Source: Aneurinibacillus thermoaerophilus
Lineage (GTDB): Bacteria; Bacillota; Bacilli; Aneurinibacillales; Aneurinibacillaceae
Length of the DNA stretch: 64,000 nt
Assembly: GCF_900099925.1 (NCBI RefSeq)
Contig: NZ_FNDE01000008.1
Location: 1 to 64,000, forward strand
Reading direction: 5' to 3'
Each line of letters begins with the position of its first letter. Positions within the stretch are counted from its first letter, which is position 1. The position numbers were made by a program, and so were the translations under genes. Positions 1-64,000 of this stretch are shown here, piece by piece. The notes beneath the pieces were generated by a model. It was not told where the DNA came from, searched no databases, and saw nothing but the letters and a program-made list of their open reading frames with translations.

Positions 1-733
1 GATTGCGTGATTCCCTATGATTTCAAACGATATGAATCCGAGAAGCAAAGTAAAATTCAACTGGCCTGTGAGCTTGTAGCGAATTTACCACGTTGTTCAC
101 AAAAGAAATATCTTCTTATTGATACATGGTATCCTGCCAAAAGTGTACTTGAAACAGCCGCACAATCTGGATGTCATGTAATCAGCGGCTTAAAAACCAA
201 TCGCATTTTTTATCCGCAAGGGATTCGTCAATCATTGAAAGAATTTGCGAACCATATTAGAAAAAGTGATACCGACCTTGTGACCGTCGGTCACACTTCC
301 TATCGTGTTTATCGTTATGAAGGAAAACTAAACATGGTTGAAAATGCTGTAGTGTTTTTATGTTGGGATGCCGCTGAGTCGCTCACCTTGAAAAACATGC
401 GAGCTTTTCTAAGTACAGATATTTCGTTATCTAGTGAACAAATTCTATCCTACTATAGCAAGCGATGGGTAATTGAAACATACTTTCGAACGATAAAGGG
501 TAATTTTTCGTTTGACTGTTATCAAGTACGAAGTACAAAAGCAATTCATCGTTTCTGGACACTGCTATCTTTGTACCGCTGCTTTTTGCATCCTTACAGG
601 ACACGCTACACTTCTAGATGGATTACAGCGATGGCGGGTAAAAAAAAGCCAAAGCTGGATTGAATTTGTCTATCAAGCAGCAAGAGCAGGAGAGTCGCTG
701 GATTTTATTCCAAAACAGCTGCAAGCTGCATAG
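1..733 (+). pseudogene. IS4/IS701-like DDE transposase, C-terminal part, frameshifted
   Basis: The reading frame is open from the window edge, so the 5' part lies outside. It holds a DDE-type core (LLIDTWYPAKS, then GLKTNR) and the C-terminal motif YYSKRWVIETYFRTIKG with the likely catalytic Glu. The frame then ends early near 663, whereas a second frame (about 590-733) continues with a plausible transposase tail (TGHATLLDGLQRW to LDFIPKQLQAA). A frameshift around 576-592 therefore breaks the gene. Family assignment within the IS4/IS701 group is from motif memory only. Probably an inactive insertion-sequence relic. Confidence 0.75.
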
Positions 734-880
734 GGAATTCTTCGTTTCTTTGTAGATGGTAAATTTTGTTTCTAATTTTTATAAAACTATACAAATCATC
801 TACCATAGTATACCCAACAATTGCTTTACTCCTTTTCCTTTTTAGCTCTTTTATTTTTTCAAACTTTCTCCTCATACGCC

Positions 881-1303
881 TCATCTGATGTTAGCCAGCA
901 TTTTGCTATAGATGCGGATTAAGTCCTCGATATCTTGGGCAGATAAGCACTCATAAAACTTCTTCATCAATTCTTTGCGTATTAATTGAGCTTTTTGTAG
1001 TGTTTCCCTTCCTTTCTCCGTAATTTCAAGCAGGACAATTCTTCGATCTTTTTCCGACCGTTTACGTTCCACATATCCTCCGGCAATCAAACGATCGGAC
1101 AGCCCGGTAACGGAAGGAAGCGTAATATTTAATTCGTTAGCCAAATCCGAGACCCGTTTAGGTCCCTGCGTTTCCAGGATTTCCAGCAGTAACGCCTGGG
1201 AACCTGTGAGACCGGATTCTGTGTTTTTGTGCAAATTGCTGTTGATTTTCCGGGATAGCACGCGGAAAATTTCTTCTAATTCCTCCAACAAGCGAGTATG
1301 CAT
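881..1303 (-). CDS. MarR-family transcriptional regulator
   Basis: A small winged-helix DNA-binding protein of about 140 residues, typical MarR length. The helix-turn-helix lies around VSDLANELNITLPSVTGLSDRLI and the wing carries the signature GGYVERKRSEKDRRIVLLEITEKG. MarR proteins are usually dimeric repressors released by small ligands. The start at 1303 is preferred because AGGAAG lies about 9 bases upstream; a start at 1321 is also open but has a poorly placed ribosome site. No obvious partner gene is adjacent, so the target is unknown. The upstream 1321-1588 stretch is AT-rich and probably holds the promoters. Confidence 0.85.
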   Translation of the reverse strand: MHTRLLEELEEIFRVLSRKINSNLHKNTESGLTGSQALLLEILETQGPKRVSDLANELNITLPSVTGLSDRLIAGGYVERKRSEKDRRIVLLEITEKGRETLQKAQLIRKELMKKFYECLSAQDIEDLIRIYSKMLANIR

Positions 1304-1588
1304 ATTGGTTTCTTCCTGCATCGTTTTTCAGCCCTTTTCCTCGGTTAATTAATGAGCTTTCGAATTATTAGTATAACTAACAATTCGATATTATATTGAT
1401 TTTTTATTTATTCGTCAACCGGTTGGGATATATTCTGACTTTTTTGAGATGGCTGATTTTATGTGGATTTGACACATAATGTTCATTGAATATTTAACGA
1501 AATGTTAAGAAATTAAAACATCACATTAAGAACTTCGTATTACAATGAAACTTGAAGAAGAAAGTACCTTGTGAGGAGGATATAAATT

Positions 1589-1744
1589 ATGAAAGATTGC
1601 GTAATCTGCGGCAAAGAAACGGAAGACATATGCATTTGCCAAGTTTGCATGGACGTTCAAGAGTTCGGTTATCCGTCGTTCCCGGCGTACGCGTTGGTTG
1701 AAAAAGAGGAAACAGAAGAAAAGGTATTGGAATTGGTCGGCTAA
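1589..1744 (+). CDS. Small Cys-rich (zinc-ribbon-like) protein, 51 aa
   Basis: Short reading frame with a strong ribosome site (GAGGAGG, 9 bases before ATG). The protein starts MKDCVICGKETEDICICQVC, giving Cys-X2-Cys and Cys-X-Cys-X2-Cys, a plausible zinc site, followed by an acidic tail. No family is recognised. A terminator hairpin follows at 1820, so it appears to be a single-gene transcript. Function unknown. Confidence 0.6.
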   Translation: MKDCVICGKETEDICICQVCMDVQEFGYPSFPAYALVEKEETEEKVLELVG

Positions 1745-1819
1745 TATACATTGTTGATGTTTTATTATTTGCTATTTTTACACACAATAAATCAGGATGT
1801 CTCTTTTTTATGAATGGAA

Positions 1820-1849
1820 AAACGGAGTGCCTTGTGTTGCACTCCGTTT
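1820..1849. terminator. Bidirectional terminator between convergent genes
   Basis: AAACGGAGTGC pairs perfectly with GCACTCCGTTT across an 8-base loop. It sits between the small Cys-rich gene (+) and the DUF2536 gene (-) and could serve both. Confidence 0.8.
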
Positions 1850-1853
1850 GCGC

Positions 1854-2060
1854 TTATTTCGCTTTGAAATGAACGACAGCGCTGTAAAGCGGACGCCCGG
1901 TTTCCGGATGGAAGGCGACGTGGTGGGTAACCGAATGTACTTCCAGCAGCAGCGCCTTGTTGTTTTCGATTTGCTCGTCGATTTTTCTCTCCAATGTCTT
2001 AAGGTCGTTTGCCTCGAAGAATTCGATCTTGTCATGAATGCGTTCCAATTTGAATTCCAT
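1854..2060 (-). CDS. DUF2536 family small protein
   Basis: A 68-residue protein starting MEFKLERIHDKIEFFEA and ending SAVVHFKAK, the pattern of the DUF2536 family of Bacillales (Bacillus subtilis YrzA-like, from memory). The middle is predicted helical and rich in Lys/Glu; the end looks like beta strands. An AAGGAGATAAACGCA ribosome site precedes the ATG. Function of the family is not known. Monocistronic, converging on the gene at 1589. Confidence 0.8.
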   Translation of the reverse strand: MEFKLERIHDKIEFFEANDLKTLERKIDEQIENNKALLLEVHSVTHHVAFHPETGRPLYSAVVHFKAK

Positions 2061-2291
2061 TGCGTTTATCTCCTTATCTTTAGTTTTTCCTTTACTCTAT
2101 CATTCTTATTATAGAAGGAAGGGAAGCGACCGGAAAGTGGGGGGGATTGTGTGGAAGATATGCCTGTCTTGCTGCGGAAAATTTTGATAGAATGGAAAAA
2201 AGAAGGCGAAAAACAGTGGAGAAAGACAGGCGTGTAGCCTGCCTTTTGCTTTTATTTTTATAATTGGGAGAGAAAAGGACGGGAAGATAGC

Positions 2292-3458
2292 ATGAAGTTT
2301 TTTCATACGGCCGACTGGCACTTGGGGAAAATTATCCAGTCAGTACATATGACAGAAGATCAAGAATACATTTTACGTCAATTTGTGGCAGCGGCATGCG
2401 AAGAAAAACCGGATGCTATTATTATTGCCGGCGATGTATACGATCGGGCGGTGCCGCCTACTGAAGCGGTTGATTTGTTGAACAGCGTATTCAACGAACT
2501 TGTCATAGAGTTAAACATCCCGGTACTGGCGATCGCAGGGAATCACGACAGTCCGGACAGGCTGGAATTCGGCAGTCGGATTATGAAAGACAACGGCCTC
2601 TATATCGCCGGGCGGTTTCGCGCTGTGTTCGAGCCGGTCGTGCTTTGCGATGAATATGGGCCGGTGCATTTTTACCTTGTGCCATATGCCGAGCCGGGAC
2701 GGGTTCGCCATGCGCTCGGGGATGAAACGATTCGTACCCATGATGATGCGATGCGAGCGGTTACGGCGCGAATTGTCGAAAATATGGATTCAAAAGCGCG
2801 GCATGTATTCGTCGGTCACGCGTTTGTCACCCCTACAGGTGAAAAAGAAGAAGGTGTAGAAAACGCGAGCGACGCGGAACGTCCGCTTTCCATCGGCGGA
2901 GCTGAGTATGTTCACGCCCGTCATTTTGCGCCGTTCCATTATACTGCGCTCGGCCATCTGCATCAGGCGCACCACGTCGGAAGCGAGGTCATCCGCTATG
3001 CCGGCTCGCCGCTGAAGTATTCTATTTCCGAAGAGCACCACAGGAAAGGGTTCTATATTGTTGAATTGGACGGGCAGGGGAAGGTACGTGTCGAAAAGCG
3101 CCCGCTTGTGCCCCGGCGTGATATGCGCACGGTTAGCACAACCATTGAGGAACTGGAAACACACGAACGAAGCGACGATTATGTGTTCGTAAAGCTGTTG
3201 GATGAAAATCCGGTGCTTTCCGCCATGGAACGTGTGCGCACCGTATATCCAAATGCAATGCATGTATCGCAAAATTTGATGGCGCGGCAGGCGACCGAGC
3301 TTGTCGCTGAGCGGATCGAGCAGCCGGAAAAAGATGATATTGCCTTATTCCGCGCGTTTTATAAAGAAATTCGCGGTATGGAACTAACGGAAGAGAAAGA
3401 GCGTATTTTCCGCGAAGTGCTTGAAGAAGTGTTCGCGAAAGAAGGGGAGAAAGTATGA
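2292..3458 (+). CDS. sbcD: Exonuclease SbcD (Mre11-type nuclease subunit)
   Basis: Metallophosphoesterase nuclease of the SbcCD complex, which cleaves hairpins and trims DNA ends. Metal-binding motifs are in order: ADWHLGK near the start, GDVYDRA, GNHDSPDR, and GHLHQAH around residue 220. The length (388 residues) is normal. The stop overlaps the sbcC start by 4 bases (ATGA), showing translational coupling. First gene of a four-gene run that continues into mcrBC-like genes. The upstream 230 bases hold a weak hairpin (2227-2241) and the likely promoter. Confidence 0.97.
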   Translation: MKFFHTADWHLGKIIQSVHMTEDQEYILRQFVAAACEEKPDAIIIAGDVYDRAVPPTEAVDLLNSVFNELVIELNIPVLAIAGNHDSPDRLEFGSRIMKDNGLYIAGRFRAVFEPVVLCDEYGPVHFYLVPYAEPGRVRHALGDETIRTHDDAMRAVTARIVENMDSKARHVFVGHAFVTPTGEKEEGVENASDAERPLSIGGAEYVHARHFAPFHYTALGHLHQAHHVGSEVIRYAGSPLKYSISEEHHRKGFYIVELDGQGKVRVEKRPLVPRRDMRTVSTTIEELETHERSDDYVFVKLLDENPVLSAMERVRTVYPNAMHVSQNLMARQATELVAERIEQPEKDDIALFRAFYKEIRGMELTEEKERIFREVLEEVFAKEGEKV

Positions 3459-6400
3459 GGCCGATTAAAGTGACGATGACAGCGTTCGGACCGTATAAAC
3501 ACAAAGAGACAATTGATTTTACGGAATTGGGCGAACATCGTCTGTTTGTCATTTCAGGAAACACCGGCGCAGGCAAAACAACCATTTTTGATGCCATCTG
3601 TTTCGCGCTGTACGGCGAAGCGAGCGGTGAAGAGCGCAATGATGCCAAGTTTTTGCGCAGCCATTTTGCCGCTGATGACGTACATACGTCGGTGGAACTA
3701 ATTTTTGAGTTGCGCGGACGGACGTACCGCGTGTTCCGCCAGCTTGGTCATGTAAAAGCTGGAAACAAAACAGCGACTGGAGCGCAGATTGAACTGTACG
3801 AGGTGACAGGCGATGGGGAAGTGCCGTGTGTGGATCGGTTTACCGTGAACGACGTAAACCAAAAAATTGAGAGTTTGCTTGGTTTGACCAAGCATCAGTT
3901 CAGCCAGATCGTAATGCTTCCACAGGGCGAGTTCCGCAAGTTGCTTACATCCGAAACGGAGAACAAGGAAGAAATTTTGCGCCGGATTTTTAAAACCGAG
4001 CCGTACCAAGCGGTAGAAGACGCGTTGAACCGCCGGCGGAAAGAAGCGGATCGGCGCGTGGTGGAAGCGTGGAAAGAGCAGGAGAAATTCATTAGCCAGA
4101 TTTCGGCTTTTTTGCCGGAGCGCGAGGGTGCGTTGTTATTTGTGGCGCTTGAACAGGAGACGCGCAACATCCACCAGATTATGACGGGACTTGCCGAAGA
4201 GTATGCGTACCATGATACGCAGGCAATGATACATAAAGCAAGGCTGGCGCAGGTGGAGGAAGCTTACAGGACAAAAAATGAAACCTATCACCGGGCGCGG
4301 AACATAAACGAGAGGTTCGCTGAACTAGACAGGAAGCGTGCGGCCGCGGAGGAGTTGGAGAATAAGACGGAAGTGATGGAGCGCATGGAAGCACGGCTCC
4401 TTTGCGCCGAGCGGGCAGGCAGAATTGAAGCGCATGAAGAGCACTGGATGTCGGCACAGCGGGAAGAAGCGGAGAAGGAGCGGGAATTGGCGCGAGCGCG
4501 AGAAGCCGAAGCGTGGGCGAAAGAGCGCCTCGCGCAGGTAAAGCGGACGTATGAGCAGGAGGAAGCGCGTGAGCCGGAACGTCAGACCGTAGCGCGTGAA
4601 GTGGAGCGTATGCGGGAAATGCTGTCGGTGGTGGAAGCGCTCAGCCAAAAAGAGGGCAAGTTGCGGGAGCGAAAGCAAAAGCTTGTACAGCTTGAAGAAT
4701 CGTTAGTAGAGGCCGTGCGTCGGCAGGAAGCTGCCAAGGAGCAAAAGGCTGCGCTTCTTGCGGAAATAAAGGAACTGGAAGGAAAAGTGGTAGCGCTCGC
4801 CCGGAAACGAGAGCGTCTAGCGGAGATGCGGTTACAGTTTCGCGCTGTGGATAAATACATGGAATGCGAACGTTCTTTGTCTGCGTTAAAACGGGAAGTA
4901 GAAGCGAAGCGGGCGGCGTGCACAGCGGCCGGACAGGAATACGAGGCGCTGGAGCGGCGCTGGATTGAAGGGCAGGCGAGCCTGCTTGCCCTGCACCTGC
5001 GCGACGGGGAGCCATGCCCGGTCTGTGGCAGCGCGGAACATCCGAAAAAAGCCGGAAGCTACGGTCACATTCCGACGAAAGAGCAACTACAGGAGGCCAA
5101 GAAAGCGCGTGATGAAACAGAGAAAGCACTTCGTGCGGCTGAGGCCAGGCTTAATGCTGGGCAAGAGTCATTGAAGGGATACGCGGAAGAGATGGCTTCC
5201 TATGGCTTTGATCCTTACGAGGTACGCGACGTGCATGCGGGCCTTGTTCGTGAAGGGCAGAAGCTGCGGGCAGAAGTAGAGACGTTGGAACGGGACGAAA
5301 TGAAGCTGGCTGAACGGAGGCAAGAATACGAGCGGCTCGAAGCACAATGGGAGCGGCAGGCCGAACAGAATAGCAGGCTGGAGCGTGAGTTGCAGGAGAT
5401 GCGAATCGCCTATGAAAGAGAGCGCGCCGCATATGAGACCCAGCTTGTATCGGTGCCGGAACCGCTTCGCTCGCTTGATATTTTGCGTAAGCACTATCAG
5501 GAAGCGGTACAGCGTAAGGAAGAAGCAGAGGTGAAATGGAAGCGTACGCAGGAGCAGTACCGCCATGCATCCGAACAGGCGCTTAAGGCAAGTAGCAACG
5601 TGCAGCACGCGCAAAAGTTGCTTGCGGAAGCGGCCGTGCGGAACACGCAGGCGGAACAGCGGTTTGCGGAAGCGCGCTTCGAAGCCGGGTTTATGACGGT
5701 CGAAGCGTATCGGGAAGCGAAGTTGCCCGCGCCGGAACGCGAGCGGATGAAGAAGGAGTTGGAACGCTTTGCCGCAGAGAAGACCGCGGTCATGGCGCAG
5801 CTTAAAGAGCTGGAGCGGGAGCTTGCCGGTAAAGAGCGGTTCGATACGCAGGCGCTTTTGCGCGAATTGGAATGCCTTAAAGCGGAATGCAACGAAGCGC
5901 GCGACGCGCACCGCGCCGCGTTAAACTGCCGCGATAAAGCGCATGAACTCGCCGAACATATCGCTAAAGCGAATGAACGGGTAAAGGCAGTGGAAGAAGA
6001 GCGAGCGTGCATCGCTGATCTGTATGATGTGGTGCGCGGAGAGAATCGGTACAAAATTTCATTTGAGCGGTATTTGCAGATTGAGTTTTTGGAAAAAATT
6101 ATTCAGATGGCGAACGAGCGGCTGTATAATCTTTCGAACGGGCAGTTCCAGTTGCGGCGCAGCGATCGGCTTGAAAAACGGGGACGCCAGAGCGGGCTCG
6201 GACTGGATGTATACGACGGATATACCGGGTATACGCGCGATGTCAAGACATTGTCCGGCGGCGAAAAATTTAACGCTTCCCTTTGCCTTGCGCTTGGGAT
6301 GGCCGACGTTATTCAGGCGTACCAGGGAGGGATTTCGATTGAAACGATGTTCATTGACGAAGGATTTGGCTCACTTGACGATGAATCCCTGCATAAAGCG

Positions 6401-6550
6401 ATTGATACGCTAATTGAATTGCAGAGTTCCGGCCGTATGATCGGGGTCATTTCGCATGTGCAGGAACTGAAAAGCGCGATACCGGCCACGCTTGAGGTGC
6501 AGAAGACGAAAGAAGGGTACAGCCGGACAAAATTCGTGCTAAGAGAATAG
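3455..6550 (+). CDS. sbcC: Exonuclease SbcC (Rad50-type SMC ATPase)
   Basis: ATPase partner of SbcD. The N-terminal Walker A is GNTGAGKTT (about residue 35). Two long Arg/Glu-rich coiled coils flank a zinc hook CPVC (Cys521 and Cys524, almost exactly mid-protein). The C-terminal lobe carries the signature LSGGEKF and Walker B FIDEGFGSLD. The length, 1031 residues, is normal for Rad50/SbcC. Very GC-rich codon use compared with most of the window. Only 12 bases separate it from the next gene, so the restriction-like genes are probably cotranscribed. Confidence 0.97.
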   Translation: MRPIKVTMTAFGPYKHKETIDFTELGEHRLFVISGNTGAGKTTIFDAICFALYGEASGEERNDAKFLRSHFAADDVHTSVELIFELRGRTYRVFRQLGHVKAGNKTATGAQIELYEVTGDGEVPCVDRFTVNDVNQKIESLLGLTKHQFSQIVMLPQGEFRKLLTSETENKEEILRRIFKTEPYQAVEDALNRRRKEADRRVVEAWKEQEKFISQISAFLPEREGALLFVALEQETRNIHQIMTGLAEEYAYHDTQAMIHKARLAQVEEAYRTKNETYHRARNINERFAELDRKRAAAEELENKTEVMERMEARLLCAERAGRIEAHEEHWMSAQREEAEKERELARAREAEAWAKERLAQVKRTYEQEEAREPERQTVAREVERMREMLSVVEALSQKEGKLRERKQKLVQLEESLVEAVRRQEAAKEQKAALLAEIKELEGKVVALARKRERLAEMRLQFRAVDKYMECERSLSALKREVEAKRAACTAAGQEYEALERRWIEGQASLLALHLRDGEPCPVCGSAEHPKKAGSYGHIPTKEQLQEAKKARDETEKALRAAEARLNAGQESLKGYAEEMASYGFDPYEVRDVHAGLVREGQKLRAEVETLERDEMKLAERRQEYERLEAQWERQAEQNSRLERELQEMRIAYERERAAYETQLVSVPEPLRSLDILRKHYQEAVQRKEEAEVKWKRTQEQYRHASEQALKASSNVQHAQKLLAEAAVRNTQAEQRFAEARFEAGFMTVEAYREAKLPAPERERMKKELERFAAEKTAVMAQLKELERELAGKERFDTQALLRELECLKAECNEARDAHRAALNCRDKAHELAEHIAKANERVKAVEEERACIADLYDVVRGENRYKISFERYLQIEFLEKIIQMANERLYNLSNGQFQLRRSDRLEKRGRQSGLGLDVYDGYTGYTRDVKTLSGGEKFNASLCLALGMADVIQAYQGGISIETMFIDEGFGSLDDESLHKAIDTLIELQSSGRMIGVISHVQELKSAIPATLEVQKTKEGYSRTKFVLRE

Positions 6551-6562
6551 GAGGAAGCAGCA

Positions 6563-8518
6563 ATGCCTCATCGACTGGCGGAATGGATACAGGCGTACCT
6601 GGCGGATACGGAAAGCAGGAAGCAGGCGGATGAAATGGAAGAAAAACGTGCGGCGTTCCGCGCTCATTTCACGGAGCTTGAGCGGCTGCGCCAAGGTGAG
6701 ATCACGCTGGAACAGTTTAAAAAAACGCTGGACCATAAAACGAAGATCAAGCACGTTATCGGCGGAAAAAAAGTGAATATCTGGGGATTCAGTGGTTTTT
6801 CCGGGCAAATGTTTTTCAACCAACTGTACAATCAAGCCGTGTCCGCTGGTATGGTGGACGAGCTCACCGCTGCTTTTCTTGCTGCAACGGAAATTCCCGC
6901 GTTAGGGACGGGTGGATATAGGTGGACCACAGAAAAGCTGGAGGCATTCGCAGACGCGGTGTTTCGGACGCAAAAGGCGGCGACGGAAAAAGGATATCCG
7001 TCCCAAAAATGTGCGTCCGTCAAGTTTTCCACGTTTTTTCTGAGTTTTTTTTGGAATTTGCAGGACCCGGGAAGATACCCTATCTATTACCGCGCGGACC
7101 GCGACGCGCTGGCATATTTCGCTTATGATACGGATGGACAGGAGCGCCCGTTTGACAGTGGAAGTTACATGCGGTTTGTCCGGATTTTGTTTGAACTGCG
7201 TGAAGAAATCGGGCGAATAAGCGGCGAGACATGGAGTTTGCCCGAGTTGCAACACTTTTTGTTTTATGTTGCGCGGCACGCGGGTGAGATAGAGAGCTCG
7301 CCGCCCGGAAAAGGAAGCTTGCAGGCGGATCGGTTTGCCCAGCGGCTTACGCGCTTGCTCAGGGAGTATGGTTTTCTTGTTTCAAATGCGGAAGAGGTTG
7401 AGGCTGTGCAATTGGAACTTGGCGAAGAGTACCGGGACAAAGTAATCTGGCGGTTTGCGGGCAGCGAAGGGAATGCAACGTTCGCTTATGTTTTTGTATG
7501 GGATGTGCCCGGAGAGTACATTTGCGCGATTCATGAAGAAAACGAAGAAGGCTTTTTGCGGAAGAGGTATACGATTGAAACGGAAGATGAAAACACGTTT
7601 TTAAAAGAATTTGAGACATACCTTGCCCGCAAAGGAGACGAGACACGATTCTATACGCTGGACGACATGGCGGAAGATACGTATCTTCCGCGCGCGACGC
7701 TGGAAGAATGGCTTAGTTTGCTGCACGAGAAGAAACAACTGATTTTGTACGGTCCGCCCGGCACGGGCAAAACATACGCCGCCCAGCGTCTGGCAAAAGT
7801 AATCGCTCAGAACGAACGCCGGGTTTGTCTTATCCAATTTCACCCTTCCTACACGTACGAAGAGTTTATCGAAGGATTGCGGCCGGAAGTGGTCGAAGGG
7901 GAAAACGGGGTTACGCACATGAATGTTGTAGTCAGGCCCGGCGTATTTCTTGAGCTGTGCAATGAAGCGCTAAAGCAAGAGAATAGAGAATGCGCGTATG
8001 TTATGATTATTGACGAGATTAACCGGGCCAACACGGCCAAGGTGTTCGGGGAATTGCTGTACGCGCTTGAGTATCGAAACTTTCCGGTGCCTTTGCCGTA
8101 TTCCAAAAGCAAAATGGTGGTACCGGATAATGTGTATATCATCGGTACGATGAATACGGCCGATCGCTCGCTATCGCAGCTTGATTTTGCCCTTCGGCGC
8201 CGCTTCCCGTTCGCGCGCTTTTCCCCATATGAAACAGAGCAGGCGCTAGAGCGTTATCTGAAGCGACATTATCCGGATTTAGCGTGGCTTGCAGAAGCGG
8301 TGCACGAAGCGAACCGGCGAATCGGGAATTTTGATTTTTGGCTTGGTCATGGCTATTTTATGAACCGCGGTTTGTCCGCGGAAAAAATACGGCGCATTTG
8401 GAAGTATGAAATTATTCCGTATCTGGAAGAATATTTCATCTGCGAGCCGGAGCGGGTGCATGAATTTGAGCTAGAAGCGCTGCTTGCTGAGAGGAAGGAA
8501 CGATATGAGGGAATATAA
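6563..8518 (+). CDS. mcrB: McrB-like AAA+ GTPase subunit of a McrBC-type restriction system
   Basis: The C-terminal half is the McrB motor: Walker A GPPGTGKT at 397-404, Walker B VMIIDEINRAN at 480-490, and the family hallmark MNTADRS at 530-536, the NTxD motif linked to GTP binding. McrB hexamers drive translocation together with McrC. The N-terminal ~380 residues should be the DNA-recognition part; I do not recognise them as the classical methylcytosine-binding domain. A segment near residues 145-185 (KFSTFF through YPIYYRADRDA) looks like a separate domain. The AGGAGG site before the ATG is strong. The gene overlaps mcrC by 14 bases. Confidence 0.9.
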   Translation: MPHRLAEWIQAYLADTESRKQADEMEEKRAAFRAHFTELERLRQGEITLEQFKKTLDHKTKIKHVIGGKKVNIWGFSGFSGQMFFNQLYNQAVSAGMVDELTAAFLAATEIPALGTGGYRWTTEKLEAFADAVFRTQKAATEKGYPSQKCASVKFSTFFLSFFWNLQDPGRYPIYYRADRDALAYFAYDTDGQERPFDSGSYMRFVRILFELREEIGRISGETWSLPELQHFLFYVARHAGEIESSPPGKGSLQADRFAQRLTRLLREYGFLVSNAEEVEAVQLELGEEYRDKVIWRFAGSEGNATFAYVFVWDVPGEYICAIHEENEEGFLRKRYTIETEDENTFLKEFETYLARKGDETRFYTLDDMAEDTYLPRATLEEWLSLLHEKKQLILYGPPGTGKTYAAQRLAKVIAQNERRVCLIQFHPSYTYEEFIEGLRPEVVEGENGVTHMNVVVRPGVFLELCNEALKQENRECAYVMIIDEINRANTAKVFGELLYALEYRNFPVPLPYSKSKMVVPDNVYIIGTMNTADRSLSQLDFALRRRFPFARFSPYETEQALERYLKRHYPDLAWLAEAVHEANRRIGNFDFWLGHGYFMNRGLSAEKIRRIWKYEIIPYLEEYFICEPERVHEFELEALLAERKERYEGI

Positions 8519-9737
8519 ACGGCAATATATTTTGCGTGAACACGAAACGTTGGAGGGCGTGGAGCTGGCCTCGGCAAGCGCTGAAATGTTGCGGCGAGAA
8601 TTTTCGTACGCGCTGACGCTTCGTCCGTCCGTGCGAGGGGGGTGGGAGCTCAAGGCTGGCTCTCATATCGGGCGCATTGAACTTAAGGATGCCTCCATAC
8701 GTATTCAGCCTAAGCTGCCAGCGGATATCGTATGGGAATGGCTGGCCCGGGCGTACGACATTCGTTCGCTTCGCTTTTATCAAGATAGGAGCGGATTTAC
8801 GGAAAAGCCAGGCGACTTGGAGTGGCTTGTGAAGTTGTTTATTGCTGAATGCAGGGATATCGTCCGACGCGGCCTGTGCAGAGGATATGTGTCGCGGACG
8901 GAGAAATTGGGGGGTGTCCGCGGTCAGCTCGCTGTACCGGAGACGTTGCGCTTGTGGAGTAAGCAGGAGTATCGGTTCGGTTGTACGTATGACGAACATA
9001 CGGAACGAGTGCCCGAGAATGGCGCGATTTACGCCGCGCTGTACGATATGGAAAGAAGGAGCTACCATGATGCGAGCATCAGGCGGGAGATTAAGGAACT
9101 TATGCGCTTGTTCGTTGCGGGACGGGAATCAGAAGAGCAAAGGGGACGTCCGCGGTCAGCGCGGGAGCGGCTCGTCGAAGTGGAACGCATTCCGATAACA
9201 CGGCTTAACCGGCATTACGCGGATGCGCTGAGCCTATTGCGCCTGTACTGGCGGGCGGCGGGGCTCTCGATGCATGCAGGGCATGTGTATTGCGAAAGTT
9301 TCGTGCTAGATATGAACGAATTATTTGAACGCTATATCGCTCGGCTGTTATCCGAGGAGTTGCGGCCGCACGGGATTAAGGTGCGCATACAGACACGGCA
9401 CTGGCTGGGGGAAGGCGGGCGCCTTGTGGTGATTCCTGACATTCTTTTGCAAGACACGATCGGACGGGAAATTGTGCTTGATACGAAATATACAGAGCGT
9501 GCTAGGGGATATGCGGAGCATCCGCATGTGTACCAAATGCTAGCATATATGACGGCACGCAGGGCCGATACCGGAATTTTGCTGTATGCTTCGGGACCGG
9601 AGTGCGTTGATCGTATTCGGAATACGGGACAGACGATTTATCGCTGGAGTCTGGGTCTTGATGTTCCTCTTGCGGTGAGCGAACATGAACAGCATACAAA
9701 ACGAATCATCGCACGAATCCTCCGCCTGTTTTACTAG
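8505..9737 (+). CDS. mcrC: McrC-like PD-(D/E)XK endonuclease subunit
   Basis: The nuclease partner of McrB, 410 residues. The catalytic core is visible: Pro311-Asp312 in VIPDILL, then LDTKY with Asp326 and Lys328. The N-terminal part (GRIELKDASIRIQPKLP, VRGQL) matches the McrC/LlaJI-type recruitment domain. The start at 8505 is chosen because AGGAAGG lies just upstream inside the end of mcrB; an earlier ATG at 8484 lacks a good site. Last gene of the sbcD-sbcC-mcrB-mcrC run. Whether the target is methylated DNA depends on the unrecognised McrB N-terminus. Confidence 0.92.
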   Translation: MREYKRQYILREHETLEGVELASASAEMLRREFSYALTLRPSVRGGWELKAGSHIGRIELKDASIRIQPKLPADIVWEWLARAYDIRSLRFYQDRSGFTEKPGDLEWLVKLFIAECRDIVRRGLCRGYVSRTEKLGGVRGQLAVPETLRLWSKQEYRFGCTYDEHTERVPENGAIYAALYDMERRSYHDASIRREIKELMRLFVAGRESEEQRGRPRSARERLVEVERIPITRLNRHYADALSLLRLYWRAAGLSMHAGHVYCESFVLDMNELFERYIARLLSEELRPHGIKVRIQTRHWLGEGGRLVVIPDILLQDTIGREIVLDTKYTERARGYAEHPHVYQMLAYMTARRADTGILLYASGPECVDRIRNTGQTIYRWSLGLDVPLAVSEHEQHTKRIIARILRLFY

Positions 9738-10011
9738 AAACTTTTGAAGTTTACCCCTATACACCTCTATATAAACCGTTCTACATCCAGCGGATGCGAA
9801 CGGGACAGTGGTCGCGTACCGGAATTCTTTTCGTCAAGGGTTGCCGATACGTCTCGCTCGCTCCGCTTTCTCATGATTTCTCTCGGACGTTTGGCGGGAC
9901 GAAAGGCACGGGCAACGAACCCCGCGATTCTGGCGTCGCAAGCCTTAATGTATACACCGAATTTCTGCGCTTATATAAAATAGTACAAAAATACTGCGTA
10001 CTAAATAATTT
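9738..10011. other. Intergenic stretch with a strong hairpin, no gene
   Basis: About 275 bases between mcrC and the convergent MFS gene. At 9776-9803 CCGTTC, then CATCC, pair with GGATG and GAACGG around a 3-base loop, giving a two-part stem. The following ~170 bases are GC-richer than normal intergenic DNA here and have no ribosome site. The open frames across it have no recognisable protein character. It could be a structured RNA or a repeat; I cannot assign it. Confidence 0.45.
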
Positions 10012-10050
10012 AAAAAAAATCCCTCTTCCACAAAAGCAAAGAAGGATTTT
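10012..10050 (-). terminator. Rho-independent terminator of the MFS gene
   Basis: On the minus strand AAAATCCTTCTT pairs with AAGAGGGATTTT (one mismatch) and runs into eight T. It lies 17 bases after the MFS stop codon. Confidence 0.8.
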
Positions 10051-10066
10051 GTATGACATATACACA

Positions 10067-11239
10067 TTAGATAGTTACTGTACTTTTTTGTTCCCTTTTT
10101 ATATAAATCCAATACAAAATAAATGCGACAGCTGATATGAGCATTCCTGAGATGTATGGAAGTCCCATTTGTGTGGAATAAAGCGCACCTCCGATCGGTG
10201 GGCCGGCGATGCGACCGAGTGAATCGAACGAAGATAATAGTCCGGTAGCGCTGCCTTGGCCACCTTTTGCTTTTTTGGTTACAAGCGCTGAAACGCTCGG
10301 ACGGATGACACCATTTCCGATGCCGAAAATCGTCACGAAAATAGCGGCGGTAACAAAGCTGTTCGTAAGCAAGATGAGACCAAATCCGATAATGGAAATA
10401 ACAAGACCTGCCTGGATAACAGCACCTTCCCCGAATTTTTTTGTCAATCGGCCGACGAGACCGCCCTGTACGATGGCTCCGGCCACCCCCATAATCATAA
10501 AAATATAGCCCAGTTGCGTCGTATCAACACCAGCACGCGCCGCTGCAAAATAGGCGAATGTCGCCTCCAGACCTGCGAGCGAGAAAGAAACGAACAGTTG
10601 CAACACGTACAAAACGGCAACTGGCCCGTTAAACGCTTTCCAGCGGGATTCTTTTGTGTCTGTATTTTGCATCGTTCGTTTTTCAGCCGGTAGTGACTCG
10701 CTTAGGAAGAACAAGACGAAGAAGAATGTAATTGCTGAGACCATCCCCGCGATAAAGAATGGCATGTTTAAGCTGGTTTTTGAGAAAACCCCGCCGATAG
10801 CCGGGCCGAAGATAAAGCCGAGGCCAACCGCTGCGCCGATAATTCCCATGCCTTTCCCGCGGTTTTCTGGCGTGGTAATGTCGGCGACATAGGCCATCGT
10901 TGTTGGCATGTTGGCGGACGATAGGAGTCCCCCGAGAATCCGGGCCGCGAATAACATCCATAGCTTGGTGGAGATAGCAAACAAAAAGAAGGAAATAGAC
11001 AAGCCGGCGATGCCAATAAGCATTACTGGTTTGCGCCCGATTTTGTCGGAAATTCGTCCCCATATCGGCGCGAACAGAAATTGCATCAAGGAGTACACAG
11101 CCATCAGCCAACCGAGCTGTTCCGGCGTTGCGCCTACCCGCTCGGCGAAAAATGGCAGCACAGGAATAATAATGCCGAACCCTACCATAACAAGAAACAT
11201 TACGACGAACAAAAGCGGCAACGCTTTTTTATTTTCCAT
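10067..11239 (-). CDS. MFS drug-efflux-type transporter
   Basis: A 390-residue, 12-helix major facilitator. The loop 2-3 motif A is clear (GRISDKIGRKPV), and motif C-like glycines follow in helix 5 (GAAVGLGFIFGPAIGG), which mark the drug:H+ antiporter group (TetA/Bmr-like). Substrate cannot be told from sequence. It has its own terminator and a divergent neighbour (capA-like). An 8-bp inverted repeat at 11391-11410 lies in the shared promoter region. Confidence 0.88.
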   Translation of the reverse strand: MENKKALPLLFVVMFLVMVGFGIIIPVLPFFAERVGATPEQLGWLMAVYSLMQFLFAPIWGRISDKIGRKPVMLIGIAGLSISFFLFAISTKLWMLFAARILGGLLSSANMPTTMAYVADITTPENRGKGMGIIGAAVGLGFIFGPAIGGVFSKTSLNMPFFIAGMVSAITFFFVLFFLSESLPAEKRTMQNTDTKESRWKAFNGPVAVLYVLQLFVSFSLAGLEATFAYFAAARAGVDTTQLGYIFMIMGVAGAIVQGGLVGRLTKKFGEGAVIQAGLVISIIGFGLILLTNSFVTAAIFVTIFGIGNGVIRPSVSALVTKKAKGGQGSATGLLSSFDSLGRIAGPPIGGALYSTQMGLPYISGMLISAVAFILYWIYIKREQKSTVTI

Positions 11240-11390
11240 ATTTCACACCCCATCAGAAGCCCATTGCCCTATTATAAAGCGCTGGTTGGTTATCTATATT
11301 GTTTACCAGAAAGCAAAAGTGATTCGATGAATGTAAAAAGGTCATTTATTTTTGACTAATCTGACTGTGATTATACGACTTTGAAGAGGA

Positions 11391-11410
11391 TATAGTCAAG
11401 TGTGACTATA
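11391..11410. promoter_or_regulatory. Inverted repeat in the divergent MFS/capA promoter region
   Basis: TATAGTCA, 4 bases, TGACTATA is a perfect 8-bp inverted repeat about 150 bases upstream of the MFS start and 190 bases upstream of the CapA-like gene. It could be an operator; no T-run follows, so it is not a typical terminator. No regulator is encoded next to it. Confidence 0.4.
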
Positions 11411-11599
11411 CCGCTTAAAACAATCAACTCATACGGAAAGCCTGTTTATTTTGTCGAAAAATCACGAAAAGAAATGGTTGTACTGGTGTCCGAACTCCCA
11501 TACTCTTGTATAAAGCATGAAGGTATAAAAATGAGGTTCTATATGTGAATATAAAATAAATAAGAACAGATGGGATGACTATGCAAGTGGGGGAGACGA

Positions 11600-12724
11600 G
11601 TGAAGAAGCTGCAACGAACGTCGCTATTCATCATATTATCGATTACGTTTTTTACGACTTTGCTGTACGCTGTGTCCGCTATCGTAATGAAGATTAGCAA
11701 GGTAAAAGAAACGACCAAAATAGCAATAAAACCAGCTGATTTGCGCAAGCCGGAAGAGAGAAGGGAATCTGGAGCGGAACGTTGGACACCAACTGAAATA
11801 ATTACGGTAAGCGCCGCCGGTGATGTCACAATTGGACGTGACGAAGCCTACCCGTATCCGTTTAGCTTCGAGCATGAAGTGATGAAGAATGGCAAGGCTT
11901 TTTTTGGAAAGCACATTCGGGCTATTTTTAATAGAGACGATTTGACGATTGTCAACCTAGAGACGACGCTGACGACAGCGACCGCCAAAGCGACGAAGAC
12001 ATTTCGTTTTAGGGGAAAACCGGAATATGTGCAAATTTTGACGCTGTCAGGCATTGATGCCGTAAATCTTGCAAATAATCATACGCATGATTATTTGCGG
12101 GAGGGATATGAGGATACGATAAAGAATCTGCAAAAATATCATATTGGCTATTTTGGCTATGACAACAAATATATGAAGACGATAAAAGGAATCAAAATTG
12201 GACTGCTCGGGTATGAAGGATGGGAGAACAGCGAAAAATTACAGCGGACGATTGCCCGTGATATTGCCGAGCTACGTGGTCGCGGCACACAAATTGTGAT
12301 CGTAAGCTTTCACTGGGGGGTGGAGCGCAGTTATTATCCGAATCGGACACAAAAAGCGCTCGGCAGATACGCTGTGGAGCGGGGCGCTGATCTTGTCCTT
12401 GGCCATCACCCGCACGTAATGCAAGGAATTGAGGAATACAAAGGAAAGTTTATCGTTTACAGCCTTGGCAATTTTATGTTTGGGGGCAATAAAAATCCTA
12501 AAGATAAAGATACGTTTATTTTTCAGCAGACGTTTTATGTTAAAAACGGCTCGTTGACAGGAGAACAGGAGATCAGGATCATTCCTTGTTCCATTTCTTC
12601 GGTAAAGGAAAGAAATAACTATCAGCCTCTGCCGTTAAAAGGAGTAGAAGCGGAGCGCGTACGGGCAAGGCTAAAAGCGTACAGCCGCAACCTCGGTGAA
12701 CTGGACTGGAGCACGATTAAATAG
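11600..12724 (+). CDS. CapA-family (poly-gamma-glutamate synthesis type) membrane-anchored metallophosphatase-fold protein
   Basis: 374 residues, GTG start with GGGGGAGA upstream. An N-terminal hydrophobic segment (LFIILSITFFTTLLYAVSAIVM) anchors it in the membrane with the rest outside. CapA-domain motifs: AAGDVTIGR, NLETTL, NLANNHTHDY, SFHWGVE, DLVLGHHPHVMQG and YSLGNFMFG, which supply the His/Asp/Asn metal ligands. CapA takes part in capsule polyglutamate export, but no capB or capC is present here, so a general cell-surface role is more likely. Followed by a strong terminator. Confidence 0.88.
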   Translation: MKKLQRTSLFIILSITFFTTLLYAVSAIVMKISKVKETTKIAIKPADLRKPEERRESGAERWTPTEIITVSAAGDVTIGRDEAYPYPFSFEHEVMKNGKAFFGKHIRAIFNRDDLTIVNLETTLTTATAKATKTFRFRGKPEYVQILTLSGIDAVNLANNHTHDYLREGYEDTIKNLQKYHIGYFGYDNKYMKTIKGIKIGLLGYEGWENSEKLQRTIARDIAELRGRGTQIVIVSFHWGVERSYYPNRTQKALGRYAVERGADLVLGHHPHVMQGIEEYKGKFIVYSLGNFMFGGNKNPKDKDTFIFQQTFYVKNGSLTGEQEIRIIPCSISSVKERNNYQPLPLKGVEAERVRARLKAYSRNLGELDWSTIK

Positions 12725-12741
12725 CCAAAAATAAGCGATGC

Positions 12742-12774
12742 GAAAGCGTCAAGGGCCTGTCCTTGGCGCTTTTC
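12742..12774 (+). terminator. Terminator after the CapA-like gene
   Basis: GAAAGCGTCAAGG pairs with CCTTGGCGCTTTTC, leaving one mismatch, followed by T-rich sequence. Confidence 0.8.
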
Positions 12775-12840
12775 GTCTTTACACATAAGCAGTGAAATGC
12801 CCGTGAGTTTTTCTTATCATGATAAACAAACAGAAAAATG

Positions 12841-12869
12841 TTGTATACAGTACCGGGGTATGATATATT
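12841..12869 (+). promoter_or_regulatory. copA promoter with CsoR-type operator in the spacer
   Basis: TTGTAT, 17 bases, TATATT gives a plausible sigma-A promoter. The spacer contains TACCGGGGTATGATA, which resembles the GC-centred CsoR operators of Bacillus copZA from memory. CsoR binding here would block RNA polymerase until Cu(I) is bound. Confidence 0.65.
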
Positions 12870-12915
12870 GAAAAGTGAAGGAAATAGATACATTAAATTA
12901 GAGTTTTTTTATTAT

Positions 12916-12933
12916 ACTATACATAGGTATAGT
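12916..12933. promoter_or_regulatory. Inverted repeat just upstream of copA
   Basis: ACTATAC, ATAG, GTATAGT is a perfect 7-bp inverted repeat directly before the AAGGAGGGG ribosome site. It could be a second regulator site or a leader hairpin. Confidence 0.45.
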
Positions 12934-12950
12934 GTAAGGAGGGGCGCTAA

Positions 12951-15362
12951 ATGTCGGCGAGCAAACAGACAGCGATTCAAATAAAAGGCATGACGTGTGC
13001 GGCTTGTGCCAACCGCATTGAAAAAGGGCTTAAGCGAATGGAAGGAGTGGAGGAAGCGAATGTTAACTTTGCGGTGGAGAAGGCCGTGGTTACGTACGAC
13101 CCGGAAAAAGTGACGCTCTCCCAGCTGGAAGAAAGGATTGAAAAGTTAGGATACGCTACGGTAAAAGAGCAGATCGATTTCCAAATTGCAGGCATGACGT
13201 GCGCGGCCTGCGCGAATCGGATTGAGAAAGGGCTTAGCAAAATGCCTGGCGTAACGGAAGCGACCGTCAACTTTGCGCTGGAAACTGCCCACCTAGAGTA
13301 TCTGCCTGCTGAGGTTTCTATTGAAGATATGGTGTGCAAGGTGGAGAAGCTCGGTTACAAAGCGGTGCCGAAACAAGAAGATGGGCAGGAAGAGAATCAC
13401 CGCCGGCAGGAAATCAATCGGCAAAAGCGGAAGTTTATTATTTCAGCGATTTTATCTTTTCCTTTATTATGGTCGATGGCCGGACATTTTTCGTTTACTT
13501 CTTTTATCTGGATGCCGGAATGGTTGATGAATCCCTGGGTACAGTTCGCTTTAGCCACTCCGATCCAGTTTATTATCGGAGCCCAATTTTATATCGGCGC
13601 GTATAAAGCATTGCGCAATAAAAGTGCAAACATGGATGTGTTAGTCGCACTTGGCACGTCTGCTGCTTACTTTTACAGTTTATATTTAACGATTCTATCC
13701 ATTGGTCAAGCGCATCATGCCCCAGAGATGTATTATGAGACCAGCGCGATACTGATTACATTAATTTTGCTTGGAAAACTATTTGAAGCTTTGGCAAAAG
13801 GGCGGACGTCCAAGGCCATTGAAACATTGATGGGCCTTAGGGCGAAGCAAGCGCTTGTCATTCGAAACGGACAGGAAATGCTCGTTCCGGTGGAAGAAGT
13901 GATTGTCGGTGATATGATTGTGATAAAACCCGGCGAAAAAATTCCTGTTGACGGCGAAATTATCGAGGGCCGTTCGTCTATTGATGAATCGATGCTGACG
14001 GGAGAAAGCGTGCCGGTAGAAAAACAGGTGGGCGCAAACGTATTTGGCGCGACGGTAAACAAAAATGGCGTGCTGAAAATAAGAGCCACTAAAGTCGGCA
14101 GAGAGACAGCGCTTGCGCAAATTATTAAAGTGGTGGAAGAAGCGCAGGGCTCGAAAGCACCGATTCAGCGCATTGCGGACCGTATCTCAGGAATTTTTGT
14201 CCCGATTGTCGTTGGCATCGCTGTGCTCGTTTTCCTTATCTGGTATTTCTGGCTTGTTCCTGGAGACTTTGCGAACGCGTTGGAAAAGCTGATTGCTGTG
14301 CTCGTAATCGCGTGCCCATGCGCCCTTGGCCTGGCTACCCCGACTTCGATTATGGCCGGTTCGGGAAGAGCGGCTGAGCTCGGCATTTTGTTTAAAGGGG
14401 GCGAATATCTGGAAATTGCGCACCGAGTAGACACCGTCGTGTTTGATAAAACGGGAACTGTAACAAAGGGCAAGCCGGAACTGACAGACGTGGTGGCGGA
14501 AAGTATAGAAGAAGCGGAGTTTCTGCGTCTTGTTGGTGGAACAGAGAAAAACTCGGAACACCCGCTCGCGGAAGCGATGGTCGTTGGTATAGAGGAAAAA
14601 GGAATCGCCCTGCCTTCAGCGGAGCAGTTCGAAGCTATCCCGGGCTATGGAGTGTGGGCTGTAGTGGAAGGCAAAGAGGTTCTCATTGGCACACGCAAGT
14701 TAATGGAAACATACGGAGTGGATGTAAAGCGGGTGTACGGGAGAATGGATGTCTTAGAAGATGAAGGAAAGACCGCCATGCTTGTCGCTGTCGACCGAAA
14801 ATACGCAGGATTGGTAGCGGTCGCGGATACGGTGAAGGAAACGTCACGCGAAGCCGTGGCGCGACTTAAACGAATGAATATTGACGTTATGATGATAACG
14901 GGAGACAATGAACGAACAGCACAGGCGATCGCGCGGGAAGTAGGAATTAAACAGGTTCGCGCCGAAGTGTTGCCGGAAGATAAAGCAGAGGAAGTAAGGA
15001 ATTTGCAGGCCCAAGGTAAAAAAGTCGCTATGGTAGGAGATGGGATTAACGATGCGCCTGCGCTGGCGGTAGCTGATGTCGGTATTGCCATGGGGACCGG
15101 AACGGACGTAGCGATGGAGGCCGGGGATATTACTTTGATGCGCGGCGATTTAAACAGTATTGCTGATGCGTTTGTGATGAGTCGGAAAACAATGACCAAT
15201 ATTAAACAAAACCTGTTTTGGGCGCTTGCTTACAATTCGCTCGGCATTCCGATCGCTGCCGCAGGATTTCTTGCGCCGTGGGTGGCTGGCGCTGCTATGG
15301 CCTTGAGTTCAGTATCGGTCGTTCTTAATGCTCTACGCCTGCAAAAGGCGAAAGTAGAATAA
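12951..15362 (+). CDS. copA: Copper-exporting P1B-type ATPase CopA
   Basis: 803 residues, full length. Two N-terminal heavy-metal domains carry [10 protein letters not shown] (Cys16/Cys19 and Cys84/Cys87). The membrane part has the Cu(I)-type motif CPC at 455-457. The catalytic phosphorylation motif is DKTGT with Asp499; the TGES loop ([11 protein letters not shown]), the HP motif (SEHPLAEA) and the GDGINDAPA hinge are all present. The C-terminal helix has the usual YN and [15 protein letters not shown] pattern. It exports Cu(I) using ATP, with copper handed over by CopZ. First gene of copA-csoR-copZ. Confidence 0.97.
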
Positions 15363-15378
15363 GGGGGTGACAAAGACG

Positions 15379-15708
15379 ATGGAGCCGATGATCCACGAAA
15401 ATGGACAGGAGGTGTGCAATCACGGGAGCGAACGCACGAGCCATCATTCAGAGAAGTTGAAAAATAATTTAATTACCCGGCTGAATCGGATTGAAGGACA
15501 AATCCGTGGAATTAAGGGAATGGTCGAAAAAGATGTGTACTGTGACGACATTCTGAATCAAATCGCTGCCGTTCAGTCTGCGCTAAACGCGGTTGGCCGC
15601 CTCCTTCTGGAAGGACATATGAGAAGCTGCGTGATCGAGCGAATCCAGGAAGGGGATCATGAAGTGATTGATGAATTGTTAAAGACAATGAACAAATTAA
15701 TGAAATAA
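15379..15708 (+). CDS. csoR: Copper-sensing repressor CsoR
   Basis: All-helical CsoR/RcnR-family repressor. The Cu(I) ligands are conserved: Cys in VYCDD, and His plus Cys in EGHMRSCV. The helix LITRLNRIEGQIRGIKGMVEKD is diagnostic. The N-terminal tail has extra His and Cys (VCNHG, SHHS). An earlier GTG at 15367 is in frame, but AAGGGGGTG sits correctly for the ATG at 15379. It lies 16 bases after copA, so the operon is autoregulated, probably through the operator near 12850. Confidence 0.95.
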   Translation: MEPMIHENGQEVCNHGSERTSHHSEKLKNNLITRLNRIEGQIRGIKGMVEKDVYCDDILNQIAAVQSALNAVGRLLLEGHMRSCVIERIQEGDHEVIDELLKTMNKLMK

Positions 15709-15740
15709 TGCACTTTTACTGATATGGAGGGAATAACAAG

Positions 15741-15941
15741 ATGCAAACTGTAACGATAAAAGTAGAAGGAATGTCTTGCGGGCATTGTGTAAAAGCAGTG
15801 GAAGGAGCGCTTGAAGAAATCGGTGCCAAAGGCAAAGTCAATCTGAATGAGAAGACAGTGCAGGTGGAATATGATGAACATAAATTGACATTAGAAGCTA
15901 TTAAGGAAGCGATTGAAGACCAGGGTTACGATGTTTTATAA
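15741..15941 (+). CDS. copZ: Copper chaperone CopZ
   Basis: A 66-residue Atx1-like heavy-metal domain with the metal loop MSCGHC near the start and the usual ferredoxin-like fold pattern. It binds Cu(I) in the cytoplasm and delivers it to CopA and CsoR. It follows csoR by 32 bases with a GGAGGG site, ending the operon before a terminator. Confidence 0.96.
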   Translation: MQTVTIKVEGMSCGHCVKAVEGALEEIGAKGKVNLNEKTVQVEYDEHKLTLEAIKEAIEDQGYDVL

Positions 15942-15975
15942 ACGAAAAGATTGCTAATTGTAAATTAAGAAGAGA

Positions 15976-16026
15976 GGCTGTCTCAAAAGGTCGTTAAAAA
16001 ACGTCATGAGGCAGCTTTTCTTTTTT
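15976..16026 (+). terminator. Terminator of the copper operon
   Basis: A long imperfect stem (GGCTG-CTCA with TGAG-GCAGC, inner CGT/ACG) ends in TTTTCTTTTTT. Confidence 0.75.
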
Positions 16027-16038
16027 ATGCCAAAAAGT

Positions 16039-16065
16039 GGGGCCAAAAAGTAGCTTTTTGGCCCC
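16039..16065. terminator. Second, bidirectional terminator hairpin
   Basis: GGGGCCAAAAAG pairs perfectly with CTTTTTGGCCCC around a 3-base loop. It is located right before the stop of the minus-strand arginase-fold gene, which it probably terminates. Confidence 0.8.
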
Positions 16066-16079
16066 CCTTTTCTTAAGTA

Positions 16080-16859
16080 TTAACTATAAATTGTTTGCAG
16101 GATTTCCAGATTCACTTTCTCGTTTTTGCGAATGCTCATTTGTTTATCTTGATGAAATACGTCGAGAGGCGAGACAGGAAGCTCTCCGCAGATGTCTACC
16201 CCATAAATTTTGGCAGAACAATGGATAAGCGCTTTCACTATCGCTTGCAGTTGAGCAAGTGTCATAACGCCCTGATCCCAGTTTGTCTCGACTTCTTCAG
16301 GAGAAAGAACATCTTTATCAATGCTGATATAGACTGTATCCGTATGGATGCTTAAAAGAATGGAAGAAATAAACGTATTTATGTTTGTTTCACGGAGTTG
16401 TTGGCTCGTAAAAACTGTGATGTAAGAAGAGAAATGCGGATCGATTTGCGCCGCCAAATCGGATCGGGTGCCGATGAGTATAACGTGGCGCAATAGAGGT
16501 AAATGAAGCAAAGCATCGACAACCCAAGAACCGCATGAAAGAAAGTGCTGTGGCACATTTGTCATCATGTCCGTATGGTTGTCAAGAAGAATGAGGGTAA
16601 AAGGACGATCGACTTCCTGAAGAAGCGTGCGTGAGACATAATGGTAATTGCCGTTACCGACAAAAGTGATGCCACCTGGATGTCGTCTCTGATGCAGCCG
16701 TTCAGCAATCAAACGAAAGGAATCCTGCTCACAGTATCCGTTTGTATGTTCAATATCTTCACATTCGATCCACGTATGAGGCAGAGCAAGCAGGTTCGTT
16801 TGAGGAATGTAAACGTGATCGAAATTGCAGATGGTAAGGTCATCATATAGCAATCCCAT
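16080..16859 (-). CDS. Divergent arginase/agmatinase-fold (ureohydrolase) protein
   Basis: 259 residues, a little shorter than the usual 290-310. The metal-ligand motifs of the superfamily are recognisable but altered: GNGNYHY in place of GGDHS, LLDNHTDM for the DxHxD motif, and SIDKDVLSP for SxDxDxxDP. All six expected ligands (His, Asp, His, Asp, Asp, Asp) appear present, so it may be active with two Mn ions. The substrate cannot be told; formimino-, guanidino- and ureido- compounds are typical. It is divergent from hyuA, so a link to hydantoin/ureido catabolism is tempting but only inferred. Confidence 0.8.
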   Translation of the reverse strand: MGLLYDDLTICNFDHVYIPQTNLLALPHTWIECEDIEHTNGYCEQDSFRLIAERLHQRRHPGGITFVGNGNYHYVSRTLLQEVDRPFTLILLDNHTDMMTNVPQHFLSCGSWVVDALLHLPLLRHVILIGTRSDLAAQIDPHFSSYITVFTSQQLRETNINTFISSILLSIHTDTVYISIDKDVLSPEEVETNWDQGVMTLAQLQAIVKALIHCSAKIYGVDICGELPVSPLDVFHQDKQMSIRKNEKVNLEILQTIYS

Positions 16860-16964
16860 CGCGATCTCTCCTCTGTTTTACAGCAGACGCGGAATCGAGC
16901 AAAGCAATACCGTGATGCTGCATTTTTTTCTATACTATTAATATAGTAGTAACGTCTATATAAA

Positions 16965-16988
16965 ACAATATATATTCCAGTATATTGT
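16965..16988. promoter_or_regulatory. Candidate upstream activator site for the hyuAB sigma-54 promoter
   Basis: ACAATATA, 8 bases, TATATTGT is a perfect inverted repeat centred about 140 bases before the -24 element at 17119, the usual distance for an enhancer-binding protein. No such activator gene is in the window. Confidence 0.55.
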
Positions 16989-17116
16989 GAACCTCTCCCA
17001 CTTCCTGGCGTGTGAGACACCTTTCATAAGTGGAAATTCACTTTCATTTTTGAAAGAATCTTTTCTTGTATTTATTCTGTTTTTACTTATACGTCTATAT
17101 TTTTTAATTTTTAAAA

Positions 17117-17133
17117 TTGGCATAATAATTGCT
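17117..17133 (+). promoter_or_regulatory. Sigma-54 (SigL) promoter of hyuAB
   Basis: TTGGCATAATAATTGCT matches the -24/-12 consensus, with the GG and GC pairs exactly 12 bases apart. It lies about 50 bases before the hyuA start, and the stretch is otherwise AT-rich. Such promoters need an ATP-driven enhancer-binding activator. Confidence 0.8.
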
Positions 17134-17182
17134 AAATTTAAATGGGCGAAAGCAAGTGCATTTTAGCTAGAGGAGGAAACGT

Positions 17183-19234
17183 ATGATGGGAAAATATCAT
17201 GTAGCCGTCGATGTTGGTGGAACCTTTACTGACGTATTTGTTTTTGATGAGGAAAAGGGGGAAATTGCTGTTACGAAAGTATCTTCTACACCTGACAATC
17301 CAGCTCGAGGCATTTTAGAAGGGATTAAAAATTCAGCGGTTCCGATATCTGAAATTTCATTATTTTCTCACGGTACGACCGTTGGAACCAATGCCTTGAT
17401 CACAAGACGCCTGCCAAAAACAGCTTTTATTGCAAGCAGAGGATTTCGTGATGTACCGGAAATTCGTCGTGGAACTAAGCTAGAATTATGGGACGCCTAT
17501 GAAGATGTAGCACCTCCGTACATACGGCGTCGTGACCGGTTTGAGGTTACAGAGCGCACAGACTATAGCGGAAATATTATTACTCCGCTTGATGAACAGG
17601 AAGCGCGCGAACTGGCCCGTATCCTGAAAAGGCGCGGGGTAGAATCCATTGCGATTGGTTTCATGAATGCATATGTGAATGGAACAAATGAACAAAGAAT
17701 GAAAGAAATCCTTCAGGAAGAAATGCCGGGAGTCTATATTTGTACATCGAGTGAAACGCTTCCGGAAATTTTCGAACATGAACGAATGAGCACCACAATT
17801 GTAAACGCTGTGCTGGGGCCGATTGTAAGTAATTATATTCAGGAACTGTCAGATTCTTTGCGTAAAGATGGATATAAAGGAGATGTACTTGTACTTCATT
17901 CCGGTGGTGGCGTGATGACGTCCGAAACGGTTCCGAGGTATGCCGCTCGTCTCGCCAGCTCAGGAATTGCGGCCGGTGCGATTGCAAGCGCTCACATCGC
18001 TAAATTATGCGGATTTCAAAACGCGATTGGATTGGACATGGGAGGGACAAGTACGGATATTTCTCTCATGTATAACGGTGAGTTACGCGTTACAAATGAT
18101 TGGTATATCGAATATGGTTATCCGATCGGGTTCCCGAGCATTGAAATTCTCACCATTGGTGCCGGTGGTGGTAGCCTAGCCTGGATTGACGATGGGGGTT
18201 CACTTCGTAACGGTCCGCAGAGTGCAGGAGCGACACCCGGCCCAGCTTGCTATCAACGCGGGGGAACAGAACCAACGAACAGTGATGCCAATGTGCTATT
18301 AGGTCGCCTTGGAACGGAACTTCTGGATGGGAAGATGACGCTTGACAAAGAAAAAGCACGCGAAGCGATTCGAAAAATCGCTGAACCATTCGGCTATACG
18401 GAAGCAGAAGCAGCGAACGCCATCATCAAAGTAGCAAACGCTAACATGTGCGATGCGCTACGTCTCATTTCCGTTCGCCGTGGATATGATCCGCGTGATT
18501 TTGCGCTTGTTGTGTTTGGTGGTGCAGGTGCACTTCATGGCGCACATCTAGCGAAAGAATTAGAGATTCCAACCGTAATTGTACCACCGCATCCGGGAAT
18601 TACGTCTGCTATGGGATGTTTGCTTGTTGATGTAAGACATGACATTTCCAAAACGTATTTAATGAACATACAGGATGTCTCATTGACTGAATTAGAACAA
18701 ACATATGTAAATATGGAACAGGAAGCGGCTAAACTTCTGGAAGAAGAGGGGGTACCGCAAGAAAATACTCAACTTATTCGTTATATTGACATGCGGTATA
18801 CCGGACAATGGCGTTCATTATCTATTCCAGTTTCCCGTCCGATTCACTCACTTAAGGAAGCATTGGAGCGGTTCCACAGGGAACATGAGCGTGAATTCGC
18901 ATTCTCAAATCCGGAACAAGGGGTTGAAATTTACGGCCTACGCGTAGCGGCCACCGGAATTGTACCGAAGCCGGATTTACCAATGGAGCAGCCGAAAGGC
19001 AATATGAATGATGCGATTCGGGGCAAGCGAGATGTTTATTTTGAAGAAAGCGGGGGCTTTGTAGAAGCAACCATTTATAATCGTTCGCTGCTCCCTGTAG
19101 GTTCTACATTCCAAGGGCCAGCAATTGTCGAGCAGATGGATTCGACAGTTGTTATTCCGCCAGGATTTACGGCTGAAGTCGATCCGTATAAGAATTTACT
19201 GTTAACGTACAAAAAAGATATGGAGGCGAAATAA
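17183..19234 (+). CDS. hyuA: HyuA-type subunit of a hydantoinase/oxoprolinase/carboxylase-family enzyme
   Basis: 683 residues, the ATP-binding subunit of the HyuA/HyuB superfamily. It has the ASKHA-fold signatures VDVGGTFTDVFVFD at the start, FSHGTTVGTNALITR, and GLDMGGTSTDISLM around residue 280. Members include N-methylhydantoinase, 5-oxoprolinase and acetone or acetophenone carboxylases. No third small subunit is present, which argues against acetone carboxylase. Good GAGGAGG ribosome site. It overlaps hyuB by one base (TAATG). Expression is likely sigma-54 dependent, consistent with nitrogen or amino-acid-type catabolism. Confidence 0.93.
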   Translation: MMGKYHVAVDVGGTFTDVFVFDEEKGEIAVTKVSSTPDNPARGILEGIKNSAVPISEISLFSHGTTVGTNALITRRLPKTAFIASRGFRDVPEIRRGTKLELWDAYEDVAPPYIRRRDRFEVTERTDYSGNIITPLDEQEARELARILKRRGVESIAIGFMNAYVNGTNEQRMKEILQEEMPGVYICTSSETLPEIFEHERMSTTIVNAVLGPIVSNYIQELSDSLRKDGYKGDVLVLHSGGGVMTSETVPRYAARLASSGIAAGAIASAHIAKLCGFQNAIGLDMGGTSTDISLMYNGELRVTNDWYIEYGYPIGFPSIEILTIGAGGGSLAWIDDGGSLRNGPQSAGATPGPACYQRGGTEPTNSDANVLLGRLGTELLDGKMTLDKEKAREAIRKIAEPFGYTEAEAANAIIKVANANMCDALRLISVRRGYDPRDFALVVFGGAGALHGAHLAKELEIPTVIVPPHPGITSAMGCLLVDVRHDISKTYLMNIQDVSLTELEQTYVNMEQEAAKLLEEEGVPQENTQLIRYIDMRYTGQWRSLSIPVSRPIHSLKEALERFHREHEREFAFSNPEQGVEIYGLRVAATGIVPKPDLPMEQPKGNMNDAIRGKRDVYFEESGGFVEATIYNRSLLPVGSTFQGPAIVEQMDSTVVIPPGFTAEVDPYKNLLLTYKKDMEAK

Positions 19235-21201
19235 TGAGTCAAACACAATCTGCCATCACACGTCTAGATCCGGTAACGTTTGAGGTGTTAAAAAATGCGT
19301 TTGTAAATTTGGTTGACCAGATGTCTGAGCAAATTCTGCGGACATGCTATTCTTTCGTGATTTATAGCCGTGATTTTAGTTCGGCTATTTGTGATGCTGA
19401 AGGGAACACCATTATGCAAGGAACGCAGGATATTTCCGTTCATGTAGGAACACTCCATTTAACAGCCAAAGCAGTACTTGAAGATTTCGGAGACGATATT
19501 CATCCTGGGGACGTATTTTTGATTAATGATCCGTATCGAGGTGGGACACATTTTTGTGATGTTCGCGTAGTTCGACCGGTATTCTATGATGGAAAACTTA
19601 TTTCTTTTATGCAATCGAACGGGCACTGGGCTGATGTTGGTGGTAACGTTCCGGGCTCCTTCAATGTTCGTTCCAAAGATCATTATGGGGAAGGGATGCG
19701 AATTCCACCGGTACGGATTTGGAGCAAAGGTCAGTATTTGCAGGATGTGGCCAATCTTCTGGTGGCCAATATGCGTGTTCCGGAAGAGCGCCTTGGCGAT
19801 TTGCGTGCGCAGGCGGAAGCAACCAAAGTCGGGGAGATGCAACTTGTTCGTTTAATCGAAAAGTATGGTCTTGATACGGTTCTCATTGCTTTTGAAGAAG
19901 TGCAAAACTATGTGGAACGTCTCGGACGAGCACGTATTTCCGAACTGCCGAACGGCACATGGGAAACAACAGACTATATTGACATGGATCCGGAAGTTGG
20001 TGATCAATTAATCCCAATTCATGTGCGTATGACGATTAAAGATGATGAAATTGATTATGATTTGACCGGTTCACATCCCTACATCAGCTGCTTTTTGAAT
20101 GCTGGGTTCGGCGCTTCTTTTTCCGCGGTCATTTCCGGAACAAAAACATTTTTCCCGGATATTCCGCTTAATTCTGGTTTTTATCGCTTCATTCATGTGA
20201 ATTTGCCCGAAGATTCTGTTGTAAATGCACCGTGGCCTGTAGCTGTAACCGGTTTTTGCTCCGGTGCATACGAAAAAATCATGAACGCTATTTTTGAATT
20301 GTGGTCTGGTATTATGCCGGAACGAGCGCTTGCCTGCTCGTTTAACCTGGAATATTTGTTAATCGGTGGTTGGGATCGACGCGCCGGATATGACAATTAC
20401 TTTATGTGGTATGACTGGATGGCCGGTGGACACGGTGGTCGTTCATATAAAGATGGAGCGAATGCGATGTCTCCGGTATTTGGTGTCGGATTAAGCATTC
20501 AGCCATGCGAAGGACAGGAGAGGTTGTCCCCTGTTATTACAACGCATCATGAAATTGTAACAGACTCTGCTGGTCCGGGGAAATTTCGCGGTGGCTGTGG
20601 TGTGCGTAAAGGTGGAATATTGACATCATGTGAAAATACGGTTATGTCGTACTGCTGCGATCGTTCGCGCTCTGTTACATGGGGGATTCAAGGGGGACTT
20701 CCGTCCTTGCCGCATGGAGTAAGGTTAAATCCAGGTAGCGATAACGAACGTTTTTTGGGGACGGTATTTTCGAGTGTGGCGCTTAAACCGGGGGATTCAT
20801 TCGATCGTCCTTCCGCAGGTGGTGGCGGATTGGGTGACCCGCTTGAACGTGATCCGAAGCTTGTATTGGAAGATGTGATCGATCAGTATGTATCCATAGA
20901 GCGTGCGCGTAAAGATTACGGAGTTATTATCAAAGAGATTGACCGCGAGATTGACCTGTTTGAAATTGATGAGGAGGCAACGAAAAACGAGCGTGCGTAC
21001 ATTCGAGCCAAACGCAGACAGTGGTTGCAGGAAGATATCGCTTCCGTAGAGGAAAAATTTAAAAGAGGAGAAATCGATGAACTGGATGTAATCCGTCGCT
21101 ATGGTGTGATTATGGATTACACAACCGGGCATGTTCTGCCAAATTCGACAGCACAATATCGCGATATGTTATATAAACGCACGCTGGCCCATTGGGAGTA
21201 G
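19234..21201 (+). CDS. hyuB: HyuB-type subunit of a hydantoinase/oxoprolinase/carboxylase-family enzyme
   Basis: 655 residues, the partner subunit. Family motifs: LDPVTFEVLKN at the start, YSRDFSSAICDAEGN, INDPYRGGTHFCDV, GSFNVRSKDHYGEGMRIPP and the C-terminal GGGGLGDPLERDP. A C-terminal extension from about residue 560 to the end is Lys/Glu-rich and may form helices. Translationally coupled to hyuA. The substrate of the pair is not determined by sequence alone. Followed by a terminator. Confidence 0.93.
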   Translation: MSQTQSAITRLDPVTFEVLKNAFVNLVDQMSEQILRTCYSFVIYSRDFSSAICDAEGNTIMQGTQDISVHVGTLHLTAKAVLEDFGDDIHPGDVFLINDPYRGGTHFCDVRVVRPVFYDGKLISFMQSNGHWADVGGNVPGSFNVRSKDHYGEGMRIPPVRIWSKGQYLQDVANLLVANMRVPEERLGDLRAQAEATKVGEMQLVRLIEKYGLDTVLIAFEEVQNYVERLGRARISELPNGTWETTDYIDMDPEVGDQLIPIHVRMTIKDDEIDYDLTGSHPYISCFLNAGFGASFSAVISGTKTFFPDIPLNSGFYRFIHVNLPEDSVVNAPWPVAVTGFCSGAYEKIMNAIFELWSGIMPERALACSFNLEYLLIGGWDRRAGYDNYFMWYDWMAGGHGGRSYKDGANAMSPVFGVGLSIQPCEGQERLSPVITTHHEIVTDSAGPGKFRGGCGVRKGGILTSCENTVMSYCCDRSRSVTWGIQGGLPSLPHGVRLNPGSDNERFLGTVFSSVALKPGDSFDRPSAGGGGLGDPLERDPKLVLEDVIDQYVSIERARKDYGVIIKEIDREIDLFEIDEEATKNERAYIRAKRRQWLQEDIASVEEKFKRGEIDELDVIRRYGVIMDYTTGHVLPNSTAQYRDMLYKRTLAHWE

Positions 21202-21247
21202 CGGTAAGATTTTCGTTTGTTTTCACGACATTACAGCCGATGCACAA

Positions 21248-21276
21248 AAGCAGGTGTCTTTCATAGATGCCTGCTT
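21248..21276 (+). terminator. Terminator of hyuAB
   Basis: AAGCAGG-TCT pairs with AGA-CCTGCTT across a short loop, followed by T-rich sequence. Confidence 0.7.
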
Positions 21277-21469
21277 ACTTTATTAATAAGAGTTCATGAA
21301 AATGGGACTTTTTTCATGAGGGAAAGTTGTTCATTCTTTGATAAAGAAATTGTACAATAATATAATCAATTTCCTATATTACGTATTAAAGATATATTTA
21401 GGAATTTTTGTGGAAGTATAGCAGATTGGTCGTTTTGTGAATTGCAGAACGGGAAAGAGAGGATAAATT

Positions 21470-22247
21470 ATGAAACAAGCGTTTTATAGGATTAGCCTGC
21501 TTCTTTTTCTCTTGATGGGGATGTTGTCGGCGGTGGTTCAAGCTGCACCCGCTCCTTCCATTCAGCTCTGGATGAATGGAGAAAGAATGAAGCCGAAGAT
21601 TCCTCCACAAATTCAAGTGAATGGACAAGCTGTGACAGAGCTATTTGGACAAAACGGCAGTTGGGATAAAGGGAAAACAACATATTCCATAAGTTCTAAA
21701 GCAGTCAACGAAGTCGATGAAAAACCGAAAGTAGTTATTGAAAAAGTGAAAATTACAGGGCTTGTGCAAAAGGAAGAAATGATAGAGATAGAAGCGAATG
21801 GAGAGGTACAAGCCAAGCATTTCACGATGAACAATCCGTTCCGTATTTGATGTAGTAATGACACGAGAAGGCGACACGTTCCCTGAATTGCCTGAACGAG
21901 TAAAGATAGCGAATGGGGAAAAGGCGGACTTGTTTATCTCCGTCCATATTAACTCGGCCACTTCGTCGTCGGCTAAAGGAACAGAAACATACTATTACAC
22001 TGCAAAAAGCAAAACGTATGCAAATACCGTTCATAAATATCTTATACAGGCAACAGGGTTTTCGGATCGAAAAGTCAAAAAAGCGAGATTTCAGGTCATC
22101 AGAGATACGAAAATGCCCGCTGTTTTAGTAGAAATTGGATTTATTACGAATCCTTCAGAAGCGAAGCAAATGGCTGATGAAGAATTCCAGAAACGGGTTG
22201 CAGATGCGCTGTATAAAGGCATTCGTGAATTTGTTGACCAGAATTAA
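21470..22247 (+). pseudogene. N-acetylmuramoyl-L-alanine amidase (Amidase_3) with internal deletion
   Basis: The first frame (21470-21850) has a signal peptide (ISLLLFLLMGMLSAVVQA), a short copper-amine-oxidase-type repeat (WMNGERMKPKIPPQIQVNG) and the start of an AMIN domain, then stops after NNPFRI. The second frame (from about 21850) resumes inside the amidase domain: VVMTREGDTFPELPERVKIAN, SVHINSA and VLVEIGFITN. The rest of AMIN and the amidase N-terminus with its zinc motif PGHGG are missing. One deletion that also shifts the frame explains this. Remaining parts keep the second zinc His and the catalytic Glu, but the enzyme cannot be active. Confidence 0.85.
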
Positions 22248-22399
22248 GGAATACGAAAACGAGCTTTGTTTTTTGTCTTCCTTAGCGTATATTTTTGTTA
22301 TGGTACAGAAATAATGACTTTCTTAAAAGATGAGCAAGAAGTAAAGGTCATTGACTATGGGCATAAAGATAGATGAATTTTTACATAGACATTAGAGGC

Positions 22400-22428
22400 A
22401 AGAGGCAATATTTTTCTGCCTCTTTTTT
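22400..22428 (+). terminator. Terminator after the amidase remnant
   Basis: AAGAGGCA, 9-base loop, TGCCTCTT followed by TTTT. The rest of the 22248-22549 gap holds the promoter region of the next gene; nothing else seen. Confidence 0.85.
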
Positions 22429-22549
22429 ATTATGTAGCGTTTTAAGAGGCTCCCCTTCCTTGTCCATTAAAATCAAAAATGATTTACATTCTCACTGCAT
22501 TATGATATGTTTCTATTAAACCAATCATCCGATGTTTGGAGGTGTGTGA

Positions 22550-23245
22550 ATGAAATTACAAAAAACAAACCGCATGACGCTGGTCGAACAAGTGGCCGCA
22601 CAAATTGAAGCCATCATTGAATCAGGGCAATGGCCGATCGGAACCCGGATACCAGCCGAACCAGAACTGGTTAGGGAATTGGGGGTTAGTCGAAATACGT
22701 TGAGGGAGGCGATTCGAGCCCTCGTTCATGCCGGACTTTTACGAACCAAGCAGGGAGATGGCACGTATGTATGCTCAACCAGTGTTCTTGGTGCGGCGCT
22801 GCAACGGCGTATTCAACAATCCAATATATTGGAAACGCTGGAGGTACGTGATGGGTTGGAGCAGCAGTCAGCACGGTTGGCTGCCCTGCGACGTACGGAC
22901 GAAGATGTGGAAAAGCTGCGCGCCTGCCTTGCCGCTTGTGATTCCGCTGCGGAAGCGAATGATATGGATGCTTATGTCGAGTTCGATATCCAATTGCACC
23001 AGGCAGTTGCAGAAGCTACACACAATAGTGTTCTGATCGATTTATACGAATATATGACAGAAGCTGTCAAACGATCCATTCGTGAATTAGTCGAAGTTGC
23101 TTGTTGTGATTCTCATCAAAAAGTGCATCATGAACTCATTGAAGCGATTATTCAACAAGATGAAAGGCAAGCTGTTGAGGCTGTCCGTACCTATATTGAA
23201 CAGTTTAAAGAAAAACTTCAACAACATCTGGAGGATGAGAAATGA
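22550..23245 (+). CDS. GntR/FadR-type transcriptional regulator
   Basis: 231 residues. The N-terminal winged helix has the GntR pattern (LVEQVAAQIEAIIESGQWPIGTRIPAEPELVRELGVSRNTLREAIRAL). The C-terminal FCD domain has the metal-binding residues Asp in EFDIQLHQAV and His residues in HQKVHHELIEAI. Ligands are usually small organic acids. The stop overlaps the ATG of the following MFS gene (ATGA), so it likely controls that transporter. Confidence 0.93.
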   Translation: MKLQKTNRMTLVEQVAAQIEAIIESGQWPIGTRIPAEPELVRELGVSRNTLREAIRALVHAGLLRTKQGDGTYVCSTSVLGAALQRRIQQSNILETLEVRDGLEQQSARLAALRRTDEDVEKLRACLAACDSAAEANDMDAYVEFDIQLHQAVAEATHNSVLIDLYEYMTEAVKRSIRELVEVACCDSHQKVHHELIEAIIQQDERQAVEAVRTYIEQFKEKLQQHLEDEK

Positions 23246-24489
23246 GTTCACACCATCAGGCGATTGAGAAGCACTTTCAAGAAAGTGATGAGCCCTCACG
23301 CTCGTCTGCCGGTATCTTGCTGCTTATACTTGGAATAATCTTCATTGGAATGAATCTTCGAGCACCGCTCACATCAGTAGGTCCTTTAGTAGGTATGATT
23401 CGTGATGATTTAGGAATATCCAACACTTTAGCCGGTATGTTAACCACTTTACCTTTGCTCGCGTTTGCTTTCGTATCTCCTTTTGCGCCTAAGCTGGCCC
23501 GGCGATTCGGAATCAATGCGGTGGTACTCGCCTCTTTACCTATATTAACACTGGGTATCATTTTACGTTCCGTATCCGGGATCGGTACATTATTTTTAGG
23601 TACAGCCCTGCTTGGGTTTGCTATTTCGATTTGTAATGTTTTGTTGCCGAGTTTAATCAAACAAGAATTTCCGCTCAGAATTGGATTTATGACGGGTATC
23701 TACTCGGTAGCCATGAATTTGTGTGGAGCGATTGCTTCAGGAATCAGCATCCCTCTTGCTACCGATTTTGGACTAGGATGGAAGGTGGTTTTGGGCTGCT
23801 GGGCTATTCCCGCTTTTCTTTCACTTCTTGTTTGGTTGCCGCAAGCCCGTAATCGACATAAACAGATGATAGCTGTTAAATCAGATAGGAAAAATGAGCC
23901 GGTGAACGTATGGCGTTCGAGACTCGCTTGGAAAGTGACAATATTTATGGGGCTACAATCTTTGATGTTTTATATTATTGTTGCTTGGATGCCTGAAATC
24001 CTTATCGAACGAGGATTAAGTGCTAGCTCCAGTGGTTGGATGCTTTTCTTACTGCAATTTGCCTTGCTTCCGTTCACTTTTATCATTCCTGTTATTGCAG
24101 GACGTATGTCCAATCAGCGATTATTAGTCATTATTACGTTTCTTTTGTTTGTTGTTGGATACTTAGGTCTCTTGTTCGGGGGGAACCTACTTATTCCGGT
24201 ATGGGCTATTTTGATTGGCATTGGGGGAGGATGTGCTTTTAGTTTAAGTATGATGTTCTTTAGCCTTCGTACCCAAAATGTTCACCAGGCAGCAGAATTG
24301 TCCGGAATGGCTCAGTCCGTAGGATATCTTTTGGCCGCAATAGGGCCAACTCTTTTTGGATTGCTGCATGATATGACACACAGTTGGACGCTTCCACTGT
24401 TCATACTGGTTGTGGCTTCGGCTTTACTTTTGATAGTTGGTCTTGGCGCAGGAAGCAACCAATACGTGACTTCAAAGGAAAAGAACTAG
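23242..24489 (+). CDS. MFS transporter of the CynX/NimT type
   Basis: 415 residues with 12 predicted helices. The segment GMNLRAPLTSVGPLVGMIRDDLGIS near the start is characteristic of the cyanate/2-nitroimidazole transporter group (CynX, NimT, YeaN). True substrates of most members are unknown. Overlaps the upstream FadR-type regulator by 4 bases, forming a regulator-transporter pair. Confidence 0.88.
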   Translation: MSSHHQAIEKHFQESDEPSRSSAGILLLILGIIFIGMNLRAPLTSVGPLVGMIRDDLGISNTLAGMLTTLPLLAFAFVSPFAPKLARRFGINAVVLASLPILTLGIILRSVSGIGTLFLGTALLGFAISICNVLLPSLIKQEFPLRIGFMTGIYSVAMNLCGAIASGISIPLATDFGLGWKVVLGCWAIPAFLSLLVWLPQARNRHKQMIAVKSDRKNEPVNVWRSRLAWKVTIFMGLQSLMFYIIVAWMPEILIERGLSASSSGWMLFLLQFALLPFTFIIPVIAGRMSNQRLLVIITFLLFVVGYLGLLFGGNLLIPVWAILIGIGGGCAFSLSMMFFSLRTQNVHQAAELSGMAQSVGYLLAAIGPTLFGLLHDMTHSWTLPLFILVVASALLLIVGLGAGSNQYVTSKEKN

Positions 24490-24560
24490 AACATACAAAA
24501 CTTTACCCATTATTTTGTTAAAATTAATCGTACAAAATCATGTAGCTGGAGGAATAAACC

Positions 24561-24932
24561 TTGAAAGTATTAAAAACGTTCACTCGTATTTATGTTAGCG
24601 ACTTAGATACTGTATTACCTTTTTGTGAAGAGCTTTATGGTGTAAAAACAGAATTAAGATTTACATATCCTGAAATGAATTTGGAACTTGCATCAGTCGG
24701 TGATCTTTTGTTTATAGCTGGATCACCGGAGGCATTAAAACCATTTGAAGGCACGAAAGCTACATTTGTAGTAGACTCATTAGATGAATTTCTAACTCAC
24801 CTTAATAAAATAGGGGTAAAGGTTATTAGAGAACCAAAACAAGTCCCTACAGGGAAAAATATGACTGTACAACATCCCGATGGAACGATTATTGAATATG
24901 TTGAACATACCCAAGCTTACATTGAGAGTTGA
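24561..24932 (+). CDS. VOC (glyoxalase/bleomycin-resistance fold) protein
   Basis: 123 residues, one VOC domain of two beta-alpha-beta-beta-beta modules. The C-terminal strand VQHPDGTIIEYVEH carries the usual metal-ligand Glu. The N-terminal half has no clear His ligand at the expected position. Clean AGCTGGAGGAATAAACC ribosome site. Function cannot be specified. AT-rich compared with the genes upstream. Confidence 0.8.
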   Translation: MKVLKTFTRIYVSDLDTVLPFCEELYGVKTELRFTYPEMNLELASVGDLLFIAGSPEALKPFEGTKATFVVDSLDEFLTHLNKIGVKVIREPKQVPTGKNMTVQHPDGTIIEYVEHTQAYIES

Positions 24933-24998
24933 CACACATTCATTATACCTTCTTATGTTCGTCAAGTAATAGAATGATTCAGTTTAAGGAGGGTTTTT

Positions 24999-25478
24999 AT
25001 GAAAATCAGAAATGTACATGAATCAGATTATTCTTACATAATTACTCGTATAAACCAGTGGTGGGGGGGAAGACAAATGTCGGACATGCTCCCAAGATTG
25101 TTCTTCTCTTATTTTCAGGAAACATCTTTTGTTATTGAAGATCATGATCGAATTATCGCTTTTGTTATTGGATTTATATCTCAAACACACCCAAAAGAAG
25201 CATATATCCATTTTGTCGGAGTCCATCCCGATGGGCGCAAGAAAGGTTATGCTAAAAAACTATATCATCACTTTTTTGAGACGGTAAAACAGAGGGGTTG
25301 CAGTATTGTCAAGTGTGTTACTTCTCCGGTCAATAAAGCGTCTATTGCTTATCATACAAAGTTAGGTTTTGACATTCTTGAAAGTGATATAAAGATTGAG
25401 GGGATTTCTGTTCATAAAGATTATGATGGACCTGATCAAGATCGCGTCGTGTTTCAAAAAATCCTTTCTACCACATAG
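24999..25478 (+). CDS. GNAT-family N-acetyltransferase
   Basis: 159 residues with the acetyl-CoA motif A as VGVHPDGRKKGYAKKLYHHFFE and a motif B region SIAYHTKLGFDI. Substrate unknown. The last 117 bases overlap, on the opposite strand, the decayed 3' end of the LysR fragment. Confidence 0.88.
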   Translation: MKIRNVHESDYSYIITRINQWWGGRQMSDMLPRLFFSYFQETSFVIEDHDRIIAFVIGFISQTHPKEAYIHFVGVHPDGRKKGYAKKLYHHFFETVKQRGCSIVKCVTSPVNKASIAYHTKLGFDILESDIKIEGISVHKDYDGPDQDRVVFQKILSTT

Positions 25479-25853
25479 CCCATTTTTTGTTTTAAGGGTA
25501 CTTGAAATTTTTAGCTGGATAGCGATGCATAGAGGAGGCAATCTATAAATTAATAGGACTTCAGGTGCTGTAATTTTCAATTGACCTTTTATCTCTCCGT
25601 GCTCCCCCGTTGCTTCTTTTACATTCCTAAAAACATTAAGTATTTGAATCGCATGTGGCAGCAATTTTTCACCAGCTTCAGTTAAAAAAATCCTTTTTCC
25701 GATCCTATCAAAAATGGGAGTTCCCAGTTCTTCTTCTATTGCTTTTATATGAAATGTTACAGTCGACTGGGAATAGTTAAGAAGTTCAGCCGCTTTAGTG
25801 AAACTCCCTGTTTGAATAACAGCTTTAAATGTATTTAGATGCCTAATTTCCAT
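25362..25853 (-). pseudogene. LysR-family regulator, C-terminally truncated
   Basis: The first ~120 residues are a normal LysR start: the helix-turn-helix (GSFTKAAELLNYSQSTVTFHIKAIEEELG), linker helix, then GQLKITAPEVLLIYRLPP. After this the effector domain is lost: the frame continues about 40 residues into unrelated sequence antisense to the acetyltransferase gene. Normal LysR proteins are near 290-300 residues. It probably once controlled the divergent EamA transporter at 26035, the usual arrangement. It may still bind DNA but cannot sense ligand. Confidence 0.85.
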
Positions 25854-26034
25854 GAAGTCCAGCTCCTCCTACTTAAAAACTCGATAGATATATTTTAAAA
25901 CACTAATTTCACTAGCTTAAGGAAAAAACATAAAATAATAATTGGAAAAATCGATATAAGAATTTTATCTTTCAACTTCATTTTTTCATGATTGTAAAAA
26001 TCATATTATTTATATATGAAAAGAGGATATAATA

Positions 26035-26946
26035 ATGGGCAGACAGTACAAAATCTTAGTGAATTCAAAAATTAAGAAGTCTATGCAGACAGGTATTTTG
26101 TTGAAAAGGAGTATTATTCCTTGGTTATTTGTTCTGATGTGGAGCAGTGGGGGGATTTTTGTAAAAATTGGTTTACACTATGCCGATCCATTTATTTTTC
26201 TGTTTTTTCGATTATTATTTTCCTCTCTTCTTTTTTGGGGAATGTTGCTCATATTTAGACCTTCATTACCAACAAATTCAAAAGAATGGATGGATGTCAT
26301 TTTCACAGGATTATGTATGCAAGCTGGTTATCAAACCTTTTATTTTTTAGCTTTAGATTACAATATTTCTCCTGGGCTGCTGGCCATTATACTTGGAGCA
26401 CAACCTATTCTTACAACATTTCTTTCAAGAGAAAAAAGTGGAAAAAATCAATGGATAGGGCTCATTATTGGAATCATCGGTCTTACTTTAGTCGTGCTCA
26501 ATAGTACAAAAATAGCGAACATTTCAAAAATAGGCATGATGAGTTCATTGATTTCACTCCTTTGTATTATAGGAGGAACCATCTTACAAAAGTCTATACA
26601 GGTTAATCAAATATCAAATATGACGATTCAGTATACATCCGGAACTATTTTTTTATCCATCTTATTATATTGTTTTGAACAAAAAGTAAGTTGGTCTCCT
26701 ATGTTTTTACTCTCCCTCTGTTGGATGGTATTCGTTGTTTCAGTAGGAGCAACCTTATTGCTCTATCATATGATACGACAGGGCAATCTTACAAATGTAA
26801 CAAGTTTATTTTATTGTGTACCACCTGTGACAGCTATATTCGATTTCTTTGTGTTCAAAAATAGTTTAGCAATGCTGAGTATAATCGGTATGGGTTTGAT
26901 TGTCTTAGGAATTTTTCTTGTTAACAGACAAGGCAAGCTGGTATGA
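26035..26946 (+). CDS. EamA/DMT-family transporter
   Basis: 303 residues with ten predicted helices in two EamA repeats (WSSGGIFVKIGLHYADPFIFLFFRLLFS; ILGAQPILTTFLSRE; VPPVTAIFDFFVF). Typical of metabolite or amino-acid exporters. The start at 26035 follows AGAGGAT; a later Met at about 26080 is possible. Its likely regulator, the divergent LysR gene, is truncated. AT-rich. Confidence 0.85.
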   Translation: MGRQYKILVNSKIKKSMQTGILLKRSIIPWLFVLMWSSGGIFVKIGLHYADPFIFLFFRLLFSSLLFWGMLLIFRPSLPTNSKEWMDVIFTGLCMQAGYQTFYFLALDYNISPGLLAIILGAQPILTTFLSREKSGKNQWIGLIIGIIGLTLVVLNSTKIANISKIGMMSSLISLLCIIGGTILQKSIQVNQISNMTIQYTSGTIFLSILLYCFEQKVSWSPMFLLSLCWMVFVVSVGATLLLYHMIRQGNLTNVTSLFYCVPPVTAIFDFFVFKNSLAMLSIIGMGLIVLGIFLVNRQGKLV

Positions 26947-27301
26947 TTCACAAAAACATGCATCTGAATCCTCTTTATTACAAGGAAAGCTTTGAATTGA
27001 GTGTAGAGACAAATGGAGCCCCCTCATCAATATGAAAGCCATATGGGTAGCGAAAGTGTATGTCCGTTTATAAGCGATGGTGAAGCATGTGTCAATAGCT
27101 TCTACAGGTGTAACCAGAAAAACTCGCAGGCTCGCTTCGCCGTAATATCCTGACGCTCCTTGTGGAGTATCACTTCTTCATTGTTTGGCATATGGTATAT
27201 AAATACAGTTTCAGTTATAGAAAAAGTGGGAAAAGGATAATAGGGGGAGTATACCCCTTTTACTCTACCGAATGGTCATTTGAAAATGTAAGGAGGAGCA
27301 G
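26947..27301. other. Intergenic region, no gene, possible mobile-element relic
   Basis: 355 bases. A stretch at about 27080-27160 has coding-like composition, but the frame has no start or domain. A hairpin AGGGG/CCCCT near 27242-27260 and the AAGGAGGAG ribosome site of the BCCT gene follow. Nothing else is supported. Confidence 0.35.
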
Positions 27302-28900
27302 ATGCAAGCAAAAAAAATGGACTGGATTACGTTTACCATCACTTTTGTAGTACTGATCGCCGTTTGCATTCCACTGGGGCTATACCCTGAGAAAGGCGGT
27401 GAAATGTTAACGGCGGCCAGTAAGTTTTTTACTAACACCTTCGGGATTTCGTATCTTTGGCTTGGAATCGGTGTATTTTTCTTTCTTTTGTGGGTCGCTT
27501 ACGGACGATATGGAACGATTAAATTGGGTGAGCCCGGAGAACGTCCGGCTTTTTCTACTTTTAGCTGGGCTTCTATGTTATTTTGCGCGGGGATCGGTGC
27601 CAGTATTTTGTATTGGGGAACGATTGAATGGGCGTATTATTATGAAAGTCCGCCATTCGGTCTGCAACCCGGTTCTACGGAAGCGATCGAATGGGCCGCC
27701 ACATACGGCATTTTCCACTGGGGACCGACAGCATGGGCGATTTATTGCCTGCCTGCTGTACCGATTGCATATTTATACCACGTTCGTAAGAAGCCCGTAT
27801 TGAAAATCAGCGAAGCGTGTCGGCCATTCATCGGCAAGGCGGCAGATGGTATTCTCGGCAAAATGATCGATATTTTATTTATGTTTGGATTGCTGGGAGC
27901 TGCCGGAACGACGCTCGGTCTGGGTACGCCGATGATTTCAGCCGGCATTAGCAAAATGACGGGAATTCCGGAATCATTCGGTTTAAACATTGGAGTATTA
28001 TTGATTGTGACGATTATTTTTTCTTTTAGCGCGTATTCCGGATTACAAAAAGGGATTAAATGGCTGAGCGATATGAACATGGTACTGACTTTTTTGCTGT
28101 TGACCTTTATTCTTGTCGTCGGTCCGACCCTTTTTATTTTAAAAATGGGAACGAACAGCGTAGGCTTATTACTGGACAACATTTTGCGAATGAGTTTATG
28201 GACGGATCCAATTACAAAATCAGGGTTCCCGGAAAGATGGACGATGTTTTACTGGTCATGGTGGCTTGTATATTCGCCGTTTGTAGGATTATTTATTGCT
28301 CGTATCTCGCGCGGTCGTACCATTCGCCAGATGATTATCGGCACTCTTGTATGGGGAACGATAGGCTGTACTGTATATTTTGTTATCCTTGGAAATTATG
28401 CAATATATTTGCAGTTAAATGATATCCTTCCTGTATTGAGTATTTTGCAAGAAAGCGGTGCGCCGACGGCGATTATTAGCGTGATGAATACGCTACCTTT
28501 CAATAAGATAATGGTACCATTATTTTGTATACTGGCTATTATTTTCTTGGCGACTACGTTTGATTCTTCCGCTTATGTGCTTGCAGCAGTAACCCAAAAG
28601 CGCGTCGATAATGACCCGTTGCGTTGGAATCGAATGTTCTGGGCATTCGCGCTTTCGCTTCTTCCGATGGTTCTTATGTTTATTGGCGGGTTAGAAACGC
28701 TTCAGACAGCAAGTATTTTAACTGCATTGCCGCTTGTTTTTATAACCTTGCTGTTGATTCTTTCATTCGTCAAAGCTGTACAACAAGATGAAAAAAAGAA
28801 AGTAGTAGCGGAAAGAAAAATGTTCTGGGAAGCGGAGAATACGCGCATTCAAGCTAAAAAGCGACATAGTGAGGCGGGGATGGAAAAAAAAGCAAGATAA
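27302..28900 (+). CDS. BCCT-family betaine/carnitine/choline-type transporter
   Basis: 532 residues, 12 helices. Family signatures: GIGASILYWGTIEWAYYY in helix 3 and FYWSWWLVYSPFVGLFIARISRGRTIRQ in helix 8. The YWG..W pattern is closer to the carnitine carrier CaiT (YWGTMEW, from memory) than to osmoprotectant carriers such as BetP or OpuD, which usually have sodium-binding variants. Substrate therefore could be carnitine, betaine or a related quaternary amine. A charged C-terminal tail of about 45 residues follows. Monocistronic. Confidence 0.92.
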   Translation: MQAKKMDWITFTITFVVLIAVCIPLGLYPEKGGEMLTAASKFFTNTFGISYLWLGIGVFFFLLWVAYGRYGTIKLGEPGERPAFSTFSWASMLFCAGIGASILYWGTIEWAYYYESPPFGLQPGSTEAIEWAATYGIFHWGPTAWAIYCLPAVPIAYLYHVRKKPVLKISEACRPFIGKAADGILGKMIDILFMFGLLGAAGTTLGLGTPMISAGISKMTGIPESFGLNIGVLLIVTIIFSFSAYSGLQKGIKWLSDMNMVLTFLLLTFILVVGPTLFILKMGTNSVGLLLDNILRMSLWTDPITKSGFPERWTMFYWSWWLVYSPFVGLFIARISRGRTIRQMIIGTLVWGTIGCTVYFVILGNYAIYLQLNDILPVLSILQESGAPTAIISVMNTLPFNKIMVPLFCILAIIFLATTFDSSAYVLAAVTQKRVDNDPLRWNRMFWAFALSLLPMVLMFIGGLETLQTASILTALPLVFITLLLILSFVKAVQQDEKKKVVAERKMFWEAENTRIQAKKRHSEAGMEKKAR

Positions 28901-28985
28901 AATATACCGGTAGGTCATTTCTACGAAGTCATGCGCTTTTTGCATGGCTCTTTCTTTATGGGGTACGTTTGGAGCTACGGTATAT

Positions 28986-29013
28986 ACGGCGGCTGGAATA
29001 TCCCAGCCGTCGT
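28986..29013 (-). terminator. Hairpin at the 3' end of the queuosine-precursor transporter gene
   Basis: ACGGCGGCTGG and CCAGCCGTCGT form a GC-rich stem with one mismatch overlapping the minus-strand stop codon. No good T-run, so termination is uncertain. Confidence 0.4.
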
Positions 29014-29690
29014 TACGTTTCCACTTTGAAGCTTCGTGCCGCATACAGCGCAGGCGTCGAGAGAACAGAAATGACGAATTTAATTAAGTATGTGGTAATG
29101 AAAATATCCATCCATACACCAAAAGAGTGAATACCGGCAAATGCGATCGTACAGAAGACGAGCGAGTCAATCAATTGGCTGATTACCGTACTTCCGTTAT
29201 TGCGGAGCCAGAGCTGATTGGGCTTCGGAAATTTCTTTTTTAGGAAAGTGTAAATTTTTACATCCAGGAATTGGCTGATGAAATAAGCCGCCAGGCTTCC
29301 TAAGGCCAAACGTGGCATAATACCGAATAGTTTTTCCATCGGCTCTTGGGCGAAGTCGCTCGCATGCGGCTGAAATTTTAGCACCATTTGCATGATAATC
29401 GTTGTCATAATAAGAGTAAAGAATCCAAACCAAACGGCCTTCTTCGCGTCCTTTTCCCCATACTTTTCGTTCAACAGGTCGCTGGTAAGATAAATTGTTC
29501 CATACATCGTATTGCCTAATGTCATGACAAAACCAAACAATTCGATCGTTTTGACTACCTGGATATTGGCCAGTACGGTCGCTACGCCAACCCAAGCGTA
29601 TAGCCCGACTTTGCCGAATAGACGGTAACAGACAAGAAACAATAAGAAATTGACCAGGACAAATACTAAGCCGAAATAAAAATTATACAT
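29013..29690 (-). CDS. yhhQ: Queuosine precursor transporter (YhhQ/Vut_1 family)
   Basis: Membrane protein of about 225 residues with six or so helices. Family pattern: LTLGNTMYGTIYLTSDLLNEKYGEKDAKKAV and SLAAYFISQFLDVKIYTFLKKK. The family imports queuosine precursors such as preQ1 or preQ0 for tRNA modification. The start is set at 29690 (MYNFYFG) because AGGAGG is 9-14 bases upstream. An upstream in-frame ATG at 29765 would translate through the preQ1 riboswitch described next and has no ribosome site. The riboswitch independently supports the function. Confidence 0.93.
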   Translation of the reverse strand: MYNFYFGLVFVLVNFLLFLVCYRLFGKVGLYAWVGVATVLANIQVVKTIELFGFVMTLGNTMYGTIYLTSDLLNEKYGEKDAKKAVWFGFFTLIMTTIIMQMVLKFQPHASDFAQEPMEKLFGIMPRLALGSLAAYFISQFLDVKIYTFLKKKFPKPNQLWLRNNGSTVISQLIDSLVFCTIAFAGIHSFGVWMDIFITTYLIKFVISVLSTPALYAARSFKVET

Positions 29691-29699
29691 TGTAAAATG

Positions 29700-29738
29700 C
29701 CTCCTAGTTTTGATAACGCGGGATTTTGCGAACCGCGG
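29700..29738 (-). promoter_or_regulatory. preQ1-I riboswitch (translational) before yhhQ
   Basis: Read on the minus strand: CGCGGTTCGC, AAAAT, CCCGCG, TTATCAAAACTAGGAGG. This has the preQ1-I layout: a 5-bp P1 stem (CGCGG with CCGCG), a short loop beginning TTCGC, and an A-rich tail leading into the Shine-Dalgarno. It closely resembles the Thermoanaerobacter tengcongensis aptamer, recalled from memory. Because the tail overlaps AGGAGG, preQ1 binding should hide the ribosome site and lower transporter synthesis. Confidence 0.87.
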
Positions 29739-29756
29739 CTTCGGTATATCCGAAGC
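29738..29756 (-). other. Hairpin directly upstream of the preQ1 aptamer
   Basis: GCTTCGG, 5 bases, CCGAAGC. A perfect 7-bp stem abutting the riboswitch; it may help the leader RNA fold. Confidence 0.5.
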
Positions 29757-29794
29757 ATGATTCATTTTACTTGTTGAATGAAGAAATCACAACA

Positions 29795-29836
29795 AAAAAT
29801 TACAAGCCCAGCATTGGGGCTAGGCCTGTAATTTTT
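29795..29836. terminator. Terminator-like hairpin upstream of the yhhQ leader
   Basis: AAAAATTACA pairs with TGTAATTTTT, with an inner GCCC/GGGC stem. It reads in both directions. The remaining gap up to 30119 shows nothing I can assign. Confidence 0.65.
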
Positions 29837-30119
29837 GGCTTAAAAATTATTATTCTACAAGGTGGGGGAAGTCCTTTTTTGTTACTTAACACCGCTAATA
29901 AATACGACGATTTTTATCTATTGCTTTTTTTAAGGAAACTTTTCTTTCTTCAATGGTTTCGTATTTATGTCGTGTAATTTTAGACACTAAACTAAACAGT
30001 AAGTATAGGATATATAGGCCTTCATCAAATAAGAAATGATTACGCTTTTTTCCGTACCAACGAGACTGCTCAAGTGCAAGTTTGTTCTTTATATATTAGT
30101 ACTTGGAGGATATTCTATA

Positions 30120-30211
30120 AGACGAAAGAGTATTCTCTCATATTATACTTCCAATAGCGCCCGATATCCCAAAGCGGAATAAGGGCGCTGTTCGTTATAC
30201 AAAGTAATATA
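30120..30211 (-). pseudogene. IS3-family transposase OrfB, C-terminal scrap
   Basis: On the minus strand the codons read YITLYNEQRPYSALGYRALLEV and then a stop. This is the conserved C-terminal end of IS3-family OrfB and matches nearly the same stretch at about 36505-36590. It is a fragment only, with no catalytic residues. Confidence 0.8.
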
Positions 30212-30284
30212 CGCAAAAAAAAGTTACTCCGGAGAGTGACGCACAATCATTGAGTCGATTCACTTGAAACAAACCGACAATTAG

Positions 30285-31451
30285 CTATACGATTTTTTTA
30301 GCGATCAAAATAAAGGTATCATTTCCGCAATCTGGACACCTTTGATTTTTCAATTCCTCAATCGTGGGGAAGTCTCCCTGAATGCCAACAAGTATCGATC
30401 CATTGCATTGCTTACACTGGTAGGTGCGTATCGTCCGCTTGACCTCACCTGTATAGAGCACATCTTCGAAAGAGCCGGTAATATCGGGAGATGTCAACTC
30501 CGTTGTCTTGAGAACGATCATCTGTCCCCGATTTCCAATCATCTGCGCTCCTTCATACTCATTAAAATGCGAAATCATTTCTTTAAGTGATAAACCCATA
30601 CGTACAAACTCACGCTGTAATGCTAACATAAAATCAGGCGATTTATGGGCAAACGACAAAAAGATTGGCAATCCTTTTTCTTTCTTCAAGGCGCTTATTC
30701 CGCGGGAAACGAATAATGTCATCCCCTGCAGCGTATAAGGCGGGTCCGTAAAAAAGCAGTCGTACTGTCCGTGTAACTCCTCCGAAAGAGGTTGCCGTAA
30801 ATTTGCATAGTGACAGGTAACCGCTATTCCTTTCCGATCCGCTATGTCGCGAATATACCGCAAGAATCGCTTATCGATATCTACGACTGTAATCGCCGCT
30901 TTTTGATTCTTTATGTTCGGGAACAATCGTTTGAGAAGAAAGCCAAGCGACACACTGACCAGGTCGTCATCACCAACACACAAAACTTGCTTTCCGATCA
31001 ACGCATGCTCCCTCAGGCAAAGAATCGCCCGACGTAGACTTGTTTCAGGTGTACATTTTGACTGGTCAATTTGTACATTAACTTGTGGTCGTAATTGAAA
31101 TAATTCTGTGAGTAACGATAAAATATCTGCAAGCTCGGTCTTCCAATCTGTCTCATTGACCATAAGCTTTTGATATAAGGCTTTGTCTAATCCACCATAT
31201 CCCAACTCATTTTCGATATACGCAACTCCTTCATGGGTACAATGCACACCACGGTCCTGCGTTAGAGCACCTGCCTGCATGAGTTCCTTCTTGATCGCGG
31301 TAGCAACCGGAACAGGCAGAAGCGTTTTTCGCGCCAGCTCTTTTGTGGAAATGCCGGGCCGTATATAACATTCCACTAAAAGTTGCTCGATTACCCGGGA
31401 GCCCTCTTGAAGACGTACATTTGCATTTGCTTGTTCTATATAATTTTTCAT
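30285..31451 (-). CDS. bpsA: Branched-chain polyamine synthase BpsA-like
   Basis: 388 residues. The N-terminal winged helix (IRPGISTKELARKTLLPVPVATAIKKEL) is followed by an aminopropyltransferase domain (DUF43/BpsA type) with the motifs VGDDDLVS and FFTDPPYTLQG. The C-terminus is a zinc ribbon (CKQCNG, CPDCG). BpsA adds aminopropyl groups to spermidine to form N4-branched polyamines in thermophiles, so it hints at a heat-tolerant host. No speE-like partner is adjacent. Two minus-strand terminators lie upstream at 31548 and 31669, so bpsA must start from its own promoter close to 31460-31545. Confidence 0.88.
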   Translation of the reverse strand: MKNYIEQANANVRLQEGSRVIEQLLVECYIRPGISTKELARKTLLPVPVATAIKKELMQAGALTQDRGVHCTHEGVAYIENELGYGGLDKALYQKLMVNETDWKTELADILSLLTELFQLRPQVNVQIDQSKCTPETSLRRAILCLREHALIGKQVLCVGDDDLVSVSLGFLLKRLFPNIKNQKAAITVVDIDKRFLRYIRDIADRKGIAVTCHYANLRQPLSEELHGQYDCFFTDPPYTLQGMTLFVSRGISALKKEKGLPIFLSFAHKSPDFMLALQREFVRMGLSLKEMISHFNEYEGAQMIGNRGQMIVLKTTELTSPDITGSFEDVLYTGEVKRTIRTYQCKQCNGSILVGIQGDFPTIEELKNQRCPDCGNDTFILIAKKIV

Positions 31452-31547
31452 GGAATCACTCTCTTATCATCGATATTTTTAACGTGCTATATTCGTTCTG
31501 GAAAAGCACGCACGTCATCCAAACGGTTATTTCACTTTTACCCCAAA

Positions 31548-31589
31548 TAAAAAAGGACAGAAAATGAACATATAGCCCATCTTCTGTCC
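31548..31589 (-). terminator. Minus-strand terminator upstream of bpsA
   Basis: On the minus strand GGACAGAA, 19-base loop, TTCTGTCC runs into TTTTTTATTT. It ends transcripts coming from further right before bpsA. Confidence 0.75.
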
Positions 31590-31628
31590 CTCTTAGGGAA
31601 TTGACTGCTAAACGACTTTCGCCAGAAT

Positions 31629-31656
31629 GGAATAGGCGTTAAAAAGTTCCTATTCC
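31629..31656. other. Hairpin
   Basis: GGAATAGG, 12 bases, CCTATTCC: a perfect 8-bp stem between two minus-strand terminators. Role unknown. Confidence 0.5.
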
Positions 31657-31668
31657 TGACATACGCGT

Positions 31669-31698
31669 AAAAAAATAAAACCGTGCATAAGAGCACGG
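31669..31698 (-). terminator. Second minus-strand terminator
   Basis: CCGTGC, 6 bases, GCACGG; on the minus strand it is followed by TTTTATTTTTTT. It lies about 40 bases after the multi-stem structure at 31737-31849. Confidence 0.8.
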
Positions 31699-31736
31699 CT
31701 GTTTGCAGTCAATGAAATATCATGGATGGCCGTCGT

Positions 31737-31849
31737 GTTCTTAACCAATATAGGTTCATCCACTTGTATCCATGACAAATAAACCACTCCAAAAGTGGAT
31801 GTTTGCCAAAGCAACAGAATGAACCATATAAAATTAATTAGTTAAGAAC
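31737..31849 (-). ncRNA. Candidate structured RNA or palindromic repeat (three nested stems)
   Basis: Three nested pairings are exact or nearly so: GTTCTTAAC with GTTAAGAAC (outer, 9 bp); ATATAGGTTCAT with ATGAACCATAT (middle, one bulge); ATCCACTT with AAGTGGAT (inner, 8 bp). No protein-coding potential is visible. A strong minus-strand terminator follows, so a short minus-strand RNA is possible. The alternative is a MITE-like element with inverted ends. Confidence 0.45.
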
Positions 31850-32110
31850 AAATACCGACATCAAGACAACTCCTATTTTTAAAGTTATGTTCAATTGTAA
31901 TTTAAAAATATTAGAAAATCAAGAGGAAAGACATATCCTGTTACTAATAAGATTTTTGACTACATATTATCAGCTTGTAGACAAAGTCTAACTTTCAGAC
32001 AGGTCTGCCAGCTTTTTTTGTCGAATGAAATAAGTAAACTTTCTTTGAGGGGGAGAAAACGACATGTTTTCGAAACATTCGTCTGAAGGACGCCATCAAA
32101 TAACTTCAAT

Positions 32111-32272
32111 TTCTGTACTGGAAACCGCATAAAATCTAGGGAGGAGGGTTTCTATGTCCTATCATACAAGACCATATCCCGAATGGTCGTGGTCGCTTGC
32201 ACGCGATCAGATGTTTCACGCGTGCAAGCGGCAATACTATTATCATTATTACGGCTCTCATGGAGGCTGGTT
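32111..32272 (+). repeat. Direct repeat copy A (left boundary of the integrated element)
   Basis: 162 bases that recur at 37067-37228 with a single difference (C at 32126, T at 37082). They include the ribosome site and first 39 codons of the Cas4-like nuclease gene. The two copies are exactly 4,956 bases apart. A 22-codon frame with a GAGGGGGAG site (32064-32132) enters the repeat but has no recognisable content. Confidence 0.95.
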
Positions 32273-32297
32273 GATGAGAACGAAGCCGAGAACTTAG
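32154..32297 (+). pseudogene. Truncated 5' copy of the Cas4-like nuclease gene
   Basis: Starts MSYHTRPYPEWSWSLARDQM exactly like the intact gene at 37110, keeping AGGGAGGAGGG upstream, then leaves the homology after GGWL and stops after 8 foreign residues. It keeps the first Cys (HACKRQ) but no nuclease residues. It is the stump left by insertion or duplication. Confidence 0.92.
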
Positions 32298-32340
32298 TGA
32301 TATCAACCTTTCTAACCATTTTAAATTTTATGGTATTAGT

Positions 32341-33222
32341 TTAATTTTCGGAAGTGGTAGCATTTTTGGTAGCATATCTATCCAATACTTGACCGAAATT
32401 GTCTGCTGCTTCCGCCTGCATACTCGGTAGCACATGAGAATATGTGTCAAGGGTAAGTTGTGTGCGACTGTGTCCAAGTCGTTCTGCTACGATTTTCGGA
32501 TGTACTCCTTGTTTCAGCATGATGGTCGCATGCGTATGACGCAAATCATGAAAACGAATTTTCGGTACTTTTGCCACTTCGATCAGGTTGCGAAAACGCC
32601 TAGTAATGTTGTTCGGTTTTAGTGTTGTACAAATACTCGTCATTACGAGAGTATCATCGGGTTGTTTACCTTCTATGGCTTTTTGAAGGTCAGGGACGAT
32701 GGAAGAAGGAAAGACAACAGTTCTGGAACTTCCTGATGTTTTGGTTCCTTCTTTAAATCCTTTTCCATTGTTCAACATGATTCGGTTAATGCTAATTGTT
32801 CTGCGTTGTATATCTACATCACGCACACGCAAACCAAGTATTTCGCCCTGACGCATTCCGGTATAGATAGCGAGCAAAAATACAATATAGTATCTACTTT
32901 GTTTTGCTACGGCAAGGAAACGGATTGTTTCTTCCTCACTCCAAACATTGAATTGCTTCGCTTTTTGTTTAGGTTTTTCTACGGTATGAGCAGGATTCGT
33001 AGCCAAAAATTGTTGTTTAACAGCAGAGGTCAATGAACTGGCGCATACGCTGTGTACAAATCGTACTGTTCCTTTCCTTCTGCAAGCCCTTTTTTTCTCA
33101 TTGTTTGAATCAAATCCTGGATGTGTTGCGGTGTGATCCCATTCAACTTTAAATGACCTAGATAAGGAAGAATATGCTTTTGACCATGTTGTTTTTATAT
33201 ACATGACAATTATAAAATTCAC
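32341..33222 (-). pseudogene. Phage-type tyrosine integrase, N-terminally decayed
   Basis: The catalytic domain is intact by eye: Arg in TGMRQGEILGLR, HDLRHTHAT, LGHSRTQLTLDTYSH with the nucleophile Tyr, and a normal C-terminal tail. Upstream of about residue 80 the frame is wrong: on a neighbouring minus-strand frame (about 33085-33190) the codons read HILPYLGHLKLNGITPQHIQDLIQTMRKKGLAEG, the proper SAM-like domain, so a frameshift near 33080 splits it. The arm-binding N-terminus is missing altogether. Its 3' end lies 68 bases from repeat copy A, the expected position beside an attachment site. Confidence 0.88.
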
Positions 33223-33341
33223 TGATTATACCATATTTAAGAAATTCGCTACATTTTCATGGACGAAAGAAGCAAACTATGCGAAAAGTGAAATATTCGG
33301 GTGGGATTTTATAGATATAGCAGTAATAGGAGGTAATACAC

Positions 33342-33494
33342 ATGGAATATAAACACGAATGGACAGAAGAGGAAATGAAGGCGTGGCATTACTGGGAAAT
33401 GGAATGGCTGAAGAAAGATTTACTTAAAATGACATTGTCTGACCTGCCATCTTTGAGCGTAAGCGAAAATGGGCAAAGGTTCAGTGAACCTTAA
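33342..33494 (+). CDS. Small hypothetical protein (50 aa) in the element
   Basis: ATG with an AGGAGG site 8 bases upstream. The protein (MEYKHEWTEEEMKAWHYWEMEWLKKD...) is rich in Trp, Glu and Lys and probably one amphipathic helix. No family recognised. Confidence 0.5.
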   Translation: MEYKHEWTEEEMKAWHYWEMEWLKKDLLKMTLSDLPSLSVSENGQRFSEP

Positions 33495-33613
33495 CAAGAA
33501 TGATTTTATTAAACAAACTATTGATTTTTTCCTAAATTTGTTATATTAAAAATGTGTTAATTAACATTTTTTTCTATATATGGGAAAACAAGAAAAAAGA
33601 AAGGAGATTAATA

Positions 33614-34393
33614 ATGAAAAAAGCATTGTTTATATGTGCATTAGCATCTTTGGTGATTCCTACTGTTGTATCAGCCACTTCAACCAATTCAACATCTTTA
33701 GCCGATCCTACTATTATTGAAAGCAAATCTCATTCATCTGAAACTATTCCAGCTAGTATGGAGCCGGGTGTTGTAATAGAATATGATGAGAACAATAAAA
33801 TGCATATTGTTCACAAACCAAATTTGGAAGATTTTTATGTTGAAGTCGAAGACTTAGAGCAAGTGAAGAGTAATACAGCAAAAAACAACAACACTTTAAA
33901 ATTAGAAGACAATGCTATTGTCCCTAATTTTGAGAATGAAAAATTATTTTTACCTAAACCTCAACCGGGAATGAGAGTAGCATATGATGGTCAAGGGCTT
34001 CCTGCTTTTATTAAAGTAAATGGGGAAGTTTATTATGGAGATAATAATAAACAAATGTCGGCTCCAGTAATACGTAATCAATATGTGTATGGAAACATTA
34101 CTTGGTATGACGACGCAATTGGACAAGAGAAACATAAATTGGGGCCAAAAGATTGTGCAACAAAAAAAGGATATGATGAGCCAGACGTTGGAACACCAAT
34201 CATAGTAACAAAAACGGATGATGGGAAAACTGATACTTTAACAAAATGGGATGTAGGAACACTACCTAATGCAATTCTTGACATCAGATTAGAGGAAATG
34301 AGAGATTATTTTAACGTACCAGCAGGATATAAAACAAAAAATGGTAAGAAAATATCATATGGTAGTTTTCAAGGTAAATACATCCATAAGTAA
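33614..34393 (+). CDS. Secreted protein with a RlpA/double-psi-barrel-like C-terminus
   Basis: 259 residues. The start at 33614 follows AAAGGAGATTAATA. A classic signal peptide (MKKALFICALASLVIPTVVSA) is followed by a Ser/Thr- and Asn-rich linker. The last ~90 residues read GNITWYDDAIG, GTPIIVTK, LTKWDVGTLPNAILDIRLEEM, which resembles the double-psi beta-barrel of RlpA-like proteins (G-T-x-V-x-V, D-x-G, ILDLS). This is a pattern match only. Very AT-rich compared with the host genes; a cargo gene of the element. It pairs with the membrane-anchored protein downstream. Confidence 0.65.
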   Translation: MKKALFICALASLVIPTVVSATSTNSTSLADPTIIESKSHSSETIPASMEPGVVIEYDENNKMHIVHKPNLEDFYVEVEDLEQVKSNTAKNNNTLKLEDNAIVPNFENEKLFLPKPQPGMRVAYDGQGLPAFIKVNGEVYYGDNNKQMSAPVIRNQYVYGNITWYDDAIGQEKHKLGPKDCATKKGYDEPDVGTPIIVTKTDDGKTDTLTKWDVGTLPNAILDIRLEEMRDYFNVPAGYKTKNGKKISYGSFQGKYIHK

Positions 34394-34462
34394 TGTTTTT
34401 TATAAATGAGGGAAAGAAATCTTTCCCTCATTCTAAATTTCTTGGAAGTGAGTGATTTCGTA

Positions 34463-35479
34463 ATGAATAAACGATATATTATTCTTTTATCTATTGCTTT
34501 TCTTGTAGTTTTAATCCTATATGGAGGATATACATTATTTAAAAGAAACACATCCTTTATTGTATTTACATTTACCGATCTAAATCAGGTAACATATTAT
34601 TATAAGTATGATTTAAAAAATCAACAAACCGAACAACTTTTGGAAAGTAATATAACTACGGCACCAAGAGCTGTTTTACATAAACAAAAAAATGAGATGT
34701 ATTTTCCTTATCGTTCTTCGGATGGGAGTGTTCAATTATTCAAAAAAGATTTAAATCAAAGAAATAGTGAAAAAACTCAACTAACAAATTCATTGTATGC
34801 TATTAACAATTTTTTATTAGCAGACTCAAAAATTTTTATGAATGTTGTTAATGGAAATCATCGTAACTTACAATTAGCAACTTATGATATTGAGAAGAAA
34901 AGGCTCAATGTTTGGGATTCTAATGACACGGATAAAAATATAAGAGATTTTGATTACAGTAAAACGACTAATAAAGTATATGCAGTAGTTTATTCAAACA
35001 AAGAATTATATGATAAAATATTACAAGCTAGGTCTACAAATCCATATGTTTTAAGCCCCCCAACGTATACTATTGTTGAATATGATAGTAATGGTAATAA
35101 ATTAAGGGATATTTGTAAGATAAATAAAGGCATTGACAGAATATCTGTATCTAATCAAGGTGATACTTTATTAATTTCAGCTACCGAACAGGAGGTTGTT
35201 GGAAAGTCAGCTATTTATAAAATTGATATTGATAAAGGCTCACTAACCCCAGTTTTGGTTGAAGATAAAAACCATATGTTTCTCACTGAACCGCGTTTTT
35301 CTCCTGATAAAGAAGGGTTTTATTTTTTGGCATCTCCTAGTAATAAAACATTAAAGGATAAAGAGGGAGTGGAGGGAAGAAACAGAATGCTTTATTATTT
35401 TAATTTCAATAGTAAAAAAATAACAAAAGTTTGGGGTAAAGAAAACGGTACAATAAATCATTTTATGATTCAATACTAA
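34463..35479 (+). CDS. Membrane-anchored beta-propeller-like protein
   Basis: 338 residues. An N-terminal helix (YIILLSIAFLVVLILYGGYTLF) anchors it, with the rest probably outside. The extracellular part has repeated blades with Y-D and F-S-P-D patterns (ATYDIEKKRLNVWDS, YKIDIDKGSLTPVLVEDK, PRFSPDKEGFYFLAS), as in TolB/WD40-like six-bladed propellers. No specific family recognised. It lies 69 bases after the secreted protein and may be cotranscribed. AT-rich cargo. Confidence 0.6.
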   Translation: MNKRYIILLSIAFLVVLILYGGYTLFKRNTSFIVFTFTDLNQVTYYYKYDLKNQQTEQLLESNITTAPRAVLHKQKNEMYFPYRSSDGSVQLFKKDLNQRNSEKTQLTNSLYAINNFLLADSKIFMNVVNGNHRNLQLATYDIEKKRLNVWDSNDTDKNIRDFDYSKTTNKVYAVVYSNKELYDKILQARSTNPYVLSPPTYTIVEYDSNGNKLRDICKINKGIDRISVSNQGDTLLISATEQEVVGKSAIYKIDIDKGSLTPVLVEDKNHMFLTEPRFSPDKEGFYFLASPSNKTLKDKEGVEGRNRMLYYFNFNSKKITKVWGKENGTINHFMIQY

Positions 35480-35743
35480 AAACCTTTTAAATAAAAATCG
35501 TTAAAATTGCATACACTCATTTAAAAACATGGGTTGTTAAGGGGTTTATAATTATTTTATAATATTTTTGATATTCAAGATGTAATTTATGATGGAGAGT
35601 TGGTGAACTACTACTAACTCTTTCTTTTTTATTTTAGGAGTAACTTTAAATCAGTTTTATAGCGCCCCAATCTAAAATGCGATGATGAGATGTGTAGAGG
35701 TCTCCCTTCTGATACAATTATAGTTAACAGGAGGGAACGGAAC

Positions 35744-36031
35744 ATGAAACGTCGCAAATGGTCAGCAGAGGAGAAAATGAATATTGTGATGGAGGGGCTA
35801 AAGTGGGAACAATCCATCGCCGAGATTTGCCGACAACATAACATTAGCCAGACTCTGTATTACCGTTGGAAAGATGAGTTCATCCAAGGAGGAATGGCTG
35901 CCCTTTCGGGTAAACAACGTAAGACAGCAAAAGAAGACGCTGCCGTTCAAGCAAAGTTGGACGAGTATGAGCAACTTATTGGCAAGTTGACTGTAAAACT
36001 TTCAAAGCTAAAAAAAACGTTCGACATCTGA
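35744..36031 (+). CDS. IS3-family transposase OrfA
   Basis: 95 residues with the helix-turn-helix MKRRKWSAEEKMNIVMEGL, IAEICRQHNISQTLYYRWKDEF, then a leucine-zipper-like helix. The start is fixed by CAGGAGGGAACGGAAC upstream. Eight A residues at 36010-36017 are the likely site of programmed -1 frameshifting into OrfB, where the codons continue VRHLSEEHWAFIFEVVEDS. Confidence 0.85.
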   Translation: MKRRKWSAEEKMNIVMEGLKWEQSIAEICRQHNISQTLYYRWKDEFIQGGMAALSGKQRKTAKEDAAVQAKLDEYEQLIGKLTVKLSKLKKTFDI

Positions 36032-36598
36032 GTGAAGAGCACTGGGCATTTATCTTTGAGGTAGTGGAAGATTCCCACCTGTCGGTGGAAAAAGTATGCC
36101 GTCTTCTTGGTGTGCACAAAAGTACGTTTTACCGTCAAAAAGCAAAGGCAACTTTCGTGCGACCGAAACAGGCAGTGATTCAAGAGAAAGTGCGTGTTCT
36201 TTGTCAACAGCATCCTACCTACGGATATCGTAGAATTTGGGCTTTACTAAAGCGCCAGGGAATCGAAGTCAATCAGAAAACCGTTTACTCTGTGATGAAA
36301 GCCGAAGGCTTAACACAAAAGCAAAAGCGATATGAAGCCAAGCGCACATATCAGCCTGTCGATTTTCAAATCAACTCCTCCAATTAAGTTTGGCATATTG
36401 ACATGACGAAGATTTGGACAAGTGAGGGATGGAAGTCTCTTGTCAGCATCATCGATGCCTATGACCGTCGTATTGTAGCCTGGAGTCTCGACCGGCACTT
36501 ATATTACCTTGTATAACGAACAGCGCCCTCATTCCGCTTTGGGATATTGGGTGCCATTGGAAGTATATATGGGAGAATACTCTACAAAAGCTGCTTGA
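36031..36598 (+). pseudogene. IS3-family transposase OrfB, frameshifted and internally deleted
   Basis: The N-terminal part is normal (SVEKVCRLLGVHKSTFYRQK, HPTYGYRRIWALLKRQG). A frameshift near 36386 interrupts it just before the integrase core; in another frame WHIDMTKIWTSEGW with the first catalytic Asp, and SIIDAYDRRIVAWSL, follow. At about 36500 the sequence jumps to the C-terminal NEQRPHSALGYWVPLEVYMGEYSTKAA, removing the later catalytic Asp and Glu. The element is dead. Confidence 0.85.
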
Positions 36599-36613
36599 TT
36601 TTCGTCGCTTTTT

Positions 36614-36805
36614 GAGGGTAGCATTACAATTCGTAATGAAGACGGTACAAGTACACCTTATGCGACTATTCAAAGCCAAACAGGTAATAGTTGTACAGTA
36701 CAAGCAGGTAGTACAGTCGGAAAATATGTACTTCTAAAAGCGACATTTGTAGATGACTTGAATGTATATACTGAAAAACGGATACTGATTAAGTCGATAT
36801 TTTAA
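36614..36805 (+). pseudogene. C-terminal scrap of an unidentified beta-rich protein
   Basis: An open frame without a start directly behind the IS relic: EGSITIRNEDGTSTPYATIQ and so on to KRILIKSIF-stop. Alternating polar/hydrophobic pattern suggests a beta-sandwich (Ig-like or phage-tail-like). It is followed by a good terminator, so it is the genuine 3' end of a gene otherwise lost. Confidence 0.55.
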
Positions 36806-36810
36806 AATTT

Positions 36811-36843
36811 AACCTGCTCGGAGTTAAGTTCTGAGCAGGTTTT
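36811..36843 (+). terminator. Terminator after the beta-rich scrap
   Basis: AACCTGCTC, 13-base loop, GAGCAGGTT followed by TTATT. Confidence 0.8.
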
Positions 36844-36944
36844 ATTGTTGCACTATTTTTAGTTAGTGCAGAATTTTGTTATTATTAAACATACCAAGTA
36901 ATGGTTGCATCTGTGATTAAAAATGATGATTAACCGCCCGTATT

Positions 36945-36976
36945 TTTTGGTAGCATTTTGGTAGCATTTCATCAAA
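36945..36976 (-). other. Possible second integrase 3'-end scrap
   Basis: Two copies of TTTTGGTAGCAT in tandem, as at the integrase 3' end near 32352-32374. On the minus strand they code Asn-Ala-Thr-type repeats typical of integrase tails. It lies about 90 bases left of repeat copy B. Confidence 0.4.
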
Positions 36977-37066
36977 ACAAAAATACTTATTCTTGAATTA
37001 TGCTGTATTTCACTTACTTTTTAGAAGTATACTTTCGTTAGCTTGATAAAAATAAAAACAAACAAC

Positions 37067-37228
37067 TTCTGTACTGGAAACTGCATAAAATCTAGGGAGG
37101 AGGGTTTCTATGTCCTATCATACAAGACCATATCCCGAATGGTCGTGGTCGCTTGCACGCGATCAGATGTTTCACGCGTGCAAGCGGCAATACTATTATC
37201 ATTATTACGGCTCTCATGGAGGCTGGTT
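37067..37228 (+). repeat. Direct repeat copy B (right boundary of the integrated element)
   Basis: Matches 32111-32272 at 161 of 162 bases. It contains the ribosome site and 5' end of the intact nuclease gene. The repeat ends abruptly inside a codon shared by both copies (GGCTGGTT). Confidence 0.95.
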
Positions 37229-38039
37229 ATTAACAGCTACACCTGAAGCACAGACAGCCTATCGTTTGAAACAAATGAAAAATTTATACATTGTGCTTGG
37301 AGACGCTATACATACAGTTGCACAGAAACTATTGGAGCTGCGTGAGATGGGAAAACCTTACCCAAAGCAAGAACAGGTTATTTCATATATACGTAATCTA
37401 TTAAACGCGGCTTATCGTGATTCAAAACAGAAAGACCGATGGTGGGGATACCCCAAGCAATATACGATGCTTCATGAAATGTATTACGAAGGGGGGCTTT
37501 CGCCCGAACGCATCGAGGTGATCGCCAACCGAATCACCACATGTGTGTCCAATTTGTTAGCAAGCACAAGCTGGCGTGAGATTCGCGATAACCCGGATGT
37601 TACACTACTGGAAGTGGAAACGCTTAAAGATTTTATTTTTCATGATGAAAAAATTTATGTAAAACTCGACGTATTATACCGACGCGGTGACGGAACATGG
37701 GTGATTACCGATTGGAAAACAGGCAGGATAGCGGAAAAAAATGAGGAACAATTACGATTATACGCGCTGTACATTCATGAATACTACAGTGTACCGCTTA
37801 CACACATTGAAGTACGAACCGAATATTTATTAGATGGCATATGCACCCGTACCCATCCTGATGTGGAAGATATCGAAAGAATCGTGCATAAAATCCGAGC
37901 CAGTTTGAACAGTATGAAAAGCTACCTGGCAGACTCATACTACAACCGGCCTCTTCCGCTTGAACAGTTTGCCGGAGCAGGGCATCCTTCCGTCTGTAAA
38001 TCTTGCAATTTCCGCCAGATTTGTTCAGAAAAACAATAG
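37110..38039 (+). CDS. Cas4-like / RecB-type PD-(D/E)XK nuclease with an iron-sulfur cluster
   Basis: 309 residues. The nuclease core is visible: His in LGDAIHTV, Asp in VKLDVLYRR, and DWKTG, the motifs H-D-(D/E)xK of the PDDEXK_1 family. Four cysteines placed as in Cas4/AddB [4Fe-4S] nucleases: HACKRQYYY near the start and CKSCNFRQIC at the end. No cas genes are present, so a repair or processing role is more likely than adaptation. The ribosome site AGGGAGGAGGG lies inside repeat copy B; transcription now starts from DNA delivered by the element. Confidence 0.9.
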   Translation: MSYHTRPYPEWSWSLARDQMFHACKRQYYYHYYGSHGGWLLTATPEAQTAYRLKQMKNLYIVLGDAIHTVAQKLLELREMGKPYPKQEQVISYIRNLLNAAYRDSKQKDRWWGYPKQYTMLHEMYYEGGLSPERIEVIANRITTCVSNLLASTSWREIRDNPDVTLLEVETLKDFIFHDEKIYVKLDVLYRRGDGTWVITDWKTGRIAEKNEEQLRLYALYIHEYYSVPLTHIEVRTEYLLDGICTRTHPDVEDIERIVHKIRASLNSMKSYLADSYYNRPLPLEQFAGAGHPSVCKSCNFRQICSEKQ

Positions 38040-38156
38040 AATTTTTCTTGAATGTATCGAGCGTATCCTATCTATGATTTACGACTAAAGGGGAGGATTC
38101 GTAAGAGATTCTTCTTTCTTCCCAAAGCACAAATAAAGAAAGGAGATAAACGCGTT

Positions 38157-38918
38157 ATGTGCGTAATCTTGTTTGCTTACTGTGTTCATCCGCAATTTCC
38201 GCTTATTATTACCGCTAATCGCGACGAATTTTACAACCGACCGACCGCGCCTGCCGCCTTTTGGGACGATGCACCCGATGTGCTGGGCGGACGCGACTTG
38301 GAGAAGGGAGGAACATGGATGGGCGTGACCCGTACCGGACGCTTTGCTGCCATTATAAATTATCGCGATCCAAAGCATATGCGCCCTGATGCCAAATCGC
38401 GCGGACATCTCGTGAGTGGTTACTTAACCGGAACGGATACGCCTATTGTCTATCTCGAAAAAGTAAAGCAAGAGTGCGGGTTATATAACGGGTTTAACCT
38501 GTTGGTGGGGGATACCGAATCGCTTTATTACTATACACCGCTACATAACGAAATTAAAGAAGTAAAGCCAGGCATCCACGGATTAAGTAACCATATTTTG
38601 GACACGCCTTGGCCTAAGGTGAAAAAAGGAACGCAGCGCCTGCGGCAAGCAATAAAAGAGGATAAAATAGAAGATGATGTATTGTTTTCTATTCTCGCGG
38701 ACATGGAACAGGCAAAAGATAGTGAATTGCCAGATACAGGTGTAGGTATTGAATGGGAGAGGATTCTTTCGCCACTTTTCATCAGCAGTAAAAAATATGG
38801 TACAAGGTCTTCCACAATTCTTATGATAGATAACCATAAAAATATTATGTTTACTGAAAGGTTTCTATTGTCCGATTTGAGAAATTGGAAAGTATCTACT
38901 TTTCGTTTTCACATTTAA
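38157..38918 (+). CDS. NRDE family protein (TANGO2-like, Ntn-hydrolase type)
   Basis: 253 residues. Begins MCVILFAYCVHP, with Cys2 as the expected N-terminal nucleophile after Met removal, followed by the defining ITANRDEFYNRPTAPAAFW. Also GGRDLEKGGTWMGVT, and a C-terminal RSSTILMID. Start fixed by AAAGGAGATAAACGCGTT. The family is linked to haem or membrane-lipid handling in eukaryotes; bacterial function is open. Shares direction with the nuclease gene upstream. Confidence 0.92.
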   Translation: MCVILFAYCVHPQFPLIITANRDEFYNRPTAPAAFWDDAPDVLGGRDLEKGGTWMGVTRTGRFAAIINYRDPKHMRPDAKSRGHLVSGYLTGTDTPIVYLEKVKQECGLYNGFNLLVGDTESLYYYTPLHNEIKEVKPGIHGLSNHILDTPWPKVKKGTQRLRQAIKEDKIEDDVLFSILADMEQAKDSELPDTGVGIEWERILSPLFISSKKYGTRSSTILMIDNHKNIMFTERFLLSDLRNWKVSTFRFHI

Positions 38919-39125
38919 TGCTCCTTTGGAAGTAGGCCCACACATTCACAGGCTCTATGGTGCCCCGTGGCGGTTTGCGCCGCGGGAGCAAAACCACGCT
39001 TAAAAAGCCGCCTGTATTGGCCAAACTGGACAGTAAACCGACCTAATTCGGTGGAAATATTTCACGAATAGGGGGGAGAGGTAGCATCCGTCGATTTTGG
39101 TGTCATTTGCTCAACAAATGGAAAA

Positions 39126-39144
39126 GAGCCGCGCAAAGCGGCTC
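39126..39144. terminator. Hairpin 3' of the MBL gene
   Basis: GAGCCGC, 5 bases, GCGGCTC: perfect GC-rich stem just past the minus-strand stop; on the minus strand it is followed by TTTTC. Confidence 0.6.
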
Positions 39145-39172
39145 GATGGTGTTTCTAGTATCCTGCGCCAGT

Positions 39173-39964
39173 TCAAGGTTCAATTGTTTGAGAAGAATGA
39201 CGTATTTGAAGCAAGCCATTGTCAACAACCAAGATAACCTGACCACTTTGTTGAAGTTCTGTTATATAAGATCGAACTACAGCGCTAGTTAGTGTATGTT
39301 GAATTACATTATTAGCTATATTAAACTGGCTCATCACTTGTTGCACCAGGAAATCAAGGCTCGTAGAGTGTTCCACTATTTGTTCAAGAATAAAATCTTT
39401 CGTCTTTTCAATCATCTTTAGATGTTCCTCAATAAGTTCTGACAGAGAGAGGCGTTCTCCTCCATGATAAAGAACATAACTATTAACATTAAGCCTCTCT
39501 AGCTTTTCAAGAGAATCCTTAGTTTTAGCAATATTCGTGTAAAAAAGAATCCCATGTTTTTCTAAAGTCTCTTCTCCGAAAATCGCATCCCCTACATATA
39601 AAACCTGGTCCGGTGATATTATCCCAATCATACCTTGTGTATGACCGGGTAAGGTTACAACTGTAAATGACTGGCCACCAATATCTAGCGTATGATCTTC
39701 GTATTTCAGCACATTAGTCACTTTTGACGGCTTGGCTTCTAGAAATTTGTTGCGCAACTCCTGAAAAGGAAGTGCACCTAAGCAAAAACACAGAGGTTCT
39801 AAAAAAGGATCTTCAATGAAATGTGTTTCAAATCGAGTCGCATATATTTGTATGTCAGGATATTTTTTTTGAAAAAAGTGATTTCCACCACAATGATCAG
39901 CATGGCTGTGTGTGTTTATGATTGCAGTAGGCTGATAGTCATTTTCCAGTATAATTTTGTCCAA
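39173..39964 (-). pseudogene. Metallo-beta-lactamase-fold hydrolase, N-terminally truncated
   Basis: Keeps the zinc motif THSHADHCGGN, and later LPGHTQGM, VGDAIFGE and LYHGGE, plus a C-terminal winged-helix-like segment. But the frame begins only about 20 residues before HSHADH, where normal members have 50-60 residues of beta strands. Upstream codons (GASGIDKDLAKKLDK, to about 40003) still read as family sequence without any start codon, then break into AT-rich DNA. So the 5' end has been lost and it is probably not functional. Confidence 0.75.
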
Positions 39965-40111
39965 TTTTTTAGCTAGATCCTTATCAATTCCACTTGCTCC
40001 TTTTGTACGATTTATTAAAAAATATTTTAAAATTGTTAAATTAAGGGGTAAAAATATTCTTTTTGTTGAATTTTATATAGCAATCTACAAAAAAGGAAAG
40101 TGCCTAAAAAG

Positions 40112-40252
40112 ATGACTGAATTCACGGAAATGGAAACTTCTGAAATAGAAGAAATGTTGGAACAAGCTGTTAATAAATATGGAATGGAAGGATTACCTCA
40201 CATCCTTAACACTCAAACTTATTTCCATTCTAACCTACTAAAACGATATTAA
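40112..40252 (+). CDS. Small hypothetical protein, 46 aa
   Basis: MTEFTEMETSEIEEMLEQAVNKYGMEGLPHILNTQTYFHSNLLKRY. A weak AAAGGAAAG site lies upstream. It may be an Spo0E-like or other short helical protein, but no motif decides this. The following 40253-40440 is AT-rich and empty. Confidence 0.35.
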   Translation: MTEFTEMETSEIEEMLEQAVNKYGMEGLPHILNTQTYFHSNLLKRY

Positions 40253-40520
40253 ACATTTACTTCTTTCATCCACTCCGTTAAATGAAGTAAGACAATCGGC
40301 TATATAAACCATTGCTAACTTATAACAAGCGCTCGCATCCATTGGTTCAACCCAAATATTTCTATGATTTGATAAGACAAAAACTAAAAAATGCACATTC
40401 AGTTATATAACAGTATTTATTTTTCTTTTTTATCATAGTACAATGTATGTTAGAATATTGCATAAATTTTTTATCTTCTTATTGAAAAGCAAGAAAAGTG
40501 AGGAAGTAGGAGTGGATAGT

Positions 40521-40742
40521 ATGGAGACGTCAACGCGCAAAGATTTTCATTGCCTGATGCGTGAAGAGGCAAGAAGGCTTTTGGCGCACATTAAAAACGA
40601 GACGGATTACAACCGGAGATATCAACTGTGTGGCTTGTTACTGGAAATCTACGAAGAACTTGATATCGAGGTCAGAGACAATGCATCATTCTGGGGGGAT
40701 ATTCGGCTCAATTATCATCATTTTGTCAATCATTATTCATAA
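40521..40742 (+). CDS. Small hypothetical protein, 73 aa
   Basis: Starts METSTRKDFHCLMREEARRLLAHIKNETDYNRRYQL, all-helical by composition. The start is set by GAAGTAGGAGTGG upstream; an earlier in-frame ATG at 40443 has no ribosome site. A terminator follows within 15 bases, supporting it as a real gene. No family recognised. Confidence 0.6.
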   Translation: METSTRKDFHCLMREEARRLLAHIKNETDYNRRYQLCGLLLEIYEELDIEVRDNASFWGDIRLNYHHFVNHYS

Positions 40743-40753
40743 CTTAACTAGAG

Positions 40754-40788
40754 CTCCCTTCTGCCTGTTAGGCAGGGGAGATTTTTTT
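40754..40788 (+). terminator. Rho-independent terminator
   Basis: CTCCC-CTGCCT pairs with AGGCAG-GGAG around a 3-base loop, followed by seven T. Confidence 0.9.
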
Positions 40789-40849
40789 GTCCATCCGGGA
40801 GAAATTATGTACAATAAAATGACGAGAAAAAATCTACACGAAGCGGTGA

Positions 40850-41476
40850 TTGAAATTGCTAGAGTTAACCGGAGAACGTGTCATTCCACATCTGATGAAA
40901 CCTACGAACGGATTGTTGCTCGAACACTTGGCCCGCTACTACTTCGCCATTCCTTACGCAAAAGGAAGGGTGCTCGACATTGCCTGCGGCGCCGGCTATG
41001 GCTCGCATATGATCGCTAAGAACGGAAAACACGGGAAACAAATTGTGAAAGAAGTGGTGGGCGTCGATGTCGATAAGACAACCATCCGGTATGCACAAAA
41101 AACATATGGTCACCCGCACGTTACGTTTCGCCGGGAAGACGCAACCGATCCGAACCTGCCGAAAAAACTGGGGCAGTTTGATACCATTCTCAGCTTTGAA
41201 ACACTGGAGCACCTTGAGGATGAAGCACAATTTATGAAAAACCTATATATGATGTTAAAACCGGGTGGCACTTTGGTTCTTTCCACGCCGTTTGGTAAGG
41301 GAAGGGGAAAGCCGTGTGGCGTGCCGTTTCACGTACATCAGCTAACAGAACAGGAATTTTGCGAGCTTTTCTCTGGATATTCGCAAGTGGAAATTTACTA
41401 TCAGCGTGGCGTCACATTTGAGCGCGAGAAAAGAGATGCTACGTATCCGTTAGGTATCGCGGTTTGCGAAAAATAA
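40850..41476 (+). CDS. Class I SAM-dependent methyltransferase
   Basis: 208 residues. SAM motif I VLDIACGAGYGSHMI, motif II VVGVDVDKTTIRYA, then FDTILSFETLEHL and LKPGGTLVLSTPFG (Methyltransf_11 type). The start appears to be TTG at 40850; no better codon is in frame. Substrate unknown. Confidence 0.85.
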   Translation: MKLLELTGERVIPHLMKPTNGLLLEHLARYYFAIPYAKGRVLDIACGAGYGSHMIAKNGKHGKQIVKEVVGVDVDKTTIRYAQKTYGHPHVTFRREDATDPNLPKKLGQFDTILSFETLEHLEDEAQFMKNLYMMLKPGGTLVLSTPFGKGRGKPCGVPFHVHQLTEQEFCELFSGYSQVEIYYQRGVTFEREKRDATYPLGIAVCEK

Positions 41477-41538
41477 GCTGAACGATATACATTCGTTTCA
41501 CCAAAGTATCTAATTTGAAAAAAATGGAGCGCATAGGA

Positions 41539-41582
41539 AACCGCCCCCAGAAAGTGGTAGATAAGGTCTTTCGGGGGCGGTT
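41539..41582. terminator. Bidirectional terminator between convergent genes
   Basis: AACCGCCCCC pairs with GGGGGCGGTT, with an inner GAAAG/CTTTC. It serves the methyltransferase (+) and the LysE gene (-). Confidence 0.85.
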
Positions 41583-41584
41583 GC

Positions 41585-42211
41585 TTATTTTTCCGATAGC
41601 GCAAGCTGGATGCCAATAAGAGAAAATATGATTGCTTTTGCGAGATTTACATACTTGCTTATTGTCGCATTGTGCAAAATCTTTTGGCCCACGCTTCCGG
41701 AAAGTAGCGCGACGACGCTGAAAATAATGATGGCCTGAATCATGAACACAAAGCCAAGCACAATCATCTGTAGCGCGTTATTTCCGGCACCGGGTGTCAC
41801 GAACTGGGGAAGAAAAGCCAAAAAGAAAAGCGATACCTTTGGATTTAACACATTCATCAAAATTCCGCGGCGATACAATGCGCCGAGCTTATATTCTGTA
41901 ATCGCTTCAACAGGCAAAAGCGGCGCATCTTTTTCTTTAAACGCCTGCCATGCAAGATACAGCAGATAGCACGCCCCTGCGTATTTCAGCGCCTGAAACG
42001 CGACTGTAGATTGGTATAGAATAGCGGAAATTCCAAATGCCGCAGCTAGGGTATGAACAGTTACACCTGAGCACAGGCCAAGAGCCGTGGCAATTCCCGC
42101 TTTTTTGCCTTGCGAGACGCTTTGCGTAATCACAAATAAAATATCAGGTCCCGGCGCCAGTGTCAGCATGGCTGATACCGCGGCGAAATACAATACGTGT
42201 GAGATCTCCAT
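41585..42211 (-). CDS. LysE/RhtB-family amino-acid exporter
   Basis: 208 residues, six helices. Family start motif TLAPGPDILFVITQSVSQGKKAGIATALGLCSG and NPKVSLFFLAFLPQFV are present. Exports amino acids such as threonine or homoserine lactones in studied members. AGGAGAAAAAAT ribosome site. Monocistronic. Confidence 0.93.
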   Translation of the reverse strand: MEISHVLYFAAVSAMLTLAPGPDILFVITQSVSQGKKAGIATALGLCSGVTVHTLAAAFGISAILYQSTVAFQALKYAGACYLLYLAWQAFKEKDAPLLPVEAITEYKLGALYRRGILMNVLNPKVSLFFLAFLPQFVTPGAGNNALQMIVLGFVFMIQAIIIFSVVALLSGSVGQKILHNATISKYVNLAKAIIFSLIGIQLALSEK

Positions 42212-42345
42212 ATTTTTTCTCCTCTCTAATGTGAACTATCCGCCATTAATCACTTTTTTACGATATTTCATGACCAAGACAAGATGATAATACAACGCGA
42301 ACACTGAATGATGATTATTGTCTAAGAGAATGAATGTATCCCTGT

Positions 42346-42708
42346 TTATGCCGACGAATGACTTATCTGAAAACCGATCGCAGCCGCGATAATACCTATG
42401 ATGATACTGCTCCCTATATACCAAACCATTTCCTTATGTTTTTTCAGCTTTTTAAGCTGAAAAATCTCATACTGAAATGTCGAAAAGGTTGTAAATGAAC
42501 CGAGGAATCCTGTGCCAAACATTACGCTCATCTGCCAGTCAACATCCGCCCCATACAGAAAACCCAATAAAAAAGAACCAACAATATTTACCGTTAACGT
42601 ACCATACGGGAACGAAGAATCTGTCCATTTATTTACAATATTAACCACTATAAAACGGCTAATGGCACCGATAAATCCTCCAACCGCAACCCATACCACA
42701 TCCATCAT
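42346..42708 (-). CDS. crcB2: Fluoride channel CrcB/Fluc, second subunit
   Basis: About 120 residues, four helices. Hallmarks: GGFIGAISRF, the Asn in LTVNIVGSFLLGF, and FGTGFLGSFTTFSTF with the Phe-box. The start codons (ATGATG) overlap the stop of the upstream crcB (ATGA), so the two are coupled. Paired Fluc genes usually form a heterodimer that lets F- leave the cell. Start at 42708 rather than 42777 because that longer frame would run deep into crcB1. Confidence 0.94.
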   Translation of the reverse strand: MMDVVWVAVGGFIGAISRFIVVNIVNKWTDSSFPYGTLTVNIVGSFLLGFLYGADVDWQMSVMFGTGFLGSFTTFSTFQYEIFQLKKLKKHKEMVWYIGSSIIIGIIAAAIGFQISHSSA

Positions 42709-43103
42709 TTTTTCCCGCTCTCCTGTGAAAATTGCTTTTTTTCGTAACTGCCTAGCTTGACGCCCAGATAAGAGCAAAAATACCCACCGATCAGGCTAGC
42801 TGTAGTATACAAAATCGCGAATATGTAATGTGAATGATGTATGAATTCCAGCGTTTCATAGCTGAAAGTAGAAAATGTAGTAAACGAGCCCACAAAACCT
42901 GTTCCAAACGATAACCGAAAATAAGGATGCACCGTAAAGCGAGCAGTAGTTAAAGTATAGAAAAATGCCAGAATAAAGCAGCCGAACAGGTTAATAAGAA
43001 AGGTAGAGAAAGGGAATAACATTCCTGCTCCGACCCATATTCCTAATAAATACCGACAAACAGCACCTGCAATACCTCCCAAGCCCACAAGCAGATAAAG
43101 CAT
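42705..43103 (-). CDS. crcB1: Fluoride channel CrcB/Fluc, first subunit
   Basis: 132 residues, four helices, with GGIAGAVCRYLLG, LINLFGCFILAFFY and FGTGFVGSFTTFSTFSYE. Two possible starts: 43112 and 43103. The latter is preferred because GAAGGG lies 9 bases before it. No crcB (fluoride) riboswitch was recognised upstream. Operon with the second crcB. Confidence 0.93.
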   Translation of the reverse strand: MLYLLVGLGGIAGAVCRYLLGIWVGAGMLFPFSTFLINLFGCFILAFFYTLTTARFTVHPYFRLSFGTGFVGSFTTFSTFSYETLEFIHHSHYIFAILYTTASLIGGYFCSYLGVKLGSYEKKQFSQESGKK

Positions 43104-43196
43104 ATGATTCATCCCTTCATCATAATTTTCCTAAACAAAATCGTTCCAGCTTTTTTGTTTGGTTATTCATGACAGACAGGGCATATTCGATCTGAA

Positions 43197-43222
43197 AAAG
43201 CCAGTTTTGCAAAACTGGCTTT
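43197..43222. terminator. Perfect palindromic terminator between crcB and yisL
   Basis: AAAGCCAGTTTTG and CAAAACTGGCTTT form a 13-bp self-complementary hairpin. Located right after the yisL stop on the minus strand. Confidence 0.8.
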
Positions 43223-43242
43223 AACTGGTTTTGGCTTTAATG

Positions 43243-43608
43243 TTAAAAAGAGATCACTTTAAACGCGAGTAAAAGCACCAATACCAAAAGAAGAATGAAT
43301 AACCCCCAGTATGGACCTGTTTGTATTCCCTTACTAGCTCTAATAAGTATTAATTCTATCACACCAATCATGCAGATGGCTACAATTCCTTTTACTACAT
43401 AGGCCAAAGGGAAGTGAAGGGTAACAAGCATTGCAATCCCCGTGACAATCATAATAGCGGAAACCAATCGCAATAAGACACGGGTAACCTTTTGGAGCTT
43501 CGTTTTTTCTTTTTTGATGAATACAAAACTGATTACGGAGAAAAGCAAAATCCAAAACCATGAATGGGCATGGGTTTGATATAGCATATGAAATACATTT
43601 GGTGACAC
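43243..43608 (-). CDS. yisL: YisL family (UPF0344) membrane protein
   Basis: 121 residues from a GTG start placed 9 bases after AGGAGG; the longer ATG frame to 43653 would start within the ribosome site region and is less likely. Four predicted helices (HSWFWILLFSVISFVFI, LLRLVSAIMIVTGIAMLV, VVKGIVAICMIGVIELILI, LFILLLVLVLLLAF). The order and the first His-x-W match Bacillus YisL from memory. Function unknown. Confidence 0.8.
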   Translation of the reverse strand: MSPNVFHMLYQTHAHSWFWILLFSVISFVFIKKEKTKLQKVTRVLLRLVSAIMIVTGIAMLVTLHFPLAYVVKGIVAICMIGVIELILIRASKGIQTGPYWGLFILLLVLVLLLAFKVISF

Positions 43609-43653
43609 CGTCGTTTTCCTCCTGGCTTTTTTTGTCCAGCTTAAGTATAGCAA

Positions 43654-44064
43654 TATTTACACTATTAGTATATGAAGTAACTGTGTAGATTCATTGACAA
43701 ACTTGTGGCTACTTTCAAAGTTACAACGATAAATGCTGCTTGGCTATGCGCAAAGATTCCTGAAGCGCCGGCGTGACCAATACATCACGACGCCGGATGA
43801 AAACCGTTGGCACTTTTCTGTATTGTGCCGGGATCTCGTGAAGGAACAATGAAGAATACGTTCATCCTGTAACTATTGTTCAAGTTTTGAACGTCAGATA
43901 TAATCATTTTATTAAATGATATTTGTAATTTACAATAAAAGCAAGACACAGGCAAGAATAGAAACTCACTGACACACTCATTTGGCTTTTCATGCAAGCG
44001 AGATTAGAAAAGTGGCTTTTGGATTGTGCTTTACCACATACCATTTTAGAAGGGTGTGATACAT
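43654..44064. other. Intergenic region with one hairpin
   Basis: About 410 bases without a supported gene. At 43768-43796 CCGGCGT pairs with ACGCCGG, with an inner GTGA/TCAC. Elsewhere only AT-rich promoter-like sequence is seen. Confidence 0.45.
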
Positions 44065-45156
44065 ATGTGGCCAAATACAAAGGTATCCAAAATGTTAAAG
44101 ATTGACTATCCGATTATTCAAGCACCTATGGCAGGAGGGGTCACTACACCGGAGTTGGTTGCAGCTGTTTCCAATGCTGGTGGTCTGGGGACGCTGGGAG
44201 CTGGGTATATGTCTCCGGAACAGATAAGGGCCACTATCCGTGAGATAAGAAAAATGACCGAACGTCCATTTGCGGTCAACTTATTTAGCCCGGAACCAAT
44301 AGATGAGTCGCCTGAGAAAATCATACAGATGAACAAATATCTGAAACATTACCGAGAACAATTAGGGATACATTCTGTTCCGGACATGAGAAAATATACA
44401 GAATCATTCGATGAGCAGATCGGTGTAATCCTTGACGAAAAAGTTCCCATTTTTAGCTTTACATTTGGCATCCCATCATCAAATATCATTCATCAATTAA
44501 AAAATAAAGGGACCATGATCATTGGAACTGCAACAACGGTTCGTGAAGCAATTCTTCTTCAGGAAAACAATGTTGATATAATCGTGGCTCAAGGAAGTGA
44601 AGCGGGAGGACACCGCGGCACGTTTGCCAGCCCATTTCAAAACGCGCTTATCGGGAGCATGGCTTTAGTGCCGCAAATTGTCGATCATGTTCACATCCCG
44701 GTTATTGCCGCCGGAGGAATTATGGATGCCCGCGGTGTTGTAGCAAGCCTTGCTTTAGGCGCTTCCGGCGTACAAATGGGAACAGCCTTTCTCACGTGTC
44801 CGGAAAGCGGAGCGCATGAAAAATATAAAGAAGCCTTGCTTAACAGTACGGAGGAAAGTACGGTAATTACCCGCTCTTTGACAGGAAAGCCGGCCCGCGG
44901 AATAAAAAATGCATTCATTGCAGAAATGGAGAAATTTCAAGGTGATGTTCCTGATTATCCGATCCAGCATGTATTAACTCGTGAAATTCGGCAATCAGCC
45001 GCTAAGCAAAACCGTCCGGAATGGATGTCCATGTGGGCAGGGCAAGCCTCGCGTTTATCCACGACCTGGCCTGCTAGTGAACTGGTAGAGCAAACGGTTG
45101 CCGATGTGTCTCGCATCATTCAACAATTGGGCAATTCATCGATTCAGAATGCGTGA
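44065..45156 (+). CDS. Nitronate monooxygenase (2-nitropropane dioxygenase family)
   Basis: 363 residues, FMN-binding TIM barrel. Motifs: YPIIQAPMAGGVTTPELVAAVSNAGGLGTLGAGYM at the start, VAQGSEAGGHRGTF with the catalytic His, and VIAAGGIMDARGVVASLALGASGVQMGTAFL binding phosphate. Oxidises propionate 3-nitronate and related nitronates to avoid toxicity. The ATG at 44065 fits the AGAAGGGTG site; a GTG at 44056 is also in frame. Confidence 0.93.
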   Translation: MWPNTKVSKMLKIDYPIIQAPMAGGVTTPELVAAVSNAGGLGTLGAGYMSPEQIRATIREIRKMTERPFAVNLFSPEPIDESPEKIIQMNKYLKHYREQLGIHSVPDMRKYTESFDEQIGVILDEKVPIFSFTFGIPSSNIIHQLKNKGTMIIGTATTVREAILLQENNVDIIVAQGSEAGGHRGTFASPFQNALIGSMALVPQIVDHVHIPVIAAGGIMDARGVVASLALGASGVQMGTAFLTCPESGAHEKYKEALLNSTEESTVITRSLTGKPARGIKNAFIAEMEKFQGDVPDYPIQHVLTREIRQSAAKQNRPEWMSMWAGQASRLSTTWPASELVEQTVADVSRIIQQLGNSSIQNA

Positions 45157-45169
45157 TCGTTATAATATG

Positions 45170-45204
45170 AAAAAACGAAGGGTGATGAATCCCCTTCGTT
45201 TTTT
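45170..45204. terminator. Bidirectional terminator
   Basis: AAAAACGAAGGG, 9-base loop, CCCTTCGTTTTT. Lies between the convergent nitronate monooxygenase and NSS transporter genes. Confidence 0.9.
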
Positions 45205-45214
45205 GCGTTCCAGT

Positions 45215-46561
45215 CTATGAATTCGTTACTAAATTAATAAAAACAATCACGATCCCAATCGGCACTAACCATTTCATGAGCCATCTCCACGTTGTATAAA
45301 GGGAAGGAGAGAAATTTCCAGTAAGTAGAAACTCTTGCTTAACTAAAGTTTCATCCATTTTGTGGATGATAAACAAAGCAATGAGTAAATTACCAATCGG
45401 CAGTAAAAGGTTGCTTACTAAATAGTCCGTCGCGTCGAAAACGGTTTTACCAAAAATCTGAAAATCAGCAAGAGAACTGAATGAAAGGGCAGCAGGAATT
45501 CCAGCAATAAAGACAATAAGTCCGGATACCCAGGAGACCGCTTGACGAGAACGGTTTCCATTTGCCGTAAAGGCAGAAACGATAATTTCAAGTAAACTGA
45601 ATGAGCTTGTTAATGTAGCGAATAAAAACAGCAATAAAAACATGCTAAAAAACAGTTCACCAAACGGCATTTTTGAAAAAACGGTTGGGAGTACGATGAA
45701 TAATAATCCAGGGCCCTCTGCTGGCTCAAGACCAAAGGAGAACACAGCTGGAAAAATCGCCAGACCGGCGAGCACTGATACAAAAATGTTCATAATGACA
45801 ACCCAACCTGCTGAAGATGGAATGCTTACATCTTTACTTAAATAAGAACTATATGTGACCATACAGGAAAACCCAACAGCTAAAGCAAAAAAGGATTGGC
45901 CCAGTGCGTATAAAATAGCTTCACTCGTAATATTCTCAAAGCTTGGTGTTAAGAAAAAGCGCACACCTTCCATTGCTCTTTCTAATGTAAGAGAACGGAC
46001 AACGAGAACGATGAAAAAGATAAATAATAGCGGCATTAAGTATTTATTCGCTCTTTCAATACCATTTTGAATACCGAAAGATACGACAATGACATTGATG
46101 AGTAAAAAGAGAGCAAGTCCGAGGAAAGTGGTCATATGGTTTGAAATGATCGCTTCAAATAACTCTGAATAATTTGCACCATCTTTAATAATCATTCCCG
46201 GTATAGATAAGCCTGTATAAATAAGAACCCATCCTCCGACAACACTATAAAAGGATAATAGTAAAAAGCAACCGATAACTCCTAGCCGGCCAACCCATAT
46301 CCAAAGCGTGTCCGGAGCTAATTTTTTATAAGCACTGATCGCTTCTTTTTCAGCACCGCGGCCAATAATAAATTCAGAGATTAACATCGGAAGTCCTATT
46401 AAAATCGTAAAAGCAATGAAAATAAGAAGAAAAGCACCGCCGCCACTCATGCCAGTGACGTACGGAAATTTCCAAATTGCACCTAATCCAATCGCTGCTC
46501 CAGCTGATGACAGGACAAACCCGATTCTTGAAGACCATTGTTCTTTTTTTCTCCCATCCAT
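45215..46561 (-). CDS. NSS (SNF) family sodium-dependent transporter, probably tryptophan
   Basis: 448 residues. The family start motif WSSRIGFVLSSAGAAIGLGAIWKFPYVTGMSGGGAFLLIF (sodium and substrate sites in helix 1) and later SFFALAVGFSCMVTYSSYL in helix 6 are present. Its place directly behind kynA-kynB-kynU suggests tryptophan (TnaT-like) or kynurenine uptake; this is inference from context. Start set at MDGRKKEQW (46561); a TTG 36 bases earlier is possible. Confidence 0.88.
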   Translation of the reverse strand: MDGRKKEQWSSRIGFVLSSAGAAIGLGAIWKFPYVTGMSGGGAFLLIFIAFTILIGLPMLISEFIIGRGAEKEAISAYKKLAPDTLWIWVGRLGVIGCFLLLSFYSVVGGWVLIYTGLSIPGMIIKDGANYSELFEAIISNHMTTFLGLALFLLINVIVVSFGIQNGIERANKYLMPLLFIFFIVLVVRSLTLERAMEGVRFFLTPSFENITSEAILYALGQSFFALAVGFSCMVTYSSYLSKDVSIPSSAGWVVIMNIFVSVLAGLAIFPAVFSFGLEPAEGPGLLFIVLPTVFSKMPFGELFFSMFLLLFLFATLTSSFSLLEIIVSAFTANGNRSRQAVSWVSGLIVFIAGIPAALSFSSLADFQIFGKTVFDATDYLVSNLLLPIGNLLIALFIIHKMDETLVKQEFLLTGNFSPSLYTTWRWLMKWLVPIGIVIVFINLVTNS

Positions 46562-46632
46562 TTCCCCTAAACCCCTTTGCGATTTTCTGTGAAACAACTT
46601 TAGTCCACTAATACGCCTAATACGCCGCTATA

Positions 46633-47475
46633 TCATAGTTTTGTACGGATGTTCCACAATTCCGGGAAGAAGCAATGATCAAGCACCTTTTTTAAATAGG
46701 TAACACCAGATGAACCACCCGTACCCATTTTGTGTCCGATAATCCGTTCGACCGTTTTCATATGGCGAAAGCGCCATTGCTGAATCCAGTCTTCGATATC
46801 AATGAGTTTTTCAGCTAGCTGGTATAAATCCCAATATTTATCAACCTCTTGATAAACAGCAAGCCAAGCAGCTTCAACGGTTGGATCCCCTTTATATGGT
46901 TTGGAGTAGTCACGTTCTAAGAGGTCTGAGTTGATATCAAATCCAGCTTTCGCCAGTTGTTTAATCGCAACATCATAAATGCTTGGTGCCTCATACGCTT
47001 GTTTCAATTCTTTTAATAGCTCAGGAGCTTTTTCATAAATTTTTAAGACATGGTCGGATTTATAGCCTAGGGCGAATTCAATCATTCGATATTGATATGA
47101 TTGAAAGCCTGATGCCTGCCCTAGCTTATCGCGGAACTCCATATATTCGGAAGGTGTGAGCGTTGACAAGACATCCCAAGCATAAATAATTTGCGATTGT
47201 ATTTTGGAAACACGTGCAAGCATTTTAAAAGCAGGAGCAAGGTTATCTTGTTCAATTTGTCGGATACTTGCCCGAAGCTCGTGCAGGATAAGCTTCATCC
47301 ATAATTCACTTACCTGGTGAATGATGATAAATAACATTTCATCGTGATGATCAGATAAACAGATTTGACTCGATAAAATTTGATCAAGTTTTAAATATTC
47401 GCCATACGTCATACGGTTTTTAAAATCCGTATGAATACCACGTTCTTTTTCCATTTCTGAAAGATGTTTGCTCAT
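46633..47475 (-). CDS. kynA: Tryptophan 2,3-dioxygenase
   Basis: 280 residues, haem enzyme that opens the indole ring to N-formylkynurenine. Motifs: [41 protein letters not shown] with the active-site His, and [22 protein letters not shown] near the C-terminus holding the haem His. First step of the kyn pathway. It directly follows kynB with no gap in the same operon. Confidence 0.97.
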
Positions 47476-48108
47476 TTACATTCCCTCCGTATTTACTCGT
47501 CTAACGACTGCTCGAACCGGGCTTCCATCTGCGCCCTTTATTGGAAGCGGAAGAGCGATCAGTTCATAATCACCTGGTTCAATATGATGAAGAACGATAT
47601 TTTCTAATATCATAATTCCATGTTTATAAAGTGCTTGATGTGCGGACATTTCTTTACTATCAAGCGGATCAACAGATGGCACGTCAACGCCAATAAGCTT
47701 CACTCCATACTCATGTAAATAAGGAGCAAGATCAGGTGAAATAGACGGGATTTTAGTCGGAAATTGATCAGGTTGCTTTTGGCGTGACGTTCGTAATAAA
47801 AGTCTCTCGACACCATGTAAGTCAACGTTCTTTAGTTCGCTCGGCCCGATTTTTTCTACTCCTGTTACATCAACCATCCGTGCTTTACCAATGAAAATAT
47901 TGATATTTAGCTCAAGTATTTTTTCGCCATGATTATCAAAATGAAACGGAGCATCGACATGTGTCCCAGTATGAAGACTCGTGGTTATTTTGCCGATATT
48001 CACAGAGCCAGTTTCTTCTTTTGAAAAAGCTATTTCATAGGAAAAGGGCGTATCTCCTGGCCAGTGAGCCATGTGATTATGAAGCGGTTGAGAAATATCG
48101 ATCCACAT
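47476..48108 (-). CDS. kynB: Kynurenine formamidase
   Basis: 210 residues, cyclase family. Starts WIDISQPLHNHMAHWPGDTPF and contains the metal motif HTGTHVDAPFHF. It hydrolyses N-formylkynurenine to kynurenine and formate. The stop is 1 base from the kynA start and it lies 3 bases after kynU, a compact operon. Confidence 0.96.
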   Translation of the reverse strand: MWIDISQPLHNHMAHWPGDTPFSYEIAFSKEETGSVNIGKITTSLHTGTHVDAPFHFDNHGEKILELNINIFIGKARMVDVTGVEKIGPSELKNVDLHGVERLLLRTSRQKQPDQFPTKIPSISPDLAPYLHEYGVKLIGVDVPSVDPLDSKEMSAHQALYKHGIMILENIVLHHIEPGDYELIALPLPIKGADGSPVRAVVRRVNTEGM

Positions 48109-48110
48109 TG

Positions 48111-49382
48111 CTATGCCACCACTTCTCGATTGTTTTCATATTTTTTGTAGCGTTCATTTTCCATAATATCTTTTAAGATTTGAACCGATTGCCAAACTTC
48201 TTCAAATGTATTGTAAAGGGCAACGGGAGCCAAACGAATACCGTTTGGAGCACGGAAATCAGGAATGACCTTCGCATCTTTTAGCGCTCTACAAATTCTT
48301 GCTGCTTCCTTATGTTCTAAAAAGATATGCCCGCCTCGTTTATTGTCTTCAAGCGGATTACCAAGCGAAAAGCCATAATCGTTGAGCTCTTGTTTTATTA
48401 AATCAATCATGAATTGTGTTAACTGCAAAGATTTTTTTCGGATGTTTTCAATCCCTGCTTCATGAAATATTTCCAGAGAGCCGATCAAGGGAGCAGTGCT
48501 TAAAACATGGGGAGTGCCAATCTGATAGGCTCCGGCATCTTCAGCAGGTGTTAACGTATGTTCCATATCAAATTGCTTTTCTTTTTTCGAGCTGAACCAG
48601 CCAGCAAGGCCAGGTCTTTTTCCGAAGTGCTTTTGATTTACGTAAAGGGCTGCAACACTTCCTGGGCCGGCATTTATATGTTTATAATTGCACCAGAAAG
48701 CAAAATCGACACCCCAGTCGTCTAACGCATGGGGAATAGCGCCAATCGAATGACATAAATCGAACCCGATGAGAATGTTTCGTTTATGGGCTTCTTCTGT
48801 TAAACGTTTCATATCCAAAATTTGTCCGCTTCTGTATAAAATACTGGGTAAAACAATTAAAGCAACTTCATCGGTCATCTTTTCAATAATGTCATCTTCG
48901 TGAAGTGTAAGACCATCACGACTTTTCACACGAATTAAGTGTTCAGAAGGATCGTAACCTTTTAGTTTCAATTGACTTTTTAATGCATAAATATCTGAAG
49001 GGAAATTTAATTCATCGGCTAAAATTTTTGTCTTTTTTCCTTTTGGTTCATAAAAAGATGAGACTAATTGATGTAAGTTTACGGTCGTGGAACCACTTAC
49101 AATTACTTCATTCGCTTTGGCACCTACTAATGGAGCCATCTTTTTGCCTAAAGTTTCCGACAAATAAAACCAGGGATATTCCCCATTTGTCCAACCGTCA
49201 ATCCCGTATGTTTTCCAAGAATCTAGGATGGAGAGAAGGGACTTTTCGGCACGCTTTGACAAGAGTCCAAGAGAATTGCCATCCAGATAAATAACTCCAT
49301 CTTGCACATAAAATTCATCTCGAAATTTTGCGAGTTGATCATTTTGATCCAATTGTTGGGCGTTTTCACGTGTTAAGCTCAT
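48111..49382 (-). CDS. kynU: Kynureninase
   Basis: 423 residues, PLP enzyme splitting kynurenine to anthranilate and alanine. Landmarks: [14 protein letters not shown], the Asp in [30 protein letters not shown] with the PLP-binding Lys in [11 protein letters not shown], and [12 protein letters not shown]. Start at 49382 because TTTGGAG lies 8 bases upstream. First gene of kynU-kynB-kynA-NSS. The product anthranilate is not degraded by any gene in this window. Confidence 0.97.
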
Positions 49383-49440
49383 AGGAATCACTCCAAATAT
49401 ATAATTTTGCCTCATTTCTTAATAATTAAAATATAAGTTT

Positions 49441-49461
49441 TCATTGATACTATGTCAATGA
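49441..49461. promoter_or_regulatory. Probable TetR operator in the kynU/tetR intergenic region
   Basis: TCATTGA, 7 bases, TCAATGA is a perfect inverted repeat between the divergent genes, directly followed by TATAAT (49462-49467). The spacing suits a TetR-family dimer. Confidence 0.6.
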
Positions 49462-49531
49462 TATAATGTCAGTAATATAGAAAAAGCGGCTAACAGTTTA
49501 GCAGAGAACAGATTGAGAGGGTTGAGAAAAG

Positions 49532-50146
49532 GTGAAACATGAGATTGCGAAGCTAACAACGAGACAAAAACAAGCACTAGAGACTAGACAGAGATTGTTA
49601 GAGGCTAGCTTAACGGTTTTCCTGGAAAATGGATTTCAAAAAGCAACCATCTCGCAAATTATTAAAAAAGCAAAAACAGGTTACGGTACAGCATACGTGT
49701 ACTTTCAAAATAAAGACGAGATATTTATGGAATTAATGGAACATGTGATGGAGAAATTTTATGAAGTAGCGAAATGTCCATTTGAACCGAAGACAAAGAA
49801 AGAAGCTTATGACATGATTCAACATCAAGTTCGACTTTTTTTAAAACTTGCTGTTCAAGAACGGAAAATCATGAAAGTTGTAAAGGAAGCCATTGGAGTA
49901 TCACCGATTATAGAAAAAAAGTGGCAAGAAATTCGCGAACGCTTTATTAAACGGATTACCGAAGATATTCAATATTCTCAACAAAATAAGTTAGCGAAAA
50001 CAGATTTGAATTCAAACCTTGTGGCAAGAGCTTGGTTTTATGCGAATGAAATGTTTATGTGGGAGCTTGTTAATCAAGAAGAATCATCAATAGATGAGAT
50101 TGTCCTTCACCTGACGACGATGTACACGAGTGGATTGTATGTATAG
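49532..50146 (+). CDS. TetR-family regulator of the kyn cluster
   Basis: 204 residues, GTG start after GAGAGGG. The N-terminal domain is classic TetR: RQRLLEASLTVFLENGFQKATISQIIKKAKTGYGTAYVYFQNKDEIFMELME. The C-terminal ligand domain is variable. Divergent from kynU and next to an inverted repeat, so it probably controls the tryptophan operon; kynurenine or tryptophan as ligand is an inference. Confidence 0.9.
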   Translation: MKHEIAKLTTRQKQALETRQRLLEASLTVFLENGFQKATISQIIKKAKTGYGTAYVYFQNKDEIFMELMEHVMEKFYEVAKCPFEPKTKKEAYDMIQHQVRLFLKLAVQERKIMKVVKEAIGVSPIIEKKWQEIRERFIKRITEDIQYSQQNKLAKTDLNSNLVARAWFYANEMFMWELVNQEESSIDEIVLHLTTMYTSGLYV

Positions 50147-50297
50147 TTAAACGTTTGGCTCTTTTGAAACAAAAGCTGTTCCATCTCAATCATTGACTAA
50201 AAAGAAATTTAGTGAACACGGCACTTACTAAAAACAAATTTCGGCTTAGAATGATAATGGTATAATTATTAGAGACAAAATAAAGGTAGGATGAACA

Positions 50298-51659
50298 ATG
50301 AAAAAATTAGTAATGGGAAAGCCAATCGAACAATGGAAATGTGAAATAAATCTTTTAAATAAGTTAGTTTCTTTATATGAGGTGTTTTGGAAAAATCCAA
50401 ACCATACTTCAGTTGAAGAGGCGATGTCAGGCTGCTTTTTGACGATAGAGGATGTAAAAGAAGCAGAAGCTCGGCTTCATCGTTTTCGTTCTTATATTCA
50501 GCATGTTTTTCCTGAAACACGTGTGCAAAACGGAATGATTGAGTCTCCACTTGTTGAAATTTCGAGAATGAAACAGGCTGTTGAACAATTTTATGGTCTT
50601 GATATTCCAGGTCGATTTTTATTGAAACTTGATAGTCATCTTCCGATTTCCGGTTCAATCAAGGCGCGTGGTGGCATTTATGAAGTGTTAAAGCATGCAG
50701 AAGAACTTGCGGTAAAACATCGTCTATTATCCTTAGAAGACGATTATTCAAAGTTAGATAGTGAATCATTCCGAAAGTTTTTCTCACAATTTTCCATTGC
50801 AGTAGGTTCAACAGGAAACCTCGGTTTAAGCATCGGAATTATAAGTGCAAAATTAGGTTTTCAAGTGACGGTTCATATGTCACAAGATGCCAAACAATGG
50901 AAAAAGGATTTGCTGCGAAAACATGGGGTGACAGTGGTTGAGTATCAAGAGGATTACTCAAAAGCGGTAGAAGAAGGAAGAAAACAAGCGTTACAAGACC
51001 CGACATGCTACTTCATTGACGATGAAAACTCTCGACATCTGTTTTTAGGCTATGCGGTAGCGGCTTTAAGACTACAAAAACAATTAGAAAATATGAATAT
51101 TAAAATTGATGAAGATCATCCGTTATTTGTTTACCTTCCTTGTGGAGTCGGTGGAGGACCAGGTGGAGTTGCATTCGGCTTAAAAATGATCTATGAAGAC
51201 AATGTTCATTGCTTTTTTGCAGAACCAACTCATTCTCCGTGTATGCTGCTCGGTTTAGTGACAGGCCTTCATGATCAGGTGTCTGTTCAAGACTTTGGAA
51301 TTGATAATAAAACGATTGCTGACGGTTTGGCTGTAGGAAGACCTTCTCGATTTGTTGGGAAATTAATGGAGCCACTTTTAAGCGGAAGCTATACAGTTTC
51401 CGACGAACAATTGTACAGGTTATTAAGTATGATGATCGATGAAGAAAATATTCATTTAGAACCATCTGCATTGGCCGGTGTTTATGGGCCTGTTTCGCTC
51501 ATAAGAAAAGGGCAAGATTATATTCACCAACAGAAGCTTAAAGATAAAATAAAAAATGCAACACATATTATGTGGGCAACCGGAGGTAGCATGGTTCCGA
51601 GAGATATAATAAGGCAAGATTATAAAAAAGGAAAAGAGTTATTAATAAACTGGCAGTAA
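50298..51659 (+). CDS. dsdA: D-serine dehydratase (ammonia-lyase)
   Basis: 453 residues, PLP fold-type II. Contains [23 protein letters not shown] with the PLP Lys, [13 protein letters not shown], the glycine-rich phosphate cup [15 protein letters not shown] and [12 protein letters not shown]. Converts D-serine to pyruvate and ammonia, protecting against D-serine. AGGTAGGATGAACA ribosome site. Own promoter with TATAAT near 50260. No dsdC-type regulator is adjacent. Confidence 0.95.
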
Positions 51660-51716
51660 AACGAATGGCTTTCCTTAAAAAATCGTTCAGGGAAGCTCAG
51701 ACTAGGCGGGGATATA

Positions 51717-52403
51717 ATGGCAAAGAAAAAACAGAACGATAGGAAAACTCTAGTCATAGCTACGATTATCTTTTTAATTATAGGACTGAGTATTTTTTTA
51801 ATTTTCTACACTCTTTCCAAACCGGAAGAAAAAACGAAGGTTTATCACTTTTCGTATGAGAATCAGCCCTACATAGGAAAAGAAGATGCTCCGGTACAAA
51901 TTGTTGAATTTGCTGACTTCAAATGTCCTGTTTGTGCAAAATGGGAGGACGTTTATTTCCCTTTGCTAAAAGAGGAATTTATTGATACAGGAAAAGTTAA
52001 GTTTGTGTTTATGAACTTTCCGATTCTTGGTGCTGACTCTTATACAGCTGCTGCGGCGGGAGAAGCGATTTATCATCAAAATGAACAAGCCTTCTGGACA
52101 TTCTATTCTGCCATTTATAAAAAACAAGGGGAGGAAAACGAGGAATGGGCAACACCAGAATTTTTGGTTGAGCTAGCCAAAAGAAACGTACCTGGAGTCG
52201 ATTATGAAAAGTTGAAACATGATCTTGAACATAAAACATATTTATCTGAAATCGAGCAGGATGCCAAACAAGGGGAGGCAGCATCTGTTCCTGGCACACC
52301 TACGTTTTTTATTAACGGGAAGAAAATAGATTCCATTCATTATGAGGATATGAAAGCTGCTATCGAGCAAGAATTGAAGGCTGTTGACACTCCACGCGGC
52401 TGA
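51717..52403 (+). CDS. Membrane-anchored DsbA/BdbD-like thiol-disulfide oxidoreductase
   Basis: 228 residues. An N-terminal helix (residues 12-33) anchors it outside the membrane. The thioredoxin fold has the active site CPVC (Cys70, Cys73) after VEFADFK and the cis-Pro loop VPGTPTFFING. Probably oxidises cysteines in secreted proteins. The last six residues (VDTPRG) and the stop are encoded by an IS200/IS605-like end that begins at 52384, so the original C-terminus has been replaced, with little expected effect. No bdbC partner adjacent. Confidence 0.9.
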   Translation: MAKKKQNDRKTLVIATIIFLIIGLSIFLIFYTLSKPEEKTKVYHFSYENQPYIGKEDAPVQIVEFADFKCPVCAKWEDVYFPLLKEEFIDTGKVKFVFMNFPILGADSYTAAAAGEAIYHQNEQAFWTFYSAIYKKQGEENEEWATPEFLVELAKRNVPGVDYEKLKHDLEHKTYLSEIEQDAKQGEAASVPGTPTFFINGKKIDSIHYEDMKAAIEQELKAVDTPRG

Positions 52404-52600
52404 AGTCGTGAGATTCCCGGGTCGTTTGGAAGGGATACCGAGCAACGCCACCTTTCTGTAAACTAAAGCAGCTACCCTTGGCTAGAACGAGGGGAGCTGC
52501 TTTACTCATGAATGTTCTGTTTTTCATCGTGAAAATACGACATATCTTTTTCATGCCCTTCACCACTCTAAGCTAATTTCACCATTATACCTTATTTTAT
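52384..52600. mobile_element. IS200/IS605-like right-end remnant or derived repeat
   Basis: Starts TTGACACTCCACG, with CACG/CGTG around GGCTGAAGT and then GAGATTCCCGGG, the typical subterminal hairpin plus GATTC of IS605-group right ends. A second perfect 10-bp stem follows (TAAAGCAGCT/AGCTGCTTTA, 52464-52504). No TnpA or TnpB coding sequence remains. Assigned by pattern from memory. Confidence 0.6.
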
Positions 52601-52630
52601 CATTTATAAATGGCTTTTTTATGGAAATGT

Positions 52631-52927
52631 TTACGTGTGTTGAAACATTACGCCAGTCCCTCCTGGTGGATACTCCCAGTTAATATTATGATAAGGGCAC
52701 CCCATAATGGAAGCACCGCATTCAATGCAGCGTTCTTGATCAATCTCAATTCGATTGTCTTGCCACCGGTATACTTGTGTCGGGCAAAAATACGTGCAGG
52801 GTTTATCGATGCATTTTTTTAGACAGATTTTCGGATCGATGATTCCAATAAACGTTTGGTCAGCAGGAATGCGCTGCACCAGTTCCATCGGCGCCATATC
52901 GGTGCGTGTAATCCCCCTATTTTGCAT
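52631..52927 (-). CDS. fixX: FixX-like ferredoxin
   Basis: 98 residues. Cysteines at CLKKCIDKPCTYFCP and CIECGASIMGCP give ligands for iron-sulfur clusters of the FixX/ETF-QO C-terminal type. It overlaps the fixC stop (TAATG) with GGGAGG upstream, fixing the start at 52927; a longer frame to 52942 would begin inside fixC. Passes electrons from FixC to quinone. Confidence 0.93.
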   Translation of the reverse strand: MQNRGITRTDMAPMELVQRIPADQTFIGIIDPKICLKKCIDKPCTYFCPTQVYRWQDNRIEIDQERCIECGASIMGCPYHNINWEYPPGGTGVMFQHT

Positions 52928-54234
52928 TACAGTACCTCCCAATTTCGAAGCGCCTGCCAGACGTCCTTTACTGATTTCAAGGGAAGTTGCATTTGCTTCA
53001 ATTCTTGTTGAATTCTTTTCATTTTATCCTGCTCAGCACTCATATCGACACGAAAATATGCTGAGCCAAACTCGTTCATCGCCCGGCTGATTAAATAATC
53101 GCTGTCCTGATACTTCTTTACATACTTATCATAATTTTTCTTAGCGCGAATATCATTCATAAAAAAGCTCTCGTTAATTTTCCATCCGTATCCAGCTAAA
53201 ATCTTCTGACTAAAATCGCCTTTGGCATGTGCCTGTAAGGCGATTTCCGCCGCCATCTTGCCTGATAACATAGCTAAATCCGTCCCGCGCCTGCCGCTGA
53301 CCATTGTCGCAGCATCACCTGCGACGAGCAAATGATGATCATAAAGCTGCGGAATCATTTTAAAGCCGCCTTTTGGAATCATGTGTGCCGCATACTCAAT
53401 CGGCTCCGCACCACGCAGCAGGCGGCTAATCATCGGATGGCGCTTCGTGCGTTCCAAAAGTTCATAAGGGCTCATCCTTTTCTGCGCTAGCTGATTTAAA
53501 AAGCCACCGACGATAAGTCCTAGTGTTTCTTTGCCTAACCAGATGCCAGCCTTCCCAATGATGCCTGCAGTCGGGTATCCGACAAATCCATATACTGCTC
53601 CTTCATCACCATCAAGATGAAATCTCTCTTCCATAATATCACGAGGCAGACGGAATACCTGCTTTACATATAGCTTCACTGTCTCGGCAGGAATATCGGA
53701 GCGCAGGCCGGCCTGTTTTGTCAAGAATGCGTTAATTCCTTCGGCCAAGATGACAATATCAGCATAATATTTTTGTCCATTATCCAGCTCAACACCTTGG
53801 ACTCTTCCCTTACTAAATCGGTGTTCCGAGTATAACAATCGAGTAACCAGTGAATGAGTTTGCAATACTGCCCCTTCACTTACCGCTTTCTGTGCCAACC
53901 AACTGTCAAACTTACCACGGTGAACGACCAGTTTGTTATAAGGTGGCTTTCCGTAGGTTTGGTTTGTAAATCCGATTTGAAACGCAGAATTGTCATCAAG
54001 AAAATATAAATATTCTGTTGTGACAGCACGTTCCCATGGCGCTTCTTCCCAAAACTCTGGGAAAATTTCAGCGGTCGGCACGGCATAAATCGTACCGCCG
54101 AACATATTCTTACTGCCCGGATACGTTCCCCTCTCCAGCAGTAATACTTTCAAACCACCACGCGCCATTATATAAGCAGCAACCGATCCGGATGGCCCGG
54201 CTCCCACCACAATCGCGTCATACGTGTCCTGCAT
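52927..54234 (-). CDS. fixC: FixC-like electron-transfer flavoprotein:quinone oxidoreductase
   Basis: 435 residues. The FAD fold begins YDAIVVGAGPSGSVAAYIMARGGLKVLLLERG; then GTIYAVP, VILAEGINAFLTKQAGL and LVAGDAATMVSGRRGTDLAMLSGKMAAE. Together with FixX it forms the membrane-associated oxidoreductase that takes electrons from an ETF (FixAB). No fixA or fixB is in the window. Start chosen at MQDTYDA (54234), 9 bases after GAAAGG; 54243 is an alternative. Divergent from the SDR gene. Confidence 0.93.
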   Translation of the reverse strand: MQDTYDAIVVGAGPSGSVAAYIMARGGLKVLLLERGTYPGSKNMFGGTIYAVPTAEIFPEFWEEAPWERAVTTEYLYFLDDNSAFQIGFTNQTYGKPPYNKLVVHRGKFDSWLAQKAVSEGAVLQTHSLVTRLLYSEHRFSKGRVQGVELDNGQKYYADIVILAEGINAFLTKQAGLRSDIPAETVKLYVKQVFRLPRDIMEERFHLDGDEGAVYGFVGYPTAGIIGKAGIWLGKETLGLIVGGFLNQLAQKRMSPYELLERTKRHPMISRLLRGAEPIEYAAHMIPKGGFKMIPQLYDHHLLVAGDAATMVSGRRGTDLAMLSGKMAAEIALQAHAKGDFSQKILAGYGWKINESFFMNDIRAKKNYDKYVKKYQDSDYLISRAMNEFGSAYFRVDMSAEQDKMKRIQQELKQMQLPLKSVKDVWQALRNWEVL

Positions 54235-54392
54235 ACATCTCATCCTTTCAAAAAGCGTCTTTTTTTACTGTTTGTTTTTCTGAAAGGTTTTATACTGCTA
54301 AATCGATCATCCTTTCGATGTTTTGAGTGATAAAGGTTGGCTAATCACATAAAGGTCAAGCATTGAAACAACTCGATAGAGGAGGAGAATCC

Positions 54393-55148
54393 GTGAACAC
54401 GTTTGATTTGACGGGCCGGGTGGCCATCGTGACAGGAGGCAGCAAAGGTTTGGGAGCGGGGATGGCTTTAGCGCTCGCTCAGCATGGAGCAAATGTGGTG
54501 GTTGTAAGCCGCAAAGCAGAGGAAGGAGAATTGGTGGCTGAGAAGATTCGCGGAATGGGCCGCAAGTCCCTTGCTTTAGCGGTTGATGTCCAAGACATTG
54601 CCGGTTTGCATCGGATGGCAGAAATGGTGAAAAAAGAATTTGGCCGGATCGATATCCTGATCAATAACGCGGGAATCGGGCTCACAAAATTTGCTCTTGA
54701 AGTGACAGAAGAGGATTGGGACAAGGTCGTCGATACCAATCTAAAAGGGGTCTTTTTCTGCTCCCAGGCCGTTGCAAAGGTGATGAAACAGCAGAATGGA
54801 GGAAAAATTATCAATATGGCTTCCGTTGCCGGGGCAGCAGGAGCCATTGCCATTGCTCCGTACTGCGCGAGCAAGGCTGGAGTGATTAATTTAACGCGAG
54901 CGCTGGCTAAAGAATGGGCTCGCTATAACATCCAGGTCAATGCCATCGGACCGGGATATATTGAAACGGATATGAATAGAGAAGAGCTGGCTAATCCGTC
55001 TTTTTATAACAAGATCCTTTCCTCAGTAACAATCAAACGCTTGGGGGAAGTGAACGATTTGTCAGGTGTGGTTGTGCTGCTGGCCTCTGATGCTTCTAAC
55101 TATATTACAGGGCAGACAATCTATATTGATGGAGGCAGTTTGATTTAG
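54393..55148 (+). CDS. Short-chain dehydrogenase/reductase
   Basis: 251 residues from GTG, 7 bases after AGGAGG. Cofactor motif VTGGSKGLGAGMA, NNAGIG, catalytic Ser in MASVAGAAG and YCASK, then GPGYIETDM. Arg in SRKAEEG hints at NADP(H). Typical of gluconate 5-dehydrogenase or 3-oxoacyl-ACP reductase-like enzymes; substrate unknown. Divergent from fixCX, which might make its product an electron source. Confidence 0.92.
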   Translation: MNTFDLTGRVAIVTGGSKGLGAGMALALAQHGANVVVVSRKAEEGELVAEKIRGMGRKSLALAVDVQDIAGLHRMAEMVKKEFGRIDILINNAGIGLTKFALEVTEEDWDKVVDTNLKGVFFCSQAVAKVMKQQNGGKIINMASVAGAAGAIAIAPYCASKAGVINLTRALAKEWARYNIQVNAIGPGYIETDMNREELANPSFYNKILSSVTIKRLGEVNDLSGVVVLLASDASNYITGQTIYIDGGSLI

Positions 55149-55203
55149 TTAAGGTATCCAATCTATTTTTTGGGGCGATTAATGTAGGGAAAGACAAAGT
55201 AAA

Positions 55204-55253
55204 GACCATCCTTTCATTTTTAGATTCGCACTAAATAAGGATGGTCATTTTTT
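55204..55253 (+). terminator. Terminator of the SDR gene
   Basis: GACCATCCTT pairs with AAGGATGGTC, followed by A and TTTTTT. Confidence 0.88.
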
Positions 55254-55356
55254 TGCCTTTTTATATCATGTTCTTAACTTGATGGAGGATGTTGCAAAAC
55301 GTATAATCTCTGAATAATGAATAATAAAAAAACCATCTGAAAAGATAGAAAAAAAG

Positions 55357-55608
55357 ATGGTAAACTTGTACAAAGAAGAATATAGCTATAATGATATGAA
55401 AAGAGATTTGCAAATTGGACGAGAATTCGAGTTTATTTATAATGGAGTAACCTATTACCTAAGTAGAACTAAACAGGGTTGGATTCTCGTAAGTTCTGAT
55501 GGACTGGAAACAGAAAGTGCAACATATAACGAATTACTAGAAAACATTTTTGACAATAAAAACATAAAAGATTTGTGGGATAAAATTGAAATTGTTCAAG
55601 TTTTTTAA
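55357..55608 (+). CDS. Hypothetical protein, 83 aa
   Basis: MVNLYKEEYSYNDMKRDLQI..., charged, no signal or membrane segment. Sequence such as EFEFIYNGVTYYLSRTKQGWILVSSD suggests a small beta-sheet domain. The ribosome site is poor. It ends 15 bases before a terminator, which supports expression. AT-rich. No family recognised. Confidence 0.5.
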   Translation: MVNLYKEEYSYNDMKRDLQIGREFEFIYNGVTYYLSRTKQGWILVSSDGLETESATYNELLENIFDNKNIKDLWDKIEIVQVF

Positions 55609-55622
55609 AAGGTCCTATAACA

Positions 55623-55658
55623 AAGCCATCTGTATTATAATCGCAGATGGCTTTTCAT
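55623..55658 (+). terminator. Terminator
   Basis: AAAGCCATCTG, loop, CAGATGGCTTTT. Confidence 0.85.
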
Positions 55659-55796
55659 CTGTCGTCGGTTCCCTCATCAATGGAATAAAGATTGACGACA
55701 TCTTTAAAGCCTTTCCAGGGAATTTGTTCAGGGGTTACCCACTTGTTCACTATTGTCCAGAACAACGGAACCATCGACTTGCTCCCTCGCCTTAGA

Positions 55797-56041
55797 CCTC
55801 CGACATTATTGCTCCAGAATTATTAAATAAAGCTGATTATGTGATAACTTTCTGCGGCGATGCAAATGATAAATGTCCGGTGACTCCTCCTCATGTGAAG
55901 CGTGAACACTGGGGATTTGACGAACCAGCCAAAGCTACCGGGACAGAGGAAGAGAAGTGGGACGTGTTCCAACGTGTACGCGATGAAATTGAAGATAGAA
56001 TGAAGCGTTTTTGTTTTATAACAGAGACAAATGAAAATTGA
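55797..56041 (+). pseudogene. Thioredoxin-type arsenate reductase ArsC, C-terminal fragment
   Basis: Reads [49 protein letters not shown]..., which is the second half of arsenate reductase with the two redox cysteines (FCGD, KCP). The N-terminal phosphate loop CxxNxxRS is missing: sequence upstream is unrelated. A relic of an arsenic resistance gene; no arsR or arsB survives nearby. Confidence 0.9.
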
Positions 56042-56129
56042 TTGTTTTACTTATCATTTGTATAATGGAGTTATAAATTGGTACCTATGTCATGATGAGT
56101 TGGAATTTTTTGAATATGGAGGGATGTTT

Positions 56130-56849
56130 ATGGAGCTAGATGCTAAAAATCCGATACCATTGCATGTTCAGTTAAAAAATATATTAGAAAATCAGATATT
56201 GCAGGGACAGTATACGGAAAAAATCCCAAGTGAAAGGGAACTAATGGAAATGTACTCTGTTAGTAGAAGTACGGTTAGGGAAGCAGTTTCCGCTTTAGTT
56301 CGCGAAGGAATTTTAGAAAAAAAACATGGCAAAGGAACGTTTGTATCGCTTAAGCCTGTACAAGAATGGTTGCGGATAACTAGTTTTACTGAAACGATTA
56401 AAAAGATGGACATTAAGCTGTTAGATAGCGGAATTGTTTCTACGCCTGAGAATATCGAAAACGTGAGTGGTTTCCATGATGAATCTTATTATATTAAACG
56501 TTTGAGATTAAAAGATAATGTCCCTATTGCAATTGAGAATCATTACTATCCTATGGAAATTGGTGAGAAATTAGCGCAATACGATTTAAATAAAACCATT
56601 TTATACGATGTGTTGGAAGGGGAACTAGGCATTCATTTCTGGGAGGCAGAACAAATTATTACATGTGGTTATTTGCCCAAGGAAGAGGCAAAACATTTAG
56701 GTGTTACAGAATCTACTTGTTTGTTGATTACCGAGCGCATGATTACAGATCCAGATGGCAACCTTGTAGAGTATTATAAAGGATTCTTTCGTGCTGATAT
56801 GTATTCCTTTGTAATGAAGATGTCACGAAAACCGAACCTGCTAGTTTGA
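56130..56849 (+). CDS. GntR/HutC-type (UTRA) regulator, probable controller of the taurine genes
   Basis: 239 residues. Winged helix: NPIPLHVQLKNILENQILQGQYTEKIPSERELMEMYSVSRSTVREAVSALVREG. UTRA ligand domain: YYIKRLRLKDNVPIAIENHYYP and the terminal YYKGFFRADMYSF. Start set at 56130, six bases after GGAGGG; a longer frame to 56031 would begin inside the arsC relic. The same strand and place just before the EamA/xsc genes make it the likely regulator. Confidence 0.9.
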   Translation: MELDAKNPIPLHVQLKNILENQILQGQYTEKIPSERELMEMYSVSRSTVREAVSALVREGILEKKHGKGTFVSLKPVQEWLRITSFTETIKKMDIKLLDSGIVSTPENIENVSGFHDESYYIKRLRLKDNVPIAIENHYYPMEIGEKLAQYDLNKTILYDVLEGELGIHFWEAEQIITCGYLPKEEAKHLGVTESTCLLITERMITDPDGNLVEYYKGFFRADMYSFVMKMSRKPNLLV

Positions 56850-56879
56850 GTTTATATGTCCACTTTGTTCGGTATAACT
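56846..56879 (+). terminator. Terminator after the GntR gene
   Basis: TGAGTT-ATA pairs with TAT-AACTCA, followed by TTTTTATTT. Confidence 0.6.
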
Positions 56880-56951
56880 CATTTTTATTTCCCGAATAGG
56901 TGGGCTTTTTTGTTATACTAGAAAGTCATTTGTATGAAGGGGGCGTTTGTT

Positions 56952-57812
56952 ATGTCGTATATAGCTGTCATGCTTCTCTTAGTTTCAGCGTTTCTTCATG
57001 CTACATGGAATTTTTTATCTAAGCGCGCAGAAGGAGGAATCGCATTTGTATGGCTTTTTACTGCTATTGGGACTGTTATTTATACACCAATTGTATGTAT
57101 CTTTCTTTTTTTAAAACCGTATACGGGAGAAAATACGAGTTTTGTGTATGTATTAGGTAGTATTTTTCTTCATCTTTTGTATTTTGTCATTTTGCAAAAA
57201 GGATATACAAAAAGTGACTTTTCTTTGGTTTATCCTGTTGCACGTGGACTTGGTCCAATGCTTGTAACCATCATGGCTATTTTATTATTTAACGAACAAC
57301 CTTCTATGCTTGCATTTATTGGTACCGGAATAATTGTAGGCAGCGTCTTTTTTTTGACGGGAGGTTTTACAATATTCAAGGACACCAAGGCTTTATCAGC
57401 GATTCATTATGGATTATTTTTAGGTATGATTATTGCTGCATATACATTGTGGGATAAGTATGTGGTAAGCTATCTTTTAATCCCCCCTTTATTATTGGAT
57501 TACTTAACCACACTGGGACGTTTTATAGTGCTGACTCCCGTTGCCTTGCAGTCCTGGGCAGGTATATGTTATGAATGGAAAACACACCGGAGGGAAGCTA
57601 TTGGGGTAGGGATTCTCAATTCATTAGCCTACATATTGGTTCTTAGTGCTATGGTTTTAGCCCCTATTAGTTATGTAGCTCCTATCCGGGAGCTTAGCAT
57701 TTTAATCGGAACGATATTTGGCATTTATTTTCTACGGGAAGGATATGGGTGGAAACGTATTATAGCGGCAAGCACGATTGTAATAGGAGTAACATTTGTT
57801 GTGATTGGATAG
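56952..57812 (+). CDS. EamA/DMT-family transporter in the taurine cluster
   Basis: 286 residues, ten helices. Starts MSYIAVMLLLVSAFLHATWNFLSKRA, then LVYPVARGLGPMLVTIMAILLFNEQPSMLAF and APISYVAPIRELSILIGTIFGIYFLREG. ATG at 56952 lies after GAAGGGGG; 56934 is an alternative. In this setting it may import taurine or export sulfite or another by-product; sequence does not decide. Confidence 0.88.
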   Translation: MSYIAVMLLLVSAFLHATWNFLSKRAEGGIAFVWLFTAIGTVIYTPIVCIFLFLKPYTGENTSFVYVLGSIFLHLLYFVILQKGYTKSDFSLVYPVARGLGPMLVTIMAILLFNEQPSMLAFIGTGIIVGSVFFLTGGFTIFKDTKALSAIHYGLFLGMIIAAYTLWDKYVVSYLLIPPLLLDYLTTLGRFIVLTPVALQSWAGICYEWKTHRREAIGVGILNSLAYILVLSAMVLAPISYVAPIRELSILIGTIFGIYFLREGYGWKRIIAASTIVIGVTFVVIG

Positions 57813-57886
57813 ATAAAGGAAAGTACAATATAAAAAGTCTGATATTTTAAAATAGATCTATATTTTTAAAAATTTAAAATAATGTA

Positions 57887-57915
57887 TTGACTTAACTTTT
57901 AACAGGGGATACAAT
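57887..57915 (+). promoter_or_regulatory. Sigma-A promoter of xsc
   Basis: TTGACT, exactly 17 bases, TACAAT. Transcription would start near 57922, giving a leader of about 120 bases before xsc. Confidence 0.85.
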
Positions 57916-57930
57916 AACGATAACAACTGG

Positions 57931-57976
57931 TACTGACATCATGATGTATAAATACTAGTACGGATGTCATGATGTT
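57931..57976 (+). promoter_or_regulatory. Tandem operator-like repeats in the xsc leader
   Basis: TACTGACATCATGATGT (57931) and TACGGATGTCATGATGT (57959) are direct repeats 28 bases apart. The first contains the perfect 12-bp palindrome ACATCATGATGT. They lie just downstream of the predicted start point, suited to repression by a dimeric regulator such as the GntR protein at 56130. Confidence 0.7.
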
Positions 57977-58040
57977 AGCTCCAGTACATATGACAAAAAA
58001 ATAAATAGTCATTCTATCAATTCAGAGGAGGAATGAAATC

Positions 58041-59804
58041 ATGGAAAAGGTAAAATCAAAAATCAAAACAGGAACAAAAGTAAAAATGACACCAAGCGAG
58101 GCAATCGTAGAAACCTTGGTAGCTGAGGGAGTTACCCATATTAACGGAATTTTAGGCTCCGCTTTCATGGATATGTTAGATTTACTTCCTACGGCAGGTA
58201 TTCGTTTTATCGGGGTTCGACATGAACAAAGCGCAGCTCACATGGCAGATGCATATACCCGTATTAGCGGGGTAGCTGGGGTTGTCATTGGACAAAATGG
58301 TCCTGGAATTACCAATATGGTAACTTCGGTAGCAGCTGCTTATCAAGCTCATACTCCTATGGTTGTTATTTCTCCTTCTGCAGGAACTCCTACTATTGGG
58401 TGGGACGGTTTCCAAGAATGTGATCAGGTCTCTGTTTTTAAAGCGATTACAAAAGAGACAGTACGTGTTACACATCCAAGTCGGGTCGCTGATTGTTTAC
58501 GAACAGCATTCCGTATTGCGTATGCTGAACGGGGGCCCGTCTTATTCGATATCCCTCGTGACTATTTCTATGGTGAACTGGAAGACCAAATTCTTGAGCC
58601 TCATCAATATCGTGTCGATGCTCGTGGATGCGGAGCACCGGAATCGCTGGAAAGAGCAGTCCAATTGTTAATAGAAGCGAAAAATCCCGTTATCATTTCT
58701 GGTCGGGGTACGGTTGACTCCGATGGGATTGATGCGGTGAAAGCCATTGCCGAATACTTAACAGCACCGGTAGCGGTTTCATATATGCATAACGATGCAT
58801 TCCCGGCTAATCATCCTTTAGCTGTTGGACCAATCGGATATATGGGTTCCAAAGCAGCGATGAGGACTTTGGCGAAAGCGGATGTTGTGCTGGCGATTGG
58901 CACACGTCTATCCGTATTCGGAACGCTGCCTTGTTATGACATTGATTATTTCCCGAAGACAGCAAAAATCATTCAAATAGATATTAATCCACGGAATATC
59001 GCGCGTACACATCCGATTGAAGTGGGAATTATCGGGGATGCACGGGCGGCTAGTGAAGAAATTATGAAACGCTTAAGAGAAATTGCGCCAAACCGAAAAG
59101 AAGATCGCGATCGCTTGTTAGAAGTTGCAAATGAAAAACAGGCATGGGAACAAGAGTTAATTGATCTGGCTATGGTAGAAGGAAATCCGATTAATCCTCG
59201 CAGAGCTCTATTAGAACTTACAAAAGTGTTACCTGAAAACGCAATTGTGACAACAGATATTGGAAACGTTTCTTCTACAGCCAATGCGTATCTCAAATTT
59301 AATGAGGGTCGGAAACATATTGCAGCTCTTACATTTGGCAATACAGGCTTTGCGTATCCGGCAGCTTTGGGGGCTAAAATTGCTAGACCGGATTGCCCGG
59401 TTGTTGCGATTGTCGGCGATGGAGCATGGGGTATGAGCTTACATGAAGTAAGCACAGCAGTAGAGGAGAAGATACCGGTTGTGGCCTGCGTCTTTAATAA
59501 CGGAGCATGGTGCGCGGAAAAGAAAAATCAGGTTGACTTTTATAACAGTCGCTTTGTTGGAGCTGATATTGATAACCCTGATTTTGCTGAAGTGGCACGT
59601 GCTATGGGTGCTGTCGGTATTCGAGTTGAGAAAGCCGATGAGTTAGGGGCCGTAATTCAAGAAGCGATTGAATCGAATAAGCCTACGGTTATTGATATTC
59701 AAGTAGATGGCACGCAATTAGCTCCTCCATTTAGAAAAGATGCGTTAAGAATGCCAGTTCGCTTGTTAGAAAAATACGCACACTTAGATTATAGAAACTG
59801 GTAA
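58041..59804 (+). CDS. xsc: Sulfoacetaldehyde acetyltransferase
   Basis: 587 residues, thiamine-diphosphate enzyme. It differs from acetolactate synthase in the Xsc-type features [55 protein letters not shown] and [20 protein letters not shown]. The cofactor motif is [12 protein letters not shown]...NNGAW. It converts sulfoacetaldehyde plus phosphate to acetyl phosphate and sulfite, the desulfonation step. GAGGAGG ribosome site. Neighbours tpa, ald and pduL supply the rest of the pathway. Confidence 0.95.
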
Positions 59805-59871
59805 TGTTACGTTGTTCTCTAGCAAATGGCTCATCATCATACATCGACATTCGTTCATGGAGTGAGGGGAA

Positions 59872-60567
59872 ATGTCGAAGCTTCAAAGTAAATTTATATA
59901 TAAGTGTAAGGAAATGGGAAAGGGATGGGGTATGATGAGGAAAATAATAGAACAAAGTAACAAAAACCTTACAGAATCTTTAGCATATCAATTGGAGCTA
60001 AATACGATTCCTGTAGGTATATCAGCCAGACATGTTCACCTTTCCCTTGATCATATCGATATTTTGTTTGGAAAAGGATATCAACTAAGGATTCATAAAG
60101 AATTGTCCCAGCCTGGTCAGTTTGCGGCAAAGGAAAGCGTAATGATTGCTGGACCTAAAGGCACTATAGATAAGGTAAGAATACTGGGCCCCGCTCGCTG
60201 CACTACACAAGTGGAAGTATCCCTAACCGATGCCCATCGTTTGGGGATCTCCCCCCCAATTAGGGATTCAGGTGATCTTGCCGGAAGTAGTCCAATTACG
60301 ATCATTGGCCCCAAAGGCTCGATCTATTTAAAAGAAGGGGCAATTATTGCAAGCAGACATATTCATATGTCTGAAGAAGATGCCCGGCAGTTTCAAGTTC
60401 ATGATAGGGAAAAGGTGCACGTCGTATCGCAAACGAAGAGAGGGGTTATCTTTAGCGATGTGAAAATTAGAGTAAGTGCTGATTATCGTCTGGAATTTCA
60501 TATTGACACAGATGAAGCGAATGCTGCTGGGCTTACCAATCAAGATCGGGTTTGGATTTTAAAATGA
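59872..60567 (+). CDS. pduL: PduL-type phosphate acyltransferase
   Basis: 231 residues. PduL zinc motifs: ISARHVHLS and IASRHIHMS, with GPARCTTQVEVSLTDAHRLGI and SGDLAGSSPITIIGPKGS between. It transfers the acyl group from acyl phosphate to CoA. Here the partner is xsc, so acetyl phosphate to acetyl-CoA is the likely reaction. An N-terminal extension of about 45 residues precedes the domain; ATG at 59872 has GAGGGG upstream, and later in-frame Met codons (59914, 59932, 59935) could be used. Not close to any microcompartment gene. Confidence 0.93.
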   Translation: MSKLQSKFIYKCKEMGKGWGMMRKIIEQSNKNLTESLAYQLELNTIPVGISARHVHLSLDHIDILFGKGYQLRIHKELSQPGQFAAKESVMIAGPKGTIDKVRILGPARCTTQVEVSLTDAHRLGISPPIRDSGDLAGSSPITIIGPKGSIYLKEGAIIASRHIHMSEEDARQFQVHDREKVHVVSQTKRGVIFSDVKIRVSADYRLEFHIDTDEANAAGLTNQDRVWILK

Positions 60568-60597
60568 AGTGTACTTTTCATAGAAGGAGGATAAAGG

Positions 60598-61731
60598 ATG
60601 ATCATAGGTGTTCCAAAGGAAATTAAAAACAACGAAAACCGTGTAGGGATGACTCCTGCTTCTGTAAGCGCATACAGAGATAATGGTCATGAAGTATGGG
60701 TAGAGACTGGAGCGGGATTAGGCAGTGGGTTTACGGATGATGATTATGTGGCTGCAGGAGCAAAAATAGTTCATACACCTAAAGAAGCTTGGTCAGCTGA
60801 AATGGTTGTTAAAGTAAAAGAACCTCTTCCTGAGGAATATCGATTTTTTCGTAAAGGTTTGATTTTATATACGTATTTACATTTAGCTGCGGAACCTGAA
60901 TTAACGCAGGCTCTTATAGATAATGAAGTTATTGCGATTGCTTATGAAACGATTCAGCTGGATAATGGAACTCTTCCACTGCTGACTCCGATGAGTGAAG
61001 TAGCCGGGCGTATGTCTATTCAAATTGGAGCTCAATTCTTGGAAAAATCCAAAGGTGGAAAAGGTGTTTTGCTTGGTGGCGTACCAGGAGTAGCGCCGGC
61101 AGAAGTTGTCATTATCGGTGGTGGTGTTGTAGGTACGAATGCGGCAAAGATGGCCATCGGTCTGGGGGCGAATGTTACGCTGTTGGATATTAATCCTGCT
61201 CGCCTTCGTCAGCTGGATGATCAATTCCAAGGACGTTTAAAGACATTAATATCAAACAACTATAACATTGCAGAGGCAGTAATGAAAGCGGATTTGCTTG
61301 TTGGAGCTGTTCTTATACCGGGCGCGCGTGCGCCACGACTAGTAACTGAAGAAATGGTCAAAACAATGCAACCAGGTTCGGTTATTGTTGATGTAGCCGT
61401 TGACCAAGGGGGTTCCATTGAAACAATTGATCGTACCACTACACATAGCAATCCTACGTATGAGAAGCATGGAGTACTTCACTATGCCGTAGCAAATATG
61501 CCCGGGGCTGTTGCGCGTACCTCAACAATCGCTTTAACGAATGTAACGACTCCTTATGGGTTACAAATTGCAGGGAAAGGATATAAGCAAGCAGCTTTGG
61601 ACAACAAGCCTTTAGCGAAAGGATTTAATGTAATTGACGGAAAAATAACGTACAAGGCAGTTGCTGATGCGCACGGGTACGAGTATTATTCGATCGATTC
61701 TGTTTTATGTAATACTCCTGTAACTATTTAG
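60598..61731 (+). CDS. ald: Alanine dehydrogenase
   Basis: 377 residues. Starts [23 protein letters not shown]. Catalytic Lys in VVKVKEP and His in YTYLHLA. NAD fold: [28 protein letters not shown]. Oxidises L-alanine to pyruvate and ammonia. In this cluster it regenerates pyruvate for Tpa. AAGGAGG ribosome site. Confidence 0.97.
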
Positions 61732-61771
61732 TTATTTTGATTCAAATAAAAGATAACGAGGAGGCTGCATT

Positions 61772-63130
61772 ATGCAAACAGAGCTGAAAACAAACAAACT
61801 TATTGAGCAAGACAAAGAGCATTTATGGCATGCTATGTCCCGCTATAATGAGAAAGCAAGCCCAATGATTGCAACGAAAGGGGAGGGAGCTTGGTTTACC
61901 GATATTAACGGAGACAAATACATGGATGGCGTATCGGGGCTATGGTGCCTAAATCTAGGACACGGCCGCAAAGAAATTGTGGATGCTGCTTATGAACAAA
62001 TGATGAACTTATCTTATTTTCCGCTAACCCTTAGTCATATTCCAGCTATTCAATTATCAACTAAAATTAGTGAACTTCTTCAAGGCTCTTACACAACCTT
62101 TTTTTCAAATAGTGGCTCAGAAGCAAATGAAACTGCATTTAAAATTGCTCGTCAGTATCATACACAAAATGGAAACCAAGGAAAATACAAATTTATATCC
62201 AGATATCGCGCTTATCATGGTTCAACTCTCGGTGCGTTGAGTGCAACAGCCCAAGCTAATCGAAGAATGAAATACGATCCTGCCGTTCCAGGATTCATCC
62301 ATGTTCCACCACCGTACAGCTATCGTTCTTTATTTGGAGAGAACGCGAAAAATTCTGACCTTTTGGCAGCTGACTATATTGAGCAGGTCATTAATTGGGA
62401 AGGTGCTGATACGGTAGCCGGTGTTATTCTTGAACCTTTCATCTCTGGCGGTGGTGTCATCATCCCATCCAACGAATACTTAAAACGTGTTGCTGAAATT
62501 TGTAAGAAATATGATGTTCTTCTAATAGTAGATGAGGTTGTTTCCGGATTTGGTAGAACAGGTAAAATGTTTGGATTTATGCATTCGGAAGGTGTACAAC
62601 CGGATATTGTAACAATGGCAAAAGGGCTGACAAGTGGATACCTTCCTTTGGGAGCTACCGCTGTGAGTTCTAAAATTTACGAAAAATTCAAAGAAAATGG
62701 CTCGAACAATCATTTGCGCCATATTTCTACGTACGGCGGACATCCCGCATCATGCGCGGTAGCACTTAAAAACATTGAAATTATAGAAAACGAAAACATT
62801 GTAGAGCGTGTGTCGCAATTAGGCAAAACCATCTTAGGCGAATTACATGATTTAATCGAGCTAGATAAAGTAGGAGAAGTTCGTGGAGTGGGATTCTTAT
62901 ACGGTATTGAATTGGTGGAAGATAAAGTATCAAAAACTCCGGTTTCAGAAGAATTTATGGGAGCTATTATCGCTGCTTGCAAAAATAAAGGATTAATCAT
63001 TGGCCGAAATGGTGATACGGTTCCAGGATATAATAATGTACTAATTATTGCCCCACCACTTTCTTCAACAGAAGAAGATTTGCGTTTTGTAGTAGATACG
63101 GTAAAGACTGTTTTGTATCAACTGTGCTAA
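61772..63130 (+). CDS. tpa: Taurine:pyruvate aminotransferase
   Basis: 452 residues, class III PLP transaminase. DKEHLWHAMSRYNE at the start and FKIARQYHTQNGNQGKYKFISRYRAYHGSTLGALSATAQ, LIVDEVVSGFGRTGKMFGF, TMAKGLTSGYLPLGATAVS with the PLP Lys. The RAYHG and NxGKYKxISR patterns match taurine:pyruvate aminotransferases, though beta-alanine:pyruvate enzymes are similar. Together with xsc and ald the taurine role is well supported. GAGGAGG ribosome site. Confidence 0.93.
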   Translation: MQTELKTNKLIEQDKEHLWHAMSRYNEKASPMIATKGEGAWFTDINGDKYMDGVSGLWCLNLGHGRKEIVDAAYEQMMNLSYFPLTLSHIPAIQLSTKISELLQGSYTTFFSNSGSEANETAFKIARQYHTQNGNQGKYKFISRYRAYHGSTLGALSATAQANRRMKYDPAVPGFIHVPPPYSYRSLFGENAKNSDLLAADYIEQVINWEGADTVAGVILEPFISGGGVIIPSNEYLKRVAEICKKYDVLLIVDEVVSGFGRTGKMFGFMHSEGVQPDIVTMAKGLTSGYLPLGATAVSSKIYEKFKENGSNNHLRHISTYGGHPASCAVALKNIEIIENENIVERVSQLGKTILGELHDLIELDKVGEVRGVGFLYGIELVEDKVSKTPVSEEFMGAIIAACKNKGLIIGRNGDTVPGYNNVLIIAPPLSSTEEDLRFVVDTVKTVLYQLC

Positions 63131-63578
63131 GTAATGATAATTAAAAGAGGACACTGTAAAACATATCATTCATAATTAATGAATAAAACGGAGTAGAAAT
63201 CCACCTTGTTTGAACAGAATAAAAGATGCTTAAGCAAGGTGGATGCTCTCGTGACAATCTCCATTCCCGTAAAACATGCTTTTTTAGAATTTATGATGTA
63301 CTTACAGATAGCATGAGGATAAGCAGTGTACAAGCTGCATTCGGAAAAGTTGCTTTTTCACAGGAATCAATTTACGGTCAGACCGTTTCCTCTAACCAAC
63401 CCTATATAATTTATAATTCAGTTTTCAAGATTTAAGAATATATGGATATGTATCTATAGTATACCAAATTCTTCATTTCTTTTCTACAAAAAAAAGAGTT
63501 GATTCTACCATATTCGTAAAAGGGACAGCTGACCTATCAGGATTCAAATTTGTATTTTGATAAAGGAGGATGCTATCT
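63131..63578. other. Intergenic region between tpa and the permease
   Basis: About 450 bases. A perfect 10-bp stem ATCCACCTTG/CAAGGTGGAT lies at 63199-63244 without a T-run. The 63250-63435 part has a weak open frame with no ribosome site and no recognised content; it may be a relic. The AAGGAGGA site for the permease is at 63563. Confidence 0.45.
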
Positions 63579-64000
63579 GTGTCAATGGTTGAAAAAGAAT
63601 CACAAATTCAAGCAACTGAGTCACATGGACTTAACCGCAGCCTATCAAATCGTCAAATTCAAATGCTGGCAATTGGAGGGGTAATTGGGGTAGGTTTATT
63701 CTACGGATCTACTACGGCTGTAAAATTGGCTGGTCCAGGGGTATTAATCACTTTCATCCTTTGCGGTGTGCTTGCTGCCATTGTCATGCGAGCACTTGGT
63801 GAAATGACCGTAGAAAACCCTGTTGCTGGCTCATTTAGTCATTACGCCGGGGATCTTCTGGGTGTCCGGATGGGGTTCTTGACAGCGGGAATGTGGTGGT
63901 TTTATTGGATAGCCACTGTCATGTCTGAACTTGCTGCAATCGGAAGTTTAGTACAATATTGGTTTCCAACTTTTCCGGCATGGATACCTGGGCTGATTGG
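63579..64000 (+). CDS. APC/AAT-family amino-acid permease, N-terminal part (cut by window edge)
   Basis: Starts GTG, 8 bases after AAGGAGGA. The 140 residues visible read SHGLNRSLSNRQIQMLAIGG, IGVGLFYGSTTAVKLAGPGVLI, RALGEMTVENPVAGSFSHYAG, typical of the AAT group (GabP/ProY-like). The gene continues beyond 64000. Given its place behind tpa it could import taurine or alanine; sequence alone does not tell. Confidence 0.88.
   Translation, partial: MSMVEKESQIQATESHGLNRSLSNRQIQMLAIGGVIGVGLFYGSTTAVKLAGPGVLITFILCGVLAAIVMRALGEMTVENPVAGSFSHYAGDLLGVRMGFLTAGMWWFYWIATVMSELAAIGSLVQYWFPTFPAWIPGLI

Follow-up and report, generated by a model that had tools for sequence, protein, structure and literature searches.

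Results

A decayed element between two copies of a nuclease gene head

The window, a 64,000-nucleotide stretch of the Aneurinibacillus thermoaerophilus genome, carries only one family of long direct repeats. Its two copies are spaced 4,956 bp from start to start and are identical at 161 of 162 positions when compared base by base, the sole mismatch being C versus T at position 32126. Within the 4,794 bp that the repeats enclose lie two cargo genes that look intact, along with a truncated tyrosine integrase and relics of the IS3 family, as listed here.

32111 to 32272, plus strand: left repeat copy, best read as attL, with the leader, ribosome-binding site and codons 1 to 39 of the nuclease gene
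32341 to 33222, minus strand: tyrosine integrase remnant, with the catalytic part in frame at about 32362 to 33069 and a further piece, in another frame, at about 33081 to 33182
33554 to 34393, plus strand: cargo gene 1, 279 aa from GTG; the likelier start is the ATG at 33617 (258 aa)
34406 to 35479, plus strand: cargo gene 2, 357 aa
35690 to 36598, plus strand: IS3-family transposase relic, with an orfA-like frame (35690 to 36031), a broken orfB-like piece (36064 to 36387) and further orfB fragments recognized by eye in the translation
36599 to 36805, plus strand: 3′ remnant of another protein gene, 68 codons, its upstream part cut off at the IS relic
37067 to 37228, plus strand: right repeat copy, best read as attR, which opens the intact nuclease gene
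37110 to 38039, plus strand: host gene for a PD-(D/E)XK (Cas4/RecB-like) nuclease, 309 aa, complete at the right end

A search of the whole genome (3.66 Mb) returned the repeat at these two places and at no third (second copy, E 1.8e-79), and the repeat is absent from the phages and plasmids searched. Indeed, reading both frames confirms the original prediction that the left copy is a 39-codon stump of the nuclease gene and that the right copy is the start of the intact 309-aa gene. The left-copy frame has 39 codons in common with the nuclease, continues for 8 more and then stops (47 codons).

The integrase gene lacks about its first 93 residues and contains at least one frame break, and is thus more heavily damaged than was first stated. 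Its catalytic domain is recognizable as that of a phage-family integrase (PF00589, E 2e-25; phrog_1, E 9.5e-56). Together with the near-identical repeats and the IS3 pieces, this match upholds the view of the locus as a decayed element. No close integrase was found among the class genomes, phages, listed plasmid places or viral contigs. Six of 398 genomes of the class, our own included, pass E 1e-60, and the other five carry integrases 44 to 49% identical to this one. All 2,495 phage records fall below 60% identity, and the best match in viral contigs reaches 40% (best 80 loci). Four of 838 plasmid records have a place at 60 to 80% identity; the best among the 25 places listed, which do not include those four, is 47%. 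The A. thermoaerophilus genome itself holds short integrase relics (53 to 67% identity over 63 to 90 residues) as well as other long frames of the same family on contigs C74 and C59 (380 and 383 aa, respectively).

By eye, the product of cargo gene 1 begins with a signal-peptide-like N terminus and that of cargo gene 2 with a membrane-anchor-like stretch. Neither matches a family in Pfam, NCBIfam or PHROG. Cargo gene 1 has matches, many of which are partial, in 17 of the 398 genomes, our own included, and homologues of the two cargo genes adjoin on a Paenibacillus polymyxa plasmid. The gene remnant next to the IS relic (36602 to 36805) has no PHROG match.

The host gene and its surroundings

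The nuclease frame matches PF12705 (PDDEXK_1, E 1.8e-15); among solved structures, no relative was found at E 0.01. When 61 genomes were searched, our own included, the gene proved to be single in all 10 other genomes carrying it, and a second head was absent. For 4 of the 7 family orthologues fetched, third codon positions are 49 to 56% identical within codons 1 to 39, versus 39 to 45% in the remainder of the gene. Codons 1 to 39 thus give no sign of foreign origin, although this test is weak because the gene head is also more conserved.

Proteins encoded in the left flank of the window (20 to 32 kb) have no match in the stretches fetched around the nuclease gene in any of seven relatives. 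The PF01861 gene left of the stump is present in two of six other genomes of the genus, where it lies about 1.4 Mb from the nuclease gene or on another contig. Thus, the left flank cannot be shown from relatives to be a native neighbor of the gene. A consensus scan detected no plus-strand promoter with at least 9 of 12 matches between the right-hand terminators and the nuclease start. This result says little, since the left leader likewise has none close upstream of the stump. We predict that the nuclease gene is still expressed.

Pairs of arm-site-like units inside each end of the element

The most telling new evidence comes from GGTAGCAT units, which form a tandem pair just inside each repeat, in the same orientation at both ends.

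32355 to 32375, plus strand: tandem pair of TGGTAGCAT, 12-bp period, candidate arm-type site of the left end, overlapping the 3′ end of the integrase gene
36948 to 36967, plus strand: tandem pair of TGGTAGCAT, 11-bp period, candidate arm-type site of the right end

The pattern GGTAGCATN{2,5}GGTAGCA has exactly two sites in the 3.66-Mb genome, both on the plus strand and both just inside the repeats, whereas the reversed pattern, which served as the control, has none. Among the 398 class genomes, the pattern extended by a final T occurs in two, our own (two sites) and G224 (one site). Three genomes (G007, G103 and G190) each have one match to the reversed control, which corresponds to a background of about one site per hundred genomes. 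Viral contigs contain 17 stretches with the arm pair, and within the DNA available for these and for the G224 site (L178), a search at E 1e-4 found no homologue of this integrase. A mismatch-tolerant scan of the window gave one match versus 0.35 expected, with a fixed spacing that could not match the right-hand pair.

A similar layout is found in six related elements whose repeat could be measured. In all six, a tandem unit pair (11- to 12-bp period) lies just inside the end that carries the integrase. Four also have such a pair at the opposite end, where G061 has two units 27 bp apart and G010b has a single unit; exact units occur nowhere else in any of these elements. The unit pairs are therefore, as judged by sequence only, putative integrase arm sites: they are unique in their genome, rare in 398 genomes and placed as in the relatives. 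Their resemblance to arm sites makes attL and attR the best reading of the 162-bp copies. The pairs, along with the 10 other genomes that lack a second head, also support the earlier proposal that the element entered the nuclease gene at its 5′ end and restored the frame.

A candidate crossover core and the implied attP

If the copies are att sites, the crossover would have taken place inside the 162-bp repeat. Each copy contains the same inverted repeat.

32194 to 32230, unstranded: perfect inverted repeat in the left copy, 12-bp arms and 13-bp spacer, candidate crossover core
37150 to 37186, unstranded: identical inverted repeat in the right copy

All 12 pairs form in our copy, versus 4 to 8 of 12 in each of seven orthologues. 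Five other perfect 12-bp inverted repeats (spacer 0 to 20) are present in the window, and the exact 31-bp inverted-repeat pattern is absent from viral contigs. We give about even odds that this inverted repeat is the core. Measured from it, the left arm site is 143 bp away, which is close to the 102 to 138 bp of five tRNA-targeting relatives, and the right one is 201 bp away, unlike their 100 to 131 bp. The implied attP would span 344 bp from arm to arm, versus 178 to 262 bp in the six relatives.

Related integrases favor 3′ ends

Thirteen related integrases were inspected, comprising 10 of 23 further listed places and all three new ones from the class search. Ten sit at the 3′ end of a tRNA or protein gene; the other three (G004, G118 and G005c) have no assignable target gene. 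As all 10 placed relatives are at 3′ ends, a 5′ target appears unusual for this branch, at least among the relatives that can be placed. For five of them (G006, G005a, G005b, G000C59 and G000C74), the placement is by adjacency only, with no att repeat identified, and we read the names of the target genes (mutL, RNase J, Fur-like and so on) from the translations. tRNA identity was assigned by ARAGORN for G061 and G047 and by eye for G001, G010a and G010b. The end repeat of G004 falls into several overlapping pieces, of which a 60-bp piece (97%) was used.

The tRNA-targeting elements of Bacilli (G061, G047, G001 and, twice, G010) resemble the nuclease-gene element in having a homologous integrase whose 3′ end faces the adjacent att site, and arm-like unit pairs near the ends. 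They differ in their 3′-end targets, in their arm-to-arm distances of 220 to 262 bp and in their repeats of 51 to 128 bp. With 162 bp versus 51 to 128 bp in the six relatives, the repeat in the nuclease gene is the longest of the seven measured.

Discussion

The most probable history of the locus

We estimate at roughly 80% the probability that the locus holds the remnant of an integrative element, which could be a prophage or a genomic island, and that its insertion into the 5′ portion of the nuclease gene replaced the gene head and rebuilt the frame. A lambda-type tyrosine integrase would have recombined attP with an attB located early in the gene. Between its two arm-site pairs, that attP would have carried a 162-bp duplicate of the start of the gene, from the leader and ribosome-binding site through codon 39. 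On integration, the stump would thus have come to lie next to the integrase, as attL, and a complete nuclease frame would have been rebuilt at the opposite end, as attR. In this way the element seems to have brought along an almost perfect copy of the beginning of the gene, so that the gene stays whole, and part of the right-hand head would have arrived with the element. The integrase may later have lost its N-terminal part, and the element may have taken in and then lost IS3-family DNA, although the order of these steps is our conjecture. After such changes, the element is probably unable to excise by itself.

The near-identity of the copies could instead reflect repair. Gene conversion after integration, which is compatible with the history just outlined, might have made the copies uniform, and several decay steps (the truncated integrase, the broken IS) have accumulated while the copies remain 161/162 identical, though the stump should be free to drift. 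However, one mismatch in 162 fits a divergence of 0.016 to 3.4%, and deletions and IS events can be fast, so gene conversion is not needed; nor can conversion between copies extend a repeat past existing homology. We regard this possibility as doubtful, albeit the most credible of the alternatives. The long identical repeat was originally singled out as unusual. It is the longest among the seven elements measured, whereas its near-identity is compatible with a divergence of up to 3.4%.

An element that was already decayed might also have been inserted recently in trans by a related integrase, as is the case for passive elements, termed CIME-like. Fresh ends alongside a worn integrase, two intact unit pairs and the family integrase frames on C74 and C59 would all suit such an event. 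The GGTAGCA pair occurs nowhere else in the assembly, however, so no present helper with that arm sequence is visible, and we consider insertion in trans unlikely.

Ordinary duplication, or capture of a gene fragment via homologous recombination, would account for the length of the repeat, the larger arm-to-arm distance and a left flank that is not syntenic in relatives, with the integrase remnant present by accident. Such an accident does not predict genome-unique unit pairs just inside each repeat, arranged as in related integrated elements, which makes this origin improbable. That a short-read assembler doubled a 162-bp segment of this draft genome (103 contigs) is more improbable still, given the one-base difference, the different flanks and the position of the copies well inside a 109,551-bp contig.

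Returning to integration at the nuclease gene, we speculate, with considerable doubt, that the attP had a palindromic core set within a long, near-perfect copy of the target head that extended to its left and right. The element could then have inserted by either site-specific or homologous recombination and still have left the host protein as it was. This would amount to a switch from the 3′-end habit of the relatives to a silent 5′-end target. A full-length relative, if found, would show how an integrase with 3′-end relatives came to a 5′ end with the host protein unaltered.

Comparison with known gene-replacing elements

The suggestion that tyrosine integrases in general rarely use the 5′ end of a protein gene is not supported, since islands that replace the beginning of a gene are already known in other genes: dusA islands, SXT in prfC and SpyCI in mutL. 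Among the titles listed from the Aneurinibacillus prophage literature, none is on this subject. The PD-(D/E)XK nuclease gene would join the targets of 5′-end-replacing elements, here in Aneurinibacillus. Furthermore, rare tandem unit pairs just inside both repeats suggest a sequence test for distinguishing att repeats from accidental duplications in decayed elements.

In the published accounts of dusA islands and prophages and of IMEVchUSA3, insertion of a tyrosine-integrase element severs the 5′ end of a protein gene from the remainder, and a replacement 5′ end brought by the element restores the frame (PMC4482086; PMC8409611). The nuclease-gene element likewise has a target near the start of a protein gene, a 39-codon stump on the left and a full 309-aa frame on the right. 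Its target is the PF12705 nuclease gene rather than dusA, in another host phylum, which places it outside the dusA-island family. Moreover, dusA islands are reported to be flanked by 21-bp semiconserved sites (PMC4482086; PMC8409611) and IMEVchUSA3 to alter the N terminus (PMC8409611), whereas the copies here have a single mismatch in 162 bp and share the first 39 codons. SXT, described as supplying a new promoter and N terminus at the 5′ end of prfC (PMC8409611), differs in being conjugative and in altering the N terminus; the nuclease-gene element has neither conjugation genes nor altered codons.

The SpyCI islands of Streptococcus pyogenes, which target the 5′ end of mutL (PMC3430984), share with the nuclease-gene element a 5′-end target in a Gram-positive host. 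They differ in their reported role, a growth-phase switch acting on an operon (PMC3430984). One of them, SpyCIM5, also has a defective integrase, being described as carrying a deletion in the integrase gene and as not excising by itself (PMC3430984).

A decayed integrative element at the start of a nuclease gene

The anatomy of the locus provides good support for a decayed integrative element that targeted the 5′ end of a protein-coding gene. As originally predicted, a 162-bp direct repeat is present, and its copies (32111–32272 and 37067–37228) differ by a single mismatch at position 32126, C versus T. No third copy was found in a search of the 3.66-Mb A. thermoaerophilus genome. The right copy opens a frame of 309 aa that carries a PD-(D/E)XK domain (PF12705, E 1.8e-15), and its description as a Cas4-like nuclease is fair because such nucleases are the top PADLOC matches of the protein (E 3.6e-19). 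The left copy has 39 codons in common with the nuclease, followed by a stop after eight more codons. The features discussed below are as follows.

32194–32230 and 37150–37186, perfect 12-13-12 inverted repeat, one per repeat copy
32341–33222, minus strand, integrase, catalytic half retained
32355–32375, tandem pair of TGGTAGCAT, period 12, just inside the left repeat
33554–35479, two-gene cargo module after the integrase, frames of 279 and 357 aa
36948–36967, tandem pair of TGGTAGCAT, period 11, just inside the right repeat

Alignment with related integrases places the integrase in frame from residue ~128. Residues ~94–127 are in a different frame (seen with six of 10 queries), and roughly 93 residues have been lost from the N-terminus. 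The genome contains seven more matches to the family of this integrase, several of them partial, on contigs C74, C59, C8, C95 (twice), C84, and C33. Neither cargo frame has a match in Pfam, NCBIfam or PHROGs. On Paenibacillus polymyxa plasmid NZ_CP133769.1, homologues of the two frames (32% and 22% identity) are neighbours, and a divergently oriented sigma-70-family gene lies beside the pair. The remaining content of the element is a relic of the IS3 family together with another gene's tail. Approximately 2 kb to the left of the element, ~85 bp on the opposite strand (30127–30211) are 92% identical to the IS relic (about 36500–36583).

Candidate empty sites and probable expression of the nuclease gene

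In all 10 other carrier genomes among the 61 searched (own genome included), the nuclease gene is single-copy and lacks a second head, which is the look expected of empty sites. However, none of the left-flank proteins of the window was found encoded beside the nuclease gene in the seven relatives examined, and the genes upstream of the nuclease vary among species. Two further genomes of the genus have the gene left of the stump, at a great distance from the nuclease gene or on a separate contig. The left junction of the element is thus a putative one.

Upstream of the right copy are two terminator-like hairpins. A promoter scan revealed no consensus promoter between these hairpins and the right copy's gene, nor one close by in the left leader. 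We infer that the rebuilt nuclease gene is expressed. By eye, three same-genus relatives (stretches L016, L017, and L018) share a stretch upstream of the nuclease gene that ends in TTTGTATTATACT and is probably the promoter of that gene, and this stretch was not recognized by eye in the window.

Putative arm sites and a candidate crossover core

The pattern GGTAGCATN{2,5}GGTAGCA occurs at exactly two sites in the whole genome, which are the two ends of the element, and its reversed control gave no match there. With a final T, the pattern is found in two of 398 genomes of the class, namely this one (two sites) and G224 (one site), and the reversed control gave one match in each of three of the 398. 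A single unit-pair site is thus about a one-in-a-hundred-genomes event, and the presence of such a site at both ends of one element is not due to chance. Among related elements, six had a repeat that could be used, and we measured their ends. Immediately inside the integrase end, each carries a tandem unit pair with a sequence of its own. The far end has a tandem pair (four elements), two units 27 bp apart (one) or a single unit (one). Exact units were not found elsewhere in these six elements. Integrases of the lambda type bind arm sites through their N-terminal domain. Given this mode of binding, the rarity of the pairs and their likeness to those of relatives, we read the TGGTAGCAT pairs as putative arm sites, and we regard the two 162-bp copies as probable attL and attR.

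Whether the inverted repeat is the crossover core is close to an even bet. The 64-kb window has perfect 12-bp inverted repeats with spacers of 0–20 at five further positions. At that rate, the chance of finding one within any given 162 bp is roughly 1%, and the repeat is suggestive only. Equivalent positions in seven of seven orthologues form 4 to 8 of the 12 pairs. The distance of the anticodon loop from the arm pairs in five relatives that target tRNA genes is 102–138 bp on the left and 100–131 bp on the right. For the inverted repeat in the window, the corresponding distances are 143 and 201 bp, so there is a near fit on the left but none on the right. From arm to arm, the implied distance is 344 bp, versus 178–262 bp in six relatives.

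Age of the repeat and choice of target

One mismatch in 162 bp corresponds to a 95% interval of 0.016–3.4% divergence. Gene conversion between the copies, offered in the original prediction, is possible but not needed, since this interval is wide enough to accommodate deletion and IS decay without it. A recent insertion in trans is also possible, but there is no further TGGTAGCAT-type pair anywhere in the assembly, and thus no present helper is seen.

We inspected 13 related integrases, three of which have no placement. Five are located at tRNA 3′ ends, with repeats, and five adjoin the 3′ end of a protein gene, with no repeat identified. Because all placed relatives are at 3′ ends, a 5′ target appears unusual in this branch as far as seen. 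The original view of such a target as unusual holds among these relatives but not for tyrosine integrases generally. In dusA islands, the element replaces the target's 5′ end, and 21-bp semiconserved sites lie at the flanks (PMC4482086). SpyCI elements insert in the 5′ end of mutL, one member having an integrase gene deletion and no excision by itself (PMC3430984). The insertion mode is thus already known, and the target gene is new as far as our searches went. What sets this element apart is that its copies agree over the whole 162 bp save one non-coding base, and therefore either copy could have supplied the head without a change in the host protein. In several related elements (stretches L072, L075, L077, and L060), an inverted motif resembling CCTTGATATATAAGG, possibly an element-borne terminator, was noted by eye between the target gene end and the integrase.
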